Below, piece by piece: positions 1-64,000 of a DNA stretch of 64,000 nt (its first letter is position 1; every line of letters starts with the position of its first letter). The position numbers and the translations under genes are program-made. Source of the DNA: Haemophilus pittmaniae (GTDB taxonomy: Bacteria; Pseudomonadota; Gammaproteobacteria; Enterobacterales; Pasteurellaceae); assembly GCF_900186995.1 (NCBI RefSeq), contig NZ_LT906463.1, positions 1,550,001 through 1,614,000 of the forward strand. The letters run 5' to 3'. The notes below the pieces were generated by a model that did no database searches, had not been told where the DNA came from, and saw nothing but the letters and a program-made list of their open reading frames with translations.

Positions 1-1250
1 GCGCGTAAGACGTAGAAAATTACAATGGCAAAAAATGCTCCGGCCGGCAGGGTAACGATCCACGAACTAATAATGTTGCGGATAACGGTAAGGTTTAAAG
101 CCGCGATACCACGGGCAAAACCAATCCCTAAAATTGCGCCAACCAAGGTTTGGGTGGTAGAAATCGGTAAACCGGTACCGGACGCCACAACCACGGTCAT
201 TGCGGTAGCAAATTGTGCGGCAAAACCACGACTTGGCGTTAAATCGGTGATCCCGGAACCTACGGTCGCCATCACTTTTTGTCCCATTGCGATAAGCCCC
301 ACGGCAATACCGGCGGCACCTAGCGGCAGAATCCACCACACAAGGGTACTTTTAGCGGTTAAATCACCGTTATTTTGCACAATTGAAACCACTGCGGAAA
401 GCGGACCAATAGCATTTGCCACATCATTAGAGCCGTGGGCGAATGCCATTGCACAGGCTGTCATTAGCATTAAGATACTAAATACTTTTTCCACCGCACC
501 AAAGGTACCGCTGTGGGCTTTTTGGGTGAATTTCTCACTGCGGAAATAGAAGTGGCAGAAAATGATGCCGACAACGCTAATCAATGAAGAGATCATGATG
601 GTCTCGCCATTAGAAAGATGTAATCCGACATGCACTAAACCTTTAGTAATGGTGACCACACTCAGAATCAGGGCGGTGATCCCCATATAGTAAGGGCCGT
701 ATTTTTGTGCGTTTTGTAACGGATTATCCGTATCGAAAATTAATTTTTGCGTGCTGGCAAAGATTACATAGGCCAAAATTCCGGCAATAACTGGTGTAAT
801 AAACCAGCTACCGACGATAGAACCGATAGTCCCCCAGTCCACCGAGCCCGGGCCGATGGTGATACAGGCAAAACCAATCAGCGCGCCGATAATGGTATGG
901 GTACCGGAAACCGGCCACCCCATTTTGGTGGCGATAAATAGCCAAGCACCAGAGGCAAATAGCGCAGAAAGCATGCCTAAGGCTAATACATCGGGCATTG
1001 CCACAAAATGCATGGGATCGATCACCCCGCTTTTGATGGTCTCGGTCACTTCGCCGCCGGCTAAATAAGCCCCAGCCGATTCAAAGACTAATGCAATAAA
1101 AATAGCTTGTTTAGCGGTAACAGTACCGGAACCGACGGAGGTCCCCATTGAGTTGGAAACATCATTGGCACCGATACCAAATGCCATAAAAAAACCGAAT
1201 GCCGCCGTGATGAAAACCAGCCAGCTGCCGTATTCATTAATAACTTCCAT
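1..1250 (-). CDS. pit: PiT-family inorganic phosphate transporter (3' end beyond window)
   Basis: Inner-membrane low-affinity phosphate permease of the PiT family, which moves phosphate (often as a metal complex) with protons. The minus-strand frame opens at 1250 with MEVINEYGSWL and stays open for 416 codons to the window edge. The signature GANDVSNSMGTSVGSG near the N terminus is the PiT repeat motif, and hydrophobic segments run throughout. The family is about 420 residues, so only a few C-terminal residues are missing. A PhoU-like gene ends 22 bp upstream in the same orientation, the usual PiT/accessory pair. Long open frames on the plus strand here are antisense shadows. The family call is firm; the exact substrate preference is inferred. 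Confidence 0.93.
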   Translation of the reverse strand, partial: MEVINEYGSWLVFITAAFGFFMAFGIGANDVSNSMGTSVGSGTVTAKQAIFIALVFESAGAYLAGGEVTETIKSGVIDPMHFVAMPDVLALGMLSALFASGAWLFIATKMGWPVSGTHTIIGALIGFACITIGPGSVDWGTIGSIVGSWFITPVIAGILAYVIFASTQKLIFDTDNPLQNAQKYGPYYMGITALILSVVTITKGLVHVGLHLSNGETIMISSLISVVGIIFCHFYFRSEKFTQKAHSGTFGAVEKVFSILMLMTACAMAFAHGSNDVANAIGPLSAVVSIVQNNGDLTAKSTLVWWILPLGAAGIAVGLIAMGQKVMATVGSGITDLTPSRGFAAQFATAMTVVVASGTGLPISTTQTLVGAILGIGFARGIAALNLTVIRNIISSWIVTLPAGAFFAIVIFYVLR

Positions 1251-1272
1251 AGAAATATCCTAGTGAGTGAAG

Positions 1273-1953
1273 TTAAGAGCGCGCCAGCATGATTTCAATG
1301 CGGGAGCCGACACGTTGCGCTTGATCGGCTAATACACCGACCCATTCTAAAATTTTGTAAAGGAACATCACATCAATTGGATTGTAGTGTTGTTCAATCC
1401 CTAATAGGGTTTTACGTAATTGAATTTGCATTTGATCGGTATCGTCTTCAATGGAATCCAACTCCTGGATCATATTGTTGACGATCTTCAGTTCCCGTCC
1501 CTTGAAACCGGTTTCTAATAATTCTTCTAATTCCTTAATTACCCGATGGGCTTGGTGCACGGAGTCAAGGCTACGTTGCATGTAGCTTAAGAAGCTTTCC
1601 TGCATTTCCTGCGGAATGCCGAATTGACGACCAACCATGCGGCCGGCGATATCTTTGGCATAGTTGGCTAATTTGTCTTGTTGAGTGACCAATTCCAATA
1701 AATCTCTACGATCGATCGGCAAAAACAAGCCGCGTGGCAGTTTGAGGCGGATTTCCCGTTTAAGACTGTCCGCTTCCCGTTCCCGTTGGGAGATTTCCAA
1801 ACGGACGTTTTCCGATTTATCCCAGTTTTTGTCAAAGGTTGCCTGGAAGAAAGGAATAAGTAAATCGCAGCATTCTGTCACTTTGGAGGAGTGTTTTTGC
1901 AACGGTTTGAGCGGAGATTGGGCAAATAACCCGAGTATGCTGTTTATCGCCAT
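1273..1953 (-). CDS. PhoU-like Pit accessory protein (DUF47, TIGR00153 family)
   Basis: A 226-residue cytosolic all-helical protein of the DUF47/PhoU-related family, usually encoded directly upstream of a PiT transporter and thought to modulate it. The sequence is rich in charged amphipathic helices (for example EISQREREADSLKREIR near residue 60 and ELEELLETGFKGRELKIV near 140), as expected for PhoU-type helical bundles. No membrane segments or signal peptide are visible. The start MAINSILGLFAQSPLKPLQ matches family N termini. It is first in the operon with pit downstream (22-bp gap). Family assignment is confident; its regulatory role comes from the family rather than from this sequence. Confidence 0.9.
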   Translation of the reverse strand: MAINSILGLFAQSPLKPLQKHSSKVTECCDLLIPFFQATFDKNWDKSENVRLEISQREREADSLKREIRLKLPRGLFLPIDRRDLLELVTQQDKLANYAKDIAGRMVGRQFGIPQEMQESFLSYMQRSLDSVHQAHRVIKELEELLETGFKGRELKIVNNMIQELDSIEDDTDQMQIQLRKTLLGIEQHYNPIDVMFLYKILEWVGVLADQAQRVGSRIEIMLARS

Positions 1954-2084
1954 AATGAGATGGACTCCTGAGGGTTAAAAAAACGGTTGCATCTTACCTG
2001 ATTTCCCGTGTAAATACACGAAAAAGATCTTGACCGTCGATTTTTTAACTGTATATTTAATCAGCTAAAATCACAGGAGCCAAC

Positions 2085-3143
2085 ATGAGTAACGAAGTCG
2101 AATTAAAATTGGCCGTCAGCCCTGACGCTTTTCCCATCCTTTCAGAATATCTTAATCAATTCAATATCTTAGAAAATGACACTGTTGCCTTGGGCAATAC
2201 CTACTATGATTTTCCCGATCGTTTTTTAGCCCAACAAAAAATGGGATTGCGGGTACGCCGTCAAGATGGACAGACAACCCTAACCTTAAAAACCGATGGA
2301 CGGGTGGTTGGTGGACTACATAGCCGCCCTGAATATAATTTGCCTTTAGCGCAGGATTTACCGCCAACACCAGAGCAGCTTAGAGAACTTTATCCGTTTA
2401 GCGAGCTGCCGACTGTCGCCCTTCAGGCTATTTTTACCACTGACTTTACACGTAGCTGGTGGTTGATTGATTTCCAGGGGACTCAAATTGAAGTGGCATT
2501 TGATCGTGGTGAAATTGTAGCACAGCAACAGACAATGCCGATTTGTGAGATCGAGTTTGAGCTAAAGAAAGGTGATATATCAACGCTTTTAGATTTTGTG
2601 ACGGGGCTACCTTTTAACGAAAATATATATTTTAGCGGTGAAAGCAAGGCCAAACGCGGTTATCAACTTGGCAGCAAACGTCTGATGACCGATTGGTTAA
2701 ATAAATGGCGGGATTTTTTGCAACAGGCACGTCAAATGGATACAACGGATAATGCCGCAGCACAATGCGTCAATTTGTTCAAAATGGAACAGCAATTGAT
2801 TGAAGAAACTCTGTCTTTTCCAATTAGTACCTTTAGTGTAGATTTTATGAAAACCGTAGAGCGGGTTGGGGCTTTTTTCAACCTTTACCATTATTACGAT
2901 GAAAACGCTAAATTGTTGGAAAGTGCACTCGCGGAGAAAATTGCCCAAGGTTGTCAATTCGCACCAGATTTACTGGCTGAATTAGTCCAAAGTAATCAAT
3001 ATCTATTAAATGAAATTAAAGAATTAATCCGTTTTCATAGCGAAACGAAAGACAATTTGGCGACGATTGAAAAACTATCGGCTTTGCTGAAAGGGCGGGC
3101 TTATTTTGAACGGATGATCAATTTCATGAAACTTAATGCTTAA
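2085..3143 (+). CDS. ygiF: CYTH-domain inorganic triphosphatase (YgiF-like)
   Basis: A 352-residue protein starting MSNEVELKLAV, which carries the ExExK motif of the CYTH triphosphate-tunnel fold at residues 4-8. Further basic and acidic strand motifs follow (GLRVRRQDGQTTLTLKT near residue 50, CEIEFELKKGD near 155, KAKRGYQLG near 190). E. coli YgiF is an inorganic triphosphatase with a C-terminal CHAD domain. Here the C-terminal part (210-350) is helical and shorter than the E. coli protein (about 433 residues), so the CHAD part looks reduced. It diverges from the pit operon and precedes radA. Hydrolysis of inorganic triphosphate is inferred from the family. Confidence 0.82.
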   Translation: MSNEVELKLAVSPDAFPILSEYLNQFNILENDTVALGNTYYDFPDRFLAQQKMGLRVRRQDGQTTLTLKTDGRVVGGLHSRPEYNLPLAQDLPPTPEQLRELYPFSELPTVALQAIFTTDFTRSWWLIDFQGTQIEVAFDRGEIVAQQQTMPICEIEFELKKGDISTLLDFVTGLPFNENIYFSGESKAKRGYQLGSKRLMTDWLNKWRDFLQQARQMDTTDNAAAQCVNLFKMEQQLIEETLSFPISTFSVDFMKTVERVGAFFNLYHYYDENAKLLESALAEKIAQGCQFAPDLLAELVQSNQYLLNEIKELIRFHSETKDNLATIEKLSALLKGRAYFERMINFMKLNA

Positions 3144-3190
3144 GCGCGAACCAACCTTGCATGGATGGTAGTTATTCTGTCGCAACCTGT

Positions 3191-3268
3191 GAAACGCCCC
3201 TTAGATTTTCAGCGTTTTTCTTAAAATGGCTTCTAAGTCATTGATTTTATTAGGGTTGTTTTAAAAAG
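3191..3268 (+). repeat. Dispersed intergenic element, copy R1
   Basis: First of nine related elements of about 78 bp in this window. The order is an AAACGCCCC end, a variable stretch, a TTTTTC-TAAAAT block, then the near-invariant core ATTGATTTTATTAG and a TTTAAAA tail. It lies between ygiF and radA. Family membership is seen directly by aligning the copies; function is unknown. Confidence 0.8.
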
Positions 3269-3289
3269 CAAAAATTAAAAGGATAAATG

Positions 3290-4669
3290 ATGGCAAAAGC
3301 CCCCAAAACAGCTTACGTATGCAACGATTGCGGAGCTGAATTTTCCCGTTGGCAAGGTCAATGTAGTGCCTGTAAAGCCTGGAATACGATTAGCGAAGTA
3401 CGTTTGGTTTCTGCAGTCGCCACGACAAAAAATGATCGTTTTAGCGGTTATGCCGGAGAAACTCGGGCTAAAATTCAAACCTTGTCAGAAATTAGTTTGC
3501 AACAAACTCCGCGTTTTACTAGTGGATTTAAGGAATTGGATCGCGTATTGGGCGGGGGGATTGTACCGGGGAGTGCTATTTTAATTGGTGGGCATCCGGG
3601 CGCCGGTAAGAGTACCCTATTGTTGCAAGTGATGTGTGGTTTAGCTAAGGATATGACGGCACTTTATGTCACTGGGGAAGAATCTTTGCAACAAGTGGCG
3701 ATGCGCGCCAATCGGCTAGGGCTACCGACCGATAAATTAAATATGTTGTCGGAAACCTCGGTGGAACAAATCTGTAATTTAGCCGACCAATTGAAACCGC
3801 AAATTATTGTGGTGGATTCTATCCAAGTGATGCATTTGGCTGATATTCAATCATCGCCGGGGAGTGTCGCTCAGGTGCGTGAATGCGCCTCCTTTTTAAC
3901 CCGCTATGCGAAAACCCGTCAGGTGGCGATTATTATGGTGGGGCATGTAACCAAAGATGGCACCTTAGCCGGTCCGAAAGTGTTAGAGCATGCGATTGAC
4001 TGTTCCTTATTATTGGAAGGTGAATCGGACTCCCGCTTTCGTACGTTACGTAGTCACAAAAACCGTTTTGGTGCGGTGAATGAACTGGGCGTATTTGGGA
4101 TGACTGAACAGGGTTTGCGCGAAGTGAAAAATCCTTCAGCGATATTTTTAAGCCGAGGGGATGAGCAAACCGCTGGCAGTTCGGTAATGGTACTGTGGGA
4201 AGGTACACGGCCGCTGTTGGTAGAAATTCAGGCACTAGTGGATCATTCAATGTTGGCGAACCCGCGTCGGGTGGCGGTGGGCTTAGAACAGAATCGTTTA
4301 GCATTATTGCTGGCGGTACTACATCGACACGGAGGGTTGCAAATGGCTGACCAAGATGTGTTTGTGAATGTGGTTGGTGGCGTTAAAGTCGGAGAAACCG
4401 GAGCTGATTTAGCGTTATTGCTGGCATTGATTTCTAGTTTCCGTAATCGACCGTTGCCGGCGGATTTGGTGGTGTTTGGTGAGGTTGGCTTGGCTGGGGA
4501 AATCCGCCCAGTACCAAGTGGTCAAGAACGCATTAGCGAAGCGGCCAAACATGGTTTTAAACGGGCAATTGTGCCCTTTGCCAATAAACCGAAACACGCA
4601 GTGGAAAATATGCAAGTGTTTACGGTAAAAAAATTGGCCGATGCACTGGCGATTGTGGATAATTTTTAA
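3290..4669 (+). CDS. radA: DNA repair protein RadA (Sms)
   Basis: RecA-related helicase/branch-migration protein that processes recombination intermediates and, in naturally transformable species, helps integrate incoming DNA. Visible parts are an N-terminal C4 zinc finger (Cys 11, 14, 25, 28), Walker A GGHPGAGKST near residues 98-107, the RadA-specific KNRFG motif near 258, and a Lon-protease-like C-terminal domain. Length (459) is normal. Two ATG codons are adjacent at 3287 and 3290; the second sits better behind the AAGGA ribosome site. It is transcribed on its own between repeat R1 and lrp. Confidence 0.96.
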   Translation: MAKAPKTAYVCNDCGAEFSRWQGQCSACKAWNTISEVRLVSAVATTKNDRFSGYAGETRAKIQTLSEISLQQTPRFTSGFKELDRVLGGGIVPGSAILIGGHPGAGKSTLLLQVMCGLAKDMTALYVTGEESLQQVAMRANRLGLPTDKLNMLSETSVEQICNLADQLKPQIIVVDSIQVMHLADIQSSPGSVAQVRECASFLTRYAKTRQVAIIMVGHVTKDGTLAGPKVLEHAIDCSLLLEGESDSRFRTLRSHKNRFGAVNELGVFGMTEQGLREVKNPSAIFLSRGDEQTAGSSVMVLWEGTRPLLVEIQALVDHSMLANPRRVAVGLEQNRLALLLAVLHRHGGLQMADQDVFVNVVGGVKVGETGADLALLLALISSFRNRPLPADLVVFGEVGLAGEIRPVPSGQERISEAAKHGFKRAIVPFANKPKHAVENMQVFTVKKLADALAIVDNF

Positions 4670-4741
4670 ATCGGCGTTTGTTGGCCGTGAAACTTATGGC
4701 GAAATTCGTTAGAATACGCGCTTTGCGAAAAAGGGGAGACT

Positions 4742-5218
4742 ATGGAAAAGAGACAAAAAGCACTGGATGCCATTGATATTAAGATTCTGAATGAATTACA
4801 ACGTAACGGAAAGATTTCCAATATTGATTTGTCCAAAAAGGTCGGGCTTTCCCCAACGCCTTGCTTAGAACGGGTAAAACGTTTAGAAAAACAAGGGGTT
4901 ATCCTAGGGTATCGGGCATTGTTAAATCCTGAGTTATTGGACGCACCATTGTTGGTGATTGTGGAGATCACCTTAGTTCGCGGAAAACCCGATGTCTTTG
5001 AAGAATTTAATGCAGCAATCCAGGCCTTGGATGAAATTCAGGAATGTCATTTGGTTTCAGGCGATTTTGACTATTTGTTAAAAACCCGCGTAGCCGATAT
5101 GGCCGCTTATCGTAAATTGCTTGGTACTACGCTATTGCGTCTTCCCGGTGTGAATGACACTCGTACTTACGTAGTGATGGAAGAAGTCAAACAAACCAAT
5201 TATCTAGTCTTAAAATAA
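4742..5218 (+). CDS. lrp: Leucine-responsive regulatory protein Lrp
   Basis: AsnC/Lrp-family transcription factor of 158 residues. The N-terminal winged helix-turn-helix ([18 protein letters not shown], about residues 10-27, onward to 60) binds DNA, and the C-terminal RAM domain (about 70-150) binds amino acids and drives oligomerisation. A strong AAGGGGAGA ribosome site precedes the ATG. ftsK starts 2 bp after the stop, so the two are probably co-transcribed; lrp-ftsK-lolA-rarA is a conserved gamma-proteobacterial order. It is named Lrp rather than AsnC because of that neighbourhood and the high similarity of its recognition helix region to enterobacterial Lrp as I know it. Confidence 0.94.
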
Positions 5219-5220
5219 AA

Positions 5221-8034
5221 ATGATTAAACGTATTACAGAACGCTTTACCCCAAAACAGTATCTGGCCGAATTGATTTTAGGCGTGACCGCTATATTCGG
5301 CCTTTATCTGATTATTGCCTGGTCAAGCTATACGCCACTGGATAACTCTTGGGCAACAGCCAGTTATCAAAGCGAAACCATCAATAAAGCCGGTGCATTA
5401 GGCGCCTGGATTGTTGATACCTTTTTTGTATTTCTTGGTTACGTCGGAAATTTAATCCCATTTATGGTCTTTTTGGTGCCGGCTTATCTATTGAAAACTA
5501 AAGCAGTACGTCAACTTTCTGCAACCCGCATTGCACTACGAACTTTTGGTTTGGTGGTGTTGTTAATTGGTTTAACCATGCTTTCCACCTTATTTTTCAG
5601 CGGTACTAATTATTATTTAGCCGGTGGAGTGTTGGGCGGTAGCTTGGTGGTTAACCTTTATCCGACCTTGGGTAAATTCGGTTGTATCTTAGCGGCCATT
5701 GTTTTTTCTGTGGTGGGATTTATTTTTTGTTCCGGTGCTTCCTTGATCCGTTTGATTATTCGTTTCTATCATTGGTTAACCATGCAAAATGAAAAAAATG
5801 AAGAAGCCCTGTCACAAACTACCAATGTGGATGAGTTAGAAGCGATTGTTATTGATAAACCTGAGGAGCAAGCATCAGATACAGAAAATGTATTGAGTGA
5901 TATGACGGAAAATGACGCCTCTGATGGGATTGAAAATAATCTTTCCGACAATGTTATTACTGAACCCTCTCCACAATCTCTTATTAATATTAGTGGTTTA
6001 AGTGGTAGCGAGCCGGTCGCATCGGGAGTGAATGACGAACAATTTAGTGGCTTCACTATTGATACCGAAAATTTACCGAATGTTTCAATCTCCGCTGAGC
6101 AAAGTGCGAATGTGAGTGGGCCAGATAATTTTACCGCCTTATGGCAGGCACCGATGCAGCATACCGATGAAAAATATTCGGATGAGGACGATTTTATAGT
6201 GAGTAAAGAGCCGGCTATTCCAACGGTTTCGTTACGTCCACAAAACCAAGAAAGTTCGCTTTCCAATATTGCTGCGACTCCGTCCTTTGAACCACAGGCT
6301 GCGGATACCGAGGCGGAAATTGATGCGATGAATGAAGAATTGGCTCGCCAATTCGCCGCTCATCAAGAAGCTCAAATGGCAGAATTGGCAGAGCGAGCGA
6401 AGGAAGCACATGCTGAAGATGCGTTAAAAGTGATTTTAGCGAATGATGAACCACATACGAGCGCACAAAGTAAAGCTGCGCCAAATTATAAACCTTATGG
6501 TGATTCACTTATTCACCCGGCATTTCAACAACCAAATAAAAAACGTGAAAAACCGACAACGCCGTTACCTTCCTTAGATTTGTTGGAACATTGCCCAGCG
6601 CAGGCTCAAAATATTACTCAGGAGGAGATTGTCGAAACCTCCCATCGCATTGAGCAACAATTGCGTAACTTTAATGTCAAAGCCACGGTCAAAGATGTTT
6701 TGGTCGGTCCGGTTGTTACCCGTTATGAGTTGGAACTACAACCTGGTGTGAAAGCATCCAAGGTGACTAGCATTGATACTGACTTGGCGCGCGCCTTGAT
6801 GTTCCGTGCTATTCGGGTGGCAGAAGTGATTCCTGGTAAACCGTATATCGGTATTGAAACTCCAAATGCTCAACGCCAAACTGTACCATTGCGTGATGTG
6901 TTGGATAGTGATGAATTCCGTTCTTCAAAAGCCTTGTTATCTATGGCATTAGGTAAAGATATCAGCGGTAAACCGGTAGTGGTTGATTTGGCTAAAATGC
7001 CACATTTACTGGTTGCCGGTTCTACAGGTTCGGGTAAATCCGTGGGCGTGAATACTATGATTTTAAGTCTGTTGTTCCGTGTAAGCCCCGATGAAGTTAA
7101 ATTTATTATGATTGACCCGAAAGTGGTGGAGCTTTCAATCTACAAGGATATTCCACACTTGTTAACGCCAGTGGTGACCGACATGAAAAAAGCCGCCAAT
7201 GCTTTGCGTTGGTGCGTAGATGAAATGGAGCGTCGTTACCAATTATTGTCGGCATTAATGGTGCGTAATATTGAAGGCTATAACGAGAAAATCGATGAAT
7301 ACGAAGCCATGGGTATGCCGATCCCGAATCCGTTATGGAAACCGGGTGATACCATGGATAACGCCCCACCGGCTCTAGAAAAACTAAGCTATATTGTGGT
7401 GGTTGTGGATGAATTCGCCGACTTGATGATGGTGGCGGGTAAGCAAATTGAAGAATTGATTGCACGTCTTGCGCAAAAAGCGCGGGCAATTGGTATTCAT
7501 TTAATTTTGGCCACCCAACGCCCATCCGTGGATGTGATAACCGGTTTGATTAAAGCCAATATTCCAAGCCGAATCGCCTTTACAGTGGCAAGTAAAATTG
7601 ACTCCCGTACCATTTTGGATCAGGGCGGAGCAGAAACCCTATTGGGGCGCGGAGATATGCTATATTCCGGCCAAGGATCTTCCGATTTAGTGCGGGTTCA
7701 TGGTGCCTTTATGAGTGACCAAGAGGTTGGCCGTGTTGCCGATGATTGGCGGGCTCGTGGCAAACCGAATTACATTGAGGGCATTTTAGAAGGTAATGAG
7801 GACGAAGATGCCTCAGATAAACCGGCCTCCGATGGTGAATTGGATAAATTATTTGATGAAGTGATGAATTTTGTCTTGGAATCGGGTAATACCTCCACAT
7901 CCTATGTGCAACGTAAATTTAGTATCGGTTTTAACCGTGCTGCGCGCATTATGGATCAATTGGAAGAACAGGGTATTGTTAGCCCGATGCGCAACGGTAA
8001 ACGCGAAATTTTAGCGCGTCGTCCCGATTTTTAA
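5221..8034 (+). CDS. ftsK: DNA translocase FtsK
   Basis: Septum-localised double-stranded DNA pump that clears the chromosome terminus and activates XerCD at dif. The order is four N-terminal membrane helices (about residues 18-185), a long acidic, Ser/Asn/Gln-rich linker (about 190-460), then the motor with Walker A GSTGSGKS (600-607) and Walker [11 protein letters not shown] (Asp730/Glu731), and a C-terminal gamma winged-helix domain (about 870-937) that reads KOPS sites. At 937 residues it is shorter than the E. coli protein (about 1,330), mainly through the linker. It begins 2 bp after lrp and is followed 15 bp later by lolA. Confidence 0.97.
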
Positions 8035-8049
8035 ATAGAAGGAAAAGCT

Positions 8050-8676
8050 ATGTTTAAAACACTCAAAAAATCCTCGCTTGCTTTATTGACTTTGGCGGCG
8101 ACACAGGTTGCTTTAGCCGATCCGATGGGCGAATTACAAAGTCGTCTGAGTCAGGTAAATGTCTTAAGCGCGGATTTTAGCCAAACAGTGACAGCCGCCG
8201 GTGGAAAAAACGTGCAGCAAGGCAGTGGTAAGTTACAAATTAAACGCCCAAATTTATTCCGTATGGATACCAAATCCCCGCAGGAAACCCAAATTATTTC
8301 CGATGGTAAAACCTTATGGTATTACGATCCCTTTGTTCAACAGGTTACTGCGCAATGGGTGAAGGATGCGGTAAACAATACGCCTTTTGTATTGTTAACC
8401 AGTGATGATAAAAGCCATTGGGCACAATACGATGTTAGCCAACAGGCCGATTCTTTTACCCTTAAACCTAAAGCTAAAAACAGCAGTATCAAACAATTTG
8501 ATATTCGGGTGGATGCCAACGGGGTGTTGAAAAACTTCAGCACCACAGAAAAAGATGGTCAAACCAATCTGTATGTGTTGCGTAATATCACCAACCAGGC
8601 TTTACCGGACAACCTATTCCAATTTGCCGTACCTAAGGGGGTTGAATTGGATGACCAGCGTAAAGGCAAAAAATAA
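8050..8676 (+). CDS. lolA: Outer-membrane lipoprotein carrier LolA
   Basis: Periplasmic chaperone that takes lipoproteins from the LolCDE exporter and hands them to LolB in the outer membrane. The 208-residue precursor has a clear signal peptide (basic start, hydrophobic [14 protein letters not shown], cleavage before DPM near residue 24). The mature part has the expected beta-rich composition and a family-typical [13 protein letters not shown] segment near residue 60. A ribosome site AGAAGGA precedes the start. It lies in the lrp-ftsK-lolA-rarA string and is followed by a hairpin terminator. Confidence 0.94.
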
Positions 8677-8687
8677 CTTCTTGTATT

Positions 8688-8714
8688 GGCACAGACTGGC
8701 TGTGCCATTTTTCT
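8688..8714 (+). terminator. Terminator hairpin after lolA
   Basis: Seven-base-pair stem GGCACAG/CTGTGCC with a 5-nt loop, followed by a T-rich tract. It ends only 17 bp before the rarA start, so it probably attenuates rather than fully separates rarA from the upstream operon. Confidence 0.65.
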
Positions 8715-8730
8715 TTTATATGGCAGAACA

Positions 8731-10068
8731 ATGACAAATCTTGGTTTTGATTTCAGCGATAACGAATTTCAACCTCTAGCCGCCCGCATGCGACCGAACG
8801 ATCTCAGCAATTATTTCGGTCAAAGCCATTTATTGGCGCCGGGTAAACCCTTACGTCGGGCAATTGAAGCGGGCCATGTTCATTCCATGATTTTGTGGGG
8901 GCCTCCGGGAACCGGCAAAACGACCTTAGCAGAAATCATTGCCCATCGTATTAATGCCGATGTGGAGCGGATTTCAGCGGTTACCGGCGGGATTAAGGAA
9001 ATTCGAGATGCAATTGAGCGCGCCAAGCAAAATCGCTTGGCCGGTCGACAAACCATTTTATTTGTGGATGAAGTGCACCGTTTTAATAAAAGCCAGCAAG
9101 ATGCATTTTTACCGCATATTGAAGACGGTACCGTTATCTTTATTGGTGCGACGACCGAAAATCCGTCCTTTGAATTAAATAATGCGCTATTGTCACGGGC
9201 ACGTGTGTATGTGTTGAAATCCCTTACTGCAGCGGAAATTCGCGAGGTATTACAACGTGCATTGCATGATAAGGAACGGGGCTTAGGCAACGAACCATTA
9301 ATTCTCCAAAGGGAGGTGTTGACGCTACTCGCCGATTATGTGAATGGAGATGCCCGTTTAGCCTTGAATTGTTTGGAATTAATGTGTGATATGGCCGAGC
9401 AACAGGCTGACGGCAAGCATCTTACTCCAGAATTATTAACTGAGGTTCTTGGCGAGCGGCAGGCACGTTTTGATAAACAAGGTGATCGATTTTACGATTT
9501 GATTTCTGCACTACATAAATCTGTGCGAGGATCCGCGCCGGATGCAGCCTTGTATTGGTATGCGCGGATTATTACTGCCGGTGGAGATCCGCTGTATGTA
9601 GCACGGCGTTTATTGGCTATTGCTTCGGAGGACATTGGCAATGCGGATCCGCGCGCTATGCAGGTTGCGATCAGTGCCTGGGATTGTTTTACTCGAGTTG
9701 GGGCTTATGAGGGCGAGCGGGCGATTGCACAAGCGATTATTTATTTGGCGGTCGCCCCGAAAAGTAATGCCGTGTATAACGCGTTCAATGCAGCTAAAAG
9801 ATTGGCTAGGGAATCGGCTGATTTTGATGTGCCACCGCATTTACGTAATGCACCAACGAATTTAATGAAAGAGTTGGGCTATGGTGCGGAATATCGTTAT
9901 GCTCATGATGAGCCGAATGCTTATGCCGCAGGCGAAAATTATTTTCCGCCGCAATTGGCGCACACGCAGTTTTATTTCCCTAATGAGCGCGGAATGGAAA
10001 TCCAAATTAAGGAAAAATTAGCGCGCTTACGCCAAATGGATGAAGCGGCGACCAAGAAGCGTTATTAG
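8731..10068 (+). CDS. rarA: Replication-associated recombination protein A (RarA/MgsA)
   Basis: AAA+ ATPase of the clamp-loader clade that acts at stalled replication forks. The start at 8731 ([13 protein letters not shown]) fits family N termini and gives 445 residues; an upstream in-frame ATG at 8686 would overlap the lolA terminator and is not favoured. Walker A is GPPGTGKTT (57-65), Walker B FVDEVHRF (near 113), and sensor 1 is [13 protein letters not shown] (near 140). A C-terminal helical tetramerisation domain follows. It is the fourth gene of the conserved lrp-ftsK-lolA-rarA string; serS, which follows in enterics, is absent here. Confidence 0.95.
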
Positions 10069-10078
10069 GCTTTGAGGC

Positions 10079-10160
10079 AAACGCCCCCTTAAAAATGGGC
10101 GTTTTTCTTAAAATCAATGCTAACTCATTGATTTTATTAGAGTTGGTTTTAAAATCAAAA
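10079..10160 (+). repeat. Dispersed intergenic element, copy R2
   Basis: Copy of the 78-bp family located just after rarA. Its first part forms a GC-rich hairpin (AACGCCC/GGGCGTT) followed by TTTTT, so this copy probably terminates rarA transcription. The core ATTGATTTTATTAG is flanked by AACTC/GAGTT arms. Confidence 0.82.
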
Positions 10161-10270
10161 ATAGGGTATTGTGCCTGGCCGGTATGGCAAATTGTCATGC
10201 GATGTTAGAGTTAGATTTCCTATTCATTTTGCGGCTATTATTAGCCGCTCATTTTTTTAGAGGATGTTTA

Positions 10271-11443
10271 ATGAAGGGCAAAAAAGCAAATTCCAAATTA
10301 TTTCTTGTGTTATTACTCGGTGTATTGTCGGCTTTCGGGCCTTTTGTAGTGGATTTGTATTTGCCCTCATTACCGCAATTAGCAGATTACTTCAATACTC
10401 ACGCCTCCATGACCCAACTGACGCTGACCACGGCGATGATTGGACTTGGAGTTGGGCAATTGTTTATCGGCCCATTAAGCGATAAATACGGGCGAAAAAA
10501 GCCGCTGATTATTTCATTGCTGATTTATGTGGTGAGTACCGTATTAATCGTATTTTCTCCGAATATCGAAAGCATGATTGTGTTACGCACACTGCAAGGT
10601 CTTTCTTCTGCCGGTAGCTTAGTCATTTCCCGTGCGGTAGCCACCGATTTATATCGCGGCCGTGAAATGACCCGTTTTTTCGGTCTACTGATGACGATCA
10701 ATGGCTTAGCGCCAATTATCTCGCCAATTTTGGGGAGCATATTGATTGAATACATTAATTGGAAAGGCGTATTTGTCTTCTTAGCACTTTTGGGTATCGT
10801 GGTGTTGCTATTTTGTTTCCGTCTGCGTGAAAGCCTTCTTCCGGAAAATCGCCAACCGGGCTCGATCTTCGCGAGTTTTGCGACCTTTGGTAGCCTGTTA
10901 AAAAACCGTTTGTTTATGAGCTTTGTGGGTATTCAAACCCTGTTATTAGGTGCTATGTTCGCCTATATCGCAGCATCGCCGTTTATTTTTCAAACCTTTT
11001 ATGGCCTCAATGCGGTGGCATTCGGGTTATGTTTTGGGTTAAATGGTGCGGCTTTAGTAATTGGTTCGACAAGAGGCGCTAAATTGACTAATCGCCGCGC
11101 GATGGTGCTTGGTATGGTTGGCTTTAGCGTAGCGGCAATTTATACGATTGCCATGTTGGTCATACAACCGCATTGGATTTTCGTGGAAATTGGTCTTTTC
11201 ATTATGTTAATGATGATGGGCTTTACTTTCCCGGCCATTTCTTCTTTGGCTATGGAAAGTGAGCGACAAAATGCCGGTAGTGCTTCTGCGATGCTCGGCT
11301 TTGCACCGTTTTTCTTCGGCGGGATTGTTTCGCCATTGGTGGGTATCGGTAATATTTTCTATGCCACAGCGCTAGTGATTTTCTTCTGTGGCGTGCTGGG
11401 ATTAGGCCTGTATATGCGAATTCGTCGCGCGATTGAAGGTTAA
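10271..11443 (+). CDS. Bcr/CflA family multidrug efflux transporter
   Basis: Inner-membrane MFS drug:proton antiporter of the Bcr/CflA subfamily (12 predicted helices). The start at 10271 (MKGKKANSKLF) follows an AGAGGA ribosome site; the 34 upstream in-frame codons lack one and are rejected. The first helix has the family FGPFVVDLYLPSLP segment, and the loop 2-3 motif A is GPLSDKYGRKKPL (near residue 75). Length 390 is typical. It is a single gene: element R2 lies upstream and a strong hairpin downstream. Substrate is unknown; Bcr relatives export bicyclomycin, sulfonamides or chloramphenicol. Confidence 0.88.
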   Translation: MKGKKANSKLFLVLLLGVLSAFGPFVVDLYLPSLPQLADYFNTHASMTQLTLTTAMIGLGVGQLFIGPLSDKYGRKKPLIISLLIYVVSTVLIVFSPNIESMIVLRTLQGLSSAGSLVISRAVATDLYRGREMTRFFGLLMTINGLAPIISPILGSILIEYINWKGVFVFLALLGIVVLLFCFRLRESLLPENRQPGSIFASFATFGSLLKNRLFMSFVGIQTLLLGAMFAYIAASPFIFQTFYGLNAVAFGLCFGLNGAALVIGSTRGAKLTNRRAMVLGMVGFSVAAIYTIAMLVIQPHWIFVEIGLFIMLMMMGFTFPAISSLAMESERQNAGSASAMLGFAPFFFGGIVSPLVGIGNIFYATALVIFFCGVLGLGLYMRIRRAIEG

Positions 11444-11457
11444 TCTTGAGCCAAAAT

Positions 11458-11486
11458 AAAAGCCGCATTGAATTGCGGCTTTTTTA
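11458..11486 (+). terminator. Terminator after the Bcr-like gene
   Basis: Hairpin AAAGCCGCA/TGCGGCTTT with a short loop followed by T residues, 15 bp after the stop. Its symmetric A/T flanks could also serve the convergent norM transcript. Confidence 0.8.
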
Positions 11487-11490
11487 TTGG

Positions 11491-11570
11491 GGAAACGCCC
11501 CCTCGAAAATAAAAGTTTTTCTAAAAATAGGTGTTAACCCATTGATTTTATTAGAAATACTTTAAAAATC
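11491..11570 (+). repeat. Dispersed intergenic element, copy R3
   Basis: Copy of the 78-bp family lying between the convergent Bcr-like and norM genes. It keeps the AAACGCCCC end and the core ATTGATTTTATTAG but has lost the flanking arm complementarity. Confidence 0.75.
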
Positions 11571-11585
11571 AGCTAATGCATTGAT

Positions 11586-12980
11586 TTATTTCAGTTTTTC
11601 TAAACGGGCAATGGCAGCTTCATCGGATTGGCTTTGTAATTTCCACATCCGCCAGAATAGCAATCCTGCGGCTACGCTCAGTGCGATAATAAAGGCCACC
11701 CAGAAACCTTTTGCACCGATTGATGGCATTAGCCAATCGGTACGGGACAAGCAGTAACCGATAGGCATACCAAGCCCCCAGTAGGAGAAGAGGGTGATCC
11801 ATAAAATGGTTTTGGTATCTTTATAGCCACGCAAGATGCCGCAAACTACCACTTGGGTTGAATCGGAAAACTGGTAAAGCGCAGTAATGATTAAGAGCCC
11901 GGATGCTAACGCAATAACTTGCGGTTCTTTGACGAAAATACTCGCGATGAAATCGCCCCACAATATTAAAATTGCCGCCATAACGGCTGCAATCAATAGC
12001 CCTATAAATAATCCGCCGTAGCTGATTTCTTTGGCATGTTGTATTTCTTTGGCGCCTAATGCTTGGCTCACCAAAATGGTACAGGCCATACCAATAGACA
12101 TCGGGAACATAAACATAATCGAGGACACGTTTAATGCGATTTGGTGGCTGGCAACTACCTCAGCACCTAACGGTGAAAGCAATAGGGAACTGAGGGCAAA
12201 TAAGGCCACTTCGCTACTTAATGCCACGCCAATAGGGAAGCCCAGTTTGAATAATTTGCTAATCGTAGCACGATCGGGCGCTTCAAAGAGCGGGGAGAAT
12301 ACTTTTAAGGAACGTTCGCTGTGATTTTTATAGGAATAAAGTAGCATCATCAATGCCATCAACCAGTTCACAATTGCTGTTGCGATACCACAACCGACCG
12401 CGCCAAAAGCAGGTAGTCCAAGTTTGCCGTAGATCAGTACATAGTTAAGCGGAATATTGACCAATAAACCACAGAAAGTAATTACCATGGCCGGTTTAGT
12501 TTTGGCAATGCCGTCATTTAAGCAACGAAAGTTAATCAGCAGCAGGTACCCCGGCAAGCCCCATAACATGGCATGCAGATAATCGGTGGTAATGCTCGCC
12601 ATTTTGGCATCCATCTGCATATAACCTAAAACGCCGTCACTAAAATAGATCAACAGACCGATAGGAATGCAGCAAAGCATGGCAAGCCACAGACCTTGAC
12701 GGACTTGGTGGGCGATCTTGTGACGCTGGCCGGAGCCGTTTAAATAGGCTACGGTTGGGGGAAGCGCCAATAAAATACCGTGGCCGAAAAGCACTAATGG
12801 TAACCAGATTGATGCGCCGACCGCAATTGCGGCCATATCGGTAGCACTCACCCGACCGGCCATGATGGTATCCACCAAGCCCATTGAGTTTTGTGCGATT
12901 TGAGCCAATAAAATCGGTGTAGCGATTTTTATTAGCTTACGAAGATCCGCGCCATCGCGGGAGAAAAGACTAACTTGCAT
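11586..12980 (-). CDS. norM: MATE-family multidrug efflux pump NorM
   Basis: Cation-coupled exporter of the MATE family (12 membrane helices, two homologous halves). The start at 12980 ([19 protein letters not shown]) gives 464 residues, the usual size. The characteristic helix-1 segment [20 protein letters not shown] is present near residue 17-36. An in-frame upstream extension to 13058 would run into ribE and is rejected. It diverges from ribE with 45 bp between the starts, the same norM/ribE pairing seen in H. influenzae. Drug range is inferred from family members (fluoroquinolones, dyes). Confidence 0.93.
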
Positions 12981-13025
12981 AAGTTTGCTATACTGTGTCC
13001 GTTTTTTTGACGTAAGGAATAAAGA

Positions 13026-13640
13026 ATGTTTACCGGAATCGTACAGGGCGTTGCCCAAATTCAGGCCATTAAAAAATCAGATCATTTTAGAACACAGACC
13101 ATAAAATTACCACCGGCAATGCGTCAAGGATTGCAAGTCGGAGCATCCATTGCCAATAACGGGGTGTGTTTGACGGTGACACAAATTGACGGAGATTTGG
13201 TGAGTTTCGACATTATGCAGGAAACTTTACGCATCACTAATCTCGGCAGTTTAGAGGTGGGGGATTTTGTGAATATCGAACGCGCGATGCAGATGGGCGA
13301 TGAAATTGGTGGGCATATTCTCTCCGGCCATGTTTATTGCACCGCGAGTGTTTCACATATTATTGAAACTGAAAATAATCGTCAGGTTTGGTTTAAATTG
13401 CCGAATAAAGATGTGATGAAATATATCCTTACCAAAGGCTTTATCGCCATTGATGGTATTAGCCTGACCATTGGTGAAGTTAAAGAAGATGAATTTTGCG
13501 TGAATTTAATTCCTGAAACCTTGCACCGAACCCTTATCGGAAAACGCCAAATAGGGGATTTAGTGAATATCGAAATAGATCCACAAACCCAAGCGATCGT
13601 GGATACTGTAGAGCGATATTTGCAGGGAAGAGGATTATAG
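13026..13640 (+). CDS. ribE: Riboflavin synthase, alpha subunit
   Basis: Catalyses dismutation of two 6,7-dimethyl-8-ribityllumazine molecules to riboflavin plus the pyrimidinedione. The 204-residue protein shows the N-terminal [10 protein letters not shown] motif and two internally repeated lumazine-binding barrels (about 1-95 and 97-190), each with a [13 protein letters not shown] or [16 protein letters not shown] motif. There is no room for an FMN riboswitch in the 45-bp divergent spacer with norM. The following 90-residue gene starts 35 bp later in the same orientation and probably shares the transcript. Confidence 0.95.
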
Positions 13641-13675
13641 TATCACCAGAATTTAATCAGCTAAGGTTCAAATGT

Positions 13676-13948
13676 ATGAAACGCTATTATGACTTAAATC
13701 CCAGCAGTCCATTTTTTAACTTGATGCAAGATACCACGGAAGAAAATAAATTAACCGAGGATGAAAAAGAAAGAATTGTTTGGATTACAAGAACAAACCT
13801 TGTTGCAGTTGATCTCGAAACTGAAAAAAGCACAGCAGATGAAATGAACTATATCATTTACGGTGCGTTGAACAATATACCATCAGAGGAAATTGCCAAA
13901 AATTTACTCATCAATGAAATTGGCAGCGAAGCTGAAAAGTATTTATAA
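13676..13948 (+). CDS. Small acidic protein of unknown function
   Basis: Ninety residues, not recognised. It is rich in Glu/Asp and Asn (ending NEIGSEAEKYL), has no signal peptide, membrane segment or cysteines, and looks mostly helical from about residue 20. A TAAGG ribosome site lies before the ATG. It sits 35 bp after ribE, before a strong terminator, and about 90 bp from a degenerate CRISPR repeat, at the edge of the accessory block. It does not match the AcrIIC proteins I can recall, so no anti-CRISPR claim is made. The clean start, stop and terminator argue for a real gene; function unknown. Confidence 0.65.
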   Translation: MKRYYDLNPSSPFFNLMQDTTEENKLTEDEKERIVWITRTNLVAVDLETEKSTADEMNYIIYGALNNIPSEEIAKNLLINEIGSEAEKYL

Positions 13949-13967
13949 ATTGGAGTAGAAGTAACTT

Positions 13968-14010
13968 AAAAAATCACATTAAATAGAAGTATTTTTTAAT
14001 GTGATTTTTT
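13968..14010 (+). terminator. Terminator after the 90-residue gene
   Basis: A 15-bp stem AAAAATCACATTAAA with its complement, then a run of T. It closes the ribE transcript and marks the left border of the accessory block. Confidence 0.8.
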
Positions 14011-14033
14011 ATTGGTTATTCTTAGTAAAAGCA

Positions 14034-14069
14034 GTAATAGCGCTATATTTTATTTCGTAGTGCTACAAT
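14034..14069 (+). CRISPR. Degenerate type II-C CRISPR repeat
   Basis: A 36-nt segment that aligns without gaps to the intact repeat at 15796-15831 at 27 of 36 positions. It is best conserved at the 3' end (TTTCG-AGTGCTACAAT), including the extended -10-like TGCTACAAT that gives each type II-C repeat its own promoter. It has the same orientation as the intact repeat. Decay is typical of the oldest, leader-distal repeat. No further repeat is seen 30 nt downstream. Confidence 0.7.
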
Positions 14070-14197
14070 CCACTCAGAGATAGGTCGTTATCAGAGAGTT
14101 CTTCATTACACTCTTGCAAAAAAATTTTCAACAAGCGCTTAACATCGAGCACAGATAAAGGCAATGAAATTGGATACCGAGTTTTACCTTGAACCAT
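14063..14197 (-). CDS. Short reading frame abutting the degenerate repeat (doubtful gene)
   Basis: A 44-codon frame starting MVQGKTRYPISLPL and ending SGL, with an in-frame stop just upstream. Its stop codon is supplied by the degenerate CRISPR repeat, which suggests the C-terminal end of a longer phage or host gene cut at the repeat border. No clear ribosome site is seen. The product is not recognised. It could be chance; it is listed because it helps locate the junction. Confidence 0.3.
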   Translation of the reverse strand: MVQGKTRYPISLPLSVLDVKRLLKIFLQECNEELSDNDLSLSGL

Positions 14198-14285
14198 TTT
14201 CAAATCGTTTAAAAAAAATCATTCGATAAATCGCCCCTATAATCATAAAAACGCAAATACGCGCGATTTAGGGCGGTTTTATGTT

Positions 14286-14702
14286 TTATTTAATTACACT
14301 CCGAAAATAGGCTTGCACATCCTCTAAAATATCGTCCTCGTCCTGCGGGGTTAAAACCAAGAACGGACGGGCGGGAATATCGACTTTTCGCCCACGTCCG
14401 GCTTTACCACCAAATTGATGGATTGCCGCGTAAGGCTCATTTGTTCCGACTATGGCGATGTTATTATCATAATAGCTGGTGATACTATTCATTAGATTTT
14501 CTGTATCAACAAGCGGCGTGCCTTGACGATATTTCAGCCCTAACCACTTCGGACGCCCGCCCGCGTCAAAGTTTTGCAACACCGCTGATTCCATTGTGCC
14601 GGCAATGCTACGCATGAGTGGCGTACGGTCTCGTGCGGCTGCCGCTAACCGTTCTAATATTGTGGCAATTTGTTGCGCATTATTAATTTCAATTTCTATC
14701 AT
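14286..14702 (-). CDS. Mu-like phage virion morphogenesis protein (gpG-like)
   Basis: Homologue of Mu gpG / the phage virion morphogenesis (tail completion) family. The start is taken at 14702 (MIEIEINNAQQIATILERLA, the family-like N terminus), giving 138 residues; an in-frame ATG at 14735 would add 11 residues. Family features include RTPLMRSIAGTMESAVLQNF near residue 25 and the AAIHQFGGKAGRG...PARPFL block near 95-120. The gene seems intact but isolated: the usual neighbours (protease/scaffold, major capsid) are missing downstream and only a truncated F gene lies upstream. It is therefore a remnant, not a functional prophage. Confidence 0.8.
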   Translation of the reverse strand: MIEIEINNAQQIATILERLAAAARDRTPLMRSIAGTMESAVLQNFDAGGRPKWLGLKYRQGTPLVDTENLMNSITSYYDNNIAIVGTNEPYAAIHQFGGKAGRGRKVDIPARPFLVLTPQDEDDILEDVQAYFRSVIK

Positions 14703-14742
14703 AAGCGTTGATTTTTTAAAATTAAGGAGGTACATTTACCTT

Positions 14743-14836
14743 GCCACTAGAAAAGCGATGAATCTCGATGATCGCGGGCGAAGAGGTGAAATAGACTCGG
14801 GACTGTGTGCGGTGGGTTCGAGCCCCGCCTAGTGGC
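14743..14836 (+). other. tRNA-like fold between phage F and G genes
   Basis: Eight-base-pair acceptor-like stem GCCACTAG/CTAGTGGC stacked directly on a T-arm (GTGGG-TTCGAGC-CCCGC). This gives a 13-bp acceptor/T helix as in bacterial tRNA-Sec, and the total length of 94 nt is also similar. A possible D-stem is GCGAT/ATCGC (14755-14775). No acceptable 5-bp anticodon stem with a 7-nt loop could be found, and there is no encoded CCA. It fills the F-G gap on the opposite strand to both genes. It could be a decayed or unusual phage tRNA, or coincidence. Confidence 0.4.
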
Positions 14837-15785
14837 TTACTCTTTAAATGCCTTTCTCCATTGCTTATCGCTCACTAATCTAAACGACTGTACAAAAATT
14901 TCCGATTCTTTGCTCAGAGCTTTCAATACGGCAAGTAATTTCTTACCATTCACATCCTTATAAAATTGATACCCAAGCTTATCCTCTACGATTTTATCCG
15001 GAGAGTTGATAATATCCGGCAAACTTGCATAATCATCGATTCCAAACTCCTGCCCATCACGACTATTAAACTGTTTGATTAAGGTATCGTCAGATAGCCA
15101 CACTGTGCCGGTTTTACTTTGCAATAAGTTTTTGCTTTGCACACTCAAGACACCTGCCGCAAACTTAAAGTTTTTGGTTAAACCATCACGTACCTGCAAC
15201 ATTTGCTCGGCAGTGAGTTTCTTCCCTTCATGGCTAGATGATTGCTTAATTTCTGTCACCTGTTTCGCCAGCAAATTAAAATCATGAGCAAATTCGCTTC
15301 CGCGCATCTCCACCTTGGCAAACTGGTGCGCCAGCTTTTCCGGGTAAAGATCTAAATTCGGCTTATAGTTCAATCGTCCAACATTATAATCAAAGCCTTT
15401 ATCCGTTACTCGTACCGTGCCATCGGGCAATTTAAAACCAATCGTTTTTTCACGGTTTCCGGCTTTATCGGCAGGGCGTTCAACTTCGACTAAAAATTCT
15501 GAGCTGTCGTCCGGTTTATCCATGCCACGGCGTTGTAAATCACGTTCAGCAAGTGCAATCACTGAGCAGCGACAATTAAACCCATTTGGTGGGTAAAATG
15601 TCGCCCAAAATGGATCATCATAACGGTAAATTTTGCCGTTTAATGCTAAATGAGCCGGGCGGGTTCTTTCGTCGCCTACGGCGGAATATTGCCAGTAGGG
15701 GCGATTGTCTACATTATCCCGCATGCGTTGATAGCGAGCCGCAGAATAAGCCGTCAGCATATTTACTCTGTAAGTCGTATTTAAA
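14837..15785 (-). pseudogene. 5'-truncated Mu-like head morphogenesis gene (gpF-like) with nuclease-like tail
   Basis: The C-terminal part of a Mu gpF / SPP1 gp7-type minor head protein. An ATG-initiated frame runs from 15760 (307 codons), but family similarity continues upstream in frame (TTYRVNMLTAYSAARYQRM) to about 15785, next to the CRISPR repeat; roughly 100 N-terminal residues are missing. The diagnostic PPNGFNCRCSV motif is near residue 58. The last 150 residues differ from classical gpF. They resemble the BECR-type nuclease domains (PBECR) fused to such head proteins: VWLSDDTLIKQF, DYASLPDII and a final SFRLVSDKQWRK. The nuclease assignment is by pattern memory and moderate. Confidence 0.72.
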
Positions 15786-15795
15786 CAGCGGGGGG

Positions 15796-15831
15796 GTTGT
15801 AGCTCCCTTTTTCATTTCGCAGTGCTATAAT
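15796..15831 (+). CRISPR. Single intact type II-C CRISPR repeat
   Basis: A 36-nt repeat starting GTTGTAGCTCCC and ending GCAGTGCTATAAT, very close to the N. meningitidis type II-C repeat and complementary to the tracrRNA anti-repeat at 20475-20510. Its last nine bases TGCTATAAT form a perfect extended -10 promoter element. It is the only full repeat in the window. The sequence 5' of it is phage F gene DNA, and the sequence 3' of it is a hairpin and then cas2. Orientation is opposite to the cas genes. Confidence 0.9.
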
Positions 15832-15841
15832 AGGGACAGCA

Positions 15842-15880
15842 AAAAGCCTCATGCCGCAAGGTTTAGGGGCTTTTGTTTTG
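15842..15880. terminator. Hairpin between cas2 and the CRISPR repeat
   Basis: AAAAGCC/GGCTTTT stem with T-rich tracts on both sides, so it could stop the cas transcript on the minus strand and any outward transcript from the repeat promoter on the plus strand. It occupies the place of a leader. Confidence 0.55.
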
Positions 15881-15892
15881 TCTAAAAAATGG

Positions 15893-16219
15893 CTAAAAAA
15901 GCAATAATTGATTTGAATTGACCTTTTTTTCTTGCAGTTTTTTCTCTCCCACTAAAATTTCCATGCTCGCAAATTGTTTTTCTGTAATAGATAAGCATCG
16001 AATAGAGCCTTCTTCAGGTAAGTGTGCAACGAGTCTTTTATGATGTTTTTCTAAAGCATCTCGCCCTTTAATAATTCGAGTGTAAATAGAAAGTTGCAAC
16101 ATTTGATAACCATCTTTAAGTAAAAATTGACGAAATTGGTTTGCAGCCCGCATTTTTGCTTTAGTAGTAACCGGTAAATCAAATAAAACGATCATACGCA
16201 TAAATACCCCCTCACTCAT
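15893..16219 (-). CDS. cas2: CRISPR-associated endoribonuclease-like Cas2
   Basis: Partner of Cas1 in the spacer-integration complex. The start at 16219 ([17 protein letters not shown]) overlaps the cas1 stop as ATGAGTGA; an alternative ATG at 16201 has a GAGGGG ribosome site. The product is 108 (or 102) residues, the usual size, with the ferredoxin-like first strand MIVLFDLP carrying the conserved Asp, then [20 protein letters not shown] longer frame opening at 16315 lies inside cas1 and is rejected. It is last of the cas9-cas1-cas2 set, with a hairpin and the single repeat just beyond. Confidence 0.92.
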
Positions 16220-17129
16220 ATTGATATTCCTGCAATATATCGATTTCAGGTAACTGCAATAATGCTGCATTTTTTTGAATAAGTGTAATTTGTAAAGAGG
16301 AAATAGCTTTATCAATGGCAGTTAAAACACTCACTTTTTCTTGGTTAAAGCATAGTTGATGATGCAAGATTTTAATTAATTGCTGTTTTGATAGAGGACT
16401 GAGATTTTGGGAGAGTAATCCTTTTTCGAGCAAGTCCCATACCAGCAAATCAACAAGAGGGCGAAACGGTTCAATAAAATCATCCGCTAAATTAAAGGCA
16501 TTGAGTTCGCTATGATGAAATAAACCTAATTGAGGTAGCCAACCATAAAGAACAAGGCTTCTTGCCACAGCTGAACGCATAACGGAATAAGCATAGTTCA
16601 GATGTATATTAATCGAATTGTTTTCTTCTTTTCGTCTGAAATGAGCGCCGAATAATCCAGAGAAATAAATGACCGCACTTTGTGCCTCAATATTATCTTT
16701 ATCGCCTGATTTCACTAAATTAGCGAGCCGTAGTAACCGCTCTGATTTTTCTTGATGCTGACAGAGTGATAAGACTTTTGCTTGATTACGAATTTTTTGT
16801 TGCACAATGCGTTGCCAAAGTTGTTTTTTCAGTGGCAAGCTCGTTTCAAGTTGTAATTTAAGGGTTTTTAATTGTCGATAATATTGATTAAAAGGGAGCC
16901 ATTGACCACAAGGTAAAAATTGTTCATCACAACTCAATAAAGTAATCCCGTATAAACCGAATGCCGAGAGCAATGGAAGGGTAATCACTGTTTCTCGGCT
17001 TTCCACAACAACAATAGCAATATCTTCTAAAGGAACGGTAAATTCGTTTCCTTCTTGTTGAATCAACATTTGTTGTTGATGCAAAGAGAGTTTTCCTCCC
17101 TTACTAATAAGAAGACTTCTCCATGTCAT
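16212..17129 (-). CDS. cas1: Type II CRISPR-associated integrase Cas1
   Basis: Metal-dependent integrase that inserts new spacers at the leader-side repeat together with Cas2. Length 305 is typical for type II-C. Likely metal ligands are in place: Glu148 ([11 protein letters not shown]), His205/His206 ([12 protein letters not shown]) and Asp near 220 ([10 protein letters not shown]). The start ATG follows AAGGATAC. An exact uptake signal AAGTGCGGT is embedded at codons for Ser-Ala-Val (150-152). It is separated from cas9 by 61 bp containing a terminator-like hairpin, so it may be expressed less than cas9 or from its own signal. Confidence 0.95.
16672..16680 (-). other. DNA uptake signal sequence inside cas1
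   Basis: Exact nine-base core AAGTGCGGT (minus strand), preceded by A and followed by an A/T-rich ATTTATT tract in the spacing of the extended Haemophilus-type uptake signal. It lies within cas1 coding sequence. Confidence 0.8.
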
Positions 17130-17141
17130 AATGTATCCTTA

Positions 17142-17181
17142 TAAAAAATCCCCATACGTATACGTAGTACGTATGAGGATT
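17142..17181 (-). terminator. Terminator-like hairpin between cas9 and cas1
   Basis: On the minus strand a 14-bp stem (arms 17168-17181 and 17147-17160, one G-T pair) with a 7-nt loop is followed by six T. It lies 10 bp after the cas9 stop and 13 bp before cas1, so it should limit read-through from cas9 into cas1-cas2. Confidence 0.75.
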
Positions 17182-17190
17182 AAATTGAGA

Positions 17191-20100
17191 TTAACGAACA
17201 GATTGGCATTTACTTGGGTTACATAAACGAATATTTTTCCCAAGTTCATCTATTTGATATTTTTCAAAGGAAAGAGCTAGTTTTATTCCAACACCTTGAT
17301 GAATACCGCCTTTTGCTTTAGATTTTTCTAGATCATGTTCCTTAATAGCAATATTACCTGTTGCTCGGTCAAGCCCATTAAAGTAACCCAAAATTGTTTT
17401 CTTTTTAGTGACTAATTTTACTAAGTCATTTGGGTGCAATGAAAATTTGAAAATTGCAGAGTTATCCATCACTTCCCAATCTTCCTCATCTTTATATTGT
17501 GTCGCAGCTTTATTAGGCAAAATACCCTTAGCTACTTGCCAGGTATAAATTGGCACAAGGAAATATTTTCCATCTTTAGTGAAAACATCTACTCTCACCA
17601 TAGAAGCATTATCCGCGACACCATTACCCTCACGGACTAATACGCCAGATTTTTGTACTTGCTCTACCCGTACTGATTTAACAATAGCCCCGCCTTTTTT
17701 TATAAAAGGTTCAGCAAACGCTTTGGCAGGATCATCATTAAACGCCTCTAGACGAGCTTTTAAAGCATCATAAAGATCTTTTTCACGTTCACGATTTACC
17801 ATCAATTCTAAATCTTTTAATTTTAATTTAGTGAGTGGCATTTTAATCACGCTTATCCCTTCATTGAGACGTTTCGCGGATTTCACGGTTTCCATGTGTC
17901 CTTGACCGGTCATTTTGCGTGTTGGCATTCGAGATACAAACAGAGGTTGGACAAATTCATGATTTGCTTGTGGACGATCTGGCAATCTATTTTCTAGCTC
18001 TAGTTTAGGATTATCACTAAAAATTCGGATTTCAACTTCTTGTTTGAAAAATTGCCATGGTGTAGGGAAGTGTAATGGAATAATTTCACCCGTTTCACGA
18101 TCTATTCGTTCACCAGTGAATACATCGCCTGCTTCAAAACGAACAAAACGTGTGATTTTTTGCTGCATAGCGACGGTTGAGCAAGCAACCACAACGGCAT
18201 CTAAAGCGTGATGGCGCTCATTGTCTTCACGTGATTTTGCTAATCCCCAACGACTACGAAGTAAAGCAGTAATTTGCCCGTTGGAAGCAAATACTTTGCG
18301 TTTTCCTTCACCTGTTAAGTGCATATTATCTGCAATAAAGTTACATAAGAAACGAGCAACGTAGCGCGTATCATTTAAGTTACGTTCAATAAAGCCCTTT
18401 TCATCAAGCTTTTGGCTTAGGATGCGTTGTTTTTTCGCATAAGGGAATGCACTGGTTTCAACTAATGCTTTGAAAGCTCTCCAGCGTTCGCTGTTATGTT
18501 TACCATCTAGCCATTCAAAAGGGGTTAAATTGCCTTTGTTTTGATTTTCATTAGCAAGCACTAGTACTTTATTGTTGAAGCTATCATCCCAAGTGCGGGA
18601 GAATGGCAAGGCATGATCGACTTCTACATAGCCTTTTTCTAATAAACGGTGTAATTCGATAGGTTTGCCGGAATATAAACATTTTGCATTTTGTTGCTTA
18701 TAAAGTCGCATTTTTAAAATGTCTTTGGCTTTAGGTTCACCTGCAAAATGAGGGAAGTATTCTTTAAATTCCTTGATTGCGTTTTCACGCTGTTTACGAT
18801 TTTCTTCCTGACGTTTTTCTAGTTCACGACGATCTTTGTAAGATTTGCCGACTTCGCGTCCCGTTTCAATATGAATACGAGCTGGCGAACCATATAATCG
18901 CACTACACCATTAATCACTTTACGAGCCTGCGTGAGTGTTCGTAAAACCACAGGATTACGAATTTCATCAGCTGGAATCTGTGGTAAGAAGTAATGGTTT
19001 TCTTCTGTTTTTTTACCATATGTTTTTTTACCATAATGATCGCCATACATTTCATGACAAGCCTCGTCATAGCGTAGTCCTTGTTGCATTAATGGCAGAA
19101 GTTTATATAAAGCTTTAAGAGATAATTGGATAAATTTATCAAAACTAAGATTTTCCAATAAGGCATTTAATACAGGCTGAGAGAGTTTTCCTGCTAAGTA
19201 AGTACTGATGTCTTCATCAGTTTTATATAATGAAAACGCTGTGCCAATTTCATCTAATAATGTTGAATTTTCCTTTAATTCCGTCCATTCAGCTTTTAGG
19301 TTATTACCTTCCAATACCTTACGAATTTGGTGATAGGCTTTCATTTCCATCAGTGTTGTTTTGGTTTCAATGGCTTTTTTATCTTCACCGGAATAACGGA
19401 GACCTTTAAAGATTGCCTCATCAGATAAATTTAGTATTGAACGTACTTGTGCATAAGTTAATTTAGCTTTTTCATAAGGTTGTTCGATTAGAATTAAACG
19501 TTCATTATCATTTAAAGCACGCTCTAAGCCATTTTCTTGAATACGTAAATTATTTAATTTTGTTATCCAAACAAAACGTTCTGCAGTATAGGTGTTTTTA
19601 GCTGCCTTATATTCATCTTCAAAAGTACATTTACCGAGCATTTTTAAAATGGCTTCACCAGATAGGGCAGGCTTTTGCCACATTAAAAGTGCTGTCAAAT
19701 TTTCTAATAATTTTTCTGAAGCAAATGGATTACCAAAGTGTTGTTGACGAGAGAAGAGGAGTTCCATTTCGGCGAGTAAGTCTAGTCGGCTAAACGTGTG
19801 AGTATAGGCGCCTTGTTGGTTACGGATATGGCCTTCTTCGACCTCAAATTTTTTTACAGCAAGTTCTGCAGGCGTGCGATATGTAGTTTGTTGCAGTAAT
19901 TCATGGTTACTGGCTACACCGCTTAATAACGCGCCTAGCTCTTTATTTTCGCTTTTACTTTCATTTTTACGCTGAGATAAATAACCACGGTGCTTAATTA
20001 AATGTAATAACACAGCAGCCCATTCTTGGCGTTTTAGTTTACGATCTAGACCTTCGACACGTAGCTGCCAAACTTGATGAGGAAGACGTTCATCAGTGGA

Positions 20101-20370
20101 TAATAGGATATTTTCTAATTTTAGAAGTCGTTTTGCTTTTTTCAGGCGAGCAACGCGACGCTGAGTTAATCGACGAGCGGAGCGGGCTAAACGGCGAGAT
20201 AATGCTAGACTTTCCCCTGTTTTTGGTACTTCGGCTCGTTCAAATGTACGCACCCCAACGTCAATTAAGCATAGGGGATTTTCCTCTTTATCAATTTCAA
20301 CAACAGCCCAACCAACAGAGGCAATGCCAAGATCTAAGCCAAGGATATAATGCAAGTTCTTATTTTCCAT
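17191..20370 (-). CDS. cas9: Type II-C CRISPR RNA-guided endonuclease Cas9
   Basis: Compact (1,059-residue) type II-C Cas9 of the NmeCas9 group; cuts DNA matching a crRNA:tracrRNA guide. All catalytic residues are present: RuvC-I Asp13 in [12 protein letters not shown], Arg-rich bridge helix (about 58-84), RuvC-II Glu502 in [16 protein letters not shown] His586 in [15 protein letters not shown], and RuvC-III Asp724 in [11 protein letters not shown]. The C-terminal PAM-interacting domain ends in [17 protein letters not shown], as in the meningococcal enzyme, but the PAM-contact stretch before it ([13 protein letters not shown]) differs, so PAM preference may differ. A candidate promoter is TTGCTA-16 bp-TATAAA (20415-20388), with AAGGA before the ATG. 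No inactivating change is seen. Confidence 0.97.
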
Positions 20371-20387
20371 AATTTGGTTCCTTTTTA

Positions 20388-20415
20388 TTTATAGTAGATG
20401 GTTAAATTTTAGCAA
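20388..20415 (-). promoter_or_regulatory. Candidate cas9 promoter
   Basis: Minus-strand TTGCTA (20415-20410), 16-bp spacer and TATAAA (20393-20388), just upstream of the cas9 ribosome site. Divergent from the tracrRNA promoter. Confidence 0.5.
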
Positions 20416-20435
20416 GTTTTTGGATGAAGAGTATA

Positions 20436-20464
20436 TTGACTGCAAAAAAATAAAAAGATAGAAT
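20436..20464 (+). promoter_or_regulatory. tracrRNA promoter
   Basis: TTGACT (20436-20441), exactly 17 bp, TAGAAT (20459-20464). Predicts a start near 20471, just ahead of the anti-repeat. Confidence 0.75.
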
Positions 20465-20470
20465 TTACAA

Positions 20471-20574
20471 CGTTGTAATAGCACTGCGAAATGAAAACCG
20501 TTGTTACAATAAGAGATTAGTTTCTCGCAAAGTTCTGCCCCTTAAAACCTTCGTTTTAAGGGGCATCTTTTTTT
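20471..20574 (+). ncRNA. tracrRNA (type II-C)
   Basis: Trans-activating RNA that pairs with the crRNA repeat and holds Cas9. The anti-repeat at 20475-20510 is complementary to the intact repeat, with an unbroken central block GCACTGCGAAATGAAAA and a second paired block TTACAAT after an internal bulge. A nexus-like stretch (AAGAGATTAGTTTCTCGC) follows, then a 12-bp terminator hairpin at 20537-20564 (GCCCCTTAAAAC with complement, loop CTTC) and eight T. The layout matches the meningococcal tracrRNA closely. It is divergent from cas9 and has its own sigma-70-type promoter. Confidence 0.92.
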
Positions 20575-20601
20575 ACATTTTAAATATGAAAATGGTAAAA
20601 C

Positions 20602-20636
20602 AAAAAACGCCCAACAAAAATGTTGAGCGTTTTTTT
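20602..20636. terminator. Bidirectional terminator between tracrRNA and dedA
   Basis: Near-perfect 12-bp stem AAACGCCCAACA/TGTTGAGCGTTT with an AAAA loop, flanked by A and T runs. It serves the dedA transcript and backs up the tracrRNA terminator. Confidence 0.75.
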
Positions 20637-20654
20637 GAATTTAATTTGTCAATT

Positions 20655-21269
20655 TTACTTATCTGATTTTGTTTGTTTTTTTGATCTTTTCCATTTCCAA
20701 AATAAGAAAGCAGCCAGCGCGATGATTAAAATATAAATAATAGTTTGGCCTTTTTGAATTTGGGCGTGTAACCAGTCGAGATTTTTGGCACCGAATTCAC
20801 CAAGGTATACCCAAATCGGTACGGAAATAATGGCGGCACAGAAGTCGATAAATACGAAGTGTGGGTAGCTCACTTTACGGGTGATGCCAGAAACAATGTA
20901 AATTGGTGCCCGTAAACCCGGTAGGAAGCGCGCGACAAAGAGCACTCTTGAACCGTATTGAGCGAATTTTTCACGTACCATACGCAGGCGTTGTAAGGTC
21001 ACTACTTTGCGGATTAATTTAAAGCGGAGGATGCGGGCGCCATAGTAGCGGCCAAGCCAATACATGCAGGAATCGCCGGCCAGTACACCGATCAAACTGA
21101 CCAATAGCATTAAATGGGAATTGACGCTTTCCGGGTAAAGTCCTGCAATGACGCCGCCGGAAACAAGGGTGATATCTTCCGGAATCGGTACTCCGAAACC
21201 GCAAATAATTAAAACAAAAAATACCGCCCAATAACCGTAATCGGTAAAAAAGCTAATCAATAATTCCAT
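20655..21269 (-). CDS. DedA-family membrane protein
   Basis: Inner-membrane protein of the DedA/VTT superfamily, thought to act as a lipid scramblase or transporter supporting envelope homeostasis. The ATG at 21269 (MELLISFFTDYGYWA) gives 204 residues; a GTG at 21281 is an alternative. Visible motifs are GVPIPEDITLVSGGVIAG near 25-42 (the conserved glutamate/proline re-entrant segment), FARFLPGLRAPIYIVSG near 112-128 (the second, Arg-containing re-entrant motif) and a basic C terminus. Divergent from rplY. Family call firm; physiological substrate not shown. Confidence 0.9.
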   Translation of the reverse strand: MELLISFFTDYGYWAVFFVLIICGFGVPIPEDITLVSGGVIAGLYPESVNSHLMLLVSLIGVLAGDSCMYWLGRYYGARILRFKLIRKVVTLQRLRMVREKFAQYGSRVLFVARFLPGLRAPIYIVSGITRKVSYPHFVFIDFCAAIISVPIWVYLGEFGAKNLDWLHAQIQKGQTIIYILIIALAAFLFWKWKRSKKQTKSDK

Positions 21270-21349
21270 TTGGTCAATCACCCCGAAGATTCAAAAAATC
21301 GCAACATTTTAAAAGTTTTACGCAAATTTGCAAATTTGACTAGAAAAAT

Positions 21350-21443
21350 TTGCGGTTTATCGATGAATCCTCTATAATCCGCGACCTCAAAGTTCGCTTT
21401 GAGCCCATTTAGGAAAATTGCTGGGTCGCCTGCAATTTTTTTT
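21350..21443 (+). promoter_or_regulatory. rplY promoter and attenuator-like leader
   Basis: Promoter TTGCGG-17 bp-TATAAT (21350-21378). The leader holds a 7-bp UUCG-type hairpin CTCAAAG/CTTTGAG (21386-21403) and a second hairpin AAAATTGC/GCAATTTT (21414-21439) followed by a T run, which is terminator-like. Its loop contains GGTCGC (21424-21429), complementary to GCGACC at 21381-21386, allowing an alternative or pseudoknot pairing. L25 autoregulation through such a leader is inferred from known ribosomal-protein leaders. Confidence 0.6.
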
Positions 21444-21474
21444 ATTTTTAACTTTACATACAGAGAACATAAAA

Positions 21475-21762
21475 ATGGCATTTAAATTCAACGCTGAAGT
21501 TCGTTCTGCGCAAGGTAAGGGTGCGAGCCGCCGCCTGCGTCACAATGGTCAAATCCCTGCAATCGTTTATGGTGGCAGCGAAGCGCCTGTTTCCGTTATC
21601 TTAAACCATGACGAAGTAAACAACGCGCAAGTTCACGACAGCTTCTATTCCGATGTAATCACCCTTGTGATCGAAGGCAAAGAAGTGGCTGTAAAAGTGC
21701 AAGCGATGCAACGTCACCCGTTCAAACCAAAATTGGTTCACATTGACTTCAAACGCGCATAA
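21475..21762 (+). CDS. rplY: Large ribosomal subunit protein bL25
   Basis: Short (95-residue) form of L25, which binds loop E of 5S rRNA in the large subunit. The start [19 protein letters not shown] is typical, including the [13 protein letters not shown] block; an in-frame start upstream at 21418 would run through the leader hairpin and is rejected. The protein ends [13 protein letters not shown], lacking the extra C-terminal TL5/CTC domain of other bacteria, as usual in gamma-proteobacteria. A preceding attenuator-like leader and a downstream terminator make it a one-gene unit. Confidence 0.96.
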
Positions 21763-21878
21763 TCCAGTATTTACGCTATCTAAAGTCAATTTTAATTCCG
21801 AAACCTTTTCTTATTTTTAGGTTTAAAGCTTAATAAACTCAATGAGTTTAAAAACGTTTCGGAACCTGTTGTGACATG

Positions 21879-21914
21879 AAAAGTCCCGTCGATTTGTTGA
21901 CGGGACTTTTTTAT
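21879..21914 (+). terminator. Terminator downstream of rplY
   Basis: Perfect 12-bp stem AAAAGTCCCGTC with complement and an 8-nt loop, ending in a T run, about 115 bp after the rplY stop. Confidence 0.8.
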
Positions 21915-22044
21915 TTGATGATATTTTAAATTGAAGTCTTGTTAGGCTTGTCCGAATTAAAGCCGCTATCCGTGCTGAATAATGGGGAAGAAGGGCGGAT
22001 TTCAAAGTACACTAAAGTCATCAATAGTCATATTTTGCGCATAA

Positions 22045-22070
22045 AAAAACCGTCCATTAGGACGGTTTTT
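22045..22070. terminator. Bidirectional terminator after the 33-residue gene
   Basis: AAAACCGTCC/GGACGGTTTT stem, ATTA loop, with A/T runs both sides. It lies 4 bp beyond the stop of the small minus-strand gene. Confidence 0.75.
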
Positions 22071-22073
22071 TCG

Positions 22074-22175
22074 TTATTGATCTTCTTTATTCCGTTCAAT
22101 CAATTTGTATTGGCGAAAAAATGCTTGCACGGCAAAGGCAATTGTAATGCCGGAAATTACACCTAAGATAAACAT
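22074..22175 (-). CDS. 33-residue single-span membrane peptide (hypothetical)
   Basis: Small gene with start ATG at 22175, a GGAG ribosome site 7 bp upstream and a strong terminator just after the stop. The product begins MFILGVISGITIAFAVQ and ends in a charged tail (QYKLIERNKEDQ): one hydrophobic helix of about 18 residues, then a hydrophilic, probably cytoplasmic, tail. No known small membrane protein is recognised with certainty. The gene signals (ribosome site, terminator, helix plus positive tail) support it despite its size. It lies downstream of the prohibitin-like lipoprotein gene in the same orientation (91-bp gap), so they may share a transcript. Confidence 0.65.
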   Translation of the reverse strand: MFILGVISGITIAFAVQAFFRQYKLIERNKEDQ

Positions 22176-22266
22176 TCAGTTACTCCATTTTATCTAATTG
22201 AAATCTAGTAAAAGGATAGTCAATGCCATCCCGCCTTAAATTGCATTAACTTCGCTAATGCTCATG

Positions 22267-23136
22267 TTATTGATTTAGTTTAATAAATGGTACGGTTCCA
22301 TTTGGCGTCATGGTTGTTGGTAGTACGCCATTCCATTTTTCGGCTGCAGTTAATTCTACCAATTGGCGGTTTTCTTTTAATGCTTCAGCTTTAGCGCGAA
22401 TGGCTGCCGCTTCGGCTTCACCGGCTAAGCGAACTTTTTCTGCGTCAGCTTTTGCTTGGATAATTTCCGCATCGGCTTTTGCTTGCGCATCAACACGGGC
22501 AATCTCGGCTTTCTTCTGTTGGATAATTAAATTACGCTCTTCGGTTTGGATTGCCACGTTCTTTTGAACACTTTCTTCCACGCGTCTTTCATATTCTTTG
22601 TTGAAATTAATCACGCTTTGTACGGAGGTAATTTCAAGTGGATAGCCTTGTACCGCCTCACGAATTTGCGCCGTAATATCGTTGGTTAATTGTGCCCGAT
22701 TTTCTAATGCCAACTGCGCAGAATAGCGGGAGAAAACGATCTCTAATGCTTGACGGCTACGAGGTTCAAGCAGTTGGTTGATCATATTTTCTGTGTTGCG
22801 GTAGTTTTTATACACCGCCACCGGATCGGTTAATTTAAATGTAATAGTTAATGCCGTAGTGACAGTTTGGGTATCGCGGGTATAAGCGGCAACACCGGAG
22901 GTGACATCACCAAAATCATCAAATCTTCCGATAGTCACTTTTTGTTCACGCGTGCTGAACACTACATCATCTTCAAGCCAGCTTCGCCAATGCAAACCGG
23001 CGGATTTGGTTTCTTGGATTTCACCGTAACGGGTGATTAATCCGATTTCTCCCTCGTCAACGGAGAATGGAGAACAGGCTGATAGTGATGAAGCAATAGC
23101 AGCTGCAATTGCAATATGCATGATTGATTTTTTCAT
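22267..23136 (-). CDS. Prohibitin-like (SPFH/band 7) lipoprotein
   Basis: A 289-residue SPFH-domain protein. The N terminus is a lipoprotein signal (KKSIMHIAIAAAIASS, then lipobox LSAC with Cys near residue 21 and Ser at +2). An SPFH core follows (about 25-200: EGEIGLITRYGEIQETKSAG, GVAAYTRDTQTVTTALTITF), then an Ala/Glu/Lys-rich coiled coil (about 195-260, repeated AKADAE units). SPFH proteins scaffold membrane microdomains and often control proteases such as HflB. A lipobox anchor, putting the domain in the periplasm, is unusual for bacterial prohibitins. It is preceded by a structured leader with a terminator 25 bp before the ATG. Function is inferred only at family level. Confidence 0.82.
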   Translation of the reverse strand: MKKSIMHIAIAAAIASSLSACSPFSVDEGEIGLITRYGEIQETKSAGLHWRSWLEDDVVFSTREQKVTIGRFDDFGDVTSGVAAYTRDTQTVTTALTITFKLTDPVAVYKNYRNTENMINQLLEPRSRQALEIVFSRYSAQLALENRAQLTNDITAQIREAVQGYPLEITSVQSVINFNKEYERRVEESVQKNVAIQTEERNLIIQQKKAEIARVDAQAKADAEIIQAKADAEKVRLAGEAEAAAIRAKAEALKENRQLVELTAAEKWNGVLPTTMTPNGTVPFIKLNQ

Positions 23137-23171
23137 TTTTTCCTTCTTTTTTGGGTATTTTTAATAAAAAT

Positions 23172-23313
23172 AAAAAACCGCCAAAGGCGGTGCTGAGTTA
23201 ATTTTGGTTGATTGTGGTTCCCAATATTCGGCTAGGTTTAAAAGCACGCATTCATCATTCCAAGGCATCATGAAATATACCAATAGGATTGCTGGCAAGC
23301 CGAATCAATCAGC
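23172..23313 (-). ncRNA. Candidate leader RNA or small RNA before the prohibitin-like gene
   Basis: Minus-strand extended -10 TGCTATGAT (23328-23320) predicts a start near 23313. The RNA can close a long-range 8-bp stem (ATTCGGCT with AGCCGAAT, about 23298-23305 and 23226-23233), has two GATTCGGC copies near its 5' end, and ends in a GC hairpin ACCGCC/GGCGGT plus T6 (23191-23172). The terminator lies about 35 bp before the downstream ATG, the geometry of an attenuator or riboswitch. No known riboswitch class was recognised. It could equally be a separate small RNA. Confidence 0.45.
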
Positions 23314-23519
23314 GGCCGAATCATAGCATATTTCATTCACTAGCCTAATATAAAATAGCCATAGTAAGACGTTAAAATTAAAATAAATCGCAGCAAGTTA
23401 TTGATTATGTTAGGATAAACAGCTAGTTTTAGGCACTTAAGTATGGTTCTTCAAAGGGCTTAATTGAGTAGGGTTTTTAAAAGCCCGAATTAATGGGTTT
23501 TATCATTAAAGGGCATTTA

Positions 23520-23598
23520 GAAACGCCATGCCGTTTTTGGAAGTTTTATCTAAAATTGATTCTAAGTCATTGATTTTATTATAGTTGATCTAAAAATG
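23520..23598 (+). repeat. Dispersed intergenic element, copy R4
   Basis: Copy of the 78-bp family immediately upstream of truA (21 bp before the ATG). AAACGCC end, TCTAAAATTGATTC block, core ATTGATTTTATTAT (last base changed) and TCTAAAAATG tail. Confidence 0.75.
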
Positions 23599-23618
23599 TT
23601 TATTCGGAGCAGAAAATC

Positions 23619-24404
23619 ATGAAAATAGCCCTCGGTGTGGAATATAACGGTGCGGCCTATTATGGTTGGCAACGGCAGGAGAGTGCACCTTCGGTGCAAG
23701 GGGCATTGGAAAAGGCACTTTCCACGATCGCTAATCAATCGATTGAGGTGTTTTGTGCCGGTCGTACCGATAGCGGCGTGCATGGAACCGGTCAGGTCGT
23801 GCATTTTGAAACCGATGTGTTACGACCAGAAAAGGCTTGGGCTTTTGGTACCAATGCAAATTTACCCGATGATATAGCAGTACGTTGGGCGAAGCAGGTT
23901 GATGAGGATTTTCATGCCCGTTTTTCCGCTGAATTTCGCCGTTACCGCTATATTTTATATTGCGATAAATTGCGTCCTGCCATTTTACCAGCGGGGGTCA
24001 CCCATTGCCATTGGGATTTAGATGAGCAAAAAATGCATGCCGCGGGGCAGTTGTTATTGGGAGAAAATGATTTTTCCAGTTTTCGTGCTGCGCAATGCCA
24101 ATCCCGCTCGCCTTGGCGTAACGTACATCATTTAACAGTCAGTCGTTATGGGCGTTATGTGGTAGTAGATATTCAGGCGAATGCCTTTGTGCACCATATG
24201 GTGCGCAATATTGTCGGTAGTTTGTTGGAAGTCGGTGCTGGACATCAGCCAGTAGCCTGGATTGGTGAATTATTGGCGCAAAAAGATCGCCGTCTAGCGG
24301 CCCCTACCGCAAAACCGTATGGACTTTATTTGGTGCAAGTGGGGTATCCGGCACGCTTTGCGATTCCCCAAACTCCGCTAGGTCCGTTGTTCTTATCCGA
24401 CTAG
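23619..24404 (+). CDS. truA: tRNA pseudouridine(38-40) synthase TruA
   Basis: Isomerises uridines 38-40 in the anticodon arm of many tRNAs. At 261 residues it has the catalytic motif [17 protein letters not shown], with the catalytic Asp near residue 52, the N-terminal [13 protein letters not shown] block and the [17 protein letters not shown] block near 190. It begins after repeat R4 with a GGAGC ribosome site. accD follows 62 bp later; truA-accD-folC is a common gene order. Confidence 0.96.
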
Positions 24405-24466
24405 AAAAAGCACCTGAAATGTGCTTAAATACGCGGAATTTTTTAGTCAGTCAAAAAAGGTAACAA

Positions 24467-25354
24467 ATGAGCTGGATTGATCGAATTTTTAGCAAGGGCA
24501 CTTCCTCTTCCTCACGTAAAGCTAACGTGCCGGAAGGTGTGTGGACCAAATGTACTTCTTGCGAACAAGTGTTATACGGTGAAGAAGTCAAACGCAATCT
24601 TTATGTTTGCCCGAAATGTGGCCATCATATGCGAATCGATGCGCGCGAACGTCTTTTATCTCTATTGGACGAAGGCTCAAGCCATGAGTTGTCGGCGGAT
24701 CTTGAACCGAAAGATATTCTTAAATTTAGAGATTTGAAAAAATATAAGGATCGTCTTTCTGCCGCACAAAAAGATACTGGTGAAAATGATGCTTTGATTA
24801 CTATGCAAGGTACACTTTACAACATGCCGGTTGTTGTTGCTGCATCAAACTTTGCCTTTATGGGCGGTTCAATGGGCTCGGTAGTTGGTGCTAAGTTTGT
24901 GAGAGCGGCAGAAAAAGCGATGGAATTAAATTGTCCGTTTGTGTGTTTTTCTGCTAGTGGCGGTGCGCGTATGCAAGAAGCGTTATTCTCTCTCATGCAA
25001 ATGGCTAAAACCAGCGCGGTATTGGCAAAAATGCGTGAACAAGGTGTGCCTTTTATTTCTGTACTAACCGATCCAACCTTAGGCGGTGTGTCAGCCAGTT
25101 TTGCTATGTTGGGTGATGTGAATATTGCCGAACCAAAAGCCTTAATTGGTTTTGCCGGCCCACGGGTTATTGAACAAACCGTACGGGAAAAATTACCGGA
25201 AGGTTTCCAACGTAGTGAATTCCTATTGGAAAAAGGTGCGATTGACATGATCGTCAAACGTGGTGAGATGCGCCGTACCTTGGCCGATTTATTAAGTAAA
25301 ATGACCAATCAACCGTCTCCTTTTAAAGAAGCCGAAATTGTTGAACATGTTTAA
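24467..25354 (+). CDS. accD: Acetyl-CoA carboxylase carboxyltransferase subunit beta
   Basis: Beta subunit of the carboxyltransferase that, with AccA, transfers CO2 from biotin to acetyl-CoA in the first step of fatty acid synthesis. At 295 residues it has an N-terminal C4 zinc ribbon ([16 protein letters not shown] then CPKCGHH, about 28-52) and the crotonase-like core with [19 protein letters not shown] near 155 and [13 protein letters not shown] near 200. The 3' end overlaps folC by 8 bp, indicating translational coupling. Confidence 0.97.
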
Positions 25355-26657
25355 ACGAAACACGCAATTAAAAGCCACTTCGCCACTCGCCGAGTGGCTT
25401 TATTATTTAGAAAATAGCCATAGCAAAGTAATTGATCTTGGCTTAGAACGAATTCGTCGGGTTGCTGATGAATTGGATTTACGCACACCTGCGCCTTTTG
25501 TGATTACTGTGGGGGGAACGAATGGTAAAGGTACCACTTGCCGTCTATTAGAAACCCTGTTAATCAATCATGGATTGCGGGTTGGCGTATATTCCTCACC
25601 GCATTTGTTACGTTATAACGAGCGCGTGCGTGTTCAAGGGGAAGAATTACCCGATGCCGCCCATTGTGCCTCTTTTGCATTTATTGAAAATACTCGAAGC
25701 GAATCCCTAAGCTATTTTGAGTTTAGTACGTTATCGGCATTACATTTGTTTAAGCAGGCCAAATTGGATGTGGTAATTTTAGAAGTCGGATTAGGCGGTC
25801 GTTTGGATGCCACCAATATCGTGGATAGCGATATTGCTGTGATTACCAGCATTGATATCGATCACACCGATTTCTTAGGTGATAGCCGTGAGCAAATCGC
25901 CTTTGAAAAAGCCGGCATTTTCCGTGCCGGAAAACCTGTGGTGATTGGTGAACCTGATGTGCCGCAATCCATGTTAGCTCAGGCTGAGCAGTTGCAATGT
26001 ATGGTATTTCGTCGTGGTAAAGATTGGATGTTTGAGTCTGGGCAGGAAAGCTGGTCATGGCATTGTGCCGATATCCAATGGGAGAATTTACCACTGTGTC
26101 GTATTCCACTGGCAAATGCCGCAACAGTCTTAGCGGTAGTGCACCAATTACCTTTTGCTATTACTTCGCAGAATATTCGAAAATCGTTGCAGGATGTGGA
26201 ATTGACCGGACGTTTTCAATCCTTAAATGATGCTCAACGACACCGCCTGAGTGTCAATTTAGGCTGTGCCTTAGCATCCTTACCTGAATTAATTTTAGAT
26301 GTGGGACATAATCCGCATGCGGCAGGTTTTTTAGCCGAAAAATTAGCCGGATTAAAAGACCAAGGAAAAATTATTGCGGTTTGTGGCATGCTCAAAGATA
26401 AGGATGCAGAAGCGGTATTTACCCGTCTTCAGGGATTAATCGAGCAATGGATTTGCGTGACCTTGCAAGGACCTCGCGGACAAACAGCCGATGAGCTACA
26501 AGCAAAATTGTACTCGACTCAACCGAATGCTAAGTCACAATTAGCTGATAGTGTTGCTGAAGGTGTTGAACGAGCAATCGCCCAAGCAACGCCGCAGGAT
26601 AAGGTGTTGGTATTTGGCTCTTTCCATACCGTTGGTGAGTTTCTGCAGATGCTTTAG
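25347..26657 (+). CDS. folC: Dihydrofolate synthase / folylpolyglutamate synthase
   Basis: Bifunctional Mur-ligase-fold enzyme that adds glutamate to dihydropteroate and then to folates. The ATG at 25347 overlaps the accD stop by 8 bp and gives 436 residues; upstream in-frame TTG codons are less likely. P-loop [13 protein letters not shown] is near residue 54, and conserved Mur-type motifs follow ([15 protein letters not shown] near 150; [12 protein letters not shown] near 318). A strong hairpin terminator follows at 26671. Confidence 0.95.
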
Positions 26658-26670
26658 CTTATCCAAACGA

Positions 26671-26710
26671 AAAAATCGCTGTGACCATTAGGAGACAGCG
26701 ATTTTTTTAT
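26671..26710 (+). terminator. Terminator after folC
   Basis: 12-bp stem AAAAATCGCTGT with complement, 12-nt loop, then T run. Confidence 0.85.
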
Positions 26711-26739
26711 TTCACAGCGATGAAATGGCTGGGATAATT

Positions 26740-26820
26740 TGTTTTTTAATCAATGCTAATAAAATCAATGGGTTAGGTGTTATTTTCGGAAAAACTCTGA
26801 AAACCATGGGGGCGTTTTAA
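26740..26820 (-). repeat. Dispersed intergenic element, copy R6
   Basis: Copy of the 78-bp family in minus orientation between convergent folC and yfcH. AAAACGCCCCC end overlaps the yfcH stop; TTTTCAGAGTTTTTC block and core ATTGATTTTATTAG are intact. Confidence 0.8.
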
Positions 26821-27680
26821 GCCAGCTCGTAGCTGAGGTAATCAGCCAGTTGACTGAAGCGGAATTGGAAACCTGCCTCCAATAGGCGTTGTGGGATGGC
26901 ACGTTGGCTATCTAAGAGAATTGTGGCACGTTCGCCAAATGCTAAACGTAGCGCAACAGCTGGTGCAGGCAATATGGCGGGGCGGTGGAGTTGGGCGGCT
27001 AATTGACGATTGAATTCTTGGTTGCGTATCGGAGTGGGTGCTGTGAAATTAAAAGCCCCTTGTAGGTGCGGATTATCCAACAGAAATAAAATGCCGTTAA
27101 CCATATCTTCTAAGGCAATCCAACTCCAATATTGCTGTCCACCGCCTACTGTACCGCCCAAGGCGCAACGATAAAAGGGTAACATGGCGGCTAATGCTCC
27201 GCCTTGTGGCGAAAGTACTATGCCGGTACGTAGTAAGGCCACCGAGCTTTTGGCCTGTTGTGCCGTTTTTTCCCACTCTTGGCATAAGCGTCCGGTGAAG
27301 GTATCGGCGGGCGAACTTTGTTCAGTGAGTAATAAATCCTTGCGATCACCATAAAAACCACAGGCTGAACCTGAAATTAGGCGTGGTGGTGTTGAGCTTT
27401 GATTGATGAATTCTACTAAATGTCGGGTAAGTTCAAGGCGGGAATTGCAAATGCGTTGTTTTTGTTGAACAGTCCAGCGATGGGCAAAAATTGGTTCACC
27501 GGCAAGATTAACGATAGCATCAAAGCGGGTATTATCAGTTAACCTTGTCACAAAGGTTAATTCCTTTTTATTCTTATGCTCTTGGCGGGAAAGGATAGTC
27601 ACATTATCGTTTCTATCCAAGAGTTTTTCGGTCAATGCGCGGCCAATTAAGCCGGTTCCGCCGGTGAGAAGAATCTTCAT
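26817..27680 (-). CDS. yfcH: TIGR01777-family epimerase (YfcH-like)
   Basis: Atypical short-chain dehydrogenase/reductase-fold protein (287 residues) of the SDR39U1/TIGR01777 group. Rossmann motif GGTGLIGRALTEKL sits at residues 7-20, then VNLAGEPIFAHRW near 57, SGSACGFYGD near 104 and a C-terminal DUF1731-type segment (LPAPAVALRLAFGE, then SQRAIPQRLLEAGFQFR). The reaction is unknown for the family. The start codon shares its first base with the argR stop, so the two genes are translationally coupled. Confidence 0.85.
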   Translation of the reverse strand: MKILLTGGTGLIGRALTEKLLDRNDNVTILSRQEHKNKKELTFVTRLTDNTRFDAIVNLAGEPIFAHRWTVQQKQRICNSRLELTRHLVEFINQSSTPPRLISGSACGFYGDRKDLLLTEQSSPADTFTGRLCQEWEKTAQQAKSSVALLRTGIVLSPQGGALAAMLPFYRCALGGTVGGGQQYWSWIALEDMVNGILFLLDNPHLQGAFNFTAPTPIRNQEFNRQLAAQLHRPAILPAPAVALRLAFGERATILLDSQRAIPQRLLEAGFQFRFSQLADYLSYELA

Positions 27681-28135
27681 TAGAGGTTGCTTGCAAAAAG
27701 GCTTTGGATTTGAGCCATTAGCACATCGATCGAGGTTTCGCTGGTCGGTGTAACAAAAATAGTGTCATCGCCGGCAATTGTACCGAGAATGCCTTGCGGT
27801 TTGCCGATAGAGTCGAGTAGTCGGGCGATCAACTGGGCTGCTCCTGGGGTGGTTTTTATCACAATCAACATTGCATTATGATCGATATCCGTTACCAAGT
27901 TTTTCAGCGGGCTGCTAGTGGCAGGGACGCTTAATTCAGCTGGGAGTCGATAAACCATTTCCATCTTGGTATTACGGGTTCGTACCGCGCCAAATTTGTT
28001 TAGCATACGGGAAACTTTGGATTGGTTAATATTGGCAAATCCTTGGGCTTTTAGGGCTTCAACGATTTCCGTTTGTGAGGCAAATCGCTCCTCTGCCAAG
28101 AGGGCTTTGAAGGCTTTGTTGAGTTGTTCTGTCAT
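27680..28135 (-). CDS. argR: Arginine repressor ArgR
   Basis: Hexameric regulator of arginine biosynthesis that binds ARG boxes when loaded with L-arginine and also assists Xer recombination at plasmid sites in E. coli. The start at 28135 ([18 protein letters not shown]) gives 151 residues. The N-terminal winged helix includes [20 protein letters not shown] (about 37-56), and the C-terminal core has [11 protein letters not shown] near 118-128, carrying the Asp pair for arginine binding. Divergent from mdh, as in E. coli, with tandem ARG-box-like palindromes upstream suggesting autoregulation. Confidence 0.95.
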
Positions 28136-28157
28136 GGCGATTCCTATAGGGATAAAT

Positions 28158-28192
28158 TGCGTAAATTCTGCATAGATTTGCATAAAAATGCA
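28158..28192. promoter_or_regulatory. Tandem ARG-box-like palindromes upstream of argR
   Basis: TGCATAAAAATGCA (28179-28192) is a perfect palindrome matching the ARG-box frame TGnAT-N4-ATnCA. A weaker second copy, TGCGTAAATTCTGCA, lies at 28158-28172, about two helical turns away. The spacing fits ArgR hexamer binding. Confidence 0.55.
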
Positions 28193-28341
28193 ATCCTTAG
28201 CGATTGATTTTACTAAAAATACGAAAAATTTGAGCTAGATCTCATTATTGATGTTCTGTGTTTGTAATTTCTTTGTTAAAAATCTAGAATTTACCTCATT
28301 CGAATTAGTTAAATCCACTGTTCAACTATAAGGAGAACTCT

Positions 28342-29277
28342 ATGAAAGTTGCAGTATTAGGCGCTGCGGGCGGTATCGGCCAAGCATTAGCATTATTGTT
28401 GAAATTACAATTGCCGGCCGAAAGTGAATTGGCTTTATATGATATCGCACCGGTAACCCCGGGCGTGGCTGTGGATGTCAGCCATATTCCAACCGCGGTG
28501 AGAGTAAAAGGTTTTGCCGGAGAAGATCCGAGTGAAGCATTAAGCGGTGCCGATGTGGTTCTTATTTCAGCCGGTGTAGCACGTAAACCGGGCATGGATC
28601 GTTCTGATTTATTCAATATTAATGCCGGTATTGTGAAAGGGCTAATTGAAAAAGTTGCGGCGATTTGTCCGAATGCCTGTGTTGGTATTATTACTAACCC
28701 AGTAAATACCACGGTTGCGATTGCGGCAGAAGTGTTGAAAAAAGCTGGTGTATACGATAAACGTAAATTATTCGGGGTAACTACCTTAGATGTGTTACGC
28801 TCCGAAACTTTTGTCTCTGAACTTAAACATCTTAATGTATCTCGCACCAGTGTGCCGGTAATTGGTGGCCATTCAGGTGTAACTATTTTACCTTTGTTAT
28901 CTCAAGTTCAATACGTGGAATGGCAAGATAGTGAAATTGAACCATTAACTAAACGTATTCAAAATGCGGGTACCGAAGTTGTGAATGCGAAAGCCGGTGG
29001 CGGTTCAGCTACACTTTCCATGGCTCAAGCCGCAGCACGTTTTGCCCGTTCATTAGTGAAAGGTTTGAGTGGTGAAACTGTAGTGGAATGTACTTATGTG
29101 GAAGGTGATGGTAAATATGCACGTTTCTTCTCTCAACCGGTGCGTTTAGGTAAAAATGGCGTGGAAGAAATTTTACCAATTGGCCCATTAAGTGCTTTTG
29201 AACAACAAGCATTAGAATCTATGTTGCCAACTTTGCGCGCAGATATTGAACTCGGTGAAAAATTCATCAATGGCTAA
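28342..29277 (+). CDS. mdh: Malate dehydrogenase
   Basis: NAD-dependent oxidation of malate to oxaloacetate (TCA cycle). The 311-residue protein has the nucleotide-binding start [20 protein letters not shown], the [11 protein letters not shown] segment near 117, and the catalytic His in [13 protein letters not shown] near 177. AAGGAG precedes the start. It is divergently paired with argR, as in enterics, and followed by a strong terminator. Confidence 0.97.
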
Positions 29278-29293
29278 TTTAACCTAAAAATAT

Positions 29294-29319
29294 AAGGAGC
29301 CTAAGGGCTCCTTTTTTAT
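29294..29319 (+). terminator. Terminator after mdh
   Basis: AAGGAGCC/GGCTCCTT stem with a TAAG loop, then T6. Confidence 0.85.
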
Positions 29320-29347
29320 TGGCCGAAAGAAAAAAGTGAATAAAAAT

Positions 29348-29409
29348 CGTGACTTAGTTCACAAATTTAACAATATCCGTTTGCATCAAAAGGCTTACCT
29401 ACGTATCCT
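29348..29409 (+). promoter_or_regulatory. CRP-like site and promoter for a candidate small RNA
   Basis: CGTGA-N6-TCACA (29348-29363, one mismatch to the CRP consensus core) is followed by TTGCAT (29381-29386), 17 bp and TATCCT (29404-29409). With a start near 29416 the CRP site is centred close to -61, the class I position. Confidence 0.5.
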
Positions 29410-29415
29410 TGCGCA

Positions 29416-29497
29416 CACAAAAAACAAGTGCTATACCAAATAGCCGACATCTATTTTGCTTTCCGAGTAGTGCCACATCAATGTGGCACTTTTTTTG
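29416..29497 (+). ncRNA. Candidate CRP-controlled small RNA
   Basis: About 80 nt from the predicted start to a strong terminator (AGTGCCACAT/ATGTGGCACT, 29469-29490, then T6). The 5' part is unstructured and A/C rich (CACACAAAAAACAAG), suitable for base pairing. A second possible promoter (TTGCGC-17-TATACC, 29409-29437) would give a 54-nt form. There is no resemblance to Spot 42, RyhB or CyaR that I can see. Placement before the glycogen operon suggests carbon control, but this is inference. Confidence 0.45.
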
Positions 29498-29586
29498 CCT
29501 TAAATATTTTGGTTTTTTAAGGTTTAAAGCTGATTTTGTCGGGAAAATGCGCTTATCAGCTCTGATGTCTGTTTTTTTCTCGATTT

Positions 29587-29650
29587 AAATATGATCTGTA
29601 TCACAGTTTTATGTTCTATCAGTCGAGTTTTTTATTAGATTATATATACT
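29587..29650 (+). promoter_or_regulatory. CRP site and promoter of the glycogen operon
   Basis: AAATATGATCTGTATCACAG (29587-29606) matches the 22-bp CRP consensus closely. A -10 TATACT at 29645-29650 predicts a start near 29657, placing the CRP centre at about -60. This suggests cAMP-CRP activation of malQ-glgBXCAP. Confidence 0.65.
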
Positions 29651-29680
29651 ACCTAACAAGTAGTACCAAAAGTTAGTCGT

Positions 29681-31777
29681 ATGCAAATGTCCTCATCCCA
29701 GAAACAATCCGCTGAACAACTTGGCATTTCTCTTTCCCATTATGATATTGACGGGCATTTAATTTATGCATCGCCAACAACCATTGATTATTTTATCGAG
29801 CAATTACAATTTCCACCGAATACCGGGCAAGAACAGGTGTTCCATGATGTAGTGAGCGCGTTTGAGAACGAGCCAATTCAATATGATTTGACCCAGCTTT
29901 CTCTTTCGCCTAATGCTTCTCTGCGTTATCAATTGCTCAATGAGCAAAATCAAGTTCTGTTTGAAGATACAATCCCGTTTTCAGTTTTCCTTTCCTTGCC
30001 TGCCTTGTCTTTTGGCTATTATCGTTTAGAAGTTTTTGCCGCTCAGCAAGTTTTTGCTGTTCAACTTTTAATTGCGCCAAGAACAGCATATCAACCCTCT
30101 TTCTTAGAACAACAAAAAGCTTGGGGTATTAATGTTCAGCTTTATAGCTTACGTTCTCAGCATAATTGGGGAATTGGTGATTTTGCTGATTTAGCTTATT
30201 TGATTGAGCAAAGTGCTGCGCAAGGAGCCGACTTCGTTGGGATTAACCCATTACATTTACTTTATCCGTCCGTGCCTGAATGGGCGAGTCCTTATAGTTC
30301 TTCTTCACGTCGTTGGTTGAATTTCATTTATCTTGATATTACAGCATTACCAGAATTTAAATTGGCGAGATCCGTACAAAATTGGTTTAAATCTAGCGAT
30401 ATTGCTAATCAAATCCAAGCTTTACGTGAGCAGGATGCCGTTAATTATAGTGCTGTAACCGCATTGAAGTTAAACGCTCTTGAACAGCTCTTTGCCTTTA
30501 GCCAACGTAGTAAATCTGCAGCAATCGTCAAGCGTCGTGATGCTTTTTCCGCCTATCAGAAAGAACAGGGAGAAGCATTGGTTTTACAAGGACTGTTTAA
30601 TGTTTTAGATAAAATTGAACATGCCGATCAACAAGCGAGTGAAAATACTATTGGCTGGTTAGGTTGGCGTGAAGAATGGCAACATCTCACTGAAAAGAAA
30701 CGTAAAGCATTAATTAAACAATATAAAGCGGAAATTGACTTTTTCGCATGGTTGCAATGGTTAACCGAACAGCAACTGAATGAACTGAAACTTCTTTGCC
30801 AAAAAGTGGGAATGCGTTTGGGGATTTACGGTGATTTAGCAGTGAATAGTTCGCGCGGTAGTGTGGATGTATGGTCGCAACCATCACTTTATTGTGTGAA
30901 TGCATCTGTTGGTGCTCCGCCTGATCCGCTCGGCCCTGTTGGACAAAACTGGAATTTACCACCTTATAATCCAAGCCAATTAAAAGCGATAGGCTTTGCA
31001 GCTGTAGTTGCTATGCTTCGTGCGAATATGCGGCATTTTGGCGTATTGCGTATTGATCATGTGATGGGATTATTCCGCTTATGGTTAATTCCGGAAGGAA
31101 AAACGGCGGCAGATGGTGTTTATGTGCATTATCCGTTCAATGAGTTAATGGCTATTTTAGCGATTGAAAGTCAACGTAATCAATGCCTGATCATCGGAGA
31201 AGATTTAGGTACGGTAGCGGATGAAGTTCGCTGGAAACTGAACGAGTTTCGCATTTTCTCGTATTTTGTATTGTATTTTGCTCAACGCAATCGCCAATAT
31301 CCGTATGTAAACGAATTTCCGCGTAATGCCTTTGCTACCATTGGTACACACGATGTGCCTTCCTTGCAAAGTTTCTGGCATTGTCGTGATTTAGCATTGT
31401 TTGACGAACTCAATATTTTAAAAGGCGATGTGCTAGCACAAAAATATGAACAACGGGTTATCGATAAGCAAGCCTTGCTTGATAGCTTACATCGTGATGG
31501 CTATTTGCCGCCGGATTATCAAGGCGATGCCTTAACTATGGCTATGCACGATAATCTTAATCGCCAAATTCATCGTTATTTGGCAAACAGTCAGAGTGCC
31601 TTAATTGGTATTCAATTAGAGAATTTAACCGCTCAAGAAATTTCATTTAATTTGCCTGGAACTTCAACCGAATATCCAAACTGGCAAAAGAAAATCAAAC
31701 AATCCTTAGAGTTTATTTTTAATGACGAAAACTTAATAACGTTTTTCGCCCAAATTAATCAAGCTCGTAAAGCATAA
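29681..31777 (+). CDS. malQ: 4-alpha-glucanotransferase (amylomaltase)
   Basis: Disproportionates maltodextrins, transferring glucan chains between acceptors; here it would recycle short glucans from glycogen. At 698 residues it is close to E. coli MalQ. GH77 features include [20 protein letters not shown] near 150-170, the nucleophile region [13 protein letters not shown] (near 460), the acid/base region [15 protein letters not shown] (near 507) and [15 protein letters not shown] (near 555). It is the first gene of the operon behind a CRP site, and glgB starts 11 bp after its stop. An in-frame ATG two codons later (29687) is an alternative start. Confidence 0.95.
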
Positions 31778-31788
31778 AGGAGCATGTA

Positions 31789-33978
31789 ATGACGAAATTA
31801 GTGGCCCAATCGGTAATCAATTCATTTTTTGATGGCAAACAAGCAGATCCTTTTGCCGTGTTAGGTATGCATGAAACTCACAATGGTATTGAGATTCGAG
31901 CGTTATTGCCGGATGCTGATAAAGTTGAGGTAATTGATAAAGAAAGTCAATCCTTGGTGGTTGTCTTAGAGAAAGCAGATGACCGTGGTTTTTTTGCTGC
32001 CGTTGTCCCGGAGATTCATCATTTCTTTGCCTATCAATTGAAAGTGTATTGGGGAGCGGAAGCTCAAATCATTGAAGATCCGTATCGTTTCCATCCAATG
32101 ATTAACGACTTGGATCAATGGCTATTAGCGGAAGGTTCTCTATTACGCCCTTATGAAATATTGGGAGCTCATTTTATTGAATGTGACGGTGTACCGGGCG
32201 TAAATTTCCGTGTATGGGCACCTAATGCTAAACGGGTTTCTTTGGTGGGCGATTTCAACTATTGGGATGGTCGTCGTCATCCAATGCGTTTCCATCCTGC
32301 AAGTGGTGTGTGGGAATTATTCTTACCAAAAGCTAGCCTTGGCCAACGCTACAAATTTGAATTAATTGATTGCTACGGCAATCTTCGTTTAAAAGCTGAC
32401 CCTTATGCTTTCAGTTCGCAATTACGTCCGGATACCGCATCAGAAATTAGTATGTTGCCAGATGTAGTAGAAATGACAGAGGAACGTCGTAAAGCGAACC
32501 AACGCAACCAACCAATTTCTATTTACGAAGTGCATTTGGGCTCATGGCGCCGTAATTTAGAAAATAATTTCTGGCTTGATTACGATCAAATTGCCGATGA
32601 ACTTATTCCTTATGTAAAACATATGGGCTTTACCCATATTGAATTTTTACCGCTATCCGAATTTCCTTTTGATGGTTCTTGGGGTTATCAACCGATTGGC
32701 CTGTATTCACCAACCAGCCGTTTTGGTACGCCGGAAGCTTTTAAACGTTTAGTCGAAAAAGCCCATAAAGCAGGCATTAATGTAATTTTAGACTGGGTGC
32801 CGGGACATTTCCCAAGTGATACACATGGTTTGGTTGCCTTTGATGGTACAGCCTTATATGAGCACGCAGATCCACGTGAAGGTTATCACCAAGACTGGAA
32901 TACCTTAATTTATAACTATGGTCGTAATGAAGTGAAGAACTTCTTATCCAGTAATGCGCTGTATTGGCTTGAACGCTTTGGTATCGATGGTATTCGTGTG
33001 GATGCGGTAGCTTCGATGATTTATCGTGACTACAGTCGTGCTGAAGGGCAATGGATCCCAAATCAATATGGCGGTCGTGAAAACTTAGAAGCCATTGAAT
33101 TTTTAAAACATACCAACTGGAAAATCCATTCTGAAATGACCGGTGCGATTTCCATTGCGGAAGAATCCACATCCTTTGGAGGGGTGACTCATCCGATGGA
33201 AAACGGTGGCCTTGGATTTAATTTCAAATGGAATATGGGCTGGATGAACGATACTTTAAGCTATATGCAGCTTGATCCTGTTTATCGTCGTTATCATCAC
33301 GACAAAATGACCTTCGGGATGATTTACCAATATAGCGAAAATTTCGTATTACCGCTTTCTCATGATGAAGTGGTACATGGCAAGTGTTCTCTATTAGGCA
33401 AGATGCCGGGGGATGCGTGGCAAAAATTTGCTAACTTACGGGCTTACTACGGCTATATGTGGGGTTATCCAGGCAAGAAATTATTATTCATGGGTAACGA
33501 ATTTGCCCAAGGCCGTGAGTGGAATTATCAAGAAAGTCTGGATTGGTTCTTACTTGATGAAAATCAAGGCGGCCCATGGCATAAAGGCGTATTGCAATTG
33601 GTAAAAGATCTGAATGGCATTTATCAAAAACATGCACCGCTCTTTGAATTAGATGGTGAACCGGAAGGATTTAATTGGTTGGTCGTAGATGATGCAGAAA
33701 ATTCAGTCTTTGCTTTTGAACGTAAGAGTAGTGATGGTGAACGCATTATTGTGATCAGTAACTTCACCCCAGTGCCACGCGATGGTTATCGCATTGGAGT
33801 GAATACAGCCGGTAAATACGAAGAAATTTTGAATACGGACTCTATGTATTATCAAGGTTCAAACTTGGGAAATTTCGGATTGGTTGAAAGTGAAGAGATT
33901 GCCAGCCACGGTCGGGAAAATTCGATTAGTGTAACCATTCCGCCATTAGCAACTATCTATTTGAAATATAACGGGTAA
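31789..33978 (+). CDS. glgB: 1,4-alpha-glucan branching enzyme
   Basis: Makes alpha-1,6 branches in glycogen. The 729-residue protein has an N-terminal CBM48 region (about 120-215, including [20 protein letters not shown]) and a GH13 barrel with nucleophile Asp in [16 protein letters not shown] (near 405), acid/base Glu in [13 protein letters not shown] (near 458) and [10 protein letters not shown] (near 525). A ribosome site AAAGGAG precedes the ATG. Second gene of the operon; repeat R7 with a strong hairpin separates it from glgX. Confidence 0.97.
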
Positions 33979-33980
33979 TT

Positions 33981-34060
33981 TGTTTTTTTAAACACCTCTA
34001 ATAAAATCAATTAGTTAGAGGTGTTTTTAGCAAAAATTTTGAAAAATGCAGGGGCGTTTG
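33981..34060 (-). repeat. Dispersed intergenic element, copy R7 (with strong hairpin)
   Basis: Copy of the 78-bp family in minus orientation between glgB and glgX. The core is embedded in a perfect 12-bp inverted repeat (AAACACCTCTAA / TTAGAGGTGTTT) whose arms differ from other copies in a compensating way. On the plus strand it is followed by T residues, so it may attenuate the operon after glgB. Confidence 0.85.
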
Positions 34061-34111
34061 CTATCAGGGCAAAGTAACCAATAGTAATAAAAGCATAATA
34101 ACGAAGAAACG

Positions 34112-36103
34112 ATGTTTAGTATTTATAACAATGGCAAACCTTCACCAATGGGTTATTCGCAGACTCAGGTAAATGGTCGACAAATTTCGAATTTTGCGCT
34201 GTTTTCGACAGCTGCAAATGCCGTTGAGCTTTGCCTATTTCGTGATGGCAAAGAAAGCCGTTTTGCGATGAGTCAAAGCAATGATATTTGGCATTTAGCG
34301 ATGGAAGGCGTGGAGTTAAATGATGAGTATGCTTTTCGAATCACTGGTAAAAATGATGGTACGTTAGCAAATCCGCAAAAGTTAATGCTTGATCCTTATG
34401 CTAAAGCCGTTAGCCATAAGCCGGACTTAAGCTCACCGGAGGCTCGCTCAATTTTCTTACTATCTGACGAACGGGATAATGCGGCAGTTGCTCCTAAGGG
34501 CCGTATTATTGATGAGACCTTTGATTGGACAGGAGATTGCAAACCTTCTATTCCTTGGGCACAAACTATTGTGTATGAATTGAATATTAAAGGTTTCAGT
34601 CAACTCAATTCACGTATTCCTGTAGACATTCGTGGTAGTTATGCTGCCTTAGCACACCCAGAAAATATTGCTTACTTTAAGGCCTTGGGCGTTACCAGCC
34701 TTGAATTATTACCGGTGAATTTCTTTATTGATGAACCACATTTACAGGAAAAAGGGCTACGTAATTATTGGGGATATAACCCATTAGCTATGTTTGCTCT
34801 AGAACCGAGTTACGCTGCTGATTCAAAACAGCCATTACATGAGTTTAAGAACATGGTAAAGGCTTTGCACCAAGCGGGCATCGAGGTGATTTTAGACGTG
34901 GTGTTTAACCACACGGCAGAATCGGAAAAAGCGTTCCCAGCATTTAGTCAGCGCGGTATTGATGATAAAACCTATTATTGGCAAAACGAGCAGGGCGATT
35001 ACATCAATTGGACGGGGTGCGGCAATATGCTCAATCTTGCCAATGATGTGACCCGTAAATGGTTGTTGGATTGTTTGCGTTACTGGGTAACAGAGTGTCA
35101 CGTGGACGGTTTTCGTTTTGATTTAGCGACCGTACTTGGACGTGAAACACCGGATTTCAATCCAAATGCCAAATTGTTTGCCGAAATGGAACAGGACGAA
35201 ATCTTACAAAATATTAAATTAATAGCCGAACCTTGGGATATTGGACATTACGGTTATCAAGTGGGACGTTTCCCGGCCTATTTTTCACAATGGAATGATC
35301 GTTTTCGGGATGATATGTGCCGTTTTTGGTTATGGAAAAGTGGTGAAGCAGGTGCGTTTGCTGAGCGTTTTGCGGGCTCCAGCGATATTTTTAATCGCGA
35401 AGGGCGATTACCATACGGCAGCTTAAATTTTATTACCGCTCATGATGGTTTTACGTTGCGGGATTTGGTCAGCTATAACCATAAACATAATGAAGCGAAT
35501 GGCGAAGAGAATCGTGATGGTCGCAACGAAAATTATAGCTACAACCATGGAATTGAAGGTACTCAACTGGATTTAGCCGATAAATGGCAAGGCGAGGTTG
35601 AGAATAGCCGCATTTTATCAGCAAAAGGATTATTAGCCTCTTTATTATTGGCCAATGGTGTGCCGATGCTACTTGCCGGCGATGAATTCGGCAACAGCCA
35701 GTATGGCAATAACAATGCATATTGCCAAGATAACGAAATAACCTGGTTAAAATGGGATGATTTTAACCACACCTTATTTGACTTTACCAAGCGAACTATT
35801 GCATTACGGAAAAAAATTCAAAGTTTGCAGCGGGAAATTTGGTGGTCGGATGAAAATGTCGCGTGGCTGAATTGTGGGGGCAACCCCATGACCCTCGACG
35901 ATTGGCATAATCGGAAAAGCAAGGCGTTACAAGTGATGTTGGACGGACAGTATCTTTTCTTAGTTAATGCGAAAACCGAGCCACAATCTTTTCATTTGCC
36001 AACCGGGCAGTGGCAAAAGATTGATGGTGATGCAAATGTAATGCTTCAACAATGTGACGTGAGTGGTATGGCATTTGAAGTGTTGGAACATATAAAGGAT
36101 TAA
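34112..36103 (+). CDS. glgX: Glycogen debranching enzyme GlgX
   Basis: Isoamylase-type hydrolase of alpha-1,6 links in phosphorylase-limit dextrin. At 663 residues it has CBM48-like N-terminal strands and a GH13 core with VDGFRFDLATVLGRE (near 332), IAEPWDIGHYGYQ (near 370) and FITAHDGFTLRDLVSYNHKH (near 440). It lies between glgB and glgC and ends 4 bp before the glgC ATG, indicating translational coupling with glgC. Confidence 0.95.
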   Translation: MFSIYNNGKPSPMGYSQTQVNGRQISNFALFSTAANAVELCLFRDGKESRFAMSQSNDIWHLAMEGVELNDEYAFRITGKNDGTLANPQKLMLDPYAKAVSHKPDLSSPEARSIFLLSDERDNAAVAPKGRIIDETFDWTGDCKPSIPWAQTIVYELNIKGFSQLNSRIPVDIRGSYAALAHPENIAYFKALGVTSLELLPVNFFIDEPHLQEKGLRNYWGYNPLAMFALEPSYAADSKQPLHEFKNMVKALHQAGIEVILDVVFNHTAESEKAFPAFSQRGIDDKTYYWQNEQGDYINWTGCGNMLNLANDVTRKWLLDCLRYWVTECHVDGFRFDLATVLGRETPDFNPNAKLFAEMEQDEILQNIKLIAEPWDIGHYGYQVGRFPAYFSQWNDRFRDDMCRFWLWKSGEAGAFAERFAGSSDIFNREGRLPYGSLNFITAHDGFTLRDLVSYNHKHNEANGEENRDGRNENYSYNHGIEGTQLDLADKWQGEVENSRILSAKGLLASLLLANGVPMLLAGDEFGNSQYGNNNAYCQDNEITWLKWDDFNHTLFDFTKRTIALRKKIQSLQREIWWSDENVAWLNCGGNPMTLDDWHNRKSKALQVMLDGQYLFLVNAKTEPQSFHLPTGQWQKIDGDANVMLQQCDVSGMAFEVLEHIKD

Positions 36104-36107
36104 AACT

Positions 36108-37418
36108 ATGGAGTTTGTTATGAAAAATGATCTAAATAAATATGAATTGGTTAAAGATACTTTAGTACTGATTTTAGCCGGTGGTCGGGGTTCCCGTTTA
36201 CATGAGTTAACCGATAAACGAGCCAAACCGGCGTTATATTTCGGCGGTAATCGTCGCATTATTGATTTTGCTCTTTCCAACTGTATTAACTCAGGTCTTA
36301 ATCGTATTGGTGTCGTCACCCAATATGCGGCTCACTCCTTGTTACGTCATTTGCAGACCGGTTGGTCATTTTTACCACAAGAGCGCGGCGAATTTGTGGA
36401 TATGTTGCCGGCTCGTCAGCAAATTGATAATTCCACTTGGTATCGCGGTACAGCTGATGCGGTGTATCAAAATATGGCAATTATTCGTAACCACTACCGT
36501 CCGAAATATATTTTGATTCTTGCTGGTGACCATATCTATAAACAAGATTACAGCGTGATGTTGATGGATCACGTAAAAAGCGGTGCGAAATGTACCGTTG
36601 GTTGTATTGAAGTTCCTCGTTCTGAAGCGAGTGAATTTGGTGTAATGGCGGTAAATGAAAATCTTAAGGTAAAAGCTTTCGTTGAAAAACCGAAAGATCC
36701 ACCGGCAATGGTTGGTAAACCGGACATTTCCTTGGCATCCATGGGGATTTATGTATTTGATGCTGATTATCTCTACAATATGTTAGATAAAGAAGTGAAC
36801 ACTCCTTGTACATCTCACGATTTTGGTAAAGACGTATTACCAAAATGTTTACAAGAAGAAGTGCTTTACGCTCATCCGTTCAGCCGTTCTTGCATGGGAC
36901 GTAATACTGAAGGGGAAATTTACTGGCGTGATGTGGGGACACTTGACAGCTTCTGGCAATCCAATATTGACTTGGTCTCAGAAAATCCACAATTGGATAT
37001 TTATGACCAAAATTGGCCAATCCGCGGTAACCCGGTACAGGCTTATCCATCCAAATTCTTCTATAAAAACGCCAATGTGAAACCTGTGGATAATTCTCTG
37101 ATTGGTGGCGGTTGCGTAATTACTGATGCATCCATTAGTAATTCGGTGTTATTTGATCGCATCAAAATCAATGAAGGATCTTCTGTTGATCACTGCGTAG
37201 TCTTACCACAAGTACAAATCGGCAAAAATTGTACATTGAAAGATTGTATTATCGATCGTCATTGTATTATTCCAGATGGCATGGAAATCGGTGTAGATAA
37301 AGCACTTGATAGTAAACGTTTCCGACTCAGTTCTACAGGTAAAGTGGTGTTAGTTACACAAACTATGTTGAGAAAGTTACAGGGTGAAGAAGTCTTTAGT
37401 GATGAGCATTTAGATTAA
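36108..37418 (+). CDS. glgC: Glucose-1-phosphate adenylyltransferase
   Basis: Produces ADP-glucose from ATP and glucose-1-phosphate, the committed and allosterically controlled step of glycogen synthesis. The 436-residue protein has the nucleotidyltransferase signature ILAGGRGSRLHELTDKRAKP (about 19-38), KPALYFGG, FVEKPKDPPAM and a C-terminal left-handed beta-helix (about 330-420). Start at 36108 behind AAGGAT; an in-frame ATG at 36120 with its own GGAG is an alternative. Repeat R5, which doubles as a terminator, follows before glgA. Confidence 0.96.
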   Translation: MEFVMKNDLNKYELVKDTLVLILAGGRGSRLHELTDKRAKPALYFGGNRRIIDFALSNCINSGLNRIGVVTQYAAHSLLRHLQTGWSFLPQERGEFVDMLPARQQIDNSTWYRGTADAVYQNMAIIRNHYRPKYILILAGDHIYKQDYSVMLMDHVKSGAKCTVGCIEVPRSEASEFGVMAVNENLKVKAFVEKPKDPPAMVGKPDISLASMGIYVFDADYLYNMLDKEVNTPCTSHDFGKDVLPKCLQEEVLYAHPFSRSCMGRNTEGEIYWRDVGTLDSFWQSNIDLVSENPQLDIYDQNWPIRGNPVQAYPSKFFYKNANVKPVDNSLIGGGCVITDASISNSVLFDRIKINEGSSVDHCVVLPQVQIGKNCTLKDCIIDRHCIIPDGMEIGVDKALDSKRFRLSSTGKVVLVTQTMLRKLQGEEVFSDEHLD

Positions 37419-37426
37419 TTGAGCTT

Positions 37427-37505
37427 AAAACGCCGTGTCGTTTCGCGGCGTTTTCTCTAAAATGAATGCTAACTTATTGATTTTGTTATAGTTGATTTAA
37501 AAACT
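37427..37505 (+). repeat. Dispersed intergenic element, copy R5 (terminator form)
   Basis: Copy of the 78-bp family between glgC and glgA. Its first part is a hairpin AAAACGCCG/CGGCGTTTT, followed by the TCTAAAATGAATGC block and core ATTGATTTTGTTAT (two changes from the consensus). Confidence 0.78.
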
Positions 37506-37525
37506 AATTAAACAAGGAAATTATT

Positions 37526-38965
37526 TTGAAAGTATTACATGTTTGCTCGGAGTTATATCCATTATTAAAAACGGGGGGCTTGGCCGATGTGTTAGGGGCA
37601 TTGCCATTTGCTCAAAAAGATATCGGCATGGATACCCGCATTTTGTTACCGGGTTACCCACAAATTGTTGCTGGGCTTGGCGAAACTCAAGTAGTGACAG
37701 AGTTTCACAATTTTGCCGGCCACATTGTGTTGCGTTACGGTGAATACCAAGGTCTTGGTATTTATGTGATTGAGGCTCCGCATTTATATCAACGTGAAGG
37801 TAATCCGTATCACGATGCCAATTACAACGATTACGCCGACAATTATAAACGTTTTGCCTTGTTGGGGTGGGTCGGTGCTGAATTAGCCGATGGTCTGGAT
37901 AGCTGGTGGCGAGCGGAAGTGGTACATGCCCATGATTGGCATGCTGGCCTTACTGCGGCTTATTTATTTTATAAAGGACGTCCAGCCAAGTCGGTGTTTA
38001 CCATTCACAATTTAGCCTATCAAGGCCAGTTCCATTATCGCCATTTAGCAGAAATAGGCTTGCCATACTCGATGTTCCATGTTGAGGGCTTGGAGTTATT
38101 TGGCCAGATTTCCTACTTGAAGGCAGGGCTTTATTATTCAGATGTAGTTACAGCGGTAAGCCCGACTTATGCGAAGGAAATTACTACTCCTGAATTTGCT
38201 TATGGTTTACAGGGCTTACTGACTGACCTAAGTGAAAGCGGGCGCTTGGTTGGTATCCTTAATGGGGTGGATGAACAAATTTGGAATCCAACCTGTGATC
38301 AGTATATTAATCATCATTACAAACCAAAAGCGGTTGCCGGTAAAAAGAAAAATAAAGCAGAATTACAGGCTTATTTCAATTTGCCACAACAACCAGACGC
38401 ATTGTTGTTTGTCATGGTTACTCGTTTAACCGAGCAAAAAGGGGTTGATTTACTAATTGAAAGTGCTGATGAAATCGTTAAACAGGGCGGCCAGTTGGCG
38501 ATTCTTGGTTCTGGAGCATCGTATTTGGAAGAGGGCATTTGTCAATTAGCTGAGCGTTATCCGCAAAATATTGCGGTAAAAATCGGTTATGATGAAGCTC
38601 TCTCACACTTAATGCTTGCCGGTGGAGATGCGATTTTAGTACCAAGTCGCTTTGAACCTTGCGGCTTGACCCAGCTGTATGGTTTGAAATACGGTACTCT
38701 GCCATTGGTAAGAGCTACGGGTGGTTTGGCCGATACGGTCACTAACAGTACTAGTGAGACGATAAAAGCTCATTTGGCTAGCGGCTTTACTTTCCAAGAA
38801 CCGACAGCTGATGAATTGCGTGCTACTTTAAAACATGCTTTTGCACTTTGGCAAAAACCGCGTGTTTGGGCGATGGTTCGCAATGATGCAATGGCACAGG
38901 ACTTTAGCTGGAAAAATGCGGCAGCTCAATATGAGCGGCTTTATCAAGGTATTTTAGGCCAATAA
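37526..38965 (+). CDS. glgA: Glycogen synthase (ADP-glucose type)
   Basis: Extends alpha-1,4 glucan chains from ADP-glucose (GT5). The 479-residue protein starts MKVLHVCSELYPLLKTGGLA with the conserved KTGGL substrate motif; HAHDWHAGLTAAYL (near 132) and the C-terminal SRFEPCGLTQLYGLKYGTLP (near 373) are typical. The start codon is TTG, with AAGGAAA 6 bp upstream; no closer ATG exists. The weak start plus the R5 hairpin upstream suggests lower output than glgC. Confidence 0.96.
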   Translation: MKVLHVCSELYPLLKTGGLADVLGALPFAQKDIGMDTRILLPGYPQIVAGLGETQVVTEFHNFAGHIVLRYGEYQGLGIYVIEAPHLYQREGNPYHDANYNDYADNYKRFALLGWVGAELADGLDSWWRAEVVHAHDWHAGLTAAYLFYKGRPAKSVFTIHNLAYQGQFHYRHLAEIGLPYSMFHVEGLELFGQISYLKAGLYYSDVVTAVSPTYAKEITTPEFAYGLQGLLTDLSESGRLVGILNGVDEQIWNPTCDQYINHHYKPKAVAGKKKNKAELQAYFNLPQQPDALLFVMVTRLTEQKGVDLLIESADEIVKQGGQLAILGSGASYLEEGICQLAERYPQNIAVKIGYDEALSHLMLAGGDAILVPSRFEPCGLTQLYGLKYGTLPLVRATGGLADTVTNSTSETIKAHLASGFTFQEPTADELRATLKHAFALWQKPRVWAMVRNDAMAQDFSWKNAAAQYERLYQGILGQ

Positions 38966-38982
38966 ATTCAATGGATTGACTT

Positions 38983-39022
38983 CCCTCCTCAAAAATAAAT
39001 CGCTTTGAGGAGGGATTTTTGT
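38983..39022 (+). terminator. Terminator between glgA and glgP
   Basis: Perfect 11-bp stem CCCTCCTCAAA/TTTGAGGAGGG, 10-nt loop, then ATTTTT. It would reduce read-through into glgP. Confidence 0.85.
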
Positions 39023-39083
39023 TGTTTTTTTGATAAAACAGGCTAACATTTGCGCGTTTTTTTTATTTGAGGTTTTACTTTCT

Positions 39084-41549
39084 ATGATTATGGACAACTT
39101 TGATTCACCATTTCTTTACCATCGACCAGAAGTTGATGTTGAAGGTGTGAAAAAAGCTATCGTTTATAAATTAATTTTCTTAATTGGTCGTTCCCCGAAA
39201 GAGGCTAGTCAACGTGATTGGCTAAATGCAACGCTTTATGCGGTACGCGACTTGGTGACAGAAGGGTGGATTACCACCGCTCGTCAATCCCGTGCGGAAG
39301 AAACTCGTCGGGTTTATTATCTTTCTATGGAATTTTTAATCGGTCGTACGCTTTCCAATGCGATGATTGCCGAGGATATTTATACTACAACCCAAGCTGC
39401 TTTAGCCGAATTAAACGTTGATTTGGAAGAGATTATCGAAAAAGAAGTGGATCCTGGTTTAGGTAATGGTGGTTTAGGCCGTCTTGCAGCCTGTTTTATG
39501 GATTCCCTTGCAACATTGGCTATTCCTGCAATGGGCTACGGTATTCGTTATGAATACGGTATGTTCCGTCAAAAAATTGAAAATGGTCAGCAGGTTGAAC
39601 GTCCGGATGATTGGTTAGAAAAAGGTGCTCCTTGGGAATTTATACGTCCGTCAAAACGTTTTAGCATCGATTTTGGTGGGCATATTTATTTTGAAGGTAA
39701 AAAATGTATTTGGAAGCCGGCTGAAAAAGTAACTGCACTTGCATATGACCAAATGGTTCCTGGTTATAAAAATAATTCGGCATCAACGTTACGTTTATGG
39801 TCAGCACATGGTGGAGAAACCTTTAATTTAGAAGAATTCAACCGTGGTGATCACTTAGCAGCGGTAGCCACCCGTTCAGCTAACCAAAACCTTTCTCGCG
39901 TACTGTATCCGGATGATTCCACATGGAATGGTCGTGAGTTACGTTTACGTCAAGAATATTTCTTAGTGTCAGCCTCTTTACAGGATATCCTACGCCGTCA
40001 TTTCAGAACACACGGTACGTTAGATAATCTTGCAGATAAAGTGGCGATTCATTTGAATGATACCCACCCAACATTAGCTATCCCTGAATTGATGCGTATT
40101 TTAATCGACTTACACGGTTATTCATGGCAAAACGCTTGGGATGTAACTCGTCGTATTTTCTCTTATACCTGCCATACTTTAATGTCAGAAGCATTGGAAA
40201 CCTGGCCTGTAGAAATGATGGCGAAAATCTTACCTCGTCATTTACAGATGATTTTTGAAATCAATGACCATTTCCTTGAGTATGTTAAAACCTACGTGAC
40301 TACCGATATGGAATTTATCCGTCGCGTATCTCTCATTGAGGAAGGGCATCAACGTAAAGTGCGTATGGGCTGGTTATCTGTTGTGGGTTCTCATAAAGTA
40401 AATGGGGTTGCAGCAATTCACTCAGATCTTATGGTGACTTCAACCTTTGCTGACTTTGCCCGCATTTATCCGGAACGTTTTACTAACGTTACGAATGGTA
40501 TTACACCTCGTCGTTGGCTTGCTGTAGCAAACCCTAAATTAGCAGCATTGTTTGATCAATATATTGGCAACGAATGGCGCTGTGATTTGAGCCAAATTGA
40601 AAAACTCAAAGCATTTGCTAATGAAAGCGAATTTAAGCGTGCAGTTGCAGATATCAAATACGATAACAAAGTGAAATTGGCACAATACGTCAAGAAAACA
40701 CTTAATATCGATTTAGATCCACATGCATTATTTGACGTGCAAGTAAAACGTATTCACGAATACAAACGTCAAATGCTTAATGTGTTGCACATTGTTGCTC
40801 GTTACAACGAAATGTTGGCTCATCCAGAAAAAGATTGGCAACCTCGAGTGTTTATTTTAGCGGGTAAAGCGGCTTCGGCTTATTATTCAGCGAAGCAAAC
40901 CATTCGTTTAATTAATGATGTAGCGAATGTCATCAATAATGACGAACGCTTAAAAGGTCGTTTAAAAGTGGTGTTTATCCCGAACTATAGTGTAAGTCTT
41001 GCACAATTGATCATTCCTGCTGCGGATATTTCTGAGCAAATCTCTCTTGCAGGAACGGAAGCATCAGGCACCAGTAACATGAAGTTTGCTTTAAATGGCG
41101 CTTTGACATTAGGTACGCTTGATGGTGCGAACGTTGAGATTTTAGAGAACGTCGGTAAAGATCATATCTTTATTTTTGGTAATACGGTTGAACAAGTTGA
41201 AGCATTACGTCGAGAAGGTTATCGTCCATTTGATTATTATCAAAATGACGAACAACTACGTGAAGTGATTGATCAGATTATTCGTGGTGATTTCTCACCG
41301 GAAGAACCGAACCGTTATCACTCTCTAATCCAAGGCTTACAATACCACGATTATTATCAATCTTTTGCTGATTTCCGCAGTTATGTGGAAGCGCAAAAAG
41401 CGGTAGATAAAAAATATCAAGATCGTGATGCCTGGGTTGCTAGCACTATCCAAAATATGGTGAATATGGGATTCTTCTCATCGGATCGTACTATTCTTGA
41501 ATATGCGAAAAACATCTGGAAAGTAGAGCCTTTGAAGTTAGAACACTAA
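39084..41549 (+). CDS. glgP: Glycogen/maltodextrin phosphorylase
   Basis: Pyridoxal-phosphate enzyme releasing glucose-1-phosphate from glycogen. The start at 39084 ([18 protein letters not shown]) gives 821 residues, the size known for Haemophilus GlgP; an ATG 54 bp upstream lies in the leader and is rejected. Conserved parts are [19 protein letters not shown] (near 128), [17 protein letters not shown] (near 325), [14 protein letters not shown] (near 553) and the PLP lysine in [16 protein letters not shown] (near 655). Last gene of the glycogen cluster, followed by a strong terminator. Confidence 0.97.
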
Positions 41550-41577
41550 TTTATTTTAGTATTTAATTTAAAATTTA

Positions 41578-41620
41578 AATCTGCCCTTAAAAATCATAAT
41601 TAAGGGCAGATTTTTTTTAT
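41578..41620 (+). terminator. Terminator after glgP
   Basis: AATCTGCCCTTA stem with complement and a run of eight T, closing the glycogen cluster. Confidence 0.85.
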
Positions 41621-41726
41621 TCTAAAAATTAGATGATTTGTGAGTAAGTTGTGAATGAAAAAATTGTGGTTTGAGGGCTGTGTTAAGAAAGGAATAAAAA
41701 GCAGAATGGTTTTTACTTAAGATAAA

Positions 41727-41758
41727 AAAGTGCGATCAATTTTGATCGCACTTTAATA
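41727..41758. terminator. Palindromic terminator after glnS
   Basis: Perfect 13-bp arms AAAGTGCGATCAA/TTGATCGCACTTT with a 2-nt loop, A run on one side. Each arm contains AAGTGCGAT, one base from the uptake core AAGTGCGGT, so it looks like a mutated uptake-signal pair. Confidence 0.75.
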
Positions 41759-41769
41759 ATTGTGAAGAT

Positions 41770-43437
41770 TTAAAAGCCTTCTTTTAAACTTACAGTAAGG
41801 TTAAACACTAAGTGTTCTGCGCGACTGTCTTTGTTGTCTGCGCAGAAATAGCCTTCGCGTTCAAATTGGTAACCTTTTTCAGGTTCTGCATTTGCAAGGC
41901 TTTGTTCCACAAAACCGTGTTTCACCACTAAAGAGGTTGGATTTAACACGCTTTCGATTTCTTCCGCAGCACCAGGGTTAGGTACGGTGAAAAGACGCTC
42001 GTATAAACGGAATTCAGCAGGGTGGTTGTGTACAGCAGATACCCAGTGAATAACACCTTTTACTTTACGACCATCTGCAGGGTTTTTACCTAAGGTTTCT
42101 GGATCGTAAGTACAGAAGATGGTGCTGATCTCGCCATTTGCATCTTTTTCGACACGTTCAGCTTTAATCACGTAAGCATTACGCAAACGCACTTCTTTAC
42201 CTAATACTAAGCGTTTATATTGTTTATTTGCTTCTTCACGGAAGTCTGCGCGATCAATATAAAGCTCTTTCGTAAACGGTAATTGACGCTCACCTAATTC
42301 AGGACGATTCGGGTGATTTGGTGCAGTTAAGGTTTCTTCACCTTCAAAGTTTTCAATCACAACACGAACAGGATCAATCACCGCCATTGCGCGTGGTGCA
42401 TTTTCGTTTAAATCTTCACGAATACAGGCTTCAAGTGCAGAGTATTCCACAACGTTATCCTGCTTAGTTACACCGATACGACGACAGAATTCACGTAATG
42501 AAGCTGGGGTATAGCCACGACGACGTAAACCTGAAATAGTTGGCATACGCGGGTCATTCCAACCATCAACAATGCCGTCGTTCACTAATTTCAATAGTTT
42601 ACGTTTGGACGTTAACGTGCCTTCTAAATTTAAACGTGAGAATTCATATTGATGTGGTAATGGGCGCTCAATACTAATGTTTTCCAATACCCAGTCGTAT
42701 AGACGGCGGTTATCTTGGAACTCTAATGTACATAGAGAGTGTGTAATACGTTCAATAGCATCAGAAATACAGTGCGTGAAATCATACATTGGGTAAATGC
42801 ACCATTTGTCACCGGTTTGGTGATGGCTGGCAAATTTAATACGATAAAGCACAGGATCACGCATGACCATAAATGGCGATGCCATGTCGATTTTTGCACG
42901 AAGACTTAATGTACCTTCGGCAAACTCACCATTTTTCATTCTTTCGAATAACGCGAGGTTTTCTTCTACGCTACGATCACGATATGGGCTGTTTTTACCC
43001 GGCTCGGTCAATGTACCGCGATATTCACGCATTTCATCTGGAGAAAGTTCATCCACATACGCTAAACCTTTTTCGATCAACTCAATGGCATAGCCATAAA
43101 GCGCATCGAAATAATCAGAAGCATAACGCGGTTCGCCTTCCCATTTAAAACCTAACCATTCCACATCAGCTTTGATAGAATCTACATATTCCACATCTTC
43201 TTTTACTGGATTGGTATCGTCAAAACGTAAGTTACATAAACCTTGATATTCTTTTGCTAAACCAAAGTTTAAGCAGATGGATTTTGCATGGCCGATATGT
43301 AAATAGCCGTTTGGTTCAGGTGGAAAACGAGTATGAACGCTTTTGTGTTTACCTGAAGCTAAATCTTCATCGATGATATTGGTAATGAAATTTTGTATAC
43401 GCGGGTTTTCCACGTTAGGGGAGAGTTCTGCTGTCAT
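41770..43437 (-). CDS. glnS: Glutaminyl-tRNA synthetase
   Basis: Class I synthetase charging tRNA-Gln. Start at 43437 ([18 protein letters not shown]) gives 555 residues. The HIGH motif is in [12 protein letters not shown] (near residue 45). The KMSKS-equivalent is [12 protein letters not shown] (near 270), with the expected SKRK core. The C-terminal anticodon-binding barrels are complete. It lies downstream of ssrA on the same strand with a hairpin terminator in the gap, so it needs its own promoter. Confidence 0.97.
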
Positions 43438-43458
43438 ATAATTCTCTTGATACAAGAA

Positions 43459-43494
43459 AAGCCTTGAACTATTTAAACTTCAAGGCTTTTTTAA
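43459..43494 (-). terminator. ssrA terminator
   Basis: Perfect 12-bp stem AAAAGCCTTGAA/TTCAAGGCTTTT just downstream of the tmRNA 3' end on the minus strand. Confidence 0.85.
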
Positions 43495-43499
43495 ATGGG

Positions 43500-43865
43500 T
43501 GGTGGAGCTGGCGGGAGTTGAACCCGCGTCCGAAATCACTCTACCTTCAGCACTACACGTTTAGTCTAGTCTTTAATTTCACTTAAGCATGCGGACAGAC
43601 ACGCTAAACTTAAGCTAGTTTGATTCAATTTAATGCTTCGATCCTCAAACGGGGGCTTCCACACGATCTCGTTTTGGTTTGACTCCGCTTTATCCCCGTC
43701 TTACGAGCGGAAGCTAGGGAGCGAAGGCGATGAGCAGGTTATTAAGCTGCTAAAGCGTATTGTTCGTCGTTTGCGACTATTTTTTTACGGTTTATTTACG
43801 AGGCCTACCGCACCTCGACGTGCACCTTGGGCTTTGCTAATCCCGTCGAATCCAGAATCAGCCCC
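43500..43865 (-). ncRNA. ssrA: Transfer-messenger RNA (tmRNA)
   Basis: Rescues stalled ribosomes and tags the nascent peptide for proteolysis. The 5' end GGGGCTGATTCTGGATTCGA (43865 down) and the 3' end GCCAGCTCCACCA pair as the tRNA-like domain, with encoded CCA at 43502-43500. The tag frame at 43774-43742 reads ANDEQYALAA then TAA, identical to the H. influenzae tag and a marker of this family. About 366 nt, as expected. An open frame on the opposite strand (43633-43923) is a shadow. Confidence 0.97.
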
Positions 43866-43973
43866 AAAAATAGGCTGGCAGTTTAGCAAAAAAATTGAAA
43901 AAGGAAAAGAAGCTATTTATTAAAAGACGGGCTTCGGGTAGAATTCTCCTTGTTTTATATAAGGAATATTACT

Positions 43974-44504
43974 ATGAAAAAAATCTCTACTCTGATTAGT
44001 GCGCCGTTATTAGCTTTATTGGTTGCAGCTAATGTACATGCTGTAGAAAATAAGGCAGCAGCTTTAAAACCGGCAGCTACTGAATCCCAACAAAACAAAC
44101 AACCTCAACAACCTCAGCAAAACCAACAAGCTAAAATGCCGAAATCGATTGATCAGGTATTAAGCATTAAGACCTTAGGTCGTGAAATGGTCATTAATGA
44201 TAAAGGGCAGGCATTAGCCTTGTTTAAATTTACTGTTACCAATATTGGTGAACTGCCGATTTCTTCCATCGAATGGCTAGGGGCTTATGTGAATAAACGT
44301 CAAGTTGTATATAGCCAAGATATGCAAATTAATATGCAGGCACCGTTAATGCCAAATGCTTCGTTTAACATCAACTTCCAGATTCCGTTTTTGCAAATTG
44401 AAGAGAAACATCGAGCGGTATTTATGGATAGTCAATCGCAAATTAAAGTCTTCCCAATTGATCGCCGCATTCAATTTGCTAATAAACAGAGTTTAAGCGA
44501 TTAG
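43974..44504 (+). CDS. Exported protein of unknown function with Gln-rich linker
   Basis: A 176-residue protein with signal peptide (MKKISTLISAPLLALLVAA, cleavage after VHA near residue 23), a Gln/Pro-rich low-complexity linker (about 40-60, NKQPQQPQQNQQ) and a beta-rich domain (about 65-170) with IKTLGREMVINDKGQALALF and a MPNASFNINFQIPFLQ block. The composition suggests an immunoglobulin-like periplasmic domain; no family is recognised with confidence. A strong AAGGAATA ribosome site and a following hairpin (44532-44549) show it is a one-gene unit. Probably a periplasmic protein restricted to related bacteria. Confidence 0.7.
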   Translation: MKKISTLISAPLLALLVAANVHAVENKAAALKPAATESQQNKQPQQPQQNQQAKMPKSIDQVLSIKTLGREMVINDKGQALALFKFTVTNIGELPISSIEWLGAYVNKRQVVYSQDMQINMQAPLMPNASFNINFQIPFLQIEEKHRAVFMDSQSQIKVFPIDRRIQFANKQSLSD

Positions 44505-44531
44505 TTTTTCTTTTATTTTCATTTTATTTTT

Positions 44532-44553
44532 AGCCCGCTTTTGCGGGCTTTTT
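44532..44553 (+). terminator. Terminator after the exported unknown protein
   Basis: AGCCCGC/GCGGGCT stem with TTTT loop, then T5. Confidence 0.85.
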
Positions 44554-44625
44554 ACTGTATTCTTGAACAGTATATTTTCTTTCGCTATACTTAAATGCGC
44601 TTTTGTTCTCCTATAAGTATTCATT

Positions 44626-45696
44626 ATGAGTCCTTTACGTAAAATTATTCATGTTGATATGGATTGTTTCTATGCTTCCGTTGAAATTCGAGAAAATCCC
44701 AAACTACAAGGTTTCCCTGTGGCTGTAGGTGGTTTATCGCGTCAACGGGGAGTGCTAACAACTTGTAATTATGAGGCTCGTAAATTTGGCTTACATAGTG
44801 CGATGCCAACAGCCCAGGCTATAAAAAAATGTCCGAAGTTAATTTTAGTTCCGGTTAATATGCCTCTATACAAACAGGTATCTGCACAAATTCATCAAAT
44901 ATTTAAGCGCTATACGGATCTTATTGAACCACTCTCATTGGATGAGGCTTATTTAGATGTCACAGATTGCTCGATGCTGCAAGGTTCCGCGACTTGGATT
45001 GCTGAGGATATTCGCCGTCATATTTGGCAGGAATTGCAATTGACGGCATCGGCTGGTGTTGCGCCACTAAAATTTTTAGCAAAAATAGCTTCTGATATGA
45101 ATAAACCCAATGGTCAATTTGTCATTAAACCCGAGGAAGTAGAGGCGTTTGTACGCAGCTTGCATTTAAGTAAAATTCCTGGAGTAGGCAAAGTCACGGC
45201 GGAGCGTTTGGAGCAGATGGGATTGACGACCTGTGCAGATATTCAACGTATGGATCAATCAGTACTACTCAATATTTTTGGCAAGATGGGACAGCGTATT
45301 TGGGATTTTAGCCATGGAGTGGATAATCGTCAGGTACAACCACATCGTGAGCGAAAATCCGTTGGTGTTGAAAAAACGTTATCTGAAAACATTCGAAATG
45401 TTGCAGACGGGTTGGCTTTATTACCTTCACTCTATGACGAGTTAATCCAGCGGCTTCTTCGTCAGAATAGTACGATTGATACAAAACAGATTAAAAAAAT
45501 TGGAGTTAAACTTAAATTTGCCGATTTTCAGGTCACTACCTTAGAAAAGACCGGAGAGCCTTGTTCTTTGACTGGATTTAGTTCGTTACTTGAACAAATT
45601 TGGCAACGGGCAAGAGGACGAGAGGTTCGTTTAGTGGGAATTTCTCTGGCATTACCGGAAAAGCAATGGGATGAACAATTGGATTTATGGCAATAA
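44626..45696 (+). CDS. dinB: DNA polymerase IV
   Basis: Y-family translesion polymerase. The 356-residue protein has the metal-binding start HVDMDCFYASVEIRENP (Asp near 9), the steric-gate region, and YTDLIEPLSLDEAYLDVTDC (Asp-Glu pair near 104), then the helix-hairpin-helix and little-finger domains. The C terminus lacks an obvious clamp-binding QLxLx[LF] except EQLDLWQ, which fits a beta-clamp motif. No LexA box was identified in the short upstream spacer. Ends at an uptake-signal terminator. Confidence 0.95.
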   Translation: MSPLRKIIHVDMDCFYASVEIRENPKLQGFPVAVGGLSRQRGVLTTCNYEARKFGLHSAMPTAQAIKKCPKLILVPVNMPLYKQVSAQIHQIFKRYTDLIEPLSLDEAYLDVTDCSMLQGSATWIAEDIRRHIWQELQLTASAGVAPLKFLAKIASDMNKPNGQFVIKPEEVEAFVRSLHLSKIPGVGKVTAERLEQMGLTTCADIQRMDQSVLLNIFGKMGQRIWDFSHGVDNRQVQPHRERKSVGVEKTLSENIRNVADGLALLPSLYDELIQRLLRQNSTIDTKQIKKIGVKLKFADFQVTTLEKTGEPCSLTGFSSLLEQIWQRARGREVRLVGISLALPEKQWDEQLDLWQ

Positions 45697-45722
45697 AAAA
45701 GTGCGGTTAACCGCACTTTTTT
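45695..45722. terminator. Uptake-signal inverted pair acting as terminator (dinB/aspC)
   Basis: Perfect palindrome made of two exact AAGTGCGGT copies (45699-45707 and 45710-45718, opposite strands) with A and T runs. It lies between convergent dinB and aspC. This arrangement is characteristic of Haemophilus-type Pasteurellaceae. Confidence 0.92.
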
Positions 45723-45731
45723 ATTTAAGCA

Positions 45732-46922
45732 TTACAGTACTTTGACGATGCTTTCACAGAGATAGCGGATGTTATCTTCCGTGATACCGGCTACGTTAAT
45801 CCGACCGGAACGTACTGCGTAGATCGCGAATTCTTCTTTTAAACGATCCACTTGGGCGGCAGATAGGCCGCTGAAAGAGAACATACCGTTTTGTTGAATA
45901 ATGAAATCAAAATCCTGTTGTGCGCCATACTCTTTAAGTAATTGAACAAAAAGGTGACGCATTTTTTTGATACGTTCACGCATTTCAGCTAATTCTGCTT
46001 CCCAATCGGCGCGTAATTGTGCGTCATTTAATACGGTAGCCACCGTTGCACCACCGTGGGAGGCTGGATTGGAATAAAGGGTACGGATAATACTTTTTAC
46101 TTGGGTTAGTGCAGTAGCCGCAATTTCGGCATTCGCAGCAACAAGCGTAAAGGCTCCCACACGTTCGTTATAAAGCCCAAAGTTTTTCGAGAATGAACTA
46201 GCGACTAGTAACTCTTGATGGGTTTCGGCAAATGCACGCAGGCCATAAGCATCTTCATCTAAACCATTGGCTAAACCTTGATAGGCAAAGTCAAATAACG
46301 GTAACCAACCATTTTTTGCGGAAATTGCTGCTAATTCACGCCATTGTTCCGGAGTTGGGTCAATCCCTGTTGGGTTATGGCAGCAACCGTGTAATAGCAC
46401 AACATCACCTTCACCGGCTTGGCTTAAATCAGCTAATAAGTTATCCCAATCTAGGGCTTTACGTTCGGCATCGTAGTAACGGTATTCACGAATAGTCATT
46501 CCAACCGCATTGAAAATTGCATTGTGGTTTGGCCAAGTTGGTGTGCTAATCCAAACATTTTGTGCTTTGGTTTGGCGTTTTACAAATTCAGCCGCAATCC
46601 GTAAGGCACCGGTGCCACCGAGACTTTGTACGGTACGGGCACGATCCGCTTTAATAATGGCTGAATCAGCACCAAATAATAACTCTTTAGCGCGTTGATT
46701 GTAGTCGGCAATCCCATCGATAGTGAGATAGTTTTTAGTATTTTCCTTTTCCAGCAAACGTTGTTCTGCCGTTTTAACTGCCCGCATAATTGGAGTTTGT
46801 CCATTGGCATCTTTATATACACCGATACCTAGGTTAATTTTGTTGGTACGGGTTTCGGCTTTAAAGGCTTCGCCTAAACCTAAAATCGGATCGGCCGGAG
46901 CTGCTTTGATTTGTTCAAACAT
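45732..46922 (-). CDS. aspC: Aromatic amino acid / aspartate aminotransferase
   Basis: PLP-dependent class I aminotransferase interconverting aspartate or aromatic amino acids with their 2-oxo acids. Start at 46922 ([20 protein letters not shown]), 396 residues, after GGAG; the upstream in-frame extension to 47000 lacks family similarity. The PLP lysine lies in [18 protein letters not shown] (near residue 246), and the substrate-arginine region SGRINVAGI is near 375. Whether AspC or TyrB activity dominates cannot be decided; adjacency to tyrA hints at aromatic metabolism. Confidence 0.93.
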
Positions 46923-47139
46923 GATTTTCTCCTTTCTTGCGTTGCTGAACTGTTCCCGTTTATACGCTGTCGATTTATTTTTTTCAAGGGAAATTAACAA
47001 AACTTTAACGCCACTCCGATGAGGTTTGAATTTTCATAAAAAAATAAGGGTATTTTTAAAGATTTTTTAGCAACCGTTTGCTTTTTTGCAAAAATTCCCC
47101 TAGATTTTTAAATCGTTACGCTTTTAAAGAGGAAATACC

Positions 47140-48264
47140 GTGGAACCGTTAAATGATCTACGTGCAGAAATCGATGCAACCGATCGCGAGTTGTTGCAAT
47201 TATTAGCCAAACGTTTGGAGTTAGTGGCGCAAGTGGGAGATGTGAAGCATCGCCACGGCTTACCCGTCTATGTGCCAGAACGGGAAAGTCAAATGCTTGC
47301 AGCGCGTCGCTTGGAAGCCGAAAAAATGGGAATTTCAGGTGATTTGATTGAGGATATTTTGCGTCGCATTATGCGTGAGTCTTATCACAGCGAAAATCAG
47401 TTTGGTTTTAAAACCGTCAATCCTCACATCAAAAAAATCGTGATTGTCGGTGGTTACGGCAAAATGGGGCAGTTGTTTGCCCGCTATTTACGAGCTTCCG
47501 GCTATCCGATTTCTATTCTGGATCGGGAGGATTGGGATGTAGCGGAAGCTATTCTGACGAATGCTGATGTGGTGATAGTCTCGGTGCCGATAGCCAATAC
47601 GTTAAAAACCATCGAACGGCTAAAATCTTATTTAACAAAAAATATGCTGTTGGCGGATCTCACCTCGGTGAAGCGTGAACCTCTAGCGAAAATGTTAGAA
47701 GTGCATCAGGGGCCGGTATTAGGCTTGCACCCAATGTTTGGGCCTGATATACCAAGTATGGCTAAACAGGTCGTAGTGCGTTGCGATGGACGCGATGCCG
47801 AACAATATCAATGGTTGTTAGCGCAAATTGAAATTTGGGGCGCCAAAATTTACCAAACCGATGCCGCAGAGCATGATCATAATATGACCTACGTGCAGGC
47901 TTTACGGCACTTCGCAACTTTCGCCAATGGTCTGCATCTTTCTAAGCAACCGGTCAATTTAGCGAATTTATTGGCGTTGTCTTCGCCGATTTATCGTTTG
48001 GAATTAGCCATGATCGGCCGTCTGTTTGCGCAAGATGCGGCACTATATGCGGATATCATTATGGATAAACCGGAAAACCTACAGGTGATCGAAAGCCTTA
48101 AACAAAGCTATGAAGAAGCCTTAGCATTTTTTGAGAAGGGCGATAAGGATGGTTTTATTAATGCCTTTGAAGAGGTGAGAGCGTGGTTTGGCGATTATTC
48201 CGAACAATTCCTTAAGGAAAGTCGTCAATTATTGCAGCAAGCCAATGATTTACGGCATTTTTAA
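47140..48264 (+). CDS. tyrA: Bifunctional chorismate mutase / prephenate dehydrogenase
   Basis: Tyrosine biosynthesis: the N-terminal chorismate mutase helix bundle (about 1-90, LRAEIDATDRELLQLLAKR) makes prephenate, and the NAD-dependent C-terminal domain converts it to 4-hydroxyphenylpyruvate (Rossmann motif IVGGYGKMGQLFARYL near 106; catalytic His region LGLHPMFGPD near 197). 374 residues. The start is GTG behind GAGG. Terminator-bearing repeat R8 follows. No TyrR box was looked for in depth. Confidence 0.96.
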   Translation: MEPLNDLRAEIDATDRELLQLLAKRLELVAQVGDVKHRHGLPVYVPERESQMLAARRLEAEKMGISGDLIEDILRRIMRESYHSENQFGFKTVNPHIKKIVIVGGYGKMGQLFARYLRASGYPISILDREDWDVAEAILTNADVVIVSVPIANTLKTIERLKSYLTKNMLLADLTSVKREPLAKMLEVHQGPVLGLHPMFGPDIPSMAKQVVVRCDGRDAEQYQWLLAQIEIWGAKIYQTDAAEHDHNMTYVQALRHFATFANGLHLSKQPVNLANLLALSSPIYRLELAMIGRLFAQDAALYADIIMDKPENLQVIESLKQSYEEALAFFEKGDKDGFINAFEEVRAWFGDYSEQFLKESRQLLQQANDLRHF

Positions 48265-48348
48265 TCTATATCTAATAAAATCAATGGCTTACAGTTGTTT
48301 TTAGTAAAAACTCTGAAAATCAATAGGGCGTTTCACACGCCCTTTTTT
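48260..48348 (-). repeat. Dispersed intergenic element, copy R8 (with terminator)
   Basis: Copy of the 78-bp family in minus orientation between convergent tyrA and ppnN. The AAACGCCC end is part of a hairpin GGGCGT/ACGCCC plus T6 that terminates tyrA. Core ATTGATTTTATTAG intact; TTTTCAGAGTTTTT block intact. Confidence 0.82.
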
Positions 48349-48358
48349 ATTTCCGCTG

Positions 48359-49723
48359 TTATGCTTGCCCTGTGATAATCTCATAACAAGGTTCATAGGC
48401 TTTGCCCGTCGGTAATTTCATGCGATGCTGGGCGATGAAATCGGTAAGGACAGCATCCATTTTGGCGAGTAATATCGGATCACCATGTAATTTAAATTTG
48501 CCAGCTTGGGCAATTGCATCCTGTGCCTGCGGTTTAATGTTTCCCGCGACAATACCGGAAAATGCTTGGCGTAAATTGGCGGTTAAATCCATCAGAGATT
48601 GATTGAAGGTGAGATTCAGTGCGGCCATATTTTCATGGCTTGGTTCAAAAGGCTGTTGCAAGCGTGGATCAATTTTAAGCGACCAGTTAAACCCATAAGA
48701 ATCTCCCGATTGACGGCGTTGGGTTTTGACATTCTCCATAGCTTTGCGCATATGGCGCGCTACGCTCACCGGATCATCAATCACTATTTGATATAGTTTT
48801 TGCACTTCTTCGCCCAATACTTCACCAATAAAGCGATCGATGGTGGCGAAGTAGTCTGAGCTTTCTTTTGGGCCGGTTAAAATAATCGGCAAATGCTGTG
48901 CTTGGTTTTCCGGGTTGAGTTTCGCTCCCAATACGTATAACAATTCTTCAAAGGTTCCCGGCCCTCCCGGAAAAATCAAAATACCGTGCCCCATGCGCAC
49001 AAAGGCTTCTAAACGCTTTTCAATATCCGGCATGATGATCAGTTCATTAACGATCGGATTTGGTGGTTCGGAGGCGATGATTGAAGGTTCGGTAATGCCG
49101 ATAAAGCGGCTTTGTTTATAGCGTTGGTTGGCATGCCCAATAGCAGCGCCTTTCATTGGTGCTTCCATCACACCGGTACCGCAACCGGTGATAATGTTCA
49201 TTTCGCGTAATCCTAATTCTAAACCGACTTGTCTGCAGTAACGATATTCCACTTCATTAATGGAATGGCCTCCCCAACATACCACCAAATTTGGCGATTC
49301 GCCGACAATCAACGCTTTCGCATTACGTAAAATGGAAAACACCAAATTGGTGATGCCTTTGCCATCGAGTTTGGCGGTGTCGTGGTTGAGCACATTGACA
49401 AATAAAATATCGCGTAGTACGGCAAACAAGTGATATTGAATATTCAGCATCATTTTGTCATCTACAAAGGCGCTTTCCGGTGGATTGTGCAATTCTAGCG
49501 ATACTCCGCGTTCTTTGGTGACCAGATAAATATCGAAGTCTGAATAGCGGGCTAGCAGGGTGCGGCTGTCATCGCTGATCGCACCGGAATTGAGCACCGC
49601 CAGTGAACAGTTACGATACAGGGCATAGAGTGATGACTGGGCTTTTTTGGCCAGTTGTTCCATTTCAATATGGGACAATTGATCCATGCTGCCTTTGGGA
49701 TTAACTAAATGAATGTTTGACAT
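48359..49723 (-). CDS. ppnN: Nucleotide 5'-monophosphate nucleosidase PpnN (YgdH)
   Basis: LOG-family enzyme that splits purine and pyrimidine monophosphates into base plus ribose-5-phosphate; in E. coli it is stimulated by ppGpp. At 454 residues it contains the LOG motif [14 protein letters not shown] (near 245) and an upstream PMKGAAIGH (near 190), with extra N- and C-terminal domains (DUF4478/DUF3412 type) as in E. coli. queF lies 8 bp upstream in the same direction, so they form an operon. Confidence 0.92.
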
Positions 49724-49731
49724 AAAAATCC

Positions 49732-50571
49732 TTATTGTCGGGCAAGGCGTAAATTTTGCGGAATTTCCTCAAAGTTGGAACGGAATGGATTGATATCCAA
49801 TCCACCACGGCGCGTATAACGCGCATAGACGGTGAGTTTTTCTGGTTTGGCGTAATGCATCAAATCACAGAAAATACGCTCCACACACTGCTCGTGAAAC
49901 TCATTATGTTGACGGAAAGACACAATGTAGCGGAGAAGTTTTTCGCGATCGATTTGTTTACCCACATAATGAATTTGCACGGTTCCCCAATCGGGCTGGC
50001 TAGTGATAAGACAATTGGATTTCAATAAATGGCTCACTAAGGATTCTTCTACCATATTATCGGACGTACAATTTTGCAAAATATCCGCATTAAATTCGTA
50101 GCTGTGGATTTCGATATCCTGTTCGTCAATGCAATCGCCCGTTAACGTATCGATGGCTTGTTCTTGATAATTGGATAATGGATTTAAACGCACTTTGACC
50201 TCGCCTTTAGCACAAGCACTTAGATCTTCACGCATAGTGCGTTCTACGCTAGCAAAATCAGCAAATTTGCTTTGGTTAAAGCTGTTTAAATAGAGTTTAA
50301 AGCTTTTTGATTCAATTAAATTTTCACTGCGATAATCAATTTCCACATCGGCAATAGCCACTTGTGGCAACCCTTTTGGGTTTAACCAAGAAATTTCATA
50401 GGCTGTCCAAATATCCGCCCCTTGGGTAAATGGCTGTTGTTCGGTTATACCTAAGCCATCACGATTGAGTTTACGAGGCACTGGTTGTAACAAAGTACGG
50501 TCATAATTCGCAGCATATTCTGTTGCTTGACCGAGTTTTAAGGATTGAAGGCTTTTATCTTGATAGTTCAT
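49732..50571 (-). CDS. queF: NADPH-dependent 7-cyano-7-deazaguanine reductase
   Basis: Reduces preQ0 to preQ1 in queuosine synthesis. 279 residues, the long bimodular (YqeF/E. coli) type. Signature motifs are [17 protein letters not shown] (near 93-110, the NADPH-binding QueF motif) and the catalytic Cys in [16 protein letters not shown] (near 189). Upstream of ppnN and downstream of the DUF2310 gene on the same strand. No preQ1 riboswitch is seen in the 24-bp gap upstream. Confidence 0.95.
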
Positions 50572-50595
50572 TTGTTTTCCTAAATGACGAAAGCG

Positions 50596-51381
50596 TTATA
50601 AAAAATTCCACGACAGATTCGATACTAATCGACATTGGTCGCATTTAAAGTAAATTACATCAAATAGTGGCACGTCTAATGCCCAATCGCCACCACAATA
50701 CGGGCAGCAGCGTTGTTGTTCCGATTTTAAAGAATGGCCACCGACACGGTATAAATAATAATAGGTCGGTATGCTGCTTTCCTTTTCGATTTCAGCAGCA
50801 AGGTAGCGTCCATGTTTGCTGAGCGTGCTATTAACCTCGGAGATTTCGCTTAATGATTCTTTTTCTAAAGCCGAACCATTCATTTGCAACTGATCACAAG
50901 CCTGCCAATTTTCCTGCCATTTAATCAAATCTTGGCTTAAGTGCGGTTGATTTTTTAGCTGTTTATAAAGTGGGATTGGGGAAAAATCTTCTCCACTATG
51001 CAATGGCGAGCAAGATTGTAAATGCGTGGTGTAGAGCATCTGCCATGCAGGTCGGCTACATTCAGCTGTACTGTCAGCATTTAAATCATCGGCAATAATT
51101 TGAAAACCTTGAAAATTTAGACCGCACTTTTCAGCATTTTCCATCGCCAGATTCACAGTTTGGTTATTATTCTCGGGTAAAAGGCTATCTTGCTCAGGGC
51201 AAATAACGCGCATTGCAAAACCTTGTTCGCCATCTTCTTCCGTTAAATAAAGCGGAATTTCACGGCCGATAATTTGCCCGTTATAACGCCATTGGTCGAT
51301 GATTGCATTGAGCAAACGGCTTTGTTGGCCAATGTCGTTTTCTAAGGCGGTCAATTTAAAAAAAGGTTCGATCAGATACAT
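50596..51381 (-). CDS. DUF2310-type zinc-ribbon protein
   Basis: A 261-residue protein of unknown role. The C terminus has a zinc ribbon (CCPYCGGDWAL, then FKCDQCRLVSNLSW, about 222-258). A central motif TAECSRPAWQMLYTTHL (near 109-125) is well conserved in the family as I know it. No membrane segment. It sits 2 bp downstream of the SufE-like gene, hence in the csdA-csdE-orf-queF-ppnN transcript. Two uptake signals in opposite orientation lie inside it (50939-50947 and 51121-51129). Function unknown. Confidence 0.75.
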   Translation of the reverse strand: MYLIEPFFKLTALENDIGQQSRLLNAIIDQWRYNGQIIGREIPLYLTEEDGEQGFAMRVICPEQDSLLPENNNQTVNLAMENAEKCGLNFQGFQIIADDLNADSTAECSRPAWQMLYTTHLQSCSPLHSGEDFSPIPLYKQLKNQPHLSQDLIKWQENWQACDQLQMNGSALEKESLSEISEVNSTLSKHGRYLAAEIEKESSIPTYYYLYRVGGHSLKSEQQRCCPYCGGDWALDVPLFDVIYFKCDQCRLVSNLSWNFL

Positions 51382-51383
51382 AA

Positions 51384-51758
51384 TTACAGATTGTGCAAGA
51401 TTTCTTCAATTTGTTTTAAACCGTTTAAGCGGGTTTCACTTAAGCGAGAGGCAATACCGAGATCATCAAAAAATTGACGGATATTAAATTGTTGTAGTTG
51501 ATTATTGGTTTGTCCATTGATGTTTTGTAGCAACAACCATAATAAACCATTCATAATGCGCGCTTCGCTGTAAGCTTCAAATTGAAACGTGCCGTCATTT
51601 TGTGGAATGGTCTTAAACCAAAGCCCTGCTTCGCAGCCTTGAATTGATCGCATTTGAGTTAATTCATCTGGAGAGGGGGAAGAGAGATGCTTACCAGCTT
51701 GAATAATAAAACGGTAGCGATCTTCCCAATTTTTTGCCTGTTTAATGTTTTCTAGCAT
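51384..51758 (-). CDS. csdE: SufE/CsdE-family sulfur acceptor
   Basis: Accepts persulfide sulfur from a cysteine desulfurase and enhances its turnover. At 124 residues it has the acceptor cysteine in MRSIQGCEAGLWF (near residue 44) and the family region ARIMNGLLWLLLQNINGQ (near 67). Its start overlaps the end of csdA by 7 bp, matching a desulfurase/acceptor pair. It is called CsdE rather than SufE because the SUF assembly genes are absent here. Confidence 0.88.
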   Translation of the reverse strand: MLENIKQAKNWEDRYRFIIQAGKHLSSPSPDELTQMRSIQGCEAGLWFKTIPQNDGTFQFEAYSEARIMNGLLWLLLQNINGQTNNQLQQFNIRQFFDDLGIASRLSETRLNGLKQIEEILHNL

Positions 51759-52954
51759 GTTAATAACTCTAAGGATTTATCTAGTGCAGCAAAAAAAGCG
51801 TCCACATCTTGTGGGCTGTTATAAGGCGCAAAAGAAAGTCGTAGTGTAGTGCGCTCACCAAGGCGGGCTAAATAAGGTTGTGCACAATGTTCACCAACGC
51901 GCAATGCAATTTTTTGTTCACTTAATAGGGTAGCAAGATCTGACGTCGCAATCCCATCAAAAACAAAACAGACTACAGAACTTGGTTGCGGTGAATTGAA
52001 TAAACGACAATTCGGATAGTTTTTTAACCGCGCTTTACTTTGTTCAGCAAGCTCAACAGTATGAGCTTCAGCTGCCTGAATATCCCATTTTTTGAGCCAA
52101 TTTAGCACCGCCCCAAAACCAATCACGCCCGCAATATTCGGTGTACCAGCCTCTAGTCGATAAGGCAAATTGGCAAAGGTAATACATTCATGGGATACGC
52201 GCTCAATCATTTTTCCACCGTAAAAAAGTGGTTGTAGCAGGGAAAGCGAGCTCAATTTTCCGCTTAATATGCCAATGCCATTTGGCCCATAAATTTTGTG
52301 TGCAGAAAAGGCGATAAAATCCGCATCTAATGCCTGCAAATCAATCTGTATATGACTAATAGCCTGAGCGGCATCCACTAAAACGAGCGCATTACTATGT
52401 TGGCGGATTAGTCGAATTAAATGCTGGATATGTTGTTCCGTTCCCGTTACGTTGGAAACAAAATTGAGTGCGACTAATTTGGTTTTCTCATTCAATGCTG
52501 CAATTAAGGCATTTTCATCAATTAACCAATTATCCAAAATAGGCAACACTTGAATTTTCGCCCCACATTTTTTCGCTGTTTCATGCCAAGTAACATAATT
52601 AGCATGATGATCTGCTTGACTAATTAAAATCTCATCATCCGCATGCAAAGAGGGGAGTAAACCATTGGCAACTAAATTAATGCTATGAGTCGTCCCAGAA
52701 GTCCAGATTACGGCTTTTTCATCTTCCGCATTAATTAAGGTTTTGACTAGGTGACGAGCATTTTCATATTGTGCTGTTTGTGCAGCTTCATATTGGCTAC
52801 GGTGTACGGAGCCGGCCGATTGGTAGAATGCATTTGTTGCATCGATTAATGCCTGAGGCTTTAATGCTGTCGCTGCATTATCCAAATAAACCACGGCATT
52901 TGCTGTTTGAAAATAAGGGAATTCTCGTTTAAATGATAAGTAATCGAAAGCCAT
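51752..52954 (-). CDS. csdA: Cysteine desulfurase (CsdA/SufS type, class II)
   Basis: PLP enzyme that removes sulfur from cysteine to form a protein persulfide. Start at 52954 (MAFDYLSFKREFPYF) gives 400 residues and follows GGAGAG. The PLP-binding lysine is in FIAFSAHKIYGPNGIGIL (near 222), and the catalytic cysteine in RVGEHCAQPYLARLG (near 360). The upstream in-frame extension lies in the nuclease gene and is rejected. Starts 2 bp after the nuclease stop: tightly coupled operon nuclease-csdA-csdE. Confidence 0.93.
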   Translation of the reverse strand: MAFDYLSFKREFPYFQTANAVVYLDNAATALKPQALIDATNAFYQSAGSVHRSQYEAAQTAQYENARHLVKTLINAEDEKAVIWTSGTTHSINLVANGLLPSLHADDEILISQADHHANYVTWHETAKKCGAKIQVLPILDNWLIDENALIAALNEKTKLVALNFVSNVTGTEQHIQHLIRLIRQHSNALVLVDAAQAISHIQIDLQALDADFIAFSAHKIYGPNGIGILSGKLSSLSLLQPLFYGGKMIERVSHECITFANLPYRLEAGTPNIAGVIGFGAVLNWLKKWDIQAAEAHTVELAEQSKARLKNYPNCRLFNSPQPSSVVCFVFDGIATSDLATLLSEQKIALRVGEHCAQPYLARLGERTTLRLSFAPYNSPQDVDAFFAALDKSLELLTC

Positions 52955-52956
52955 AG

Positions 52957-53448
52957 TTACTCTCCGTGTTTGCCTGCTTTGTTCTGTTTGCGCCATTCAT
53001 AAGGGGCGATAGGGTTGGGATCTCGCCATAAACCGATTTTTTGTTGTTGGGCCAAATCCTGTGCTTGAAAGTAGATTTTGTTTTTAGCGTATTGCGGGTA
53101 AACCCAAGCCATGCCATGTTTTACCATCTCTAAATTGATATTCTGTTCTTGAAAATAAACGGTAACCAGAATTCGCTGATAACGATCATAGCCAGAAACT
53201 GACAACGTCACATTTCTTTTATATATAAGCCGAGAAAGGTATTGTTTAGCTTTATTACCAAAGGGTTGGCGTTTTTCCGGTGCATCAATTTCCTGCAAAC
53301 GTACTTTTAATTGTTTTTTCGTAGGTAACAAGCAGGTAATTGTATCTCCATCACTGATACCTACGACCCAACAATCAATTTGCCGGAAGGCAAAAGCATC
53401 GGTGGTAAACATTAACAGGGCTAATAGGAAAAGATTTTTTTTAAGCAT
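52957..53448 (-). CDS. Secreted thermonuclease-family (SNase) protein
   Basis: A 163-residue staphylococcal-nuclease-fold protein with a signal peptide (LKKNLFLLALLMFTTDAFA, cleavage near residue 20). The metal and catalytic residues are present: Asp-Thr in GISDGDTITCLL, Arg in KVRLQEIDAPEKRQPFG with the following Glu, and a second Arg in RYQRILVTVYF. It should degrade DNA/RNA in the periplasm or outside. It precedes csdA by 2 bp. The H. influenzae relatives have the same neighbours. A nuclease in a naturally competent genus might affect uptake DNA, but that is speculation. Confidence 0.88.
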   Translation of the reverse strand: MLKKNLFLLALLMFTTDAFAFRQIDCWVVGISDGDTITCLLPTKKQLKVRLQEIDAPEKRQPFGNKAKQYLSRLIYKRNVTLSVSGYDRYQRILVTVYFQEQNINLEMVKHGMAWVYPQYAKNKIYFQAQDLAQQQKIGLWRDPNPIAPYEWRKQNKAGKHGE

Positions 53449-53550
53449 TTTTTGATCGGTTTCGGTTTTTTACCTAAAAAGGGTAGCCAAAGGGCTAAAA
53501 GAGCGTAAAATTATTTTGATTTTTTGCGAGAAAAGTTTAACAGGAAATTT

Positions 53551-53961
53551 ATGTTACAAAAAATAATACAACTCATACGTTCCTTGGCGATTTTATACAT
53601 TATGTTATTGCTCGGCAATTTGATTTCTAATTATATCCCTGCTGGGATTCCCGGCAGTATTTGGGGATTATTATTGCTGTTTTTTTGTCTTACAACCCGG
53701 TTGGTGCGATTGGAGTGGATTTATTTAGGTTCCAGTTTATTAATTCGCTTTATGGCGGTGTTGTTTGTTCCGGTTAGTGTGGGAATTATCAAATACTATG
53801 GGGTGCTGGTGGATGAAATGAAGGTGCTGCTTATCCCGAATGTGGTCAGTACTTGTCTTACCTTGGTATTTATTGGTGTACTTGCCAATTACTTGTTTCA
53901 TACTCAATCCTTTGGCCATAAACGGAAAAAAGTATTGGCTAAACGCACTTCAAATAAATAG
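53551..53961 (+). CDS. lrgA: CidA/LrgA-family holin-like protein
   Basis: Small integral membrane protein (136 residues, four hydrophobic segments) of the LrgA/CidA family, regarded as a holin/antiholin-like modulator of murein hydrolase export and, in some bacteria, of pyruvate transport with its partner. Conserved [20 protein letters not shown] is near 22-41. Start at 53551 with AGGAAA upstream; the earlier in-frame ATG at 53524 lacks a ribosome site. lrgB follows after 9 bp. Confidence 0.88.
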
Positions 53962-53970
53962 GGGCTAAGA

Positions 53971-54663
53971 ATGCAGTATGCAATTTATCTTTATACCGCG
54001 TTAACGATTTTTGGTTTCTGGCTAGCTTTACAAATTTCTAAACGTTGGAAATCGGTTATTTTTAATACCTTTGTATTAACCGTTATTATTTTGGTACTTA
54101 TTTTAGAGATTGGCGATATTCCATACGATGATTATATGACGGGGAATGCACCAATTAACAATTTGTTAGGTTTAAGTATTGTTGCGTTGGCATTGCCGCT
54201 GTATGAGCAATTACGGGAAATTGCAAAGCAATGGAAGATAATTCTTTCAGTAATTGCATTAGCTTCGCTTTTTTCGATGATAAGTGGGGCTGTGGTAGCG
54301 ATTTTACTTGGCGCTTCACCGGAGATGGTAGCAACGGTATTACCAAAATCCATTACTACGCCAATTGCAATGGAGGTTTCTTCCCATTTAGGCGGTATTC
54401 CTGCGGTAACGGCGGTAGGGGTGGTGCTAGCCGGTTTACAAGGTTCTATGTTTGGTTATTTGATTTTGAAAAAATTGGGATTAAAACATCAGGAGGCTAT
54501 TGGATTATCGGTGGGTTCGGTTTCCCACGCACTAGGCACAGTGAGTTGTATGGAAATCAATCCTAAGGCAGGGAGTTTCAGTTCGATTTCCCTTGTGCTT
54601 TGCGGTATTATGAGCTCCATCTTGGCTCCCTTAGTTTTTAAAATCATTTATCTATTGGTATGA
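53971..54663 (+). CDS. lrgB: CidB/LrgB-family membrane protein
   Basis: Polytopic partner of LrgA (230 residues). Family motifs are [17 protein letters not shown] (near 52-68), [15 protein letters not shown] (near 124-138) and [19 protein letters not shown] (near 178-196). Pairing with lrgA at 9 bp and overlap of the following dgt start by 4 bp indicate one operon lrgA-lrgB-dgt. Confidence 0.92.
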
Positions 54664-56015
54664 CAATTTTCCCTGCCGAATTTTGGACGGCTCGCTTTTT
54701 GGCCGATCCGCCCCGTGAAAAAGATCATCGTCCGCCATTTCGCCGTGACCGCGGACGTATTTTACACTCTGCAGCCTTTCGTTGTTTGCAGGCTAAAACC
54801 CAAATTCATGCGGTCGGTGAAAATGATTTTTATCGCACCCGTTTGACCCATTCTCTTGAAGTCGCACAAATCGGTAGTAGTCTTGTTTCTCAATTAAAAT
54901 TTGCCGATAGCGTTAATGCACTTTCAGATCAGCTACAAATTGAAAAAAGCGAATTACAAAAGCGTCTCAAGCCTTTATTGCCAAGCAATGACTTAATTGA
55001 AAGCTTATGTTTTGCCCATGATATTGGTCATCCGCCATTTGGTCATGGAGGGGAAGTCGCGCTCAATTATATGATGCGCAATCAAGGCGGATTTGAAGGT
55101 AATGCGCAAACTTTTCGTATTCTAACCAAACTCGAGCCTTATACGGAAAATGCGGGCATGAATTTAACCCGCCGCACATTATTAGGCGTGGTTAAATATC
55201 CTTGCATCCTCGATGAAAGTTCACCGCAATATGGGCAGTTTTCAATGGATTCAGATATGCCTCCACGCCATATTAAATTACGCAATTGGAGACCGGGGAA
55301 AGGGCTCTTTCGTGATGATTTATCTATGTTCGATTGGCTATTAGCGCCACTTTCAGACGCAGATCGCTATTTATTTCGTAGTTGGCAAAAAGACCGTCTT
55401 TCACCGGAAGATTATCTGAAAAGCCGTTTTAAATCTTTAGATTGTTCAATTATGGAATTGGCGGATGATATTGCTTATGCGGTACATGATTTAGAAGATG
55501 CTATCGTGACCGGTATGGTGCATGTTCAACAATGGCAGGAAGGTTTAAATACATTATTGTCGCTCAATGTTCCTTGGTTTAATGAAAATGCAGTTGCGCT
55601 TAGTGAAAAATTATTTTCACCACGTCATTTTGAACGTAAAAATGCGATTGGTGCATTGGTTAATTTCTTTATTACGCATGTGCGTTGGCGTGAAACAGGG
55701 GATTTTACAGAGCCTTTGTTACGTTATAACGCAGAATTACCAAATGATGTGATTGCGGCATTAAATGTCTTCAAACAATTCGTGTATCAATATGTTATTT
55801 GCCATGTGGAAACCCAGCGAATTGAATATAAAGGACAACGTATTTTAACGGAAATGTTCCAGATTTTTGAATCCGATCCAGAGCGTTTGTTACCGAGCAA
55901 TACGGCAAATCGTTGGAAAAGTGCACCGGATGCCGGCAAAAAACGGATCATTTGCGATTATATCGCGGGAATGTCCGATGCTTATGCATTGCGGGTTTAT
56001 CATCAACTTAGCTAA
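54660..56015 (+). CDS. dgt: dGTP triphosphohydrolase-like HD-domain protein
   Basis: HD-superfamily nucleotide triphosphohydrolase, cleaving dGTP (or dNTPs) to nucleoside and triphosphate. At 451 residues it has [20 protein letters not shown] (near 24-43), [14 protein letters not shown] (His of the first metal site, near 60) and the HD pair in [16 protein letters not shown] (near 118). It overlaps lrgB by 4 bp (ATGA). It belongs to the dGTPase type 2 subfamily by length and N terminus; exact substrate not provable here. Confidence 0.9.
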
Positions 56016-56027
56016 TTTCATCAAGGA

Positions 56028-56078
56028 AAAAGACCGCATTTTTTAGCCAAAACGGGTAGAATAAGCGGTCTTTTATTT
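56028..56078 (+). terminator. Terminator after dgt
   Basis: AAAAGACCGC/GCGGTCTTTT stem with a 27-nt loop and T-rich tail. Confidence 0.65.
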
Positions 56079-56104
56079 TTTCCCATTATTGTTAGGAACT
56101 TATC

Positions 56105-58048
56105 GTGGCTTTAATCAGTTTAACCAATGCCTATTTATCCTTTAGTGACCATCCGTTGCTTGATCATGCAGACCTACATATTGAGCCAAATGAACGCGTG
56201 TGTTTAGTGGGGCGTAACGGTGCAGGTAAATCGACTTTATTAAAAATTATTGCACAGCAAGTCACCATGGATGACGGCAAAGTGCAGTATGAAAAAGATT
56301 TAGTGGTTTCCCGTTTAGAACAAGATCCGCCACGTCACGCCGAAGGCAATGTTTTCGATTATGTAGCGGAAGGGATTGAGCATTTAGCAGATTTGTTAAA
56401 GGAATATCATCATATTTCGCAAGAGTTGACACAAAATTACAACGAGCAAATTCTTAATCAACTAGCACATGTTCAGGCCAAATTAGAACACGCCAACGGT
56501 TGGCAATTTGAAAATAAAATTAATGAAGTACTCCAAAAACTAGAATTAAATCCTGATACCAAATTAGCGGATTTATCTGGCGGTTGGTTGCGTAAAGCGG
56601 CCCTTGCACGAGCTTTGGTGTGTAATCCAGATGTGTTGTTATTGGACGAACCAACTAACCACTTGGATGTGGATGCAATCGAATGGTTAGAAAACTTCTT
56701 ATTAGAATTTAGCGGAAGTATAGTGTTTATTTCCCACGACCGTTCTTTTATCCGCAAAATGGCGACCCGTATTGTCGATTTGGATCGTGGTAAATTAGTG
56801 TCTTATCCTGGCGATTATGATTTATATCTCACGACGAAAGAAGAAAACTTACGTGTCGAAGCATTACAGAACGATCTTTTCGATAAGCGTTTAGCGCAAG
56901 AAGAAGTATGGATTCGTCAAGGTATTAAAGCACGTCGTACGCGTAATGAAGGCCGTGTGCGAGCTTTAAAAGCGATGCGTGAAGAACGTCGCCAACGTCG
57001 TGAAGTGATGGGTACAGCTAAGCTGCAATTAGATAATTCCAGTCGTTCCGGCAAAATTGTGTTTGAAATGGAAGATGTGAGTTATGAGATTGAAGGCAAA
57101 CAGCTACTTAAAGATTTCAGCACGACCATTTTACGTGGCGATAAAATTGCTTTAGTGGGGCCAAATGGTTGCGGAAAAACTACCTTTATTAAACTTTTAT
57201 TAGGTGAAATCAAGCCAACTAGCGGGCGCATTCATTGTGGTACTAAATTAGATATTGCCTATTTTGACCAATACCGGGCAGATCTTGATCCGGAAAAAAC
57301 GGTGATGGACAACGTTGCTGATGGCAAGCAGGACATTGAAGTCAATGGGGTAAAACGCCACGTGTTAGGTTATTTACAGGATTTCTTATTTCCACCGAAA
57401 CGAGCCATGACACCGGTTAAAGCGCTCTCCGGAGGGGAACGTAACCGCTTGTTATTGGCAAAATTATTACTAAAACCGAATAATTTACTGATTCTCGATG
57501 AACCGACCAATGATTTGGATGTAGAAACCTTAGAATTATTGGAAGAAATCCTCACCGATTATCAAGGCACATTGTTGATTGTTAGCCATGATCGTCAGTT
57601 TATTGATAACGTAGCGACTGAGTGTTATTTCTTTGAAGGTGATGGCGTATTGAATAAATACGTGGGTGGTTTCTTTGATGCGAAAGGGCAGCAAGCTAAT
57701 TATTTTGCGATAAAAGCAGAGCAAGAGGCTCAAAAAGTTAAAAAAGACGCACCCAAAGTACAGGAAGCTACCATGAAAAATGAAGTAGCTTCCCAGAAAC
57801 CAAAATCCGTGAAGCTTTCTTATAAAGAACAACGTGAGTTAGAGCAGTTGCCACAATTATTGGAAGAATTAGAAGATAAAATTACGGCACTGCAAGCGGA
57901 GATTGGTGATCCTAACTTTTTCCAACAAGCCCACGACATCACCGATGCTAAGTTAAAAGCATTGGCTGATAGCGAGGCGGAATTAGAAAGTGCGTTTGCC
58001 CGTTGGGAAGAATTGGAAGAAAAACAAAATCAAGCTCAGGCAAAATAG
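56105..58048 (+). CDS. uup: ABC-F ATPase Uup
   Basis: Soluble ABC-F protein acting on ribosomes and linked to branched-DNA tolerance. The 647-residue protein has two cassettes: first Walker A GRNGAGKSTLLK (near 36) with signature LSGGWLRKAALARAL (near 157); second Walker A GPNGCGKTTFIK (near 353) with signature LSGGERNRLLLAKLL (near 443). A C-terminal coiled coil (about 575-647) is typical of Uup. The linker between cassettes is Arg-rich (RVRALKAMREERRQRREVM). The start codon is GTG, 8 bp after AGGA. Repeat R9 follows. Confidence 0.95.
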   Translation: MALISLTNAYLSFSDHPLLDHADLHIEPNERVCLVGRNGAGKSTLLKIIAQQVTMDDGKVQYEKDLVVSRLEQDPPRHAEGNVFDYVAEGIEHLADLLKEYHHISQELTQNYNEQILNQLAHVQAKLEHANGWQFENKINEVLQKLELNPDTKLADLSGGWLRKAALARALVCNPDVLLLDEPTNHLDVDAIEWLENFLLEFSGSIVFISHDRSFIRKMATRIVDLDRGKLVSYPGDYDLYLTTKEENLRVEALQNDLFDKRLAQEEVWIRQGIKARRTRNEGRVRALKAMREERRQRREVMGTAKLQLDNSSRSGKIVFEMEDVSYEIEGKQLLKDFSTTILRGDKIALVGPNGCGKTTFIKLLLGEIKPTSGRIHCGTKLDIAYFDQYRADLDPEKTVMDNVADGKQDIEVNGVKRHVLGYLQDFLFPPKRAMTPVKALSGGERNRLLLAKLLLKPNNLLILDEPTNDLDVETLELLEEILTDYQGTLLIVSHDRQFIDNVATECYFFEGDGVLNKYVGGFFDAKGQQANYFAIKAEQEAQKVKKDAPKVQEATMKNEVASQKPKSVKLSYKEQRELEQLPQLLEELEDKITALQAEIGDPNFFQQAHDITDAKLKALADSEAELESAFARWEELEEKQNQAQAK

Positions 58049-58057
58049 CCAGAACCG

Positions 58058-58137
58058 AGTTTTAAGATTAACTCTAATAAAATCAATGAGTTAGATGCTT
58101 ATTTTGGAAAAACTCTAAAAACGGAAGGGGCGTTTGG
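58058..58137 (-). repeat. Dispersed intergenic element, copy R9
   Basis: Copy of the 78-bp family in minus orientation between uup and yeaD. AAACGCCCC end, TTTTAGAGTTTTTCC block and core ATTGATTTTATTAG; the flanking TAACTC/GAGTTA arms are perfectly complementary. Confidence 0.82.
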
Positions 58138-58158
58138 CTGATAAAAGGAGAAAATAAC

Positions 58159-58956
58159 ATGGAAATTAATGAACACTTAAGCCTAATTCAAATGAATGAA
58201 ATTCCGGTTGTTGTAATGAAACATACAACCGGAGAGGCAAAAATTGCTTTGCAGGGCGCACAGCTGCTCAGTTGGCAACCTGCCGGCGCGGCACAGGATG
58301 TGTTTTGGTTAAGTGAGATTGAACCCTTTAAGGCCGGACAAGCCATTCGTGGCGGTATACCGATTTGTTATCCTTGGTTTGGTCCGCGTTTCCAACCTTC
58401 GCACGGAACAGCGAGACTACGCTTGTGGCAATTAAGCGATTATCAAATTGATACGGATAAAGTGATGTTGGAATTTTCGTTATTTGATGAACAGGGTATT
58501 ATCGAAGCTAAAGTACGCATGCGTTTTGCTGAAACTTGTCAAATTACCTTTACCCATTACGGACAAGACAGTGCACAAGCCGCTTTGCATAGCTATTTTC
58601 GAGTTGCGGATATTACCCATACCGAAGTACAAAATTTGCCTGAGCAATGTTTTAATCAATTGACCGGGCGGGTGCAAAATGTACCTTCTCCGCGGATAAT
58701 TGATCGCGAAGTAGATTGTATTTATCACTTAGAGCAAGCCGATTCGCAAATTGTCGATCAGCGTTGGCAACGCAAGATTACAATTAGCCATCAGCAGGCC
58801 GGAGAAATCGTGTTATGGAATCCTTGGCAAAAGCCGACTAGTTCAATGAGTGAAGAGGGACATAAAAGCATGCTTTGTGTGGAAACCGCACGACTTTCCC
58901 GTCCTTTACAATTTGGTGATAGTATCGGCGTAGAGATTGCGTTTAACACATTTTAA
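58159..58956 (+). CDS. yeaD: D-hexose-6-phosphate mutarotase (YeaD-like)
   Basis: Galactose-mutarotase-fold aldose-1-epimerase family member that interconverts anomers of glucose-6-phosphate and similar sugars. 265 residues with GIPICYPWFGPRFQPSHGTAR (near 74-94, conserved substrate-binding region), LHSYFRVADI (conserved His near 146) and WNPWQKPTSSM plus CVETARLSRP at the C terminus. It follows repeat R9 with an AAAGGAG ribosome site. Confidence 0.9.
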   Translation: MEINEHLSLIQMNEIPVVVMKHTTGEAKIALQGAQLLSWQPAGAAQDVFWLSEIEPFKAGQAIRGGIPICYPWFGPRFQPSHGTARLRLWQLSDYQIDTDKVMLEFSLFDEQGIIEAKVRMRFAETCQITFTHYGQDSAQAALHSYFRVADITHTEVQNLPEQCFNQLTGRVQNVPSPRIIDREVDCIYHLEQADSQIVDQRWQRKITISHQQAGEIVLWNPWQKPTSSMSEEGHKSMLCVETARLSRPLQFGDSIGVEIAFNTF

Positions 58957-59079
58957 ACGTTGCAAGAGCGCGACAAATACTATAGAATCTGCCGCGTTTT
59001 TGTTCGCTTAAAAAGCATGAATTGAGTATTTGCCACTATGAGTGGTAAATTTTCGTAAAACAATTAGAGGAAAAAAATT

Positions 59080-59622
59080 ATTAAAACCGTAAAAAAAGCA
59101 CCGGCGAATAACCGCCCAAATCGCATTAATGATGAAATTCGCGTAAAAGAAGTTCGTTTGATTGACCAAGATGGTGAGCAAGCGGGTATTGTCTCAATTC
59201 AAGAGGCGTTACATATGGCTGAACAGGCCGAGCTTGATTTAGTGGAAATCAGTCCTAATGCCGAACCGCCGGTTTGCCGCATTATGAACTACGGTAAATT
59301 CCTCTACGAGAAAAGCAAAACCGCGAAAGAGCAGAAGAAAAAACAAAAAGTCGTGCAAGTGAAGGAAATTAAATTCCGCCCAGGTACTGACGAAGGCGAC
59401 TACCAAGTGAAATTACGCAGCATCACCCGTTTCTTAGAAGACGGTGATAAAGTAAAAATTACGGTGCGTTTCCGTGGTCGTGAAATGGCTCACCAAGACA
59501 TCGGTTTGGATGTGTTGGAGCGAGTGAAACAGGATACCGAAGAGTTGGCTGTTGTTGAATCCGCCCCGGGTAAACTGGAAGGTCGCCAAGCTATTATGGT
59601 GATTGCACCGAAGAAAAAATAA
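59080..59622 (+). CDS. infC: Translation initiation factor IF-3
   Basis: Binds the 30S subunit and checks the start codon and initiator tRNA. No ATG exists at the true N terminus. The frame begins with ATT at 59080 (tandem with another ATT at 59077) behind AGAGG, giving [20 protein letters not shown] and 180 residues, the E. coli length. Rare AUU initiation is the known self-regulatory device of infC. Conserved parts are [32 protein letters not shown] and [16 protein letters not shown] terminator follows directly, cutting infC off from rpmI-rplT. Confidence 0.96.
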
Positions 59623-59630
59623 TAAACAAT

Positions 59631-59664
59631 AAAAAAAGCAACCTTCAGGTTGCTTTTTTTACGT
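59631..59664 (+). terminator. Terminator immediately after infC
   Basis: Perfect 13-bp stem AAAAAAAGCAACC with complement, TTCA loop, T run, 8 bp after the infC stop. Confidence 0.88.
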
Positions 59665-59678
59665 TGTTTACTATGTAT

Positions 59679-60129
59679 TTATTTTAGCTCTTTTAATGCC
59701 TCACAGCCTTCTTTTCTTCCCCATTCACAAGATTTTTGATAATAAAATTGCTTTTTTATAATGATTTTCGTCTTCATTAATTACGCCTAAATTATAAGAC
59801 GCTACCGGGTGCTTATATTCAATTGCTTTTAAATACCACTCTTTTGCTTTAGCAACATTTTGTGGAACCTGATCACTTTCATAATAAATTAGCCCTGTCA
59901 TTTTAGGGGCTGATTTTGCTTGGTTAATAGTGGAAGTGGATAAATTAACATAAGGTGCTTTAACTTTCATCGCATTAAATTTTTCATCAGCAAAGCTGCA
60001 TTTTGTTTTGTTTATAGTGCCAATTGCGACTCCCGCACTTATAGAAATACCTGCACGAATAGGATCTGCTTGACTCGGTAGTGCAAATAATGCCCCCAAA
60101 GAAGCCACAATCATAAATTTAGTTTTCAT
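59679..60129 (-). pseudogene. Frameshifted Sel1/TPR-repeat exported protein
   Basis: As written, an ATG frame from 60129 encodes 134 residues ending in KAILLSKIL (stop at 59725). Just before, the frame has a Sel1-like repeat (AKAKEWYLKAIEYKHPVASY). In the -1 alternative frame the sequence continues naturally as YYQKSCEWGRKEGCEALKEL to a stop at 59679. One T lost from the short T-run around 59752-59756 explains both. The N terminus is a signal peptide (KFMIVASLGALFALPSQA). The gene sits in reverse between infC and rpmI. Whether the shift is real, phase-variable or a sequencing error cannot be told. Confidence 0.7.
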
Positions 60130-60168
60130 AAACCATACTTTCTATAAAGAAGAATCATCGAAATTATA

Positions 60169-60374
60169 TTGAAAAAAAACAAAGAACAAGTATAATCACA
60201 AAGTTTTTCTTTATAAATAAGAAAAACTAAAGCAAACAGGCGAACTCAGCAGCCTGAGTTGCTTTTTAGATTGTGATGCAAGTCGCAAAGTAGTGTAATT
60301 AGTGCTAGCAAGTAATTCGTAAGAATTCGCCTGATTATTCAGTTAAACCAAAAACAATGCGGAGTTTTTTAACA
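60169..60374 (+). promoter_or_regulatory. Promoter and structured leader of rpmI-rplT
   Basis: TTGAAA (60169-60174), 16 bp, TATAAT (60191-60196) predicts a start near 60203. The leader has a small AACTCA/TGAGTT hairpin (60243-60260) and a long-range 8-bp pairing CAGGCGAA (60237-60244) with TTCGCCTG (60326-60333), enclosing an 80-nt region. L20-dependent repression through a leader fold is known for this operon; its use here is inferred. Confidence 0.6.
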
Positions 60375-60572
60375 ATGCCTAAAATTAAAACAGTACGTGG
60401 TGCTGCTAAGCGTTTCAAAAAAACAGCTTCTGGCGGTTTCAAACGTAAACAATCTCACTTACGTCATATTTTGACTAAAAAGACAACTAAACGTAAACGT
60501 CATTTACGTCATAAATCAATGGTTGCGAAAGCAGACCAAGTTTTAGTAGTAGCTTGCTTACCATACGCATAA
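60375..60572 (+). CDS. rpmI: Large ribosomal subunit protein bL35
   Basis: A 65-residue, very basic protein starting [20 protein letters not shown], the typical L35 N terminus. The start at 60375 follows GGAG; an in-frame ATG 18 bp upstream is rejected. It is followed 66 bp later by rplT, with which it is co-transcribed from a promoter near 60191. Normally it would be directly downstream of infC. Confidence 0.97.
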
Positions 60573-60635
60573 GCCGTTATTTAAGCAAAACGTACGATTA
60601 GTTAAATTAGTTAAAAATATTACATAGGAGATTAA

Positions 60636-60992
<357 letters not shown>

Positions 60993-61017
60993 TTTTTTAA
61001 AGTTTAGATTCAAAATT

Positions 61018-61043
61018 AGGACGCCCAAAGGCGTCCTTTCTTT
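61018..61043 (+). terminator. Terminator after rplT
   Basis: AGGACGCC/GGCGTCCT stem with a 4-nt loop and T-rich tail. Confidence 0.85.
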
Positions 61044-61240
61044 TAGCATAAAAAAGTAATGCTCTTTACTTGCCTCATATTGATCTTGTTTCTGATAAGA
61101 AACATATGTGTAAATGACCAAGGGGAATTCACAGTATTGGGCAGTGTGCGAAGAGAGATGGTATGCTGCTTAATATCAAATCGTTGGACATTACCGTTAT
61201 TAGTAAATGCTGCAGCGTGGTGAGGTCAGATGCTAGAAAA

Positions 61241-61271
61241 GAAAAAACCGCTATTCAAGGGAAATAGCGGT
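61241..61271 (-). terminator. Terminator of the ispA-dxs transcript
   Basis: Minus-strand ACCGCTATT/AATAGCGGT stem followed by T6, 105 bp after the dxs stop. Confidence 0.75.
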
Positions 61272-61375
61272 AATGTTTAAATATAAAAAACGAATAAAAA
61301 ACTGCGCGTTGGCAGTGCACTAGCGCCTTATCTGACAGAGGTTTGAACAATAAGTTCCATGTTGTTCAAACTTTT

Positions 61376-63232
61376 TTAATTTAATGTATTAAAAGTGCGA
61401 ATTTTTTCTTCAATACCTTCGCCATCCAATCCCAATTCATGCCACATTTCAGCTTGGTTACCTTGTGGAATAAAGTAATCCGGCAGACCCAGTTGTAATA
61501 ACCAGTGAGCAGAGCCTTGAGCATTTAGCTCTTCTGCAACGGCAGAACCGGCACCACCTTGAATAGCATTTTCCTCTAAAGTGACGATCAGCTGATGGCT
61601 TTCCGCAATTTCTTTAATACGTTCCTTATCCAATGGTTTTACAAAACGCATATCGATGACTGTTGCATCAAGTTTCTCTGCGGCTTGCAGGGCGAATGGC
61701 AATAAGGTACCAAAGTTTAAAATAGCAATTTGACGACCTTGACGTACCAATTTGGATTGACCAATAGGCAATTCAGATAATGGCTCTAAATTTACCCCAA
61801 TGGCGTTACCACGTGGGTAGCGTACCGCAGCCGGACAACCGGCTTGAAAACCGGTATAAAGCATCTGCCGGCACTCATTTTCATCACTTGGCGTCATGAT
61901 TAACATGTTCGGAATACAGCGCATAAAACTCAAATCAAAGGCGCCCTGATGGGTTTGCCCGTCTGCTCCGACAATACCTGCTCGGTCAATGGCAAATAAC
62001 ACTGGAAGGTTTTGAATTGCGACATCGTGGATCAATTGATCGTAGGCACGTTGTAAGAATGTTGAGTAAATTGCCACCACCGGTTTATAACCACCGATAG
62101 CCAAACCCGCTGCGAAAGTTACCGCATGTTGTTCGGCAATTGCCACATCAAAATAACGCTCAGGGAAGCGTTCGGAAAATTCCACCATACCGGAACCTTC
62201 GCGCATTGCAGGGGTGATACCGATAACTTTGTCATCTCGTTCAGCCATTTCACATAGCCAGTCCCCAAAGATTTTGGAATAAGTTGGTTTAGCATTGGAT
62301 TTAGGTAATTGGCCGCTGCTTGGGTCGAATTTAGGTACACCGTGGAAACCGATAGGATCGTTTTCCGCCGGAGCATAGCCTTTGCCTTTTTTAGTCTTAA
62401 TATGTAAAAACTGCGGTCCTTTCAAATCGCGCATATTGCTTAGGGTAGCAATTAATTCATCAATATTATGGCCATCAATCGGACCAATATAATTGAAACC
62501 GAGTTCTTCAAATAGCGTACTTTCCGGTGAAAACATCACGCCCTTCATATGCTCTTCGGTTTTTTTCATGAAATTCTTAACGGTGGGCACTTTATCTAAG
62601 ATTTTTTTACTGCCGTCGCGTACCGTTGAATAAAGCGAACCAGAGAAAATGCGGGCTAAATGATTATTTAGAGCTCCCACATTTTTGGAAATAGACATTT
62701 CATTATCATTTAGAATAACCAGCATATCGGTGTGTAATGCACCCGCATGGTTTAGTGCTTCAAAGGCCATTCCGGCAGTAATAGCGCCATCACCAATCAC
62801 GCACACGGTCTTGCGGCCTGCGTTTTCTTTTTCTGCGGCAATCGCAACACCTAATCCAGCACCAATTGAGGTGGAGGAATGTCCAACGCTTAACACATCG
62901 AATTCGCTTTCACCACGCCAAGGGAAAGGATGTAGGCCATCTTTTTGACGAATCGTAGGCATACGATCGCGGCGCCCGGTTAAAATCTTATGCGGATAGG
63001 CTTGATGGCCAACATCCCAAATTAACTGATCAAACGGGGTTTTAAAAATATAGTGCAGTGCCACAGTCAATTCCACAGTTCCTAGTCCCGATGCCAAATG
63101 GCCACTGCTTTGACTAACCGATTCCAACAGATAACTCCGCAATTCCTGACAAAGCTGCGGCAGTTGGGATTTATCCAACAAGCGTAAGTCTTCCGGTGAA
63201 TTAATAAGGGATAAAAGAGGGTAGTTGTTCAT
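61376..63232 (-). CDS. dxs: 1-deoxy-D-xylulose-5-phosphate synthase
   Basis: Thiamine-diphosphate enzyme joining pyruvate and glyceraldehyde-3-phosphate, the first step of the MEP isoprenoid pathway. Start at 63232 ([17 protein letters not shown]) gives 618 residues; the in-frame ATG at 63259 would overlap the ispA stop region. ThDP motif [20 protein letters not shown] (near 148), [15 protein letters not shown] (near 74) and [20 protein letters not shown] (near 368, catalytic Glu) are all present. Directly downstream of ispA (29 bp), the common ispA-dxs operon. Confidence 0.97.
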
Positions 63233-63261
63233 AGATTCGTTAGTCCTAAATATCCGCAAAA

Positions 63262-64000
63262 TTAATTTTTGCGATTGACAATAAATTCGGCAAGCGCGCG
63301 TAACGCTTTGCTATCAAAAGGAATATCAGCTAAAGCCTGTAATGCATCCTGATACAGTTCTTGGGCTTTTTGTTTGGCACCGGTAAGCCCCAACAATTTC
63401 GGATAGGTGCTTTTGTCTAAATTCAGATCGGAACCCGCAGTTTTACCGAGAGTTGCTGTTTCACCTTCAATATCCAAAATATCATCCTGCACTTGAAAGG
63501 CTAATCCAATAGCTTGCGCATAACGCTGTAGCTGTTTGGCAAGAGTTGTATCGTTAAAATGTGGTGAACAAATAAATCCCATCATTAATGCAGCATTAAG
63601 CAAAGCACCGGTTTTATTCCGATGAATTAATTCCAATTCGGCTAGGCTTACCTGTTTATGCTCGGAAATAAGATCCAAACTTTGTCCCAAACACATCCCT
63701 TCCACACCGGAAGCCTGTGCTAAGGTTTTTACCAACAAGAGTTTTTGTTCGGCTGAAATCACCGGAGTTTCGGTGAGCATTTCAAAGGCTAAGGTTTGTA
63801 ACGCATCTCCCGCTAAAATAGCAGTGGCTTCATCAAATGCGATATGACAAGTCGGTTGACCGCGGCGTAGGGCATCATCGTCCATTGCCGGCAAATCATC
63901 ATGAATTAGGGAATAGGCATGCACCGCCTCAATTGCCGCTGCCGCATAGTCTAATGCTTGCGGAGTAGCGCCCAACATCTCACCGGTGGCATATAACAAA
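63262..64000 (-). CDS. ispA: Farnesyl diphosphate synthase (5' end beyond window)
   Basis: Short-chain prenyltransferase condensing isopentenyl and dimethylallyl/geranyl diphosphates to farnesyl diphosphate. The N-terminal roughly 50 residues lie beyond the right edge. The first Asp-rich motif is in [19 protein letters not shown] and the second in [12 protein letters not shown], both intact. The lysine-containing [17 protein letters not shown] follows. Upstream of dxs in the same operon; together they supply precursors for ubiquinone and undecaprenyl lipids. Confidence 0.95.

Follow-up and report, generated by a model that had tools for sequence, protein, structure and literature searches.

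Joints between phage genome pieces and CRISPR repeats in Haemophilus pittmaniae and related bacteria suggest that arrays can capture kilobase segments of phage DNA

Recombination between CRISPR spacers and phages is reportedly a laboratory phenomenon of staphylococci (Varble et al. 2019), in which phage DNA is said to have been joined to a CRISPR locus via the identity between spacer and target. That study, which PMC8000906 cites, is also reported to show that neighbouring cas genes can move horizontally, as they seem to have done at the locus described here. The present case would differ in being a natural fossil, in which the edge still has its repeat, pieces of two unrelated phages flank one repeat, and the array has decayed. 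We know of no in vivo precedent for the acquisition of oversized, kilobase-long spacers. Mu-like prophages of Pasteurellaceae, such as SuMu and 3927AP2, have the same F–G content and order as the segment that we studied, but these are whole phages, whereas our locus has only ∼1.6 kb from the middle of such a genome, and no ends. The type II-C arrays of Haemophilus parainfluenzae, the source of HpaCas9, have the same cas genes (PMC6282205); unlike them, the present locus is without an ordinary spacer and has one 1726-bp interval. Loss of spacers by recombination between repeats, as treated in PMC8047081, would explain the loss of units with repeat boundaries kept, but it brings in no phage DNA. 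No report of phage segments filling a spacer slot was found among the titles and abstract openings searched, and the word ‘prophage’ is absent from the main text of PMC13016550, in which the CRISPR systems of Haemophilus were surveyed in 2026.

The locus lies in a window of 64,000 nucleotides, the whole stretch of H. pittmaniae DNA that was analysed, and all positions refer to this window. The genome is a single contig of 2.18 Mb, and belongs to a family, represented here by 140 genomes, that includes Haemophilus. The order of the locus is a gene that we take to be ribE (13026–13640), a 90-aa frame, a decayed repeat, the phage segment, an intact repeat, a leader, cas2, cas1, cas9, a probable tracrRNA, and a gene that is presumably DedA-like (Table 1). 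The 90-aa frame (13676–13948) between ribE and the array was not seen in sibling loci, and G025 alone gave matches over 200 bp (73–75%), others being short. The same leader and cas genes are present in five of the ten other genomes of the genus search (G001, G002, G007, G008, and G010). All five have ordinary arrays at the same site, with 30, 16, 20, 33, and 14 spacers, respectively, counted from repeat lists, and with spacer lengths of 30–31 bp. The initial annotation had proposed looking for a normal array in relatives, and its presence there implies that phage DNA replaced array content. In the remaining five genomes the array and cas locus appears to be absent, since the ribE–dedA alignment distance is short (554 bp in G003, 101 bp in G004, 95 bp in G005 and in G006, and 94 bp in G009) and a cas query gave either no match or one of 44–50 bp. 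The search, which covered one genome per species, turned up no case in which these phage genes occupy the site in the absence of a CRISPR locus.

Table 1. Positions of the features of the locus within the window.
Feature	Position	Strand	Remarks
Leader-distal terminal CRISPR repeat, decayed	14034..14069	+	27/36 to consensus, 29/36 to first repeat of G008; same place as degenerate first repeat in 5 siblings
95 bp without assignment	14070..14164	.	Weak similarity of 14112–14162 to polyvalent-protein genes of giant phages
Mu-like phage segment, comprising the 3' part of F, an RNA element between the genes, G, and a tail downstream of it	14165..15795	-	Homology ends at 15793–15795
gpG-like tail completion/neck protein, 149 aa	14286..14735	-	PF05069, phrog_26
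gpF (MuF) C-terminal part, 307 aa, PBECR3 nuclease-like domain, without N-terminal ∼125 residues	14837..15760	-	Pfam/PHROGs
Spacer-sized F stretch adjoining repeat, candidate ancestral spacer	15766..15795	+	Inferred; no sibling spacer matches
Leader-proximal repeat, intact	15796..15831	+	36/36 to genus consensus
Leader/terminator-like hairpin	15832..15880	+	Kept in 5 siblings
cas2, open frame, start placed by us	15893..16201	-	
cas1, 305 aa, open frame	16212..17129	-	
cas9 type II-C, 1059 aa, open frame	17191..20370	-	High sibling identity ends near 20300
Probable tracrRNA, anti-repeat 20475–20510	20462..20580	+	Partly inferred; both Rfam matches sub-gathering, on other strand

The two repeats recognized in the initial annotation were both borne out. 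The right one is identical to the genus consensus and matches the Rfam family CRISPR-DR34 (60.6 bits, E = 2.4e-11), and it is the sole copy in the genome at up to 3 mismatches. The left one is repeat-derived, as indicated by its similarity to the consensus and by its position; the first (leader-distal) repeat is 5'-degenerate in all five sibling arrays, as it is at 14034. Elsewhere in the window the best consensus matches are 28/36 at 20475 (minus strand) and then 22/36, compared with an ungapped 27/36 for the repeat at 14034. There is indeed no further repeat between the two (best 19/36), and within 14070–14164 no decayed repeat was found (best 18/36). A repeat of the family adjoining the leader and cas2-cas1-cas9 identifies the locus as type II-C, but regular spacers of ∼30 bp are missing, the single interval being 1726 bp long, compared with 30–31 bp for sibling spacers.

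Assignment of the intervening DNA to a Mu-like phage, with a gpG-like and a gpF-like gene, was confirmed by Pfam, PHROGs, and comparison with SuMu. Both SuMu and a Mannheimia Mu-like phage show ∼71% identity to the segment, and the closest relatives among the loci compared reach 83% over the whole length and up to 91% over parts. The segment is mid-phage, corresponding to SuMu 16363–18388 of 37151, and has no second copy in the genome. Of the hallmarks of Mu-type transposition, both phage ends are missing, the segment being internal to the phage, and with them the place at which a 5-bp target duplication would lie.

Phage homology ends 0–2 bp before the intact repeat. In a count of 149 alignments to phage loci, for which the query itself ended at 15795 and which includes the same contigs fetched twice, 108 stop at 15793 (103) or 15795 (5), and the other 41 further left. 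With a query extending to 16100, none of the 70 alignments listed passes 15795; homology running through the right repeat, which according to the initial annotation would have spoken against its reading, was thus not seen.

The left edge is different. Phage sequence had been thought to reach both repeat borders, like one giant spacer, and this is shown for the right border only: long BLAST matches have their left limit at 14189–14198, weaker similarity continues to ∼14163, and the similarity of 14070–14164 to the DNA downstream of gpG in 38 of 80 phage loci is not beyond that of shuffles, 125 of 200 of which scored as high. Within these 95 bp, a stretch of 51 bp (14112–14162) has a 78% match to polyvalent-protein genes of giant phages, which is suggestive only. 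Searches of phages, plasmids, and viral contigs with the left segment gave nothing convincing, and a match to the C-terminus of an ABC ATPase was rejected as probably due to chance, because its E value of 0.05 was per genome over 140 genomes and the genus has no close relative of the gene (best 39%). The short frame that takes its stop codon from the degenerate repeat was confirmed. It recurs in four protein clusters comprising 30 contigs (27, 1, 1, and 1); three of the clusters end as in the window, the end of P0004 being different, and the left joint is therefore not an assembly error.

Proteins from other assemblies have almost the same joint between gpF and the repeat, with a fragment of an unrelated phage gene on the repeat's other side. 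A search with the truncated F protein gave 1436 proteins, and the best 120 of these include the same truncated protein (P0005, 2 contigs) and six clusters, from 21 contigs, that join a tape-measure fragment (Pfam TMP_3), the peptide IALRNEKG, and F in one frame. These hybrids read as tape measure up to MRFG, followed by IALRNEKG and then by F from PRCLN. IALRNEKG is the translation of the repeat on its minus strand, and is present in those six of the 124 proteins compared. The assemblies are presumably strains of the same or a sister species. Among the family matches listed, 49 of 53 tape-measure matches end at query residues 103–109, that is, at the repeat. The nearest tape-measure homologue among the loci compared (96%) adjoins minor tail genes, and we read it as part of a siphophage-type (lambda-like) tail module rather than that of a Mu-like phage. 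In each of the six clusters the tape-measure frame begins at one and the same internal codon, which a comparison with L397 indicates to be GTG. As deduced from the protein, the joint of the hybrids is 5 nt shorter on the F side than that of the window, and the repeat cannot be recognised over its last 9 nt.

In two of three hybrid groups, the first residues of F are significantly more divergent than the rest. With residues numbered from PRCLN, a comparison of P0006 with P0008, an intact F protein, gives 4 differences in the first 14 residues and 1 in the next 304 (p = 1e-5). The corresponding figures are 4/14 and 2/304 for P0007 against P0008, and 4/14 and 0/306 for P0025 against P0026 (p = 2e-6), while P0017 and P0018 against P0020 show no significant clustering (3/14, 25/304, p = 0.12). 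As a control, 22 pairs of intact F proteins differ at 0–2 of the first 14 residues and at 6–61 of the rest. A recombinant of the Varble type would be expected to have a spacer-sized tag between repeat and phage DNA; what is seen, at the protein level, is a divergent tag of 14 codons in two of three hybrid groups. On sequence grounds, we read these codons as what may be an old tag beside the repeat, beyond which the sequence would have been exchanged with different phages. The reading is weakened by the length of the tag, which exceeds a 30-nt spacer, and by the lack of a match among sibling spacers.

Related joints were found in other genera. An array scan of 80 loci found with Cas1 recognised arrays in 60. 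In Necropsobacter massiliensis (L165, 11059–12402), a 1344-bp interval follows 12 regular repeats and lies exactly between the last two repeats. It carries the polyvalent-protein domain LPD3, a head protein, and a neck/tail terminator, and reaches as far as the start of the phage gene that follows. Both of its edges are exact, with homology from the first codon after one repeat to the last codons before the other. The LPD3 gene is never found together with the head and terminator genes in the 17 phage loci compared (8 with LPD3, 9 with the other two), so the insert may come from one unseen phage or consist of two pieces. Eleven further array regions were chosen for showing repeats; five of these were new, and the F matches of G020 were already known beforehand. 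In G020 (L484, 9149–10220), the last repeat is cut at nucleotide 24 and fused to Mu-like F–G DNA with a 3-nt microhomology. The phage piece is leader-distal in all three genera, and the repeat is followed first by the C-terminal portion of either a MuF or a polyvalent protein, and then by head/neck genes. Four of the six edges examined (F in the window genome, the tape measure, and two in Necropsobacter) are within ∼3 nt of a repeat boundary, and two (the F side of the hybrids and G020) are not edge-exact. Two other long gaps were rejected as phage inserts, that of L170 being the tracrRNA anti-repeat and that of L184 masked Ns; gaps of 4.5–5.1 kb in the scan were taken for the probable anti-repeat beyond cas9. 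The intervals covered do not include the long or odd gaps of L158, L166, L188, L191, L201, and L208, or the ∼2.2-kb opposite-strand pairs in L210, L211, L213, L216, and L219. Separately, the array of a Clostridia MAG (L178, 6220–7844) has inter-repeat intervals of 426 bp and 994 bp.

The cas genes beside the intact repeat have a history of their own. From 15796 to ∼20300, identity to the five siblings is 0.90–0.98 in 41 of 45 bins of 500 bp, the four lower bins being at 0.77 (G007), 0.82 and 0.87 (G002), and 0.88 (G010). Beyond ∼20300, bins of 50 bp are at 0.60–0.88, except for the last, nearly empty bin, and in the flanks identity to ten genomes is 81–83% for ribE and 77–79% for the dedA stretch. 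Because of this excess over the flanks and the step near 20300, the block from the leader through cas2 and cas1 into most of cas9 seems to have been exchanged for a version that came from a donor resembling H. parainfluenzae. This imported tract has its left end between 14069 and 15796, and vertical inheritance seems to apply to the tracrRNA region and the terminal repeat. Further along the window, 21414–21439 matches the L25 ribosomal protein leader (RF03131), barely over the gathering score.

The locus and the related joints in relatives suggest that phage genome pieces of kilobase size can be captured by CRISPR arrays. Our preferred account, to which we give somewhat less than an even chance, is that phage DNA recombined into the array, probably via phage-matching spacers, that repeat–repeat deletion removed the rest, and that the cas block was imported. 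Behind it stand the sibling arrays, the exact right edge, the tape-measure/repeat/F joint at the protein level, the ∼14-codon tag, and the high-identity cas block. One spacer of the ancestral array would have matched the gpF gene of a Mu-like phage, and such a phage would have recombined with the array through this short identity, bringing F and G directly against the repeat. In other strains, a siphophage with a lambda-like tail module would have been joined via a neighbouring spacer to the other side of the repeat, and the F part would have undergone exchange with two or more distinct Mu-like phages. Repeat–repeat deletion would then have taken out the remaining spacers in the lineage of the window, and the leader, cas2, cas1, and most of cas9 would have been replaced by a horizontally acquired copy; the order of these steps is our reconstruction. 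Spacer–phage recombination explains the tag, the edge-exact joints, and the presence of two phage pieces beside a single repeat. We hold it tentatively, since two of the six edges are not exact and no PAM is found at the edges.

The PAM preference of HpaCas9 is given as N4GNTT in PMC6282205, and degenerate PAMs are described for several type II-C orthologues in PMC9433092. N4GNTT occurs at no edge, and at the F edge in none of 59 distinct phage sequences, a set to which the true source phage does not belong. The sibling spacers provide a comparison: the set of 115 strings, which includes two of flank DNA (the first of G001 and the first of G002), contains 7 that match phage loci at up to 2 mismatches, four in Mu-like and three in tape-measure loci. 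Strict N4GNTT is present in only one of these seven protospacers. A purine-N-T at positions 5–7 is present in five of the seven compared with none of five edges (F, left, tape measure, and two from Necropsobacter; p = 0.028), by a measure that was chosen after the data, with classes counted by eye, and with two edges from another genus, whose own PAM may differ from that of HpaCas9. None of the 115 strings resembles the 30 nt at either edge of the interval between the two repeats (best 14/24), their matches being at other phage sites.

Missing PAMs would suit an unprocessed fragment better than spacer–phage recombination, and so lend something to the idea that kilobase phage pieces (F–G, tape measure) became giant spacers when Cas1–Cas2 integrated them at the leader-proximal repeat, with older spacers lost by repeat recombination. 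Edge-exact joints fit such oversized acquisition, which would account about as well as recombination for the Necropsobacter interval exactly between two repeats, and the common start codon of the tape-measure frames looks as if that piece were bounded upstream too. However, it would not predict the divergent tag seen at the joint, the 95 bp beside the left repeat are not demonstrably from the same phage, and the Necropsobacter insert, which has no single-phage match among the loci compared, sits in the oldest, leader-distal slot; we regard it as rather unlikely. Another rival is a Mu-like prophage that inserted in the array and decayed, leaving deletion joints at repeats by chance. Mu-like phages transpose widely, there is a G-run at the joint in the window, and the remnant in the cut repeat of G020, with its microhomology, looks like a plain deletion joint and is best explained in this way. 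Insertion and decay had been among the routes named at the outset, and is weakened by the absence of phage ends, by the four edges so close to a repeat boundary, and by the unrelated tape-measure fragment that in other assemblies abuts the same repeat as the Mu-like piece, so that we consider it unlikely.

Import from outside offers another way to join phage DNA, a repeat, and cas genes: hybrid phage or prophage DNA with a captured repeat could have been brought in with the cas block by transformation or transduction. The imported tract extends from the joint, or from a point to its left, to near 20300, and the hybrid cluster P0018 is labelled Caudoviricetes in a public record. Searches of viral contigs for exact patterns found neither the genus repeat nor the joint, and the repeat at 14034 is the terminal repeat of a pre-existing array, which leaves this account improbable. 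The cases in the window, in Necropsobacter, and in G020 may not all result from one process.

In a wider sense, and more doubtfully than the mechanism preferred above for the window, arrays of Pasteurellaceae may be recombination hubs, where phages enter repeatedly at repeat edges via spacers, spacers give way to kilobase phage pieces, and a Mu-like phage and an unrelated siphophage can be stitched together round one repeat. If so, arrays would be not only a record of phages but also a place where phages recombine with the host and with other phages, and the joints would be a natural footprint of a process not known to have been shown so far outside the laboratory. It would also be one route by which an array dies while its cas genes persist, and would provide a simple search rule, namely phage genes that start exactly at a CRISPR repeat.

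The phage segment also contains an element of ∼95 nt between gpG and gpF (14738–14842, plus strand), which is conserved in Mu-like phages (30 distinct sequences). The structure drawn from these sequences, with a closing stem and a loop–loop pseudoknot, is 98.9% paired in 18 aligned sequences, 17 from phages of our choice and that of the window. The element has no match by ARAGORN or in Rfam 15, and the number of further pair types is not above that of shuffles (156/500). Changes on both sides were found in 13 of 25 pairs, and the covariation score is 0.436 compared with 0.160 in shuffles. The element looks like an unnamed structured RNA.
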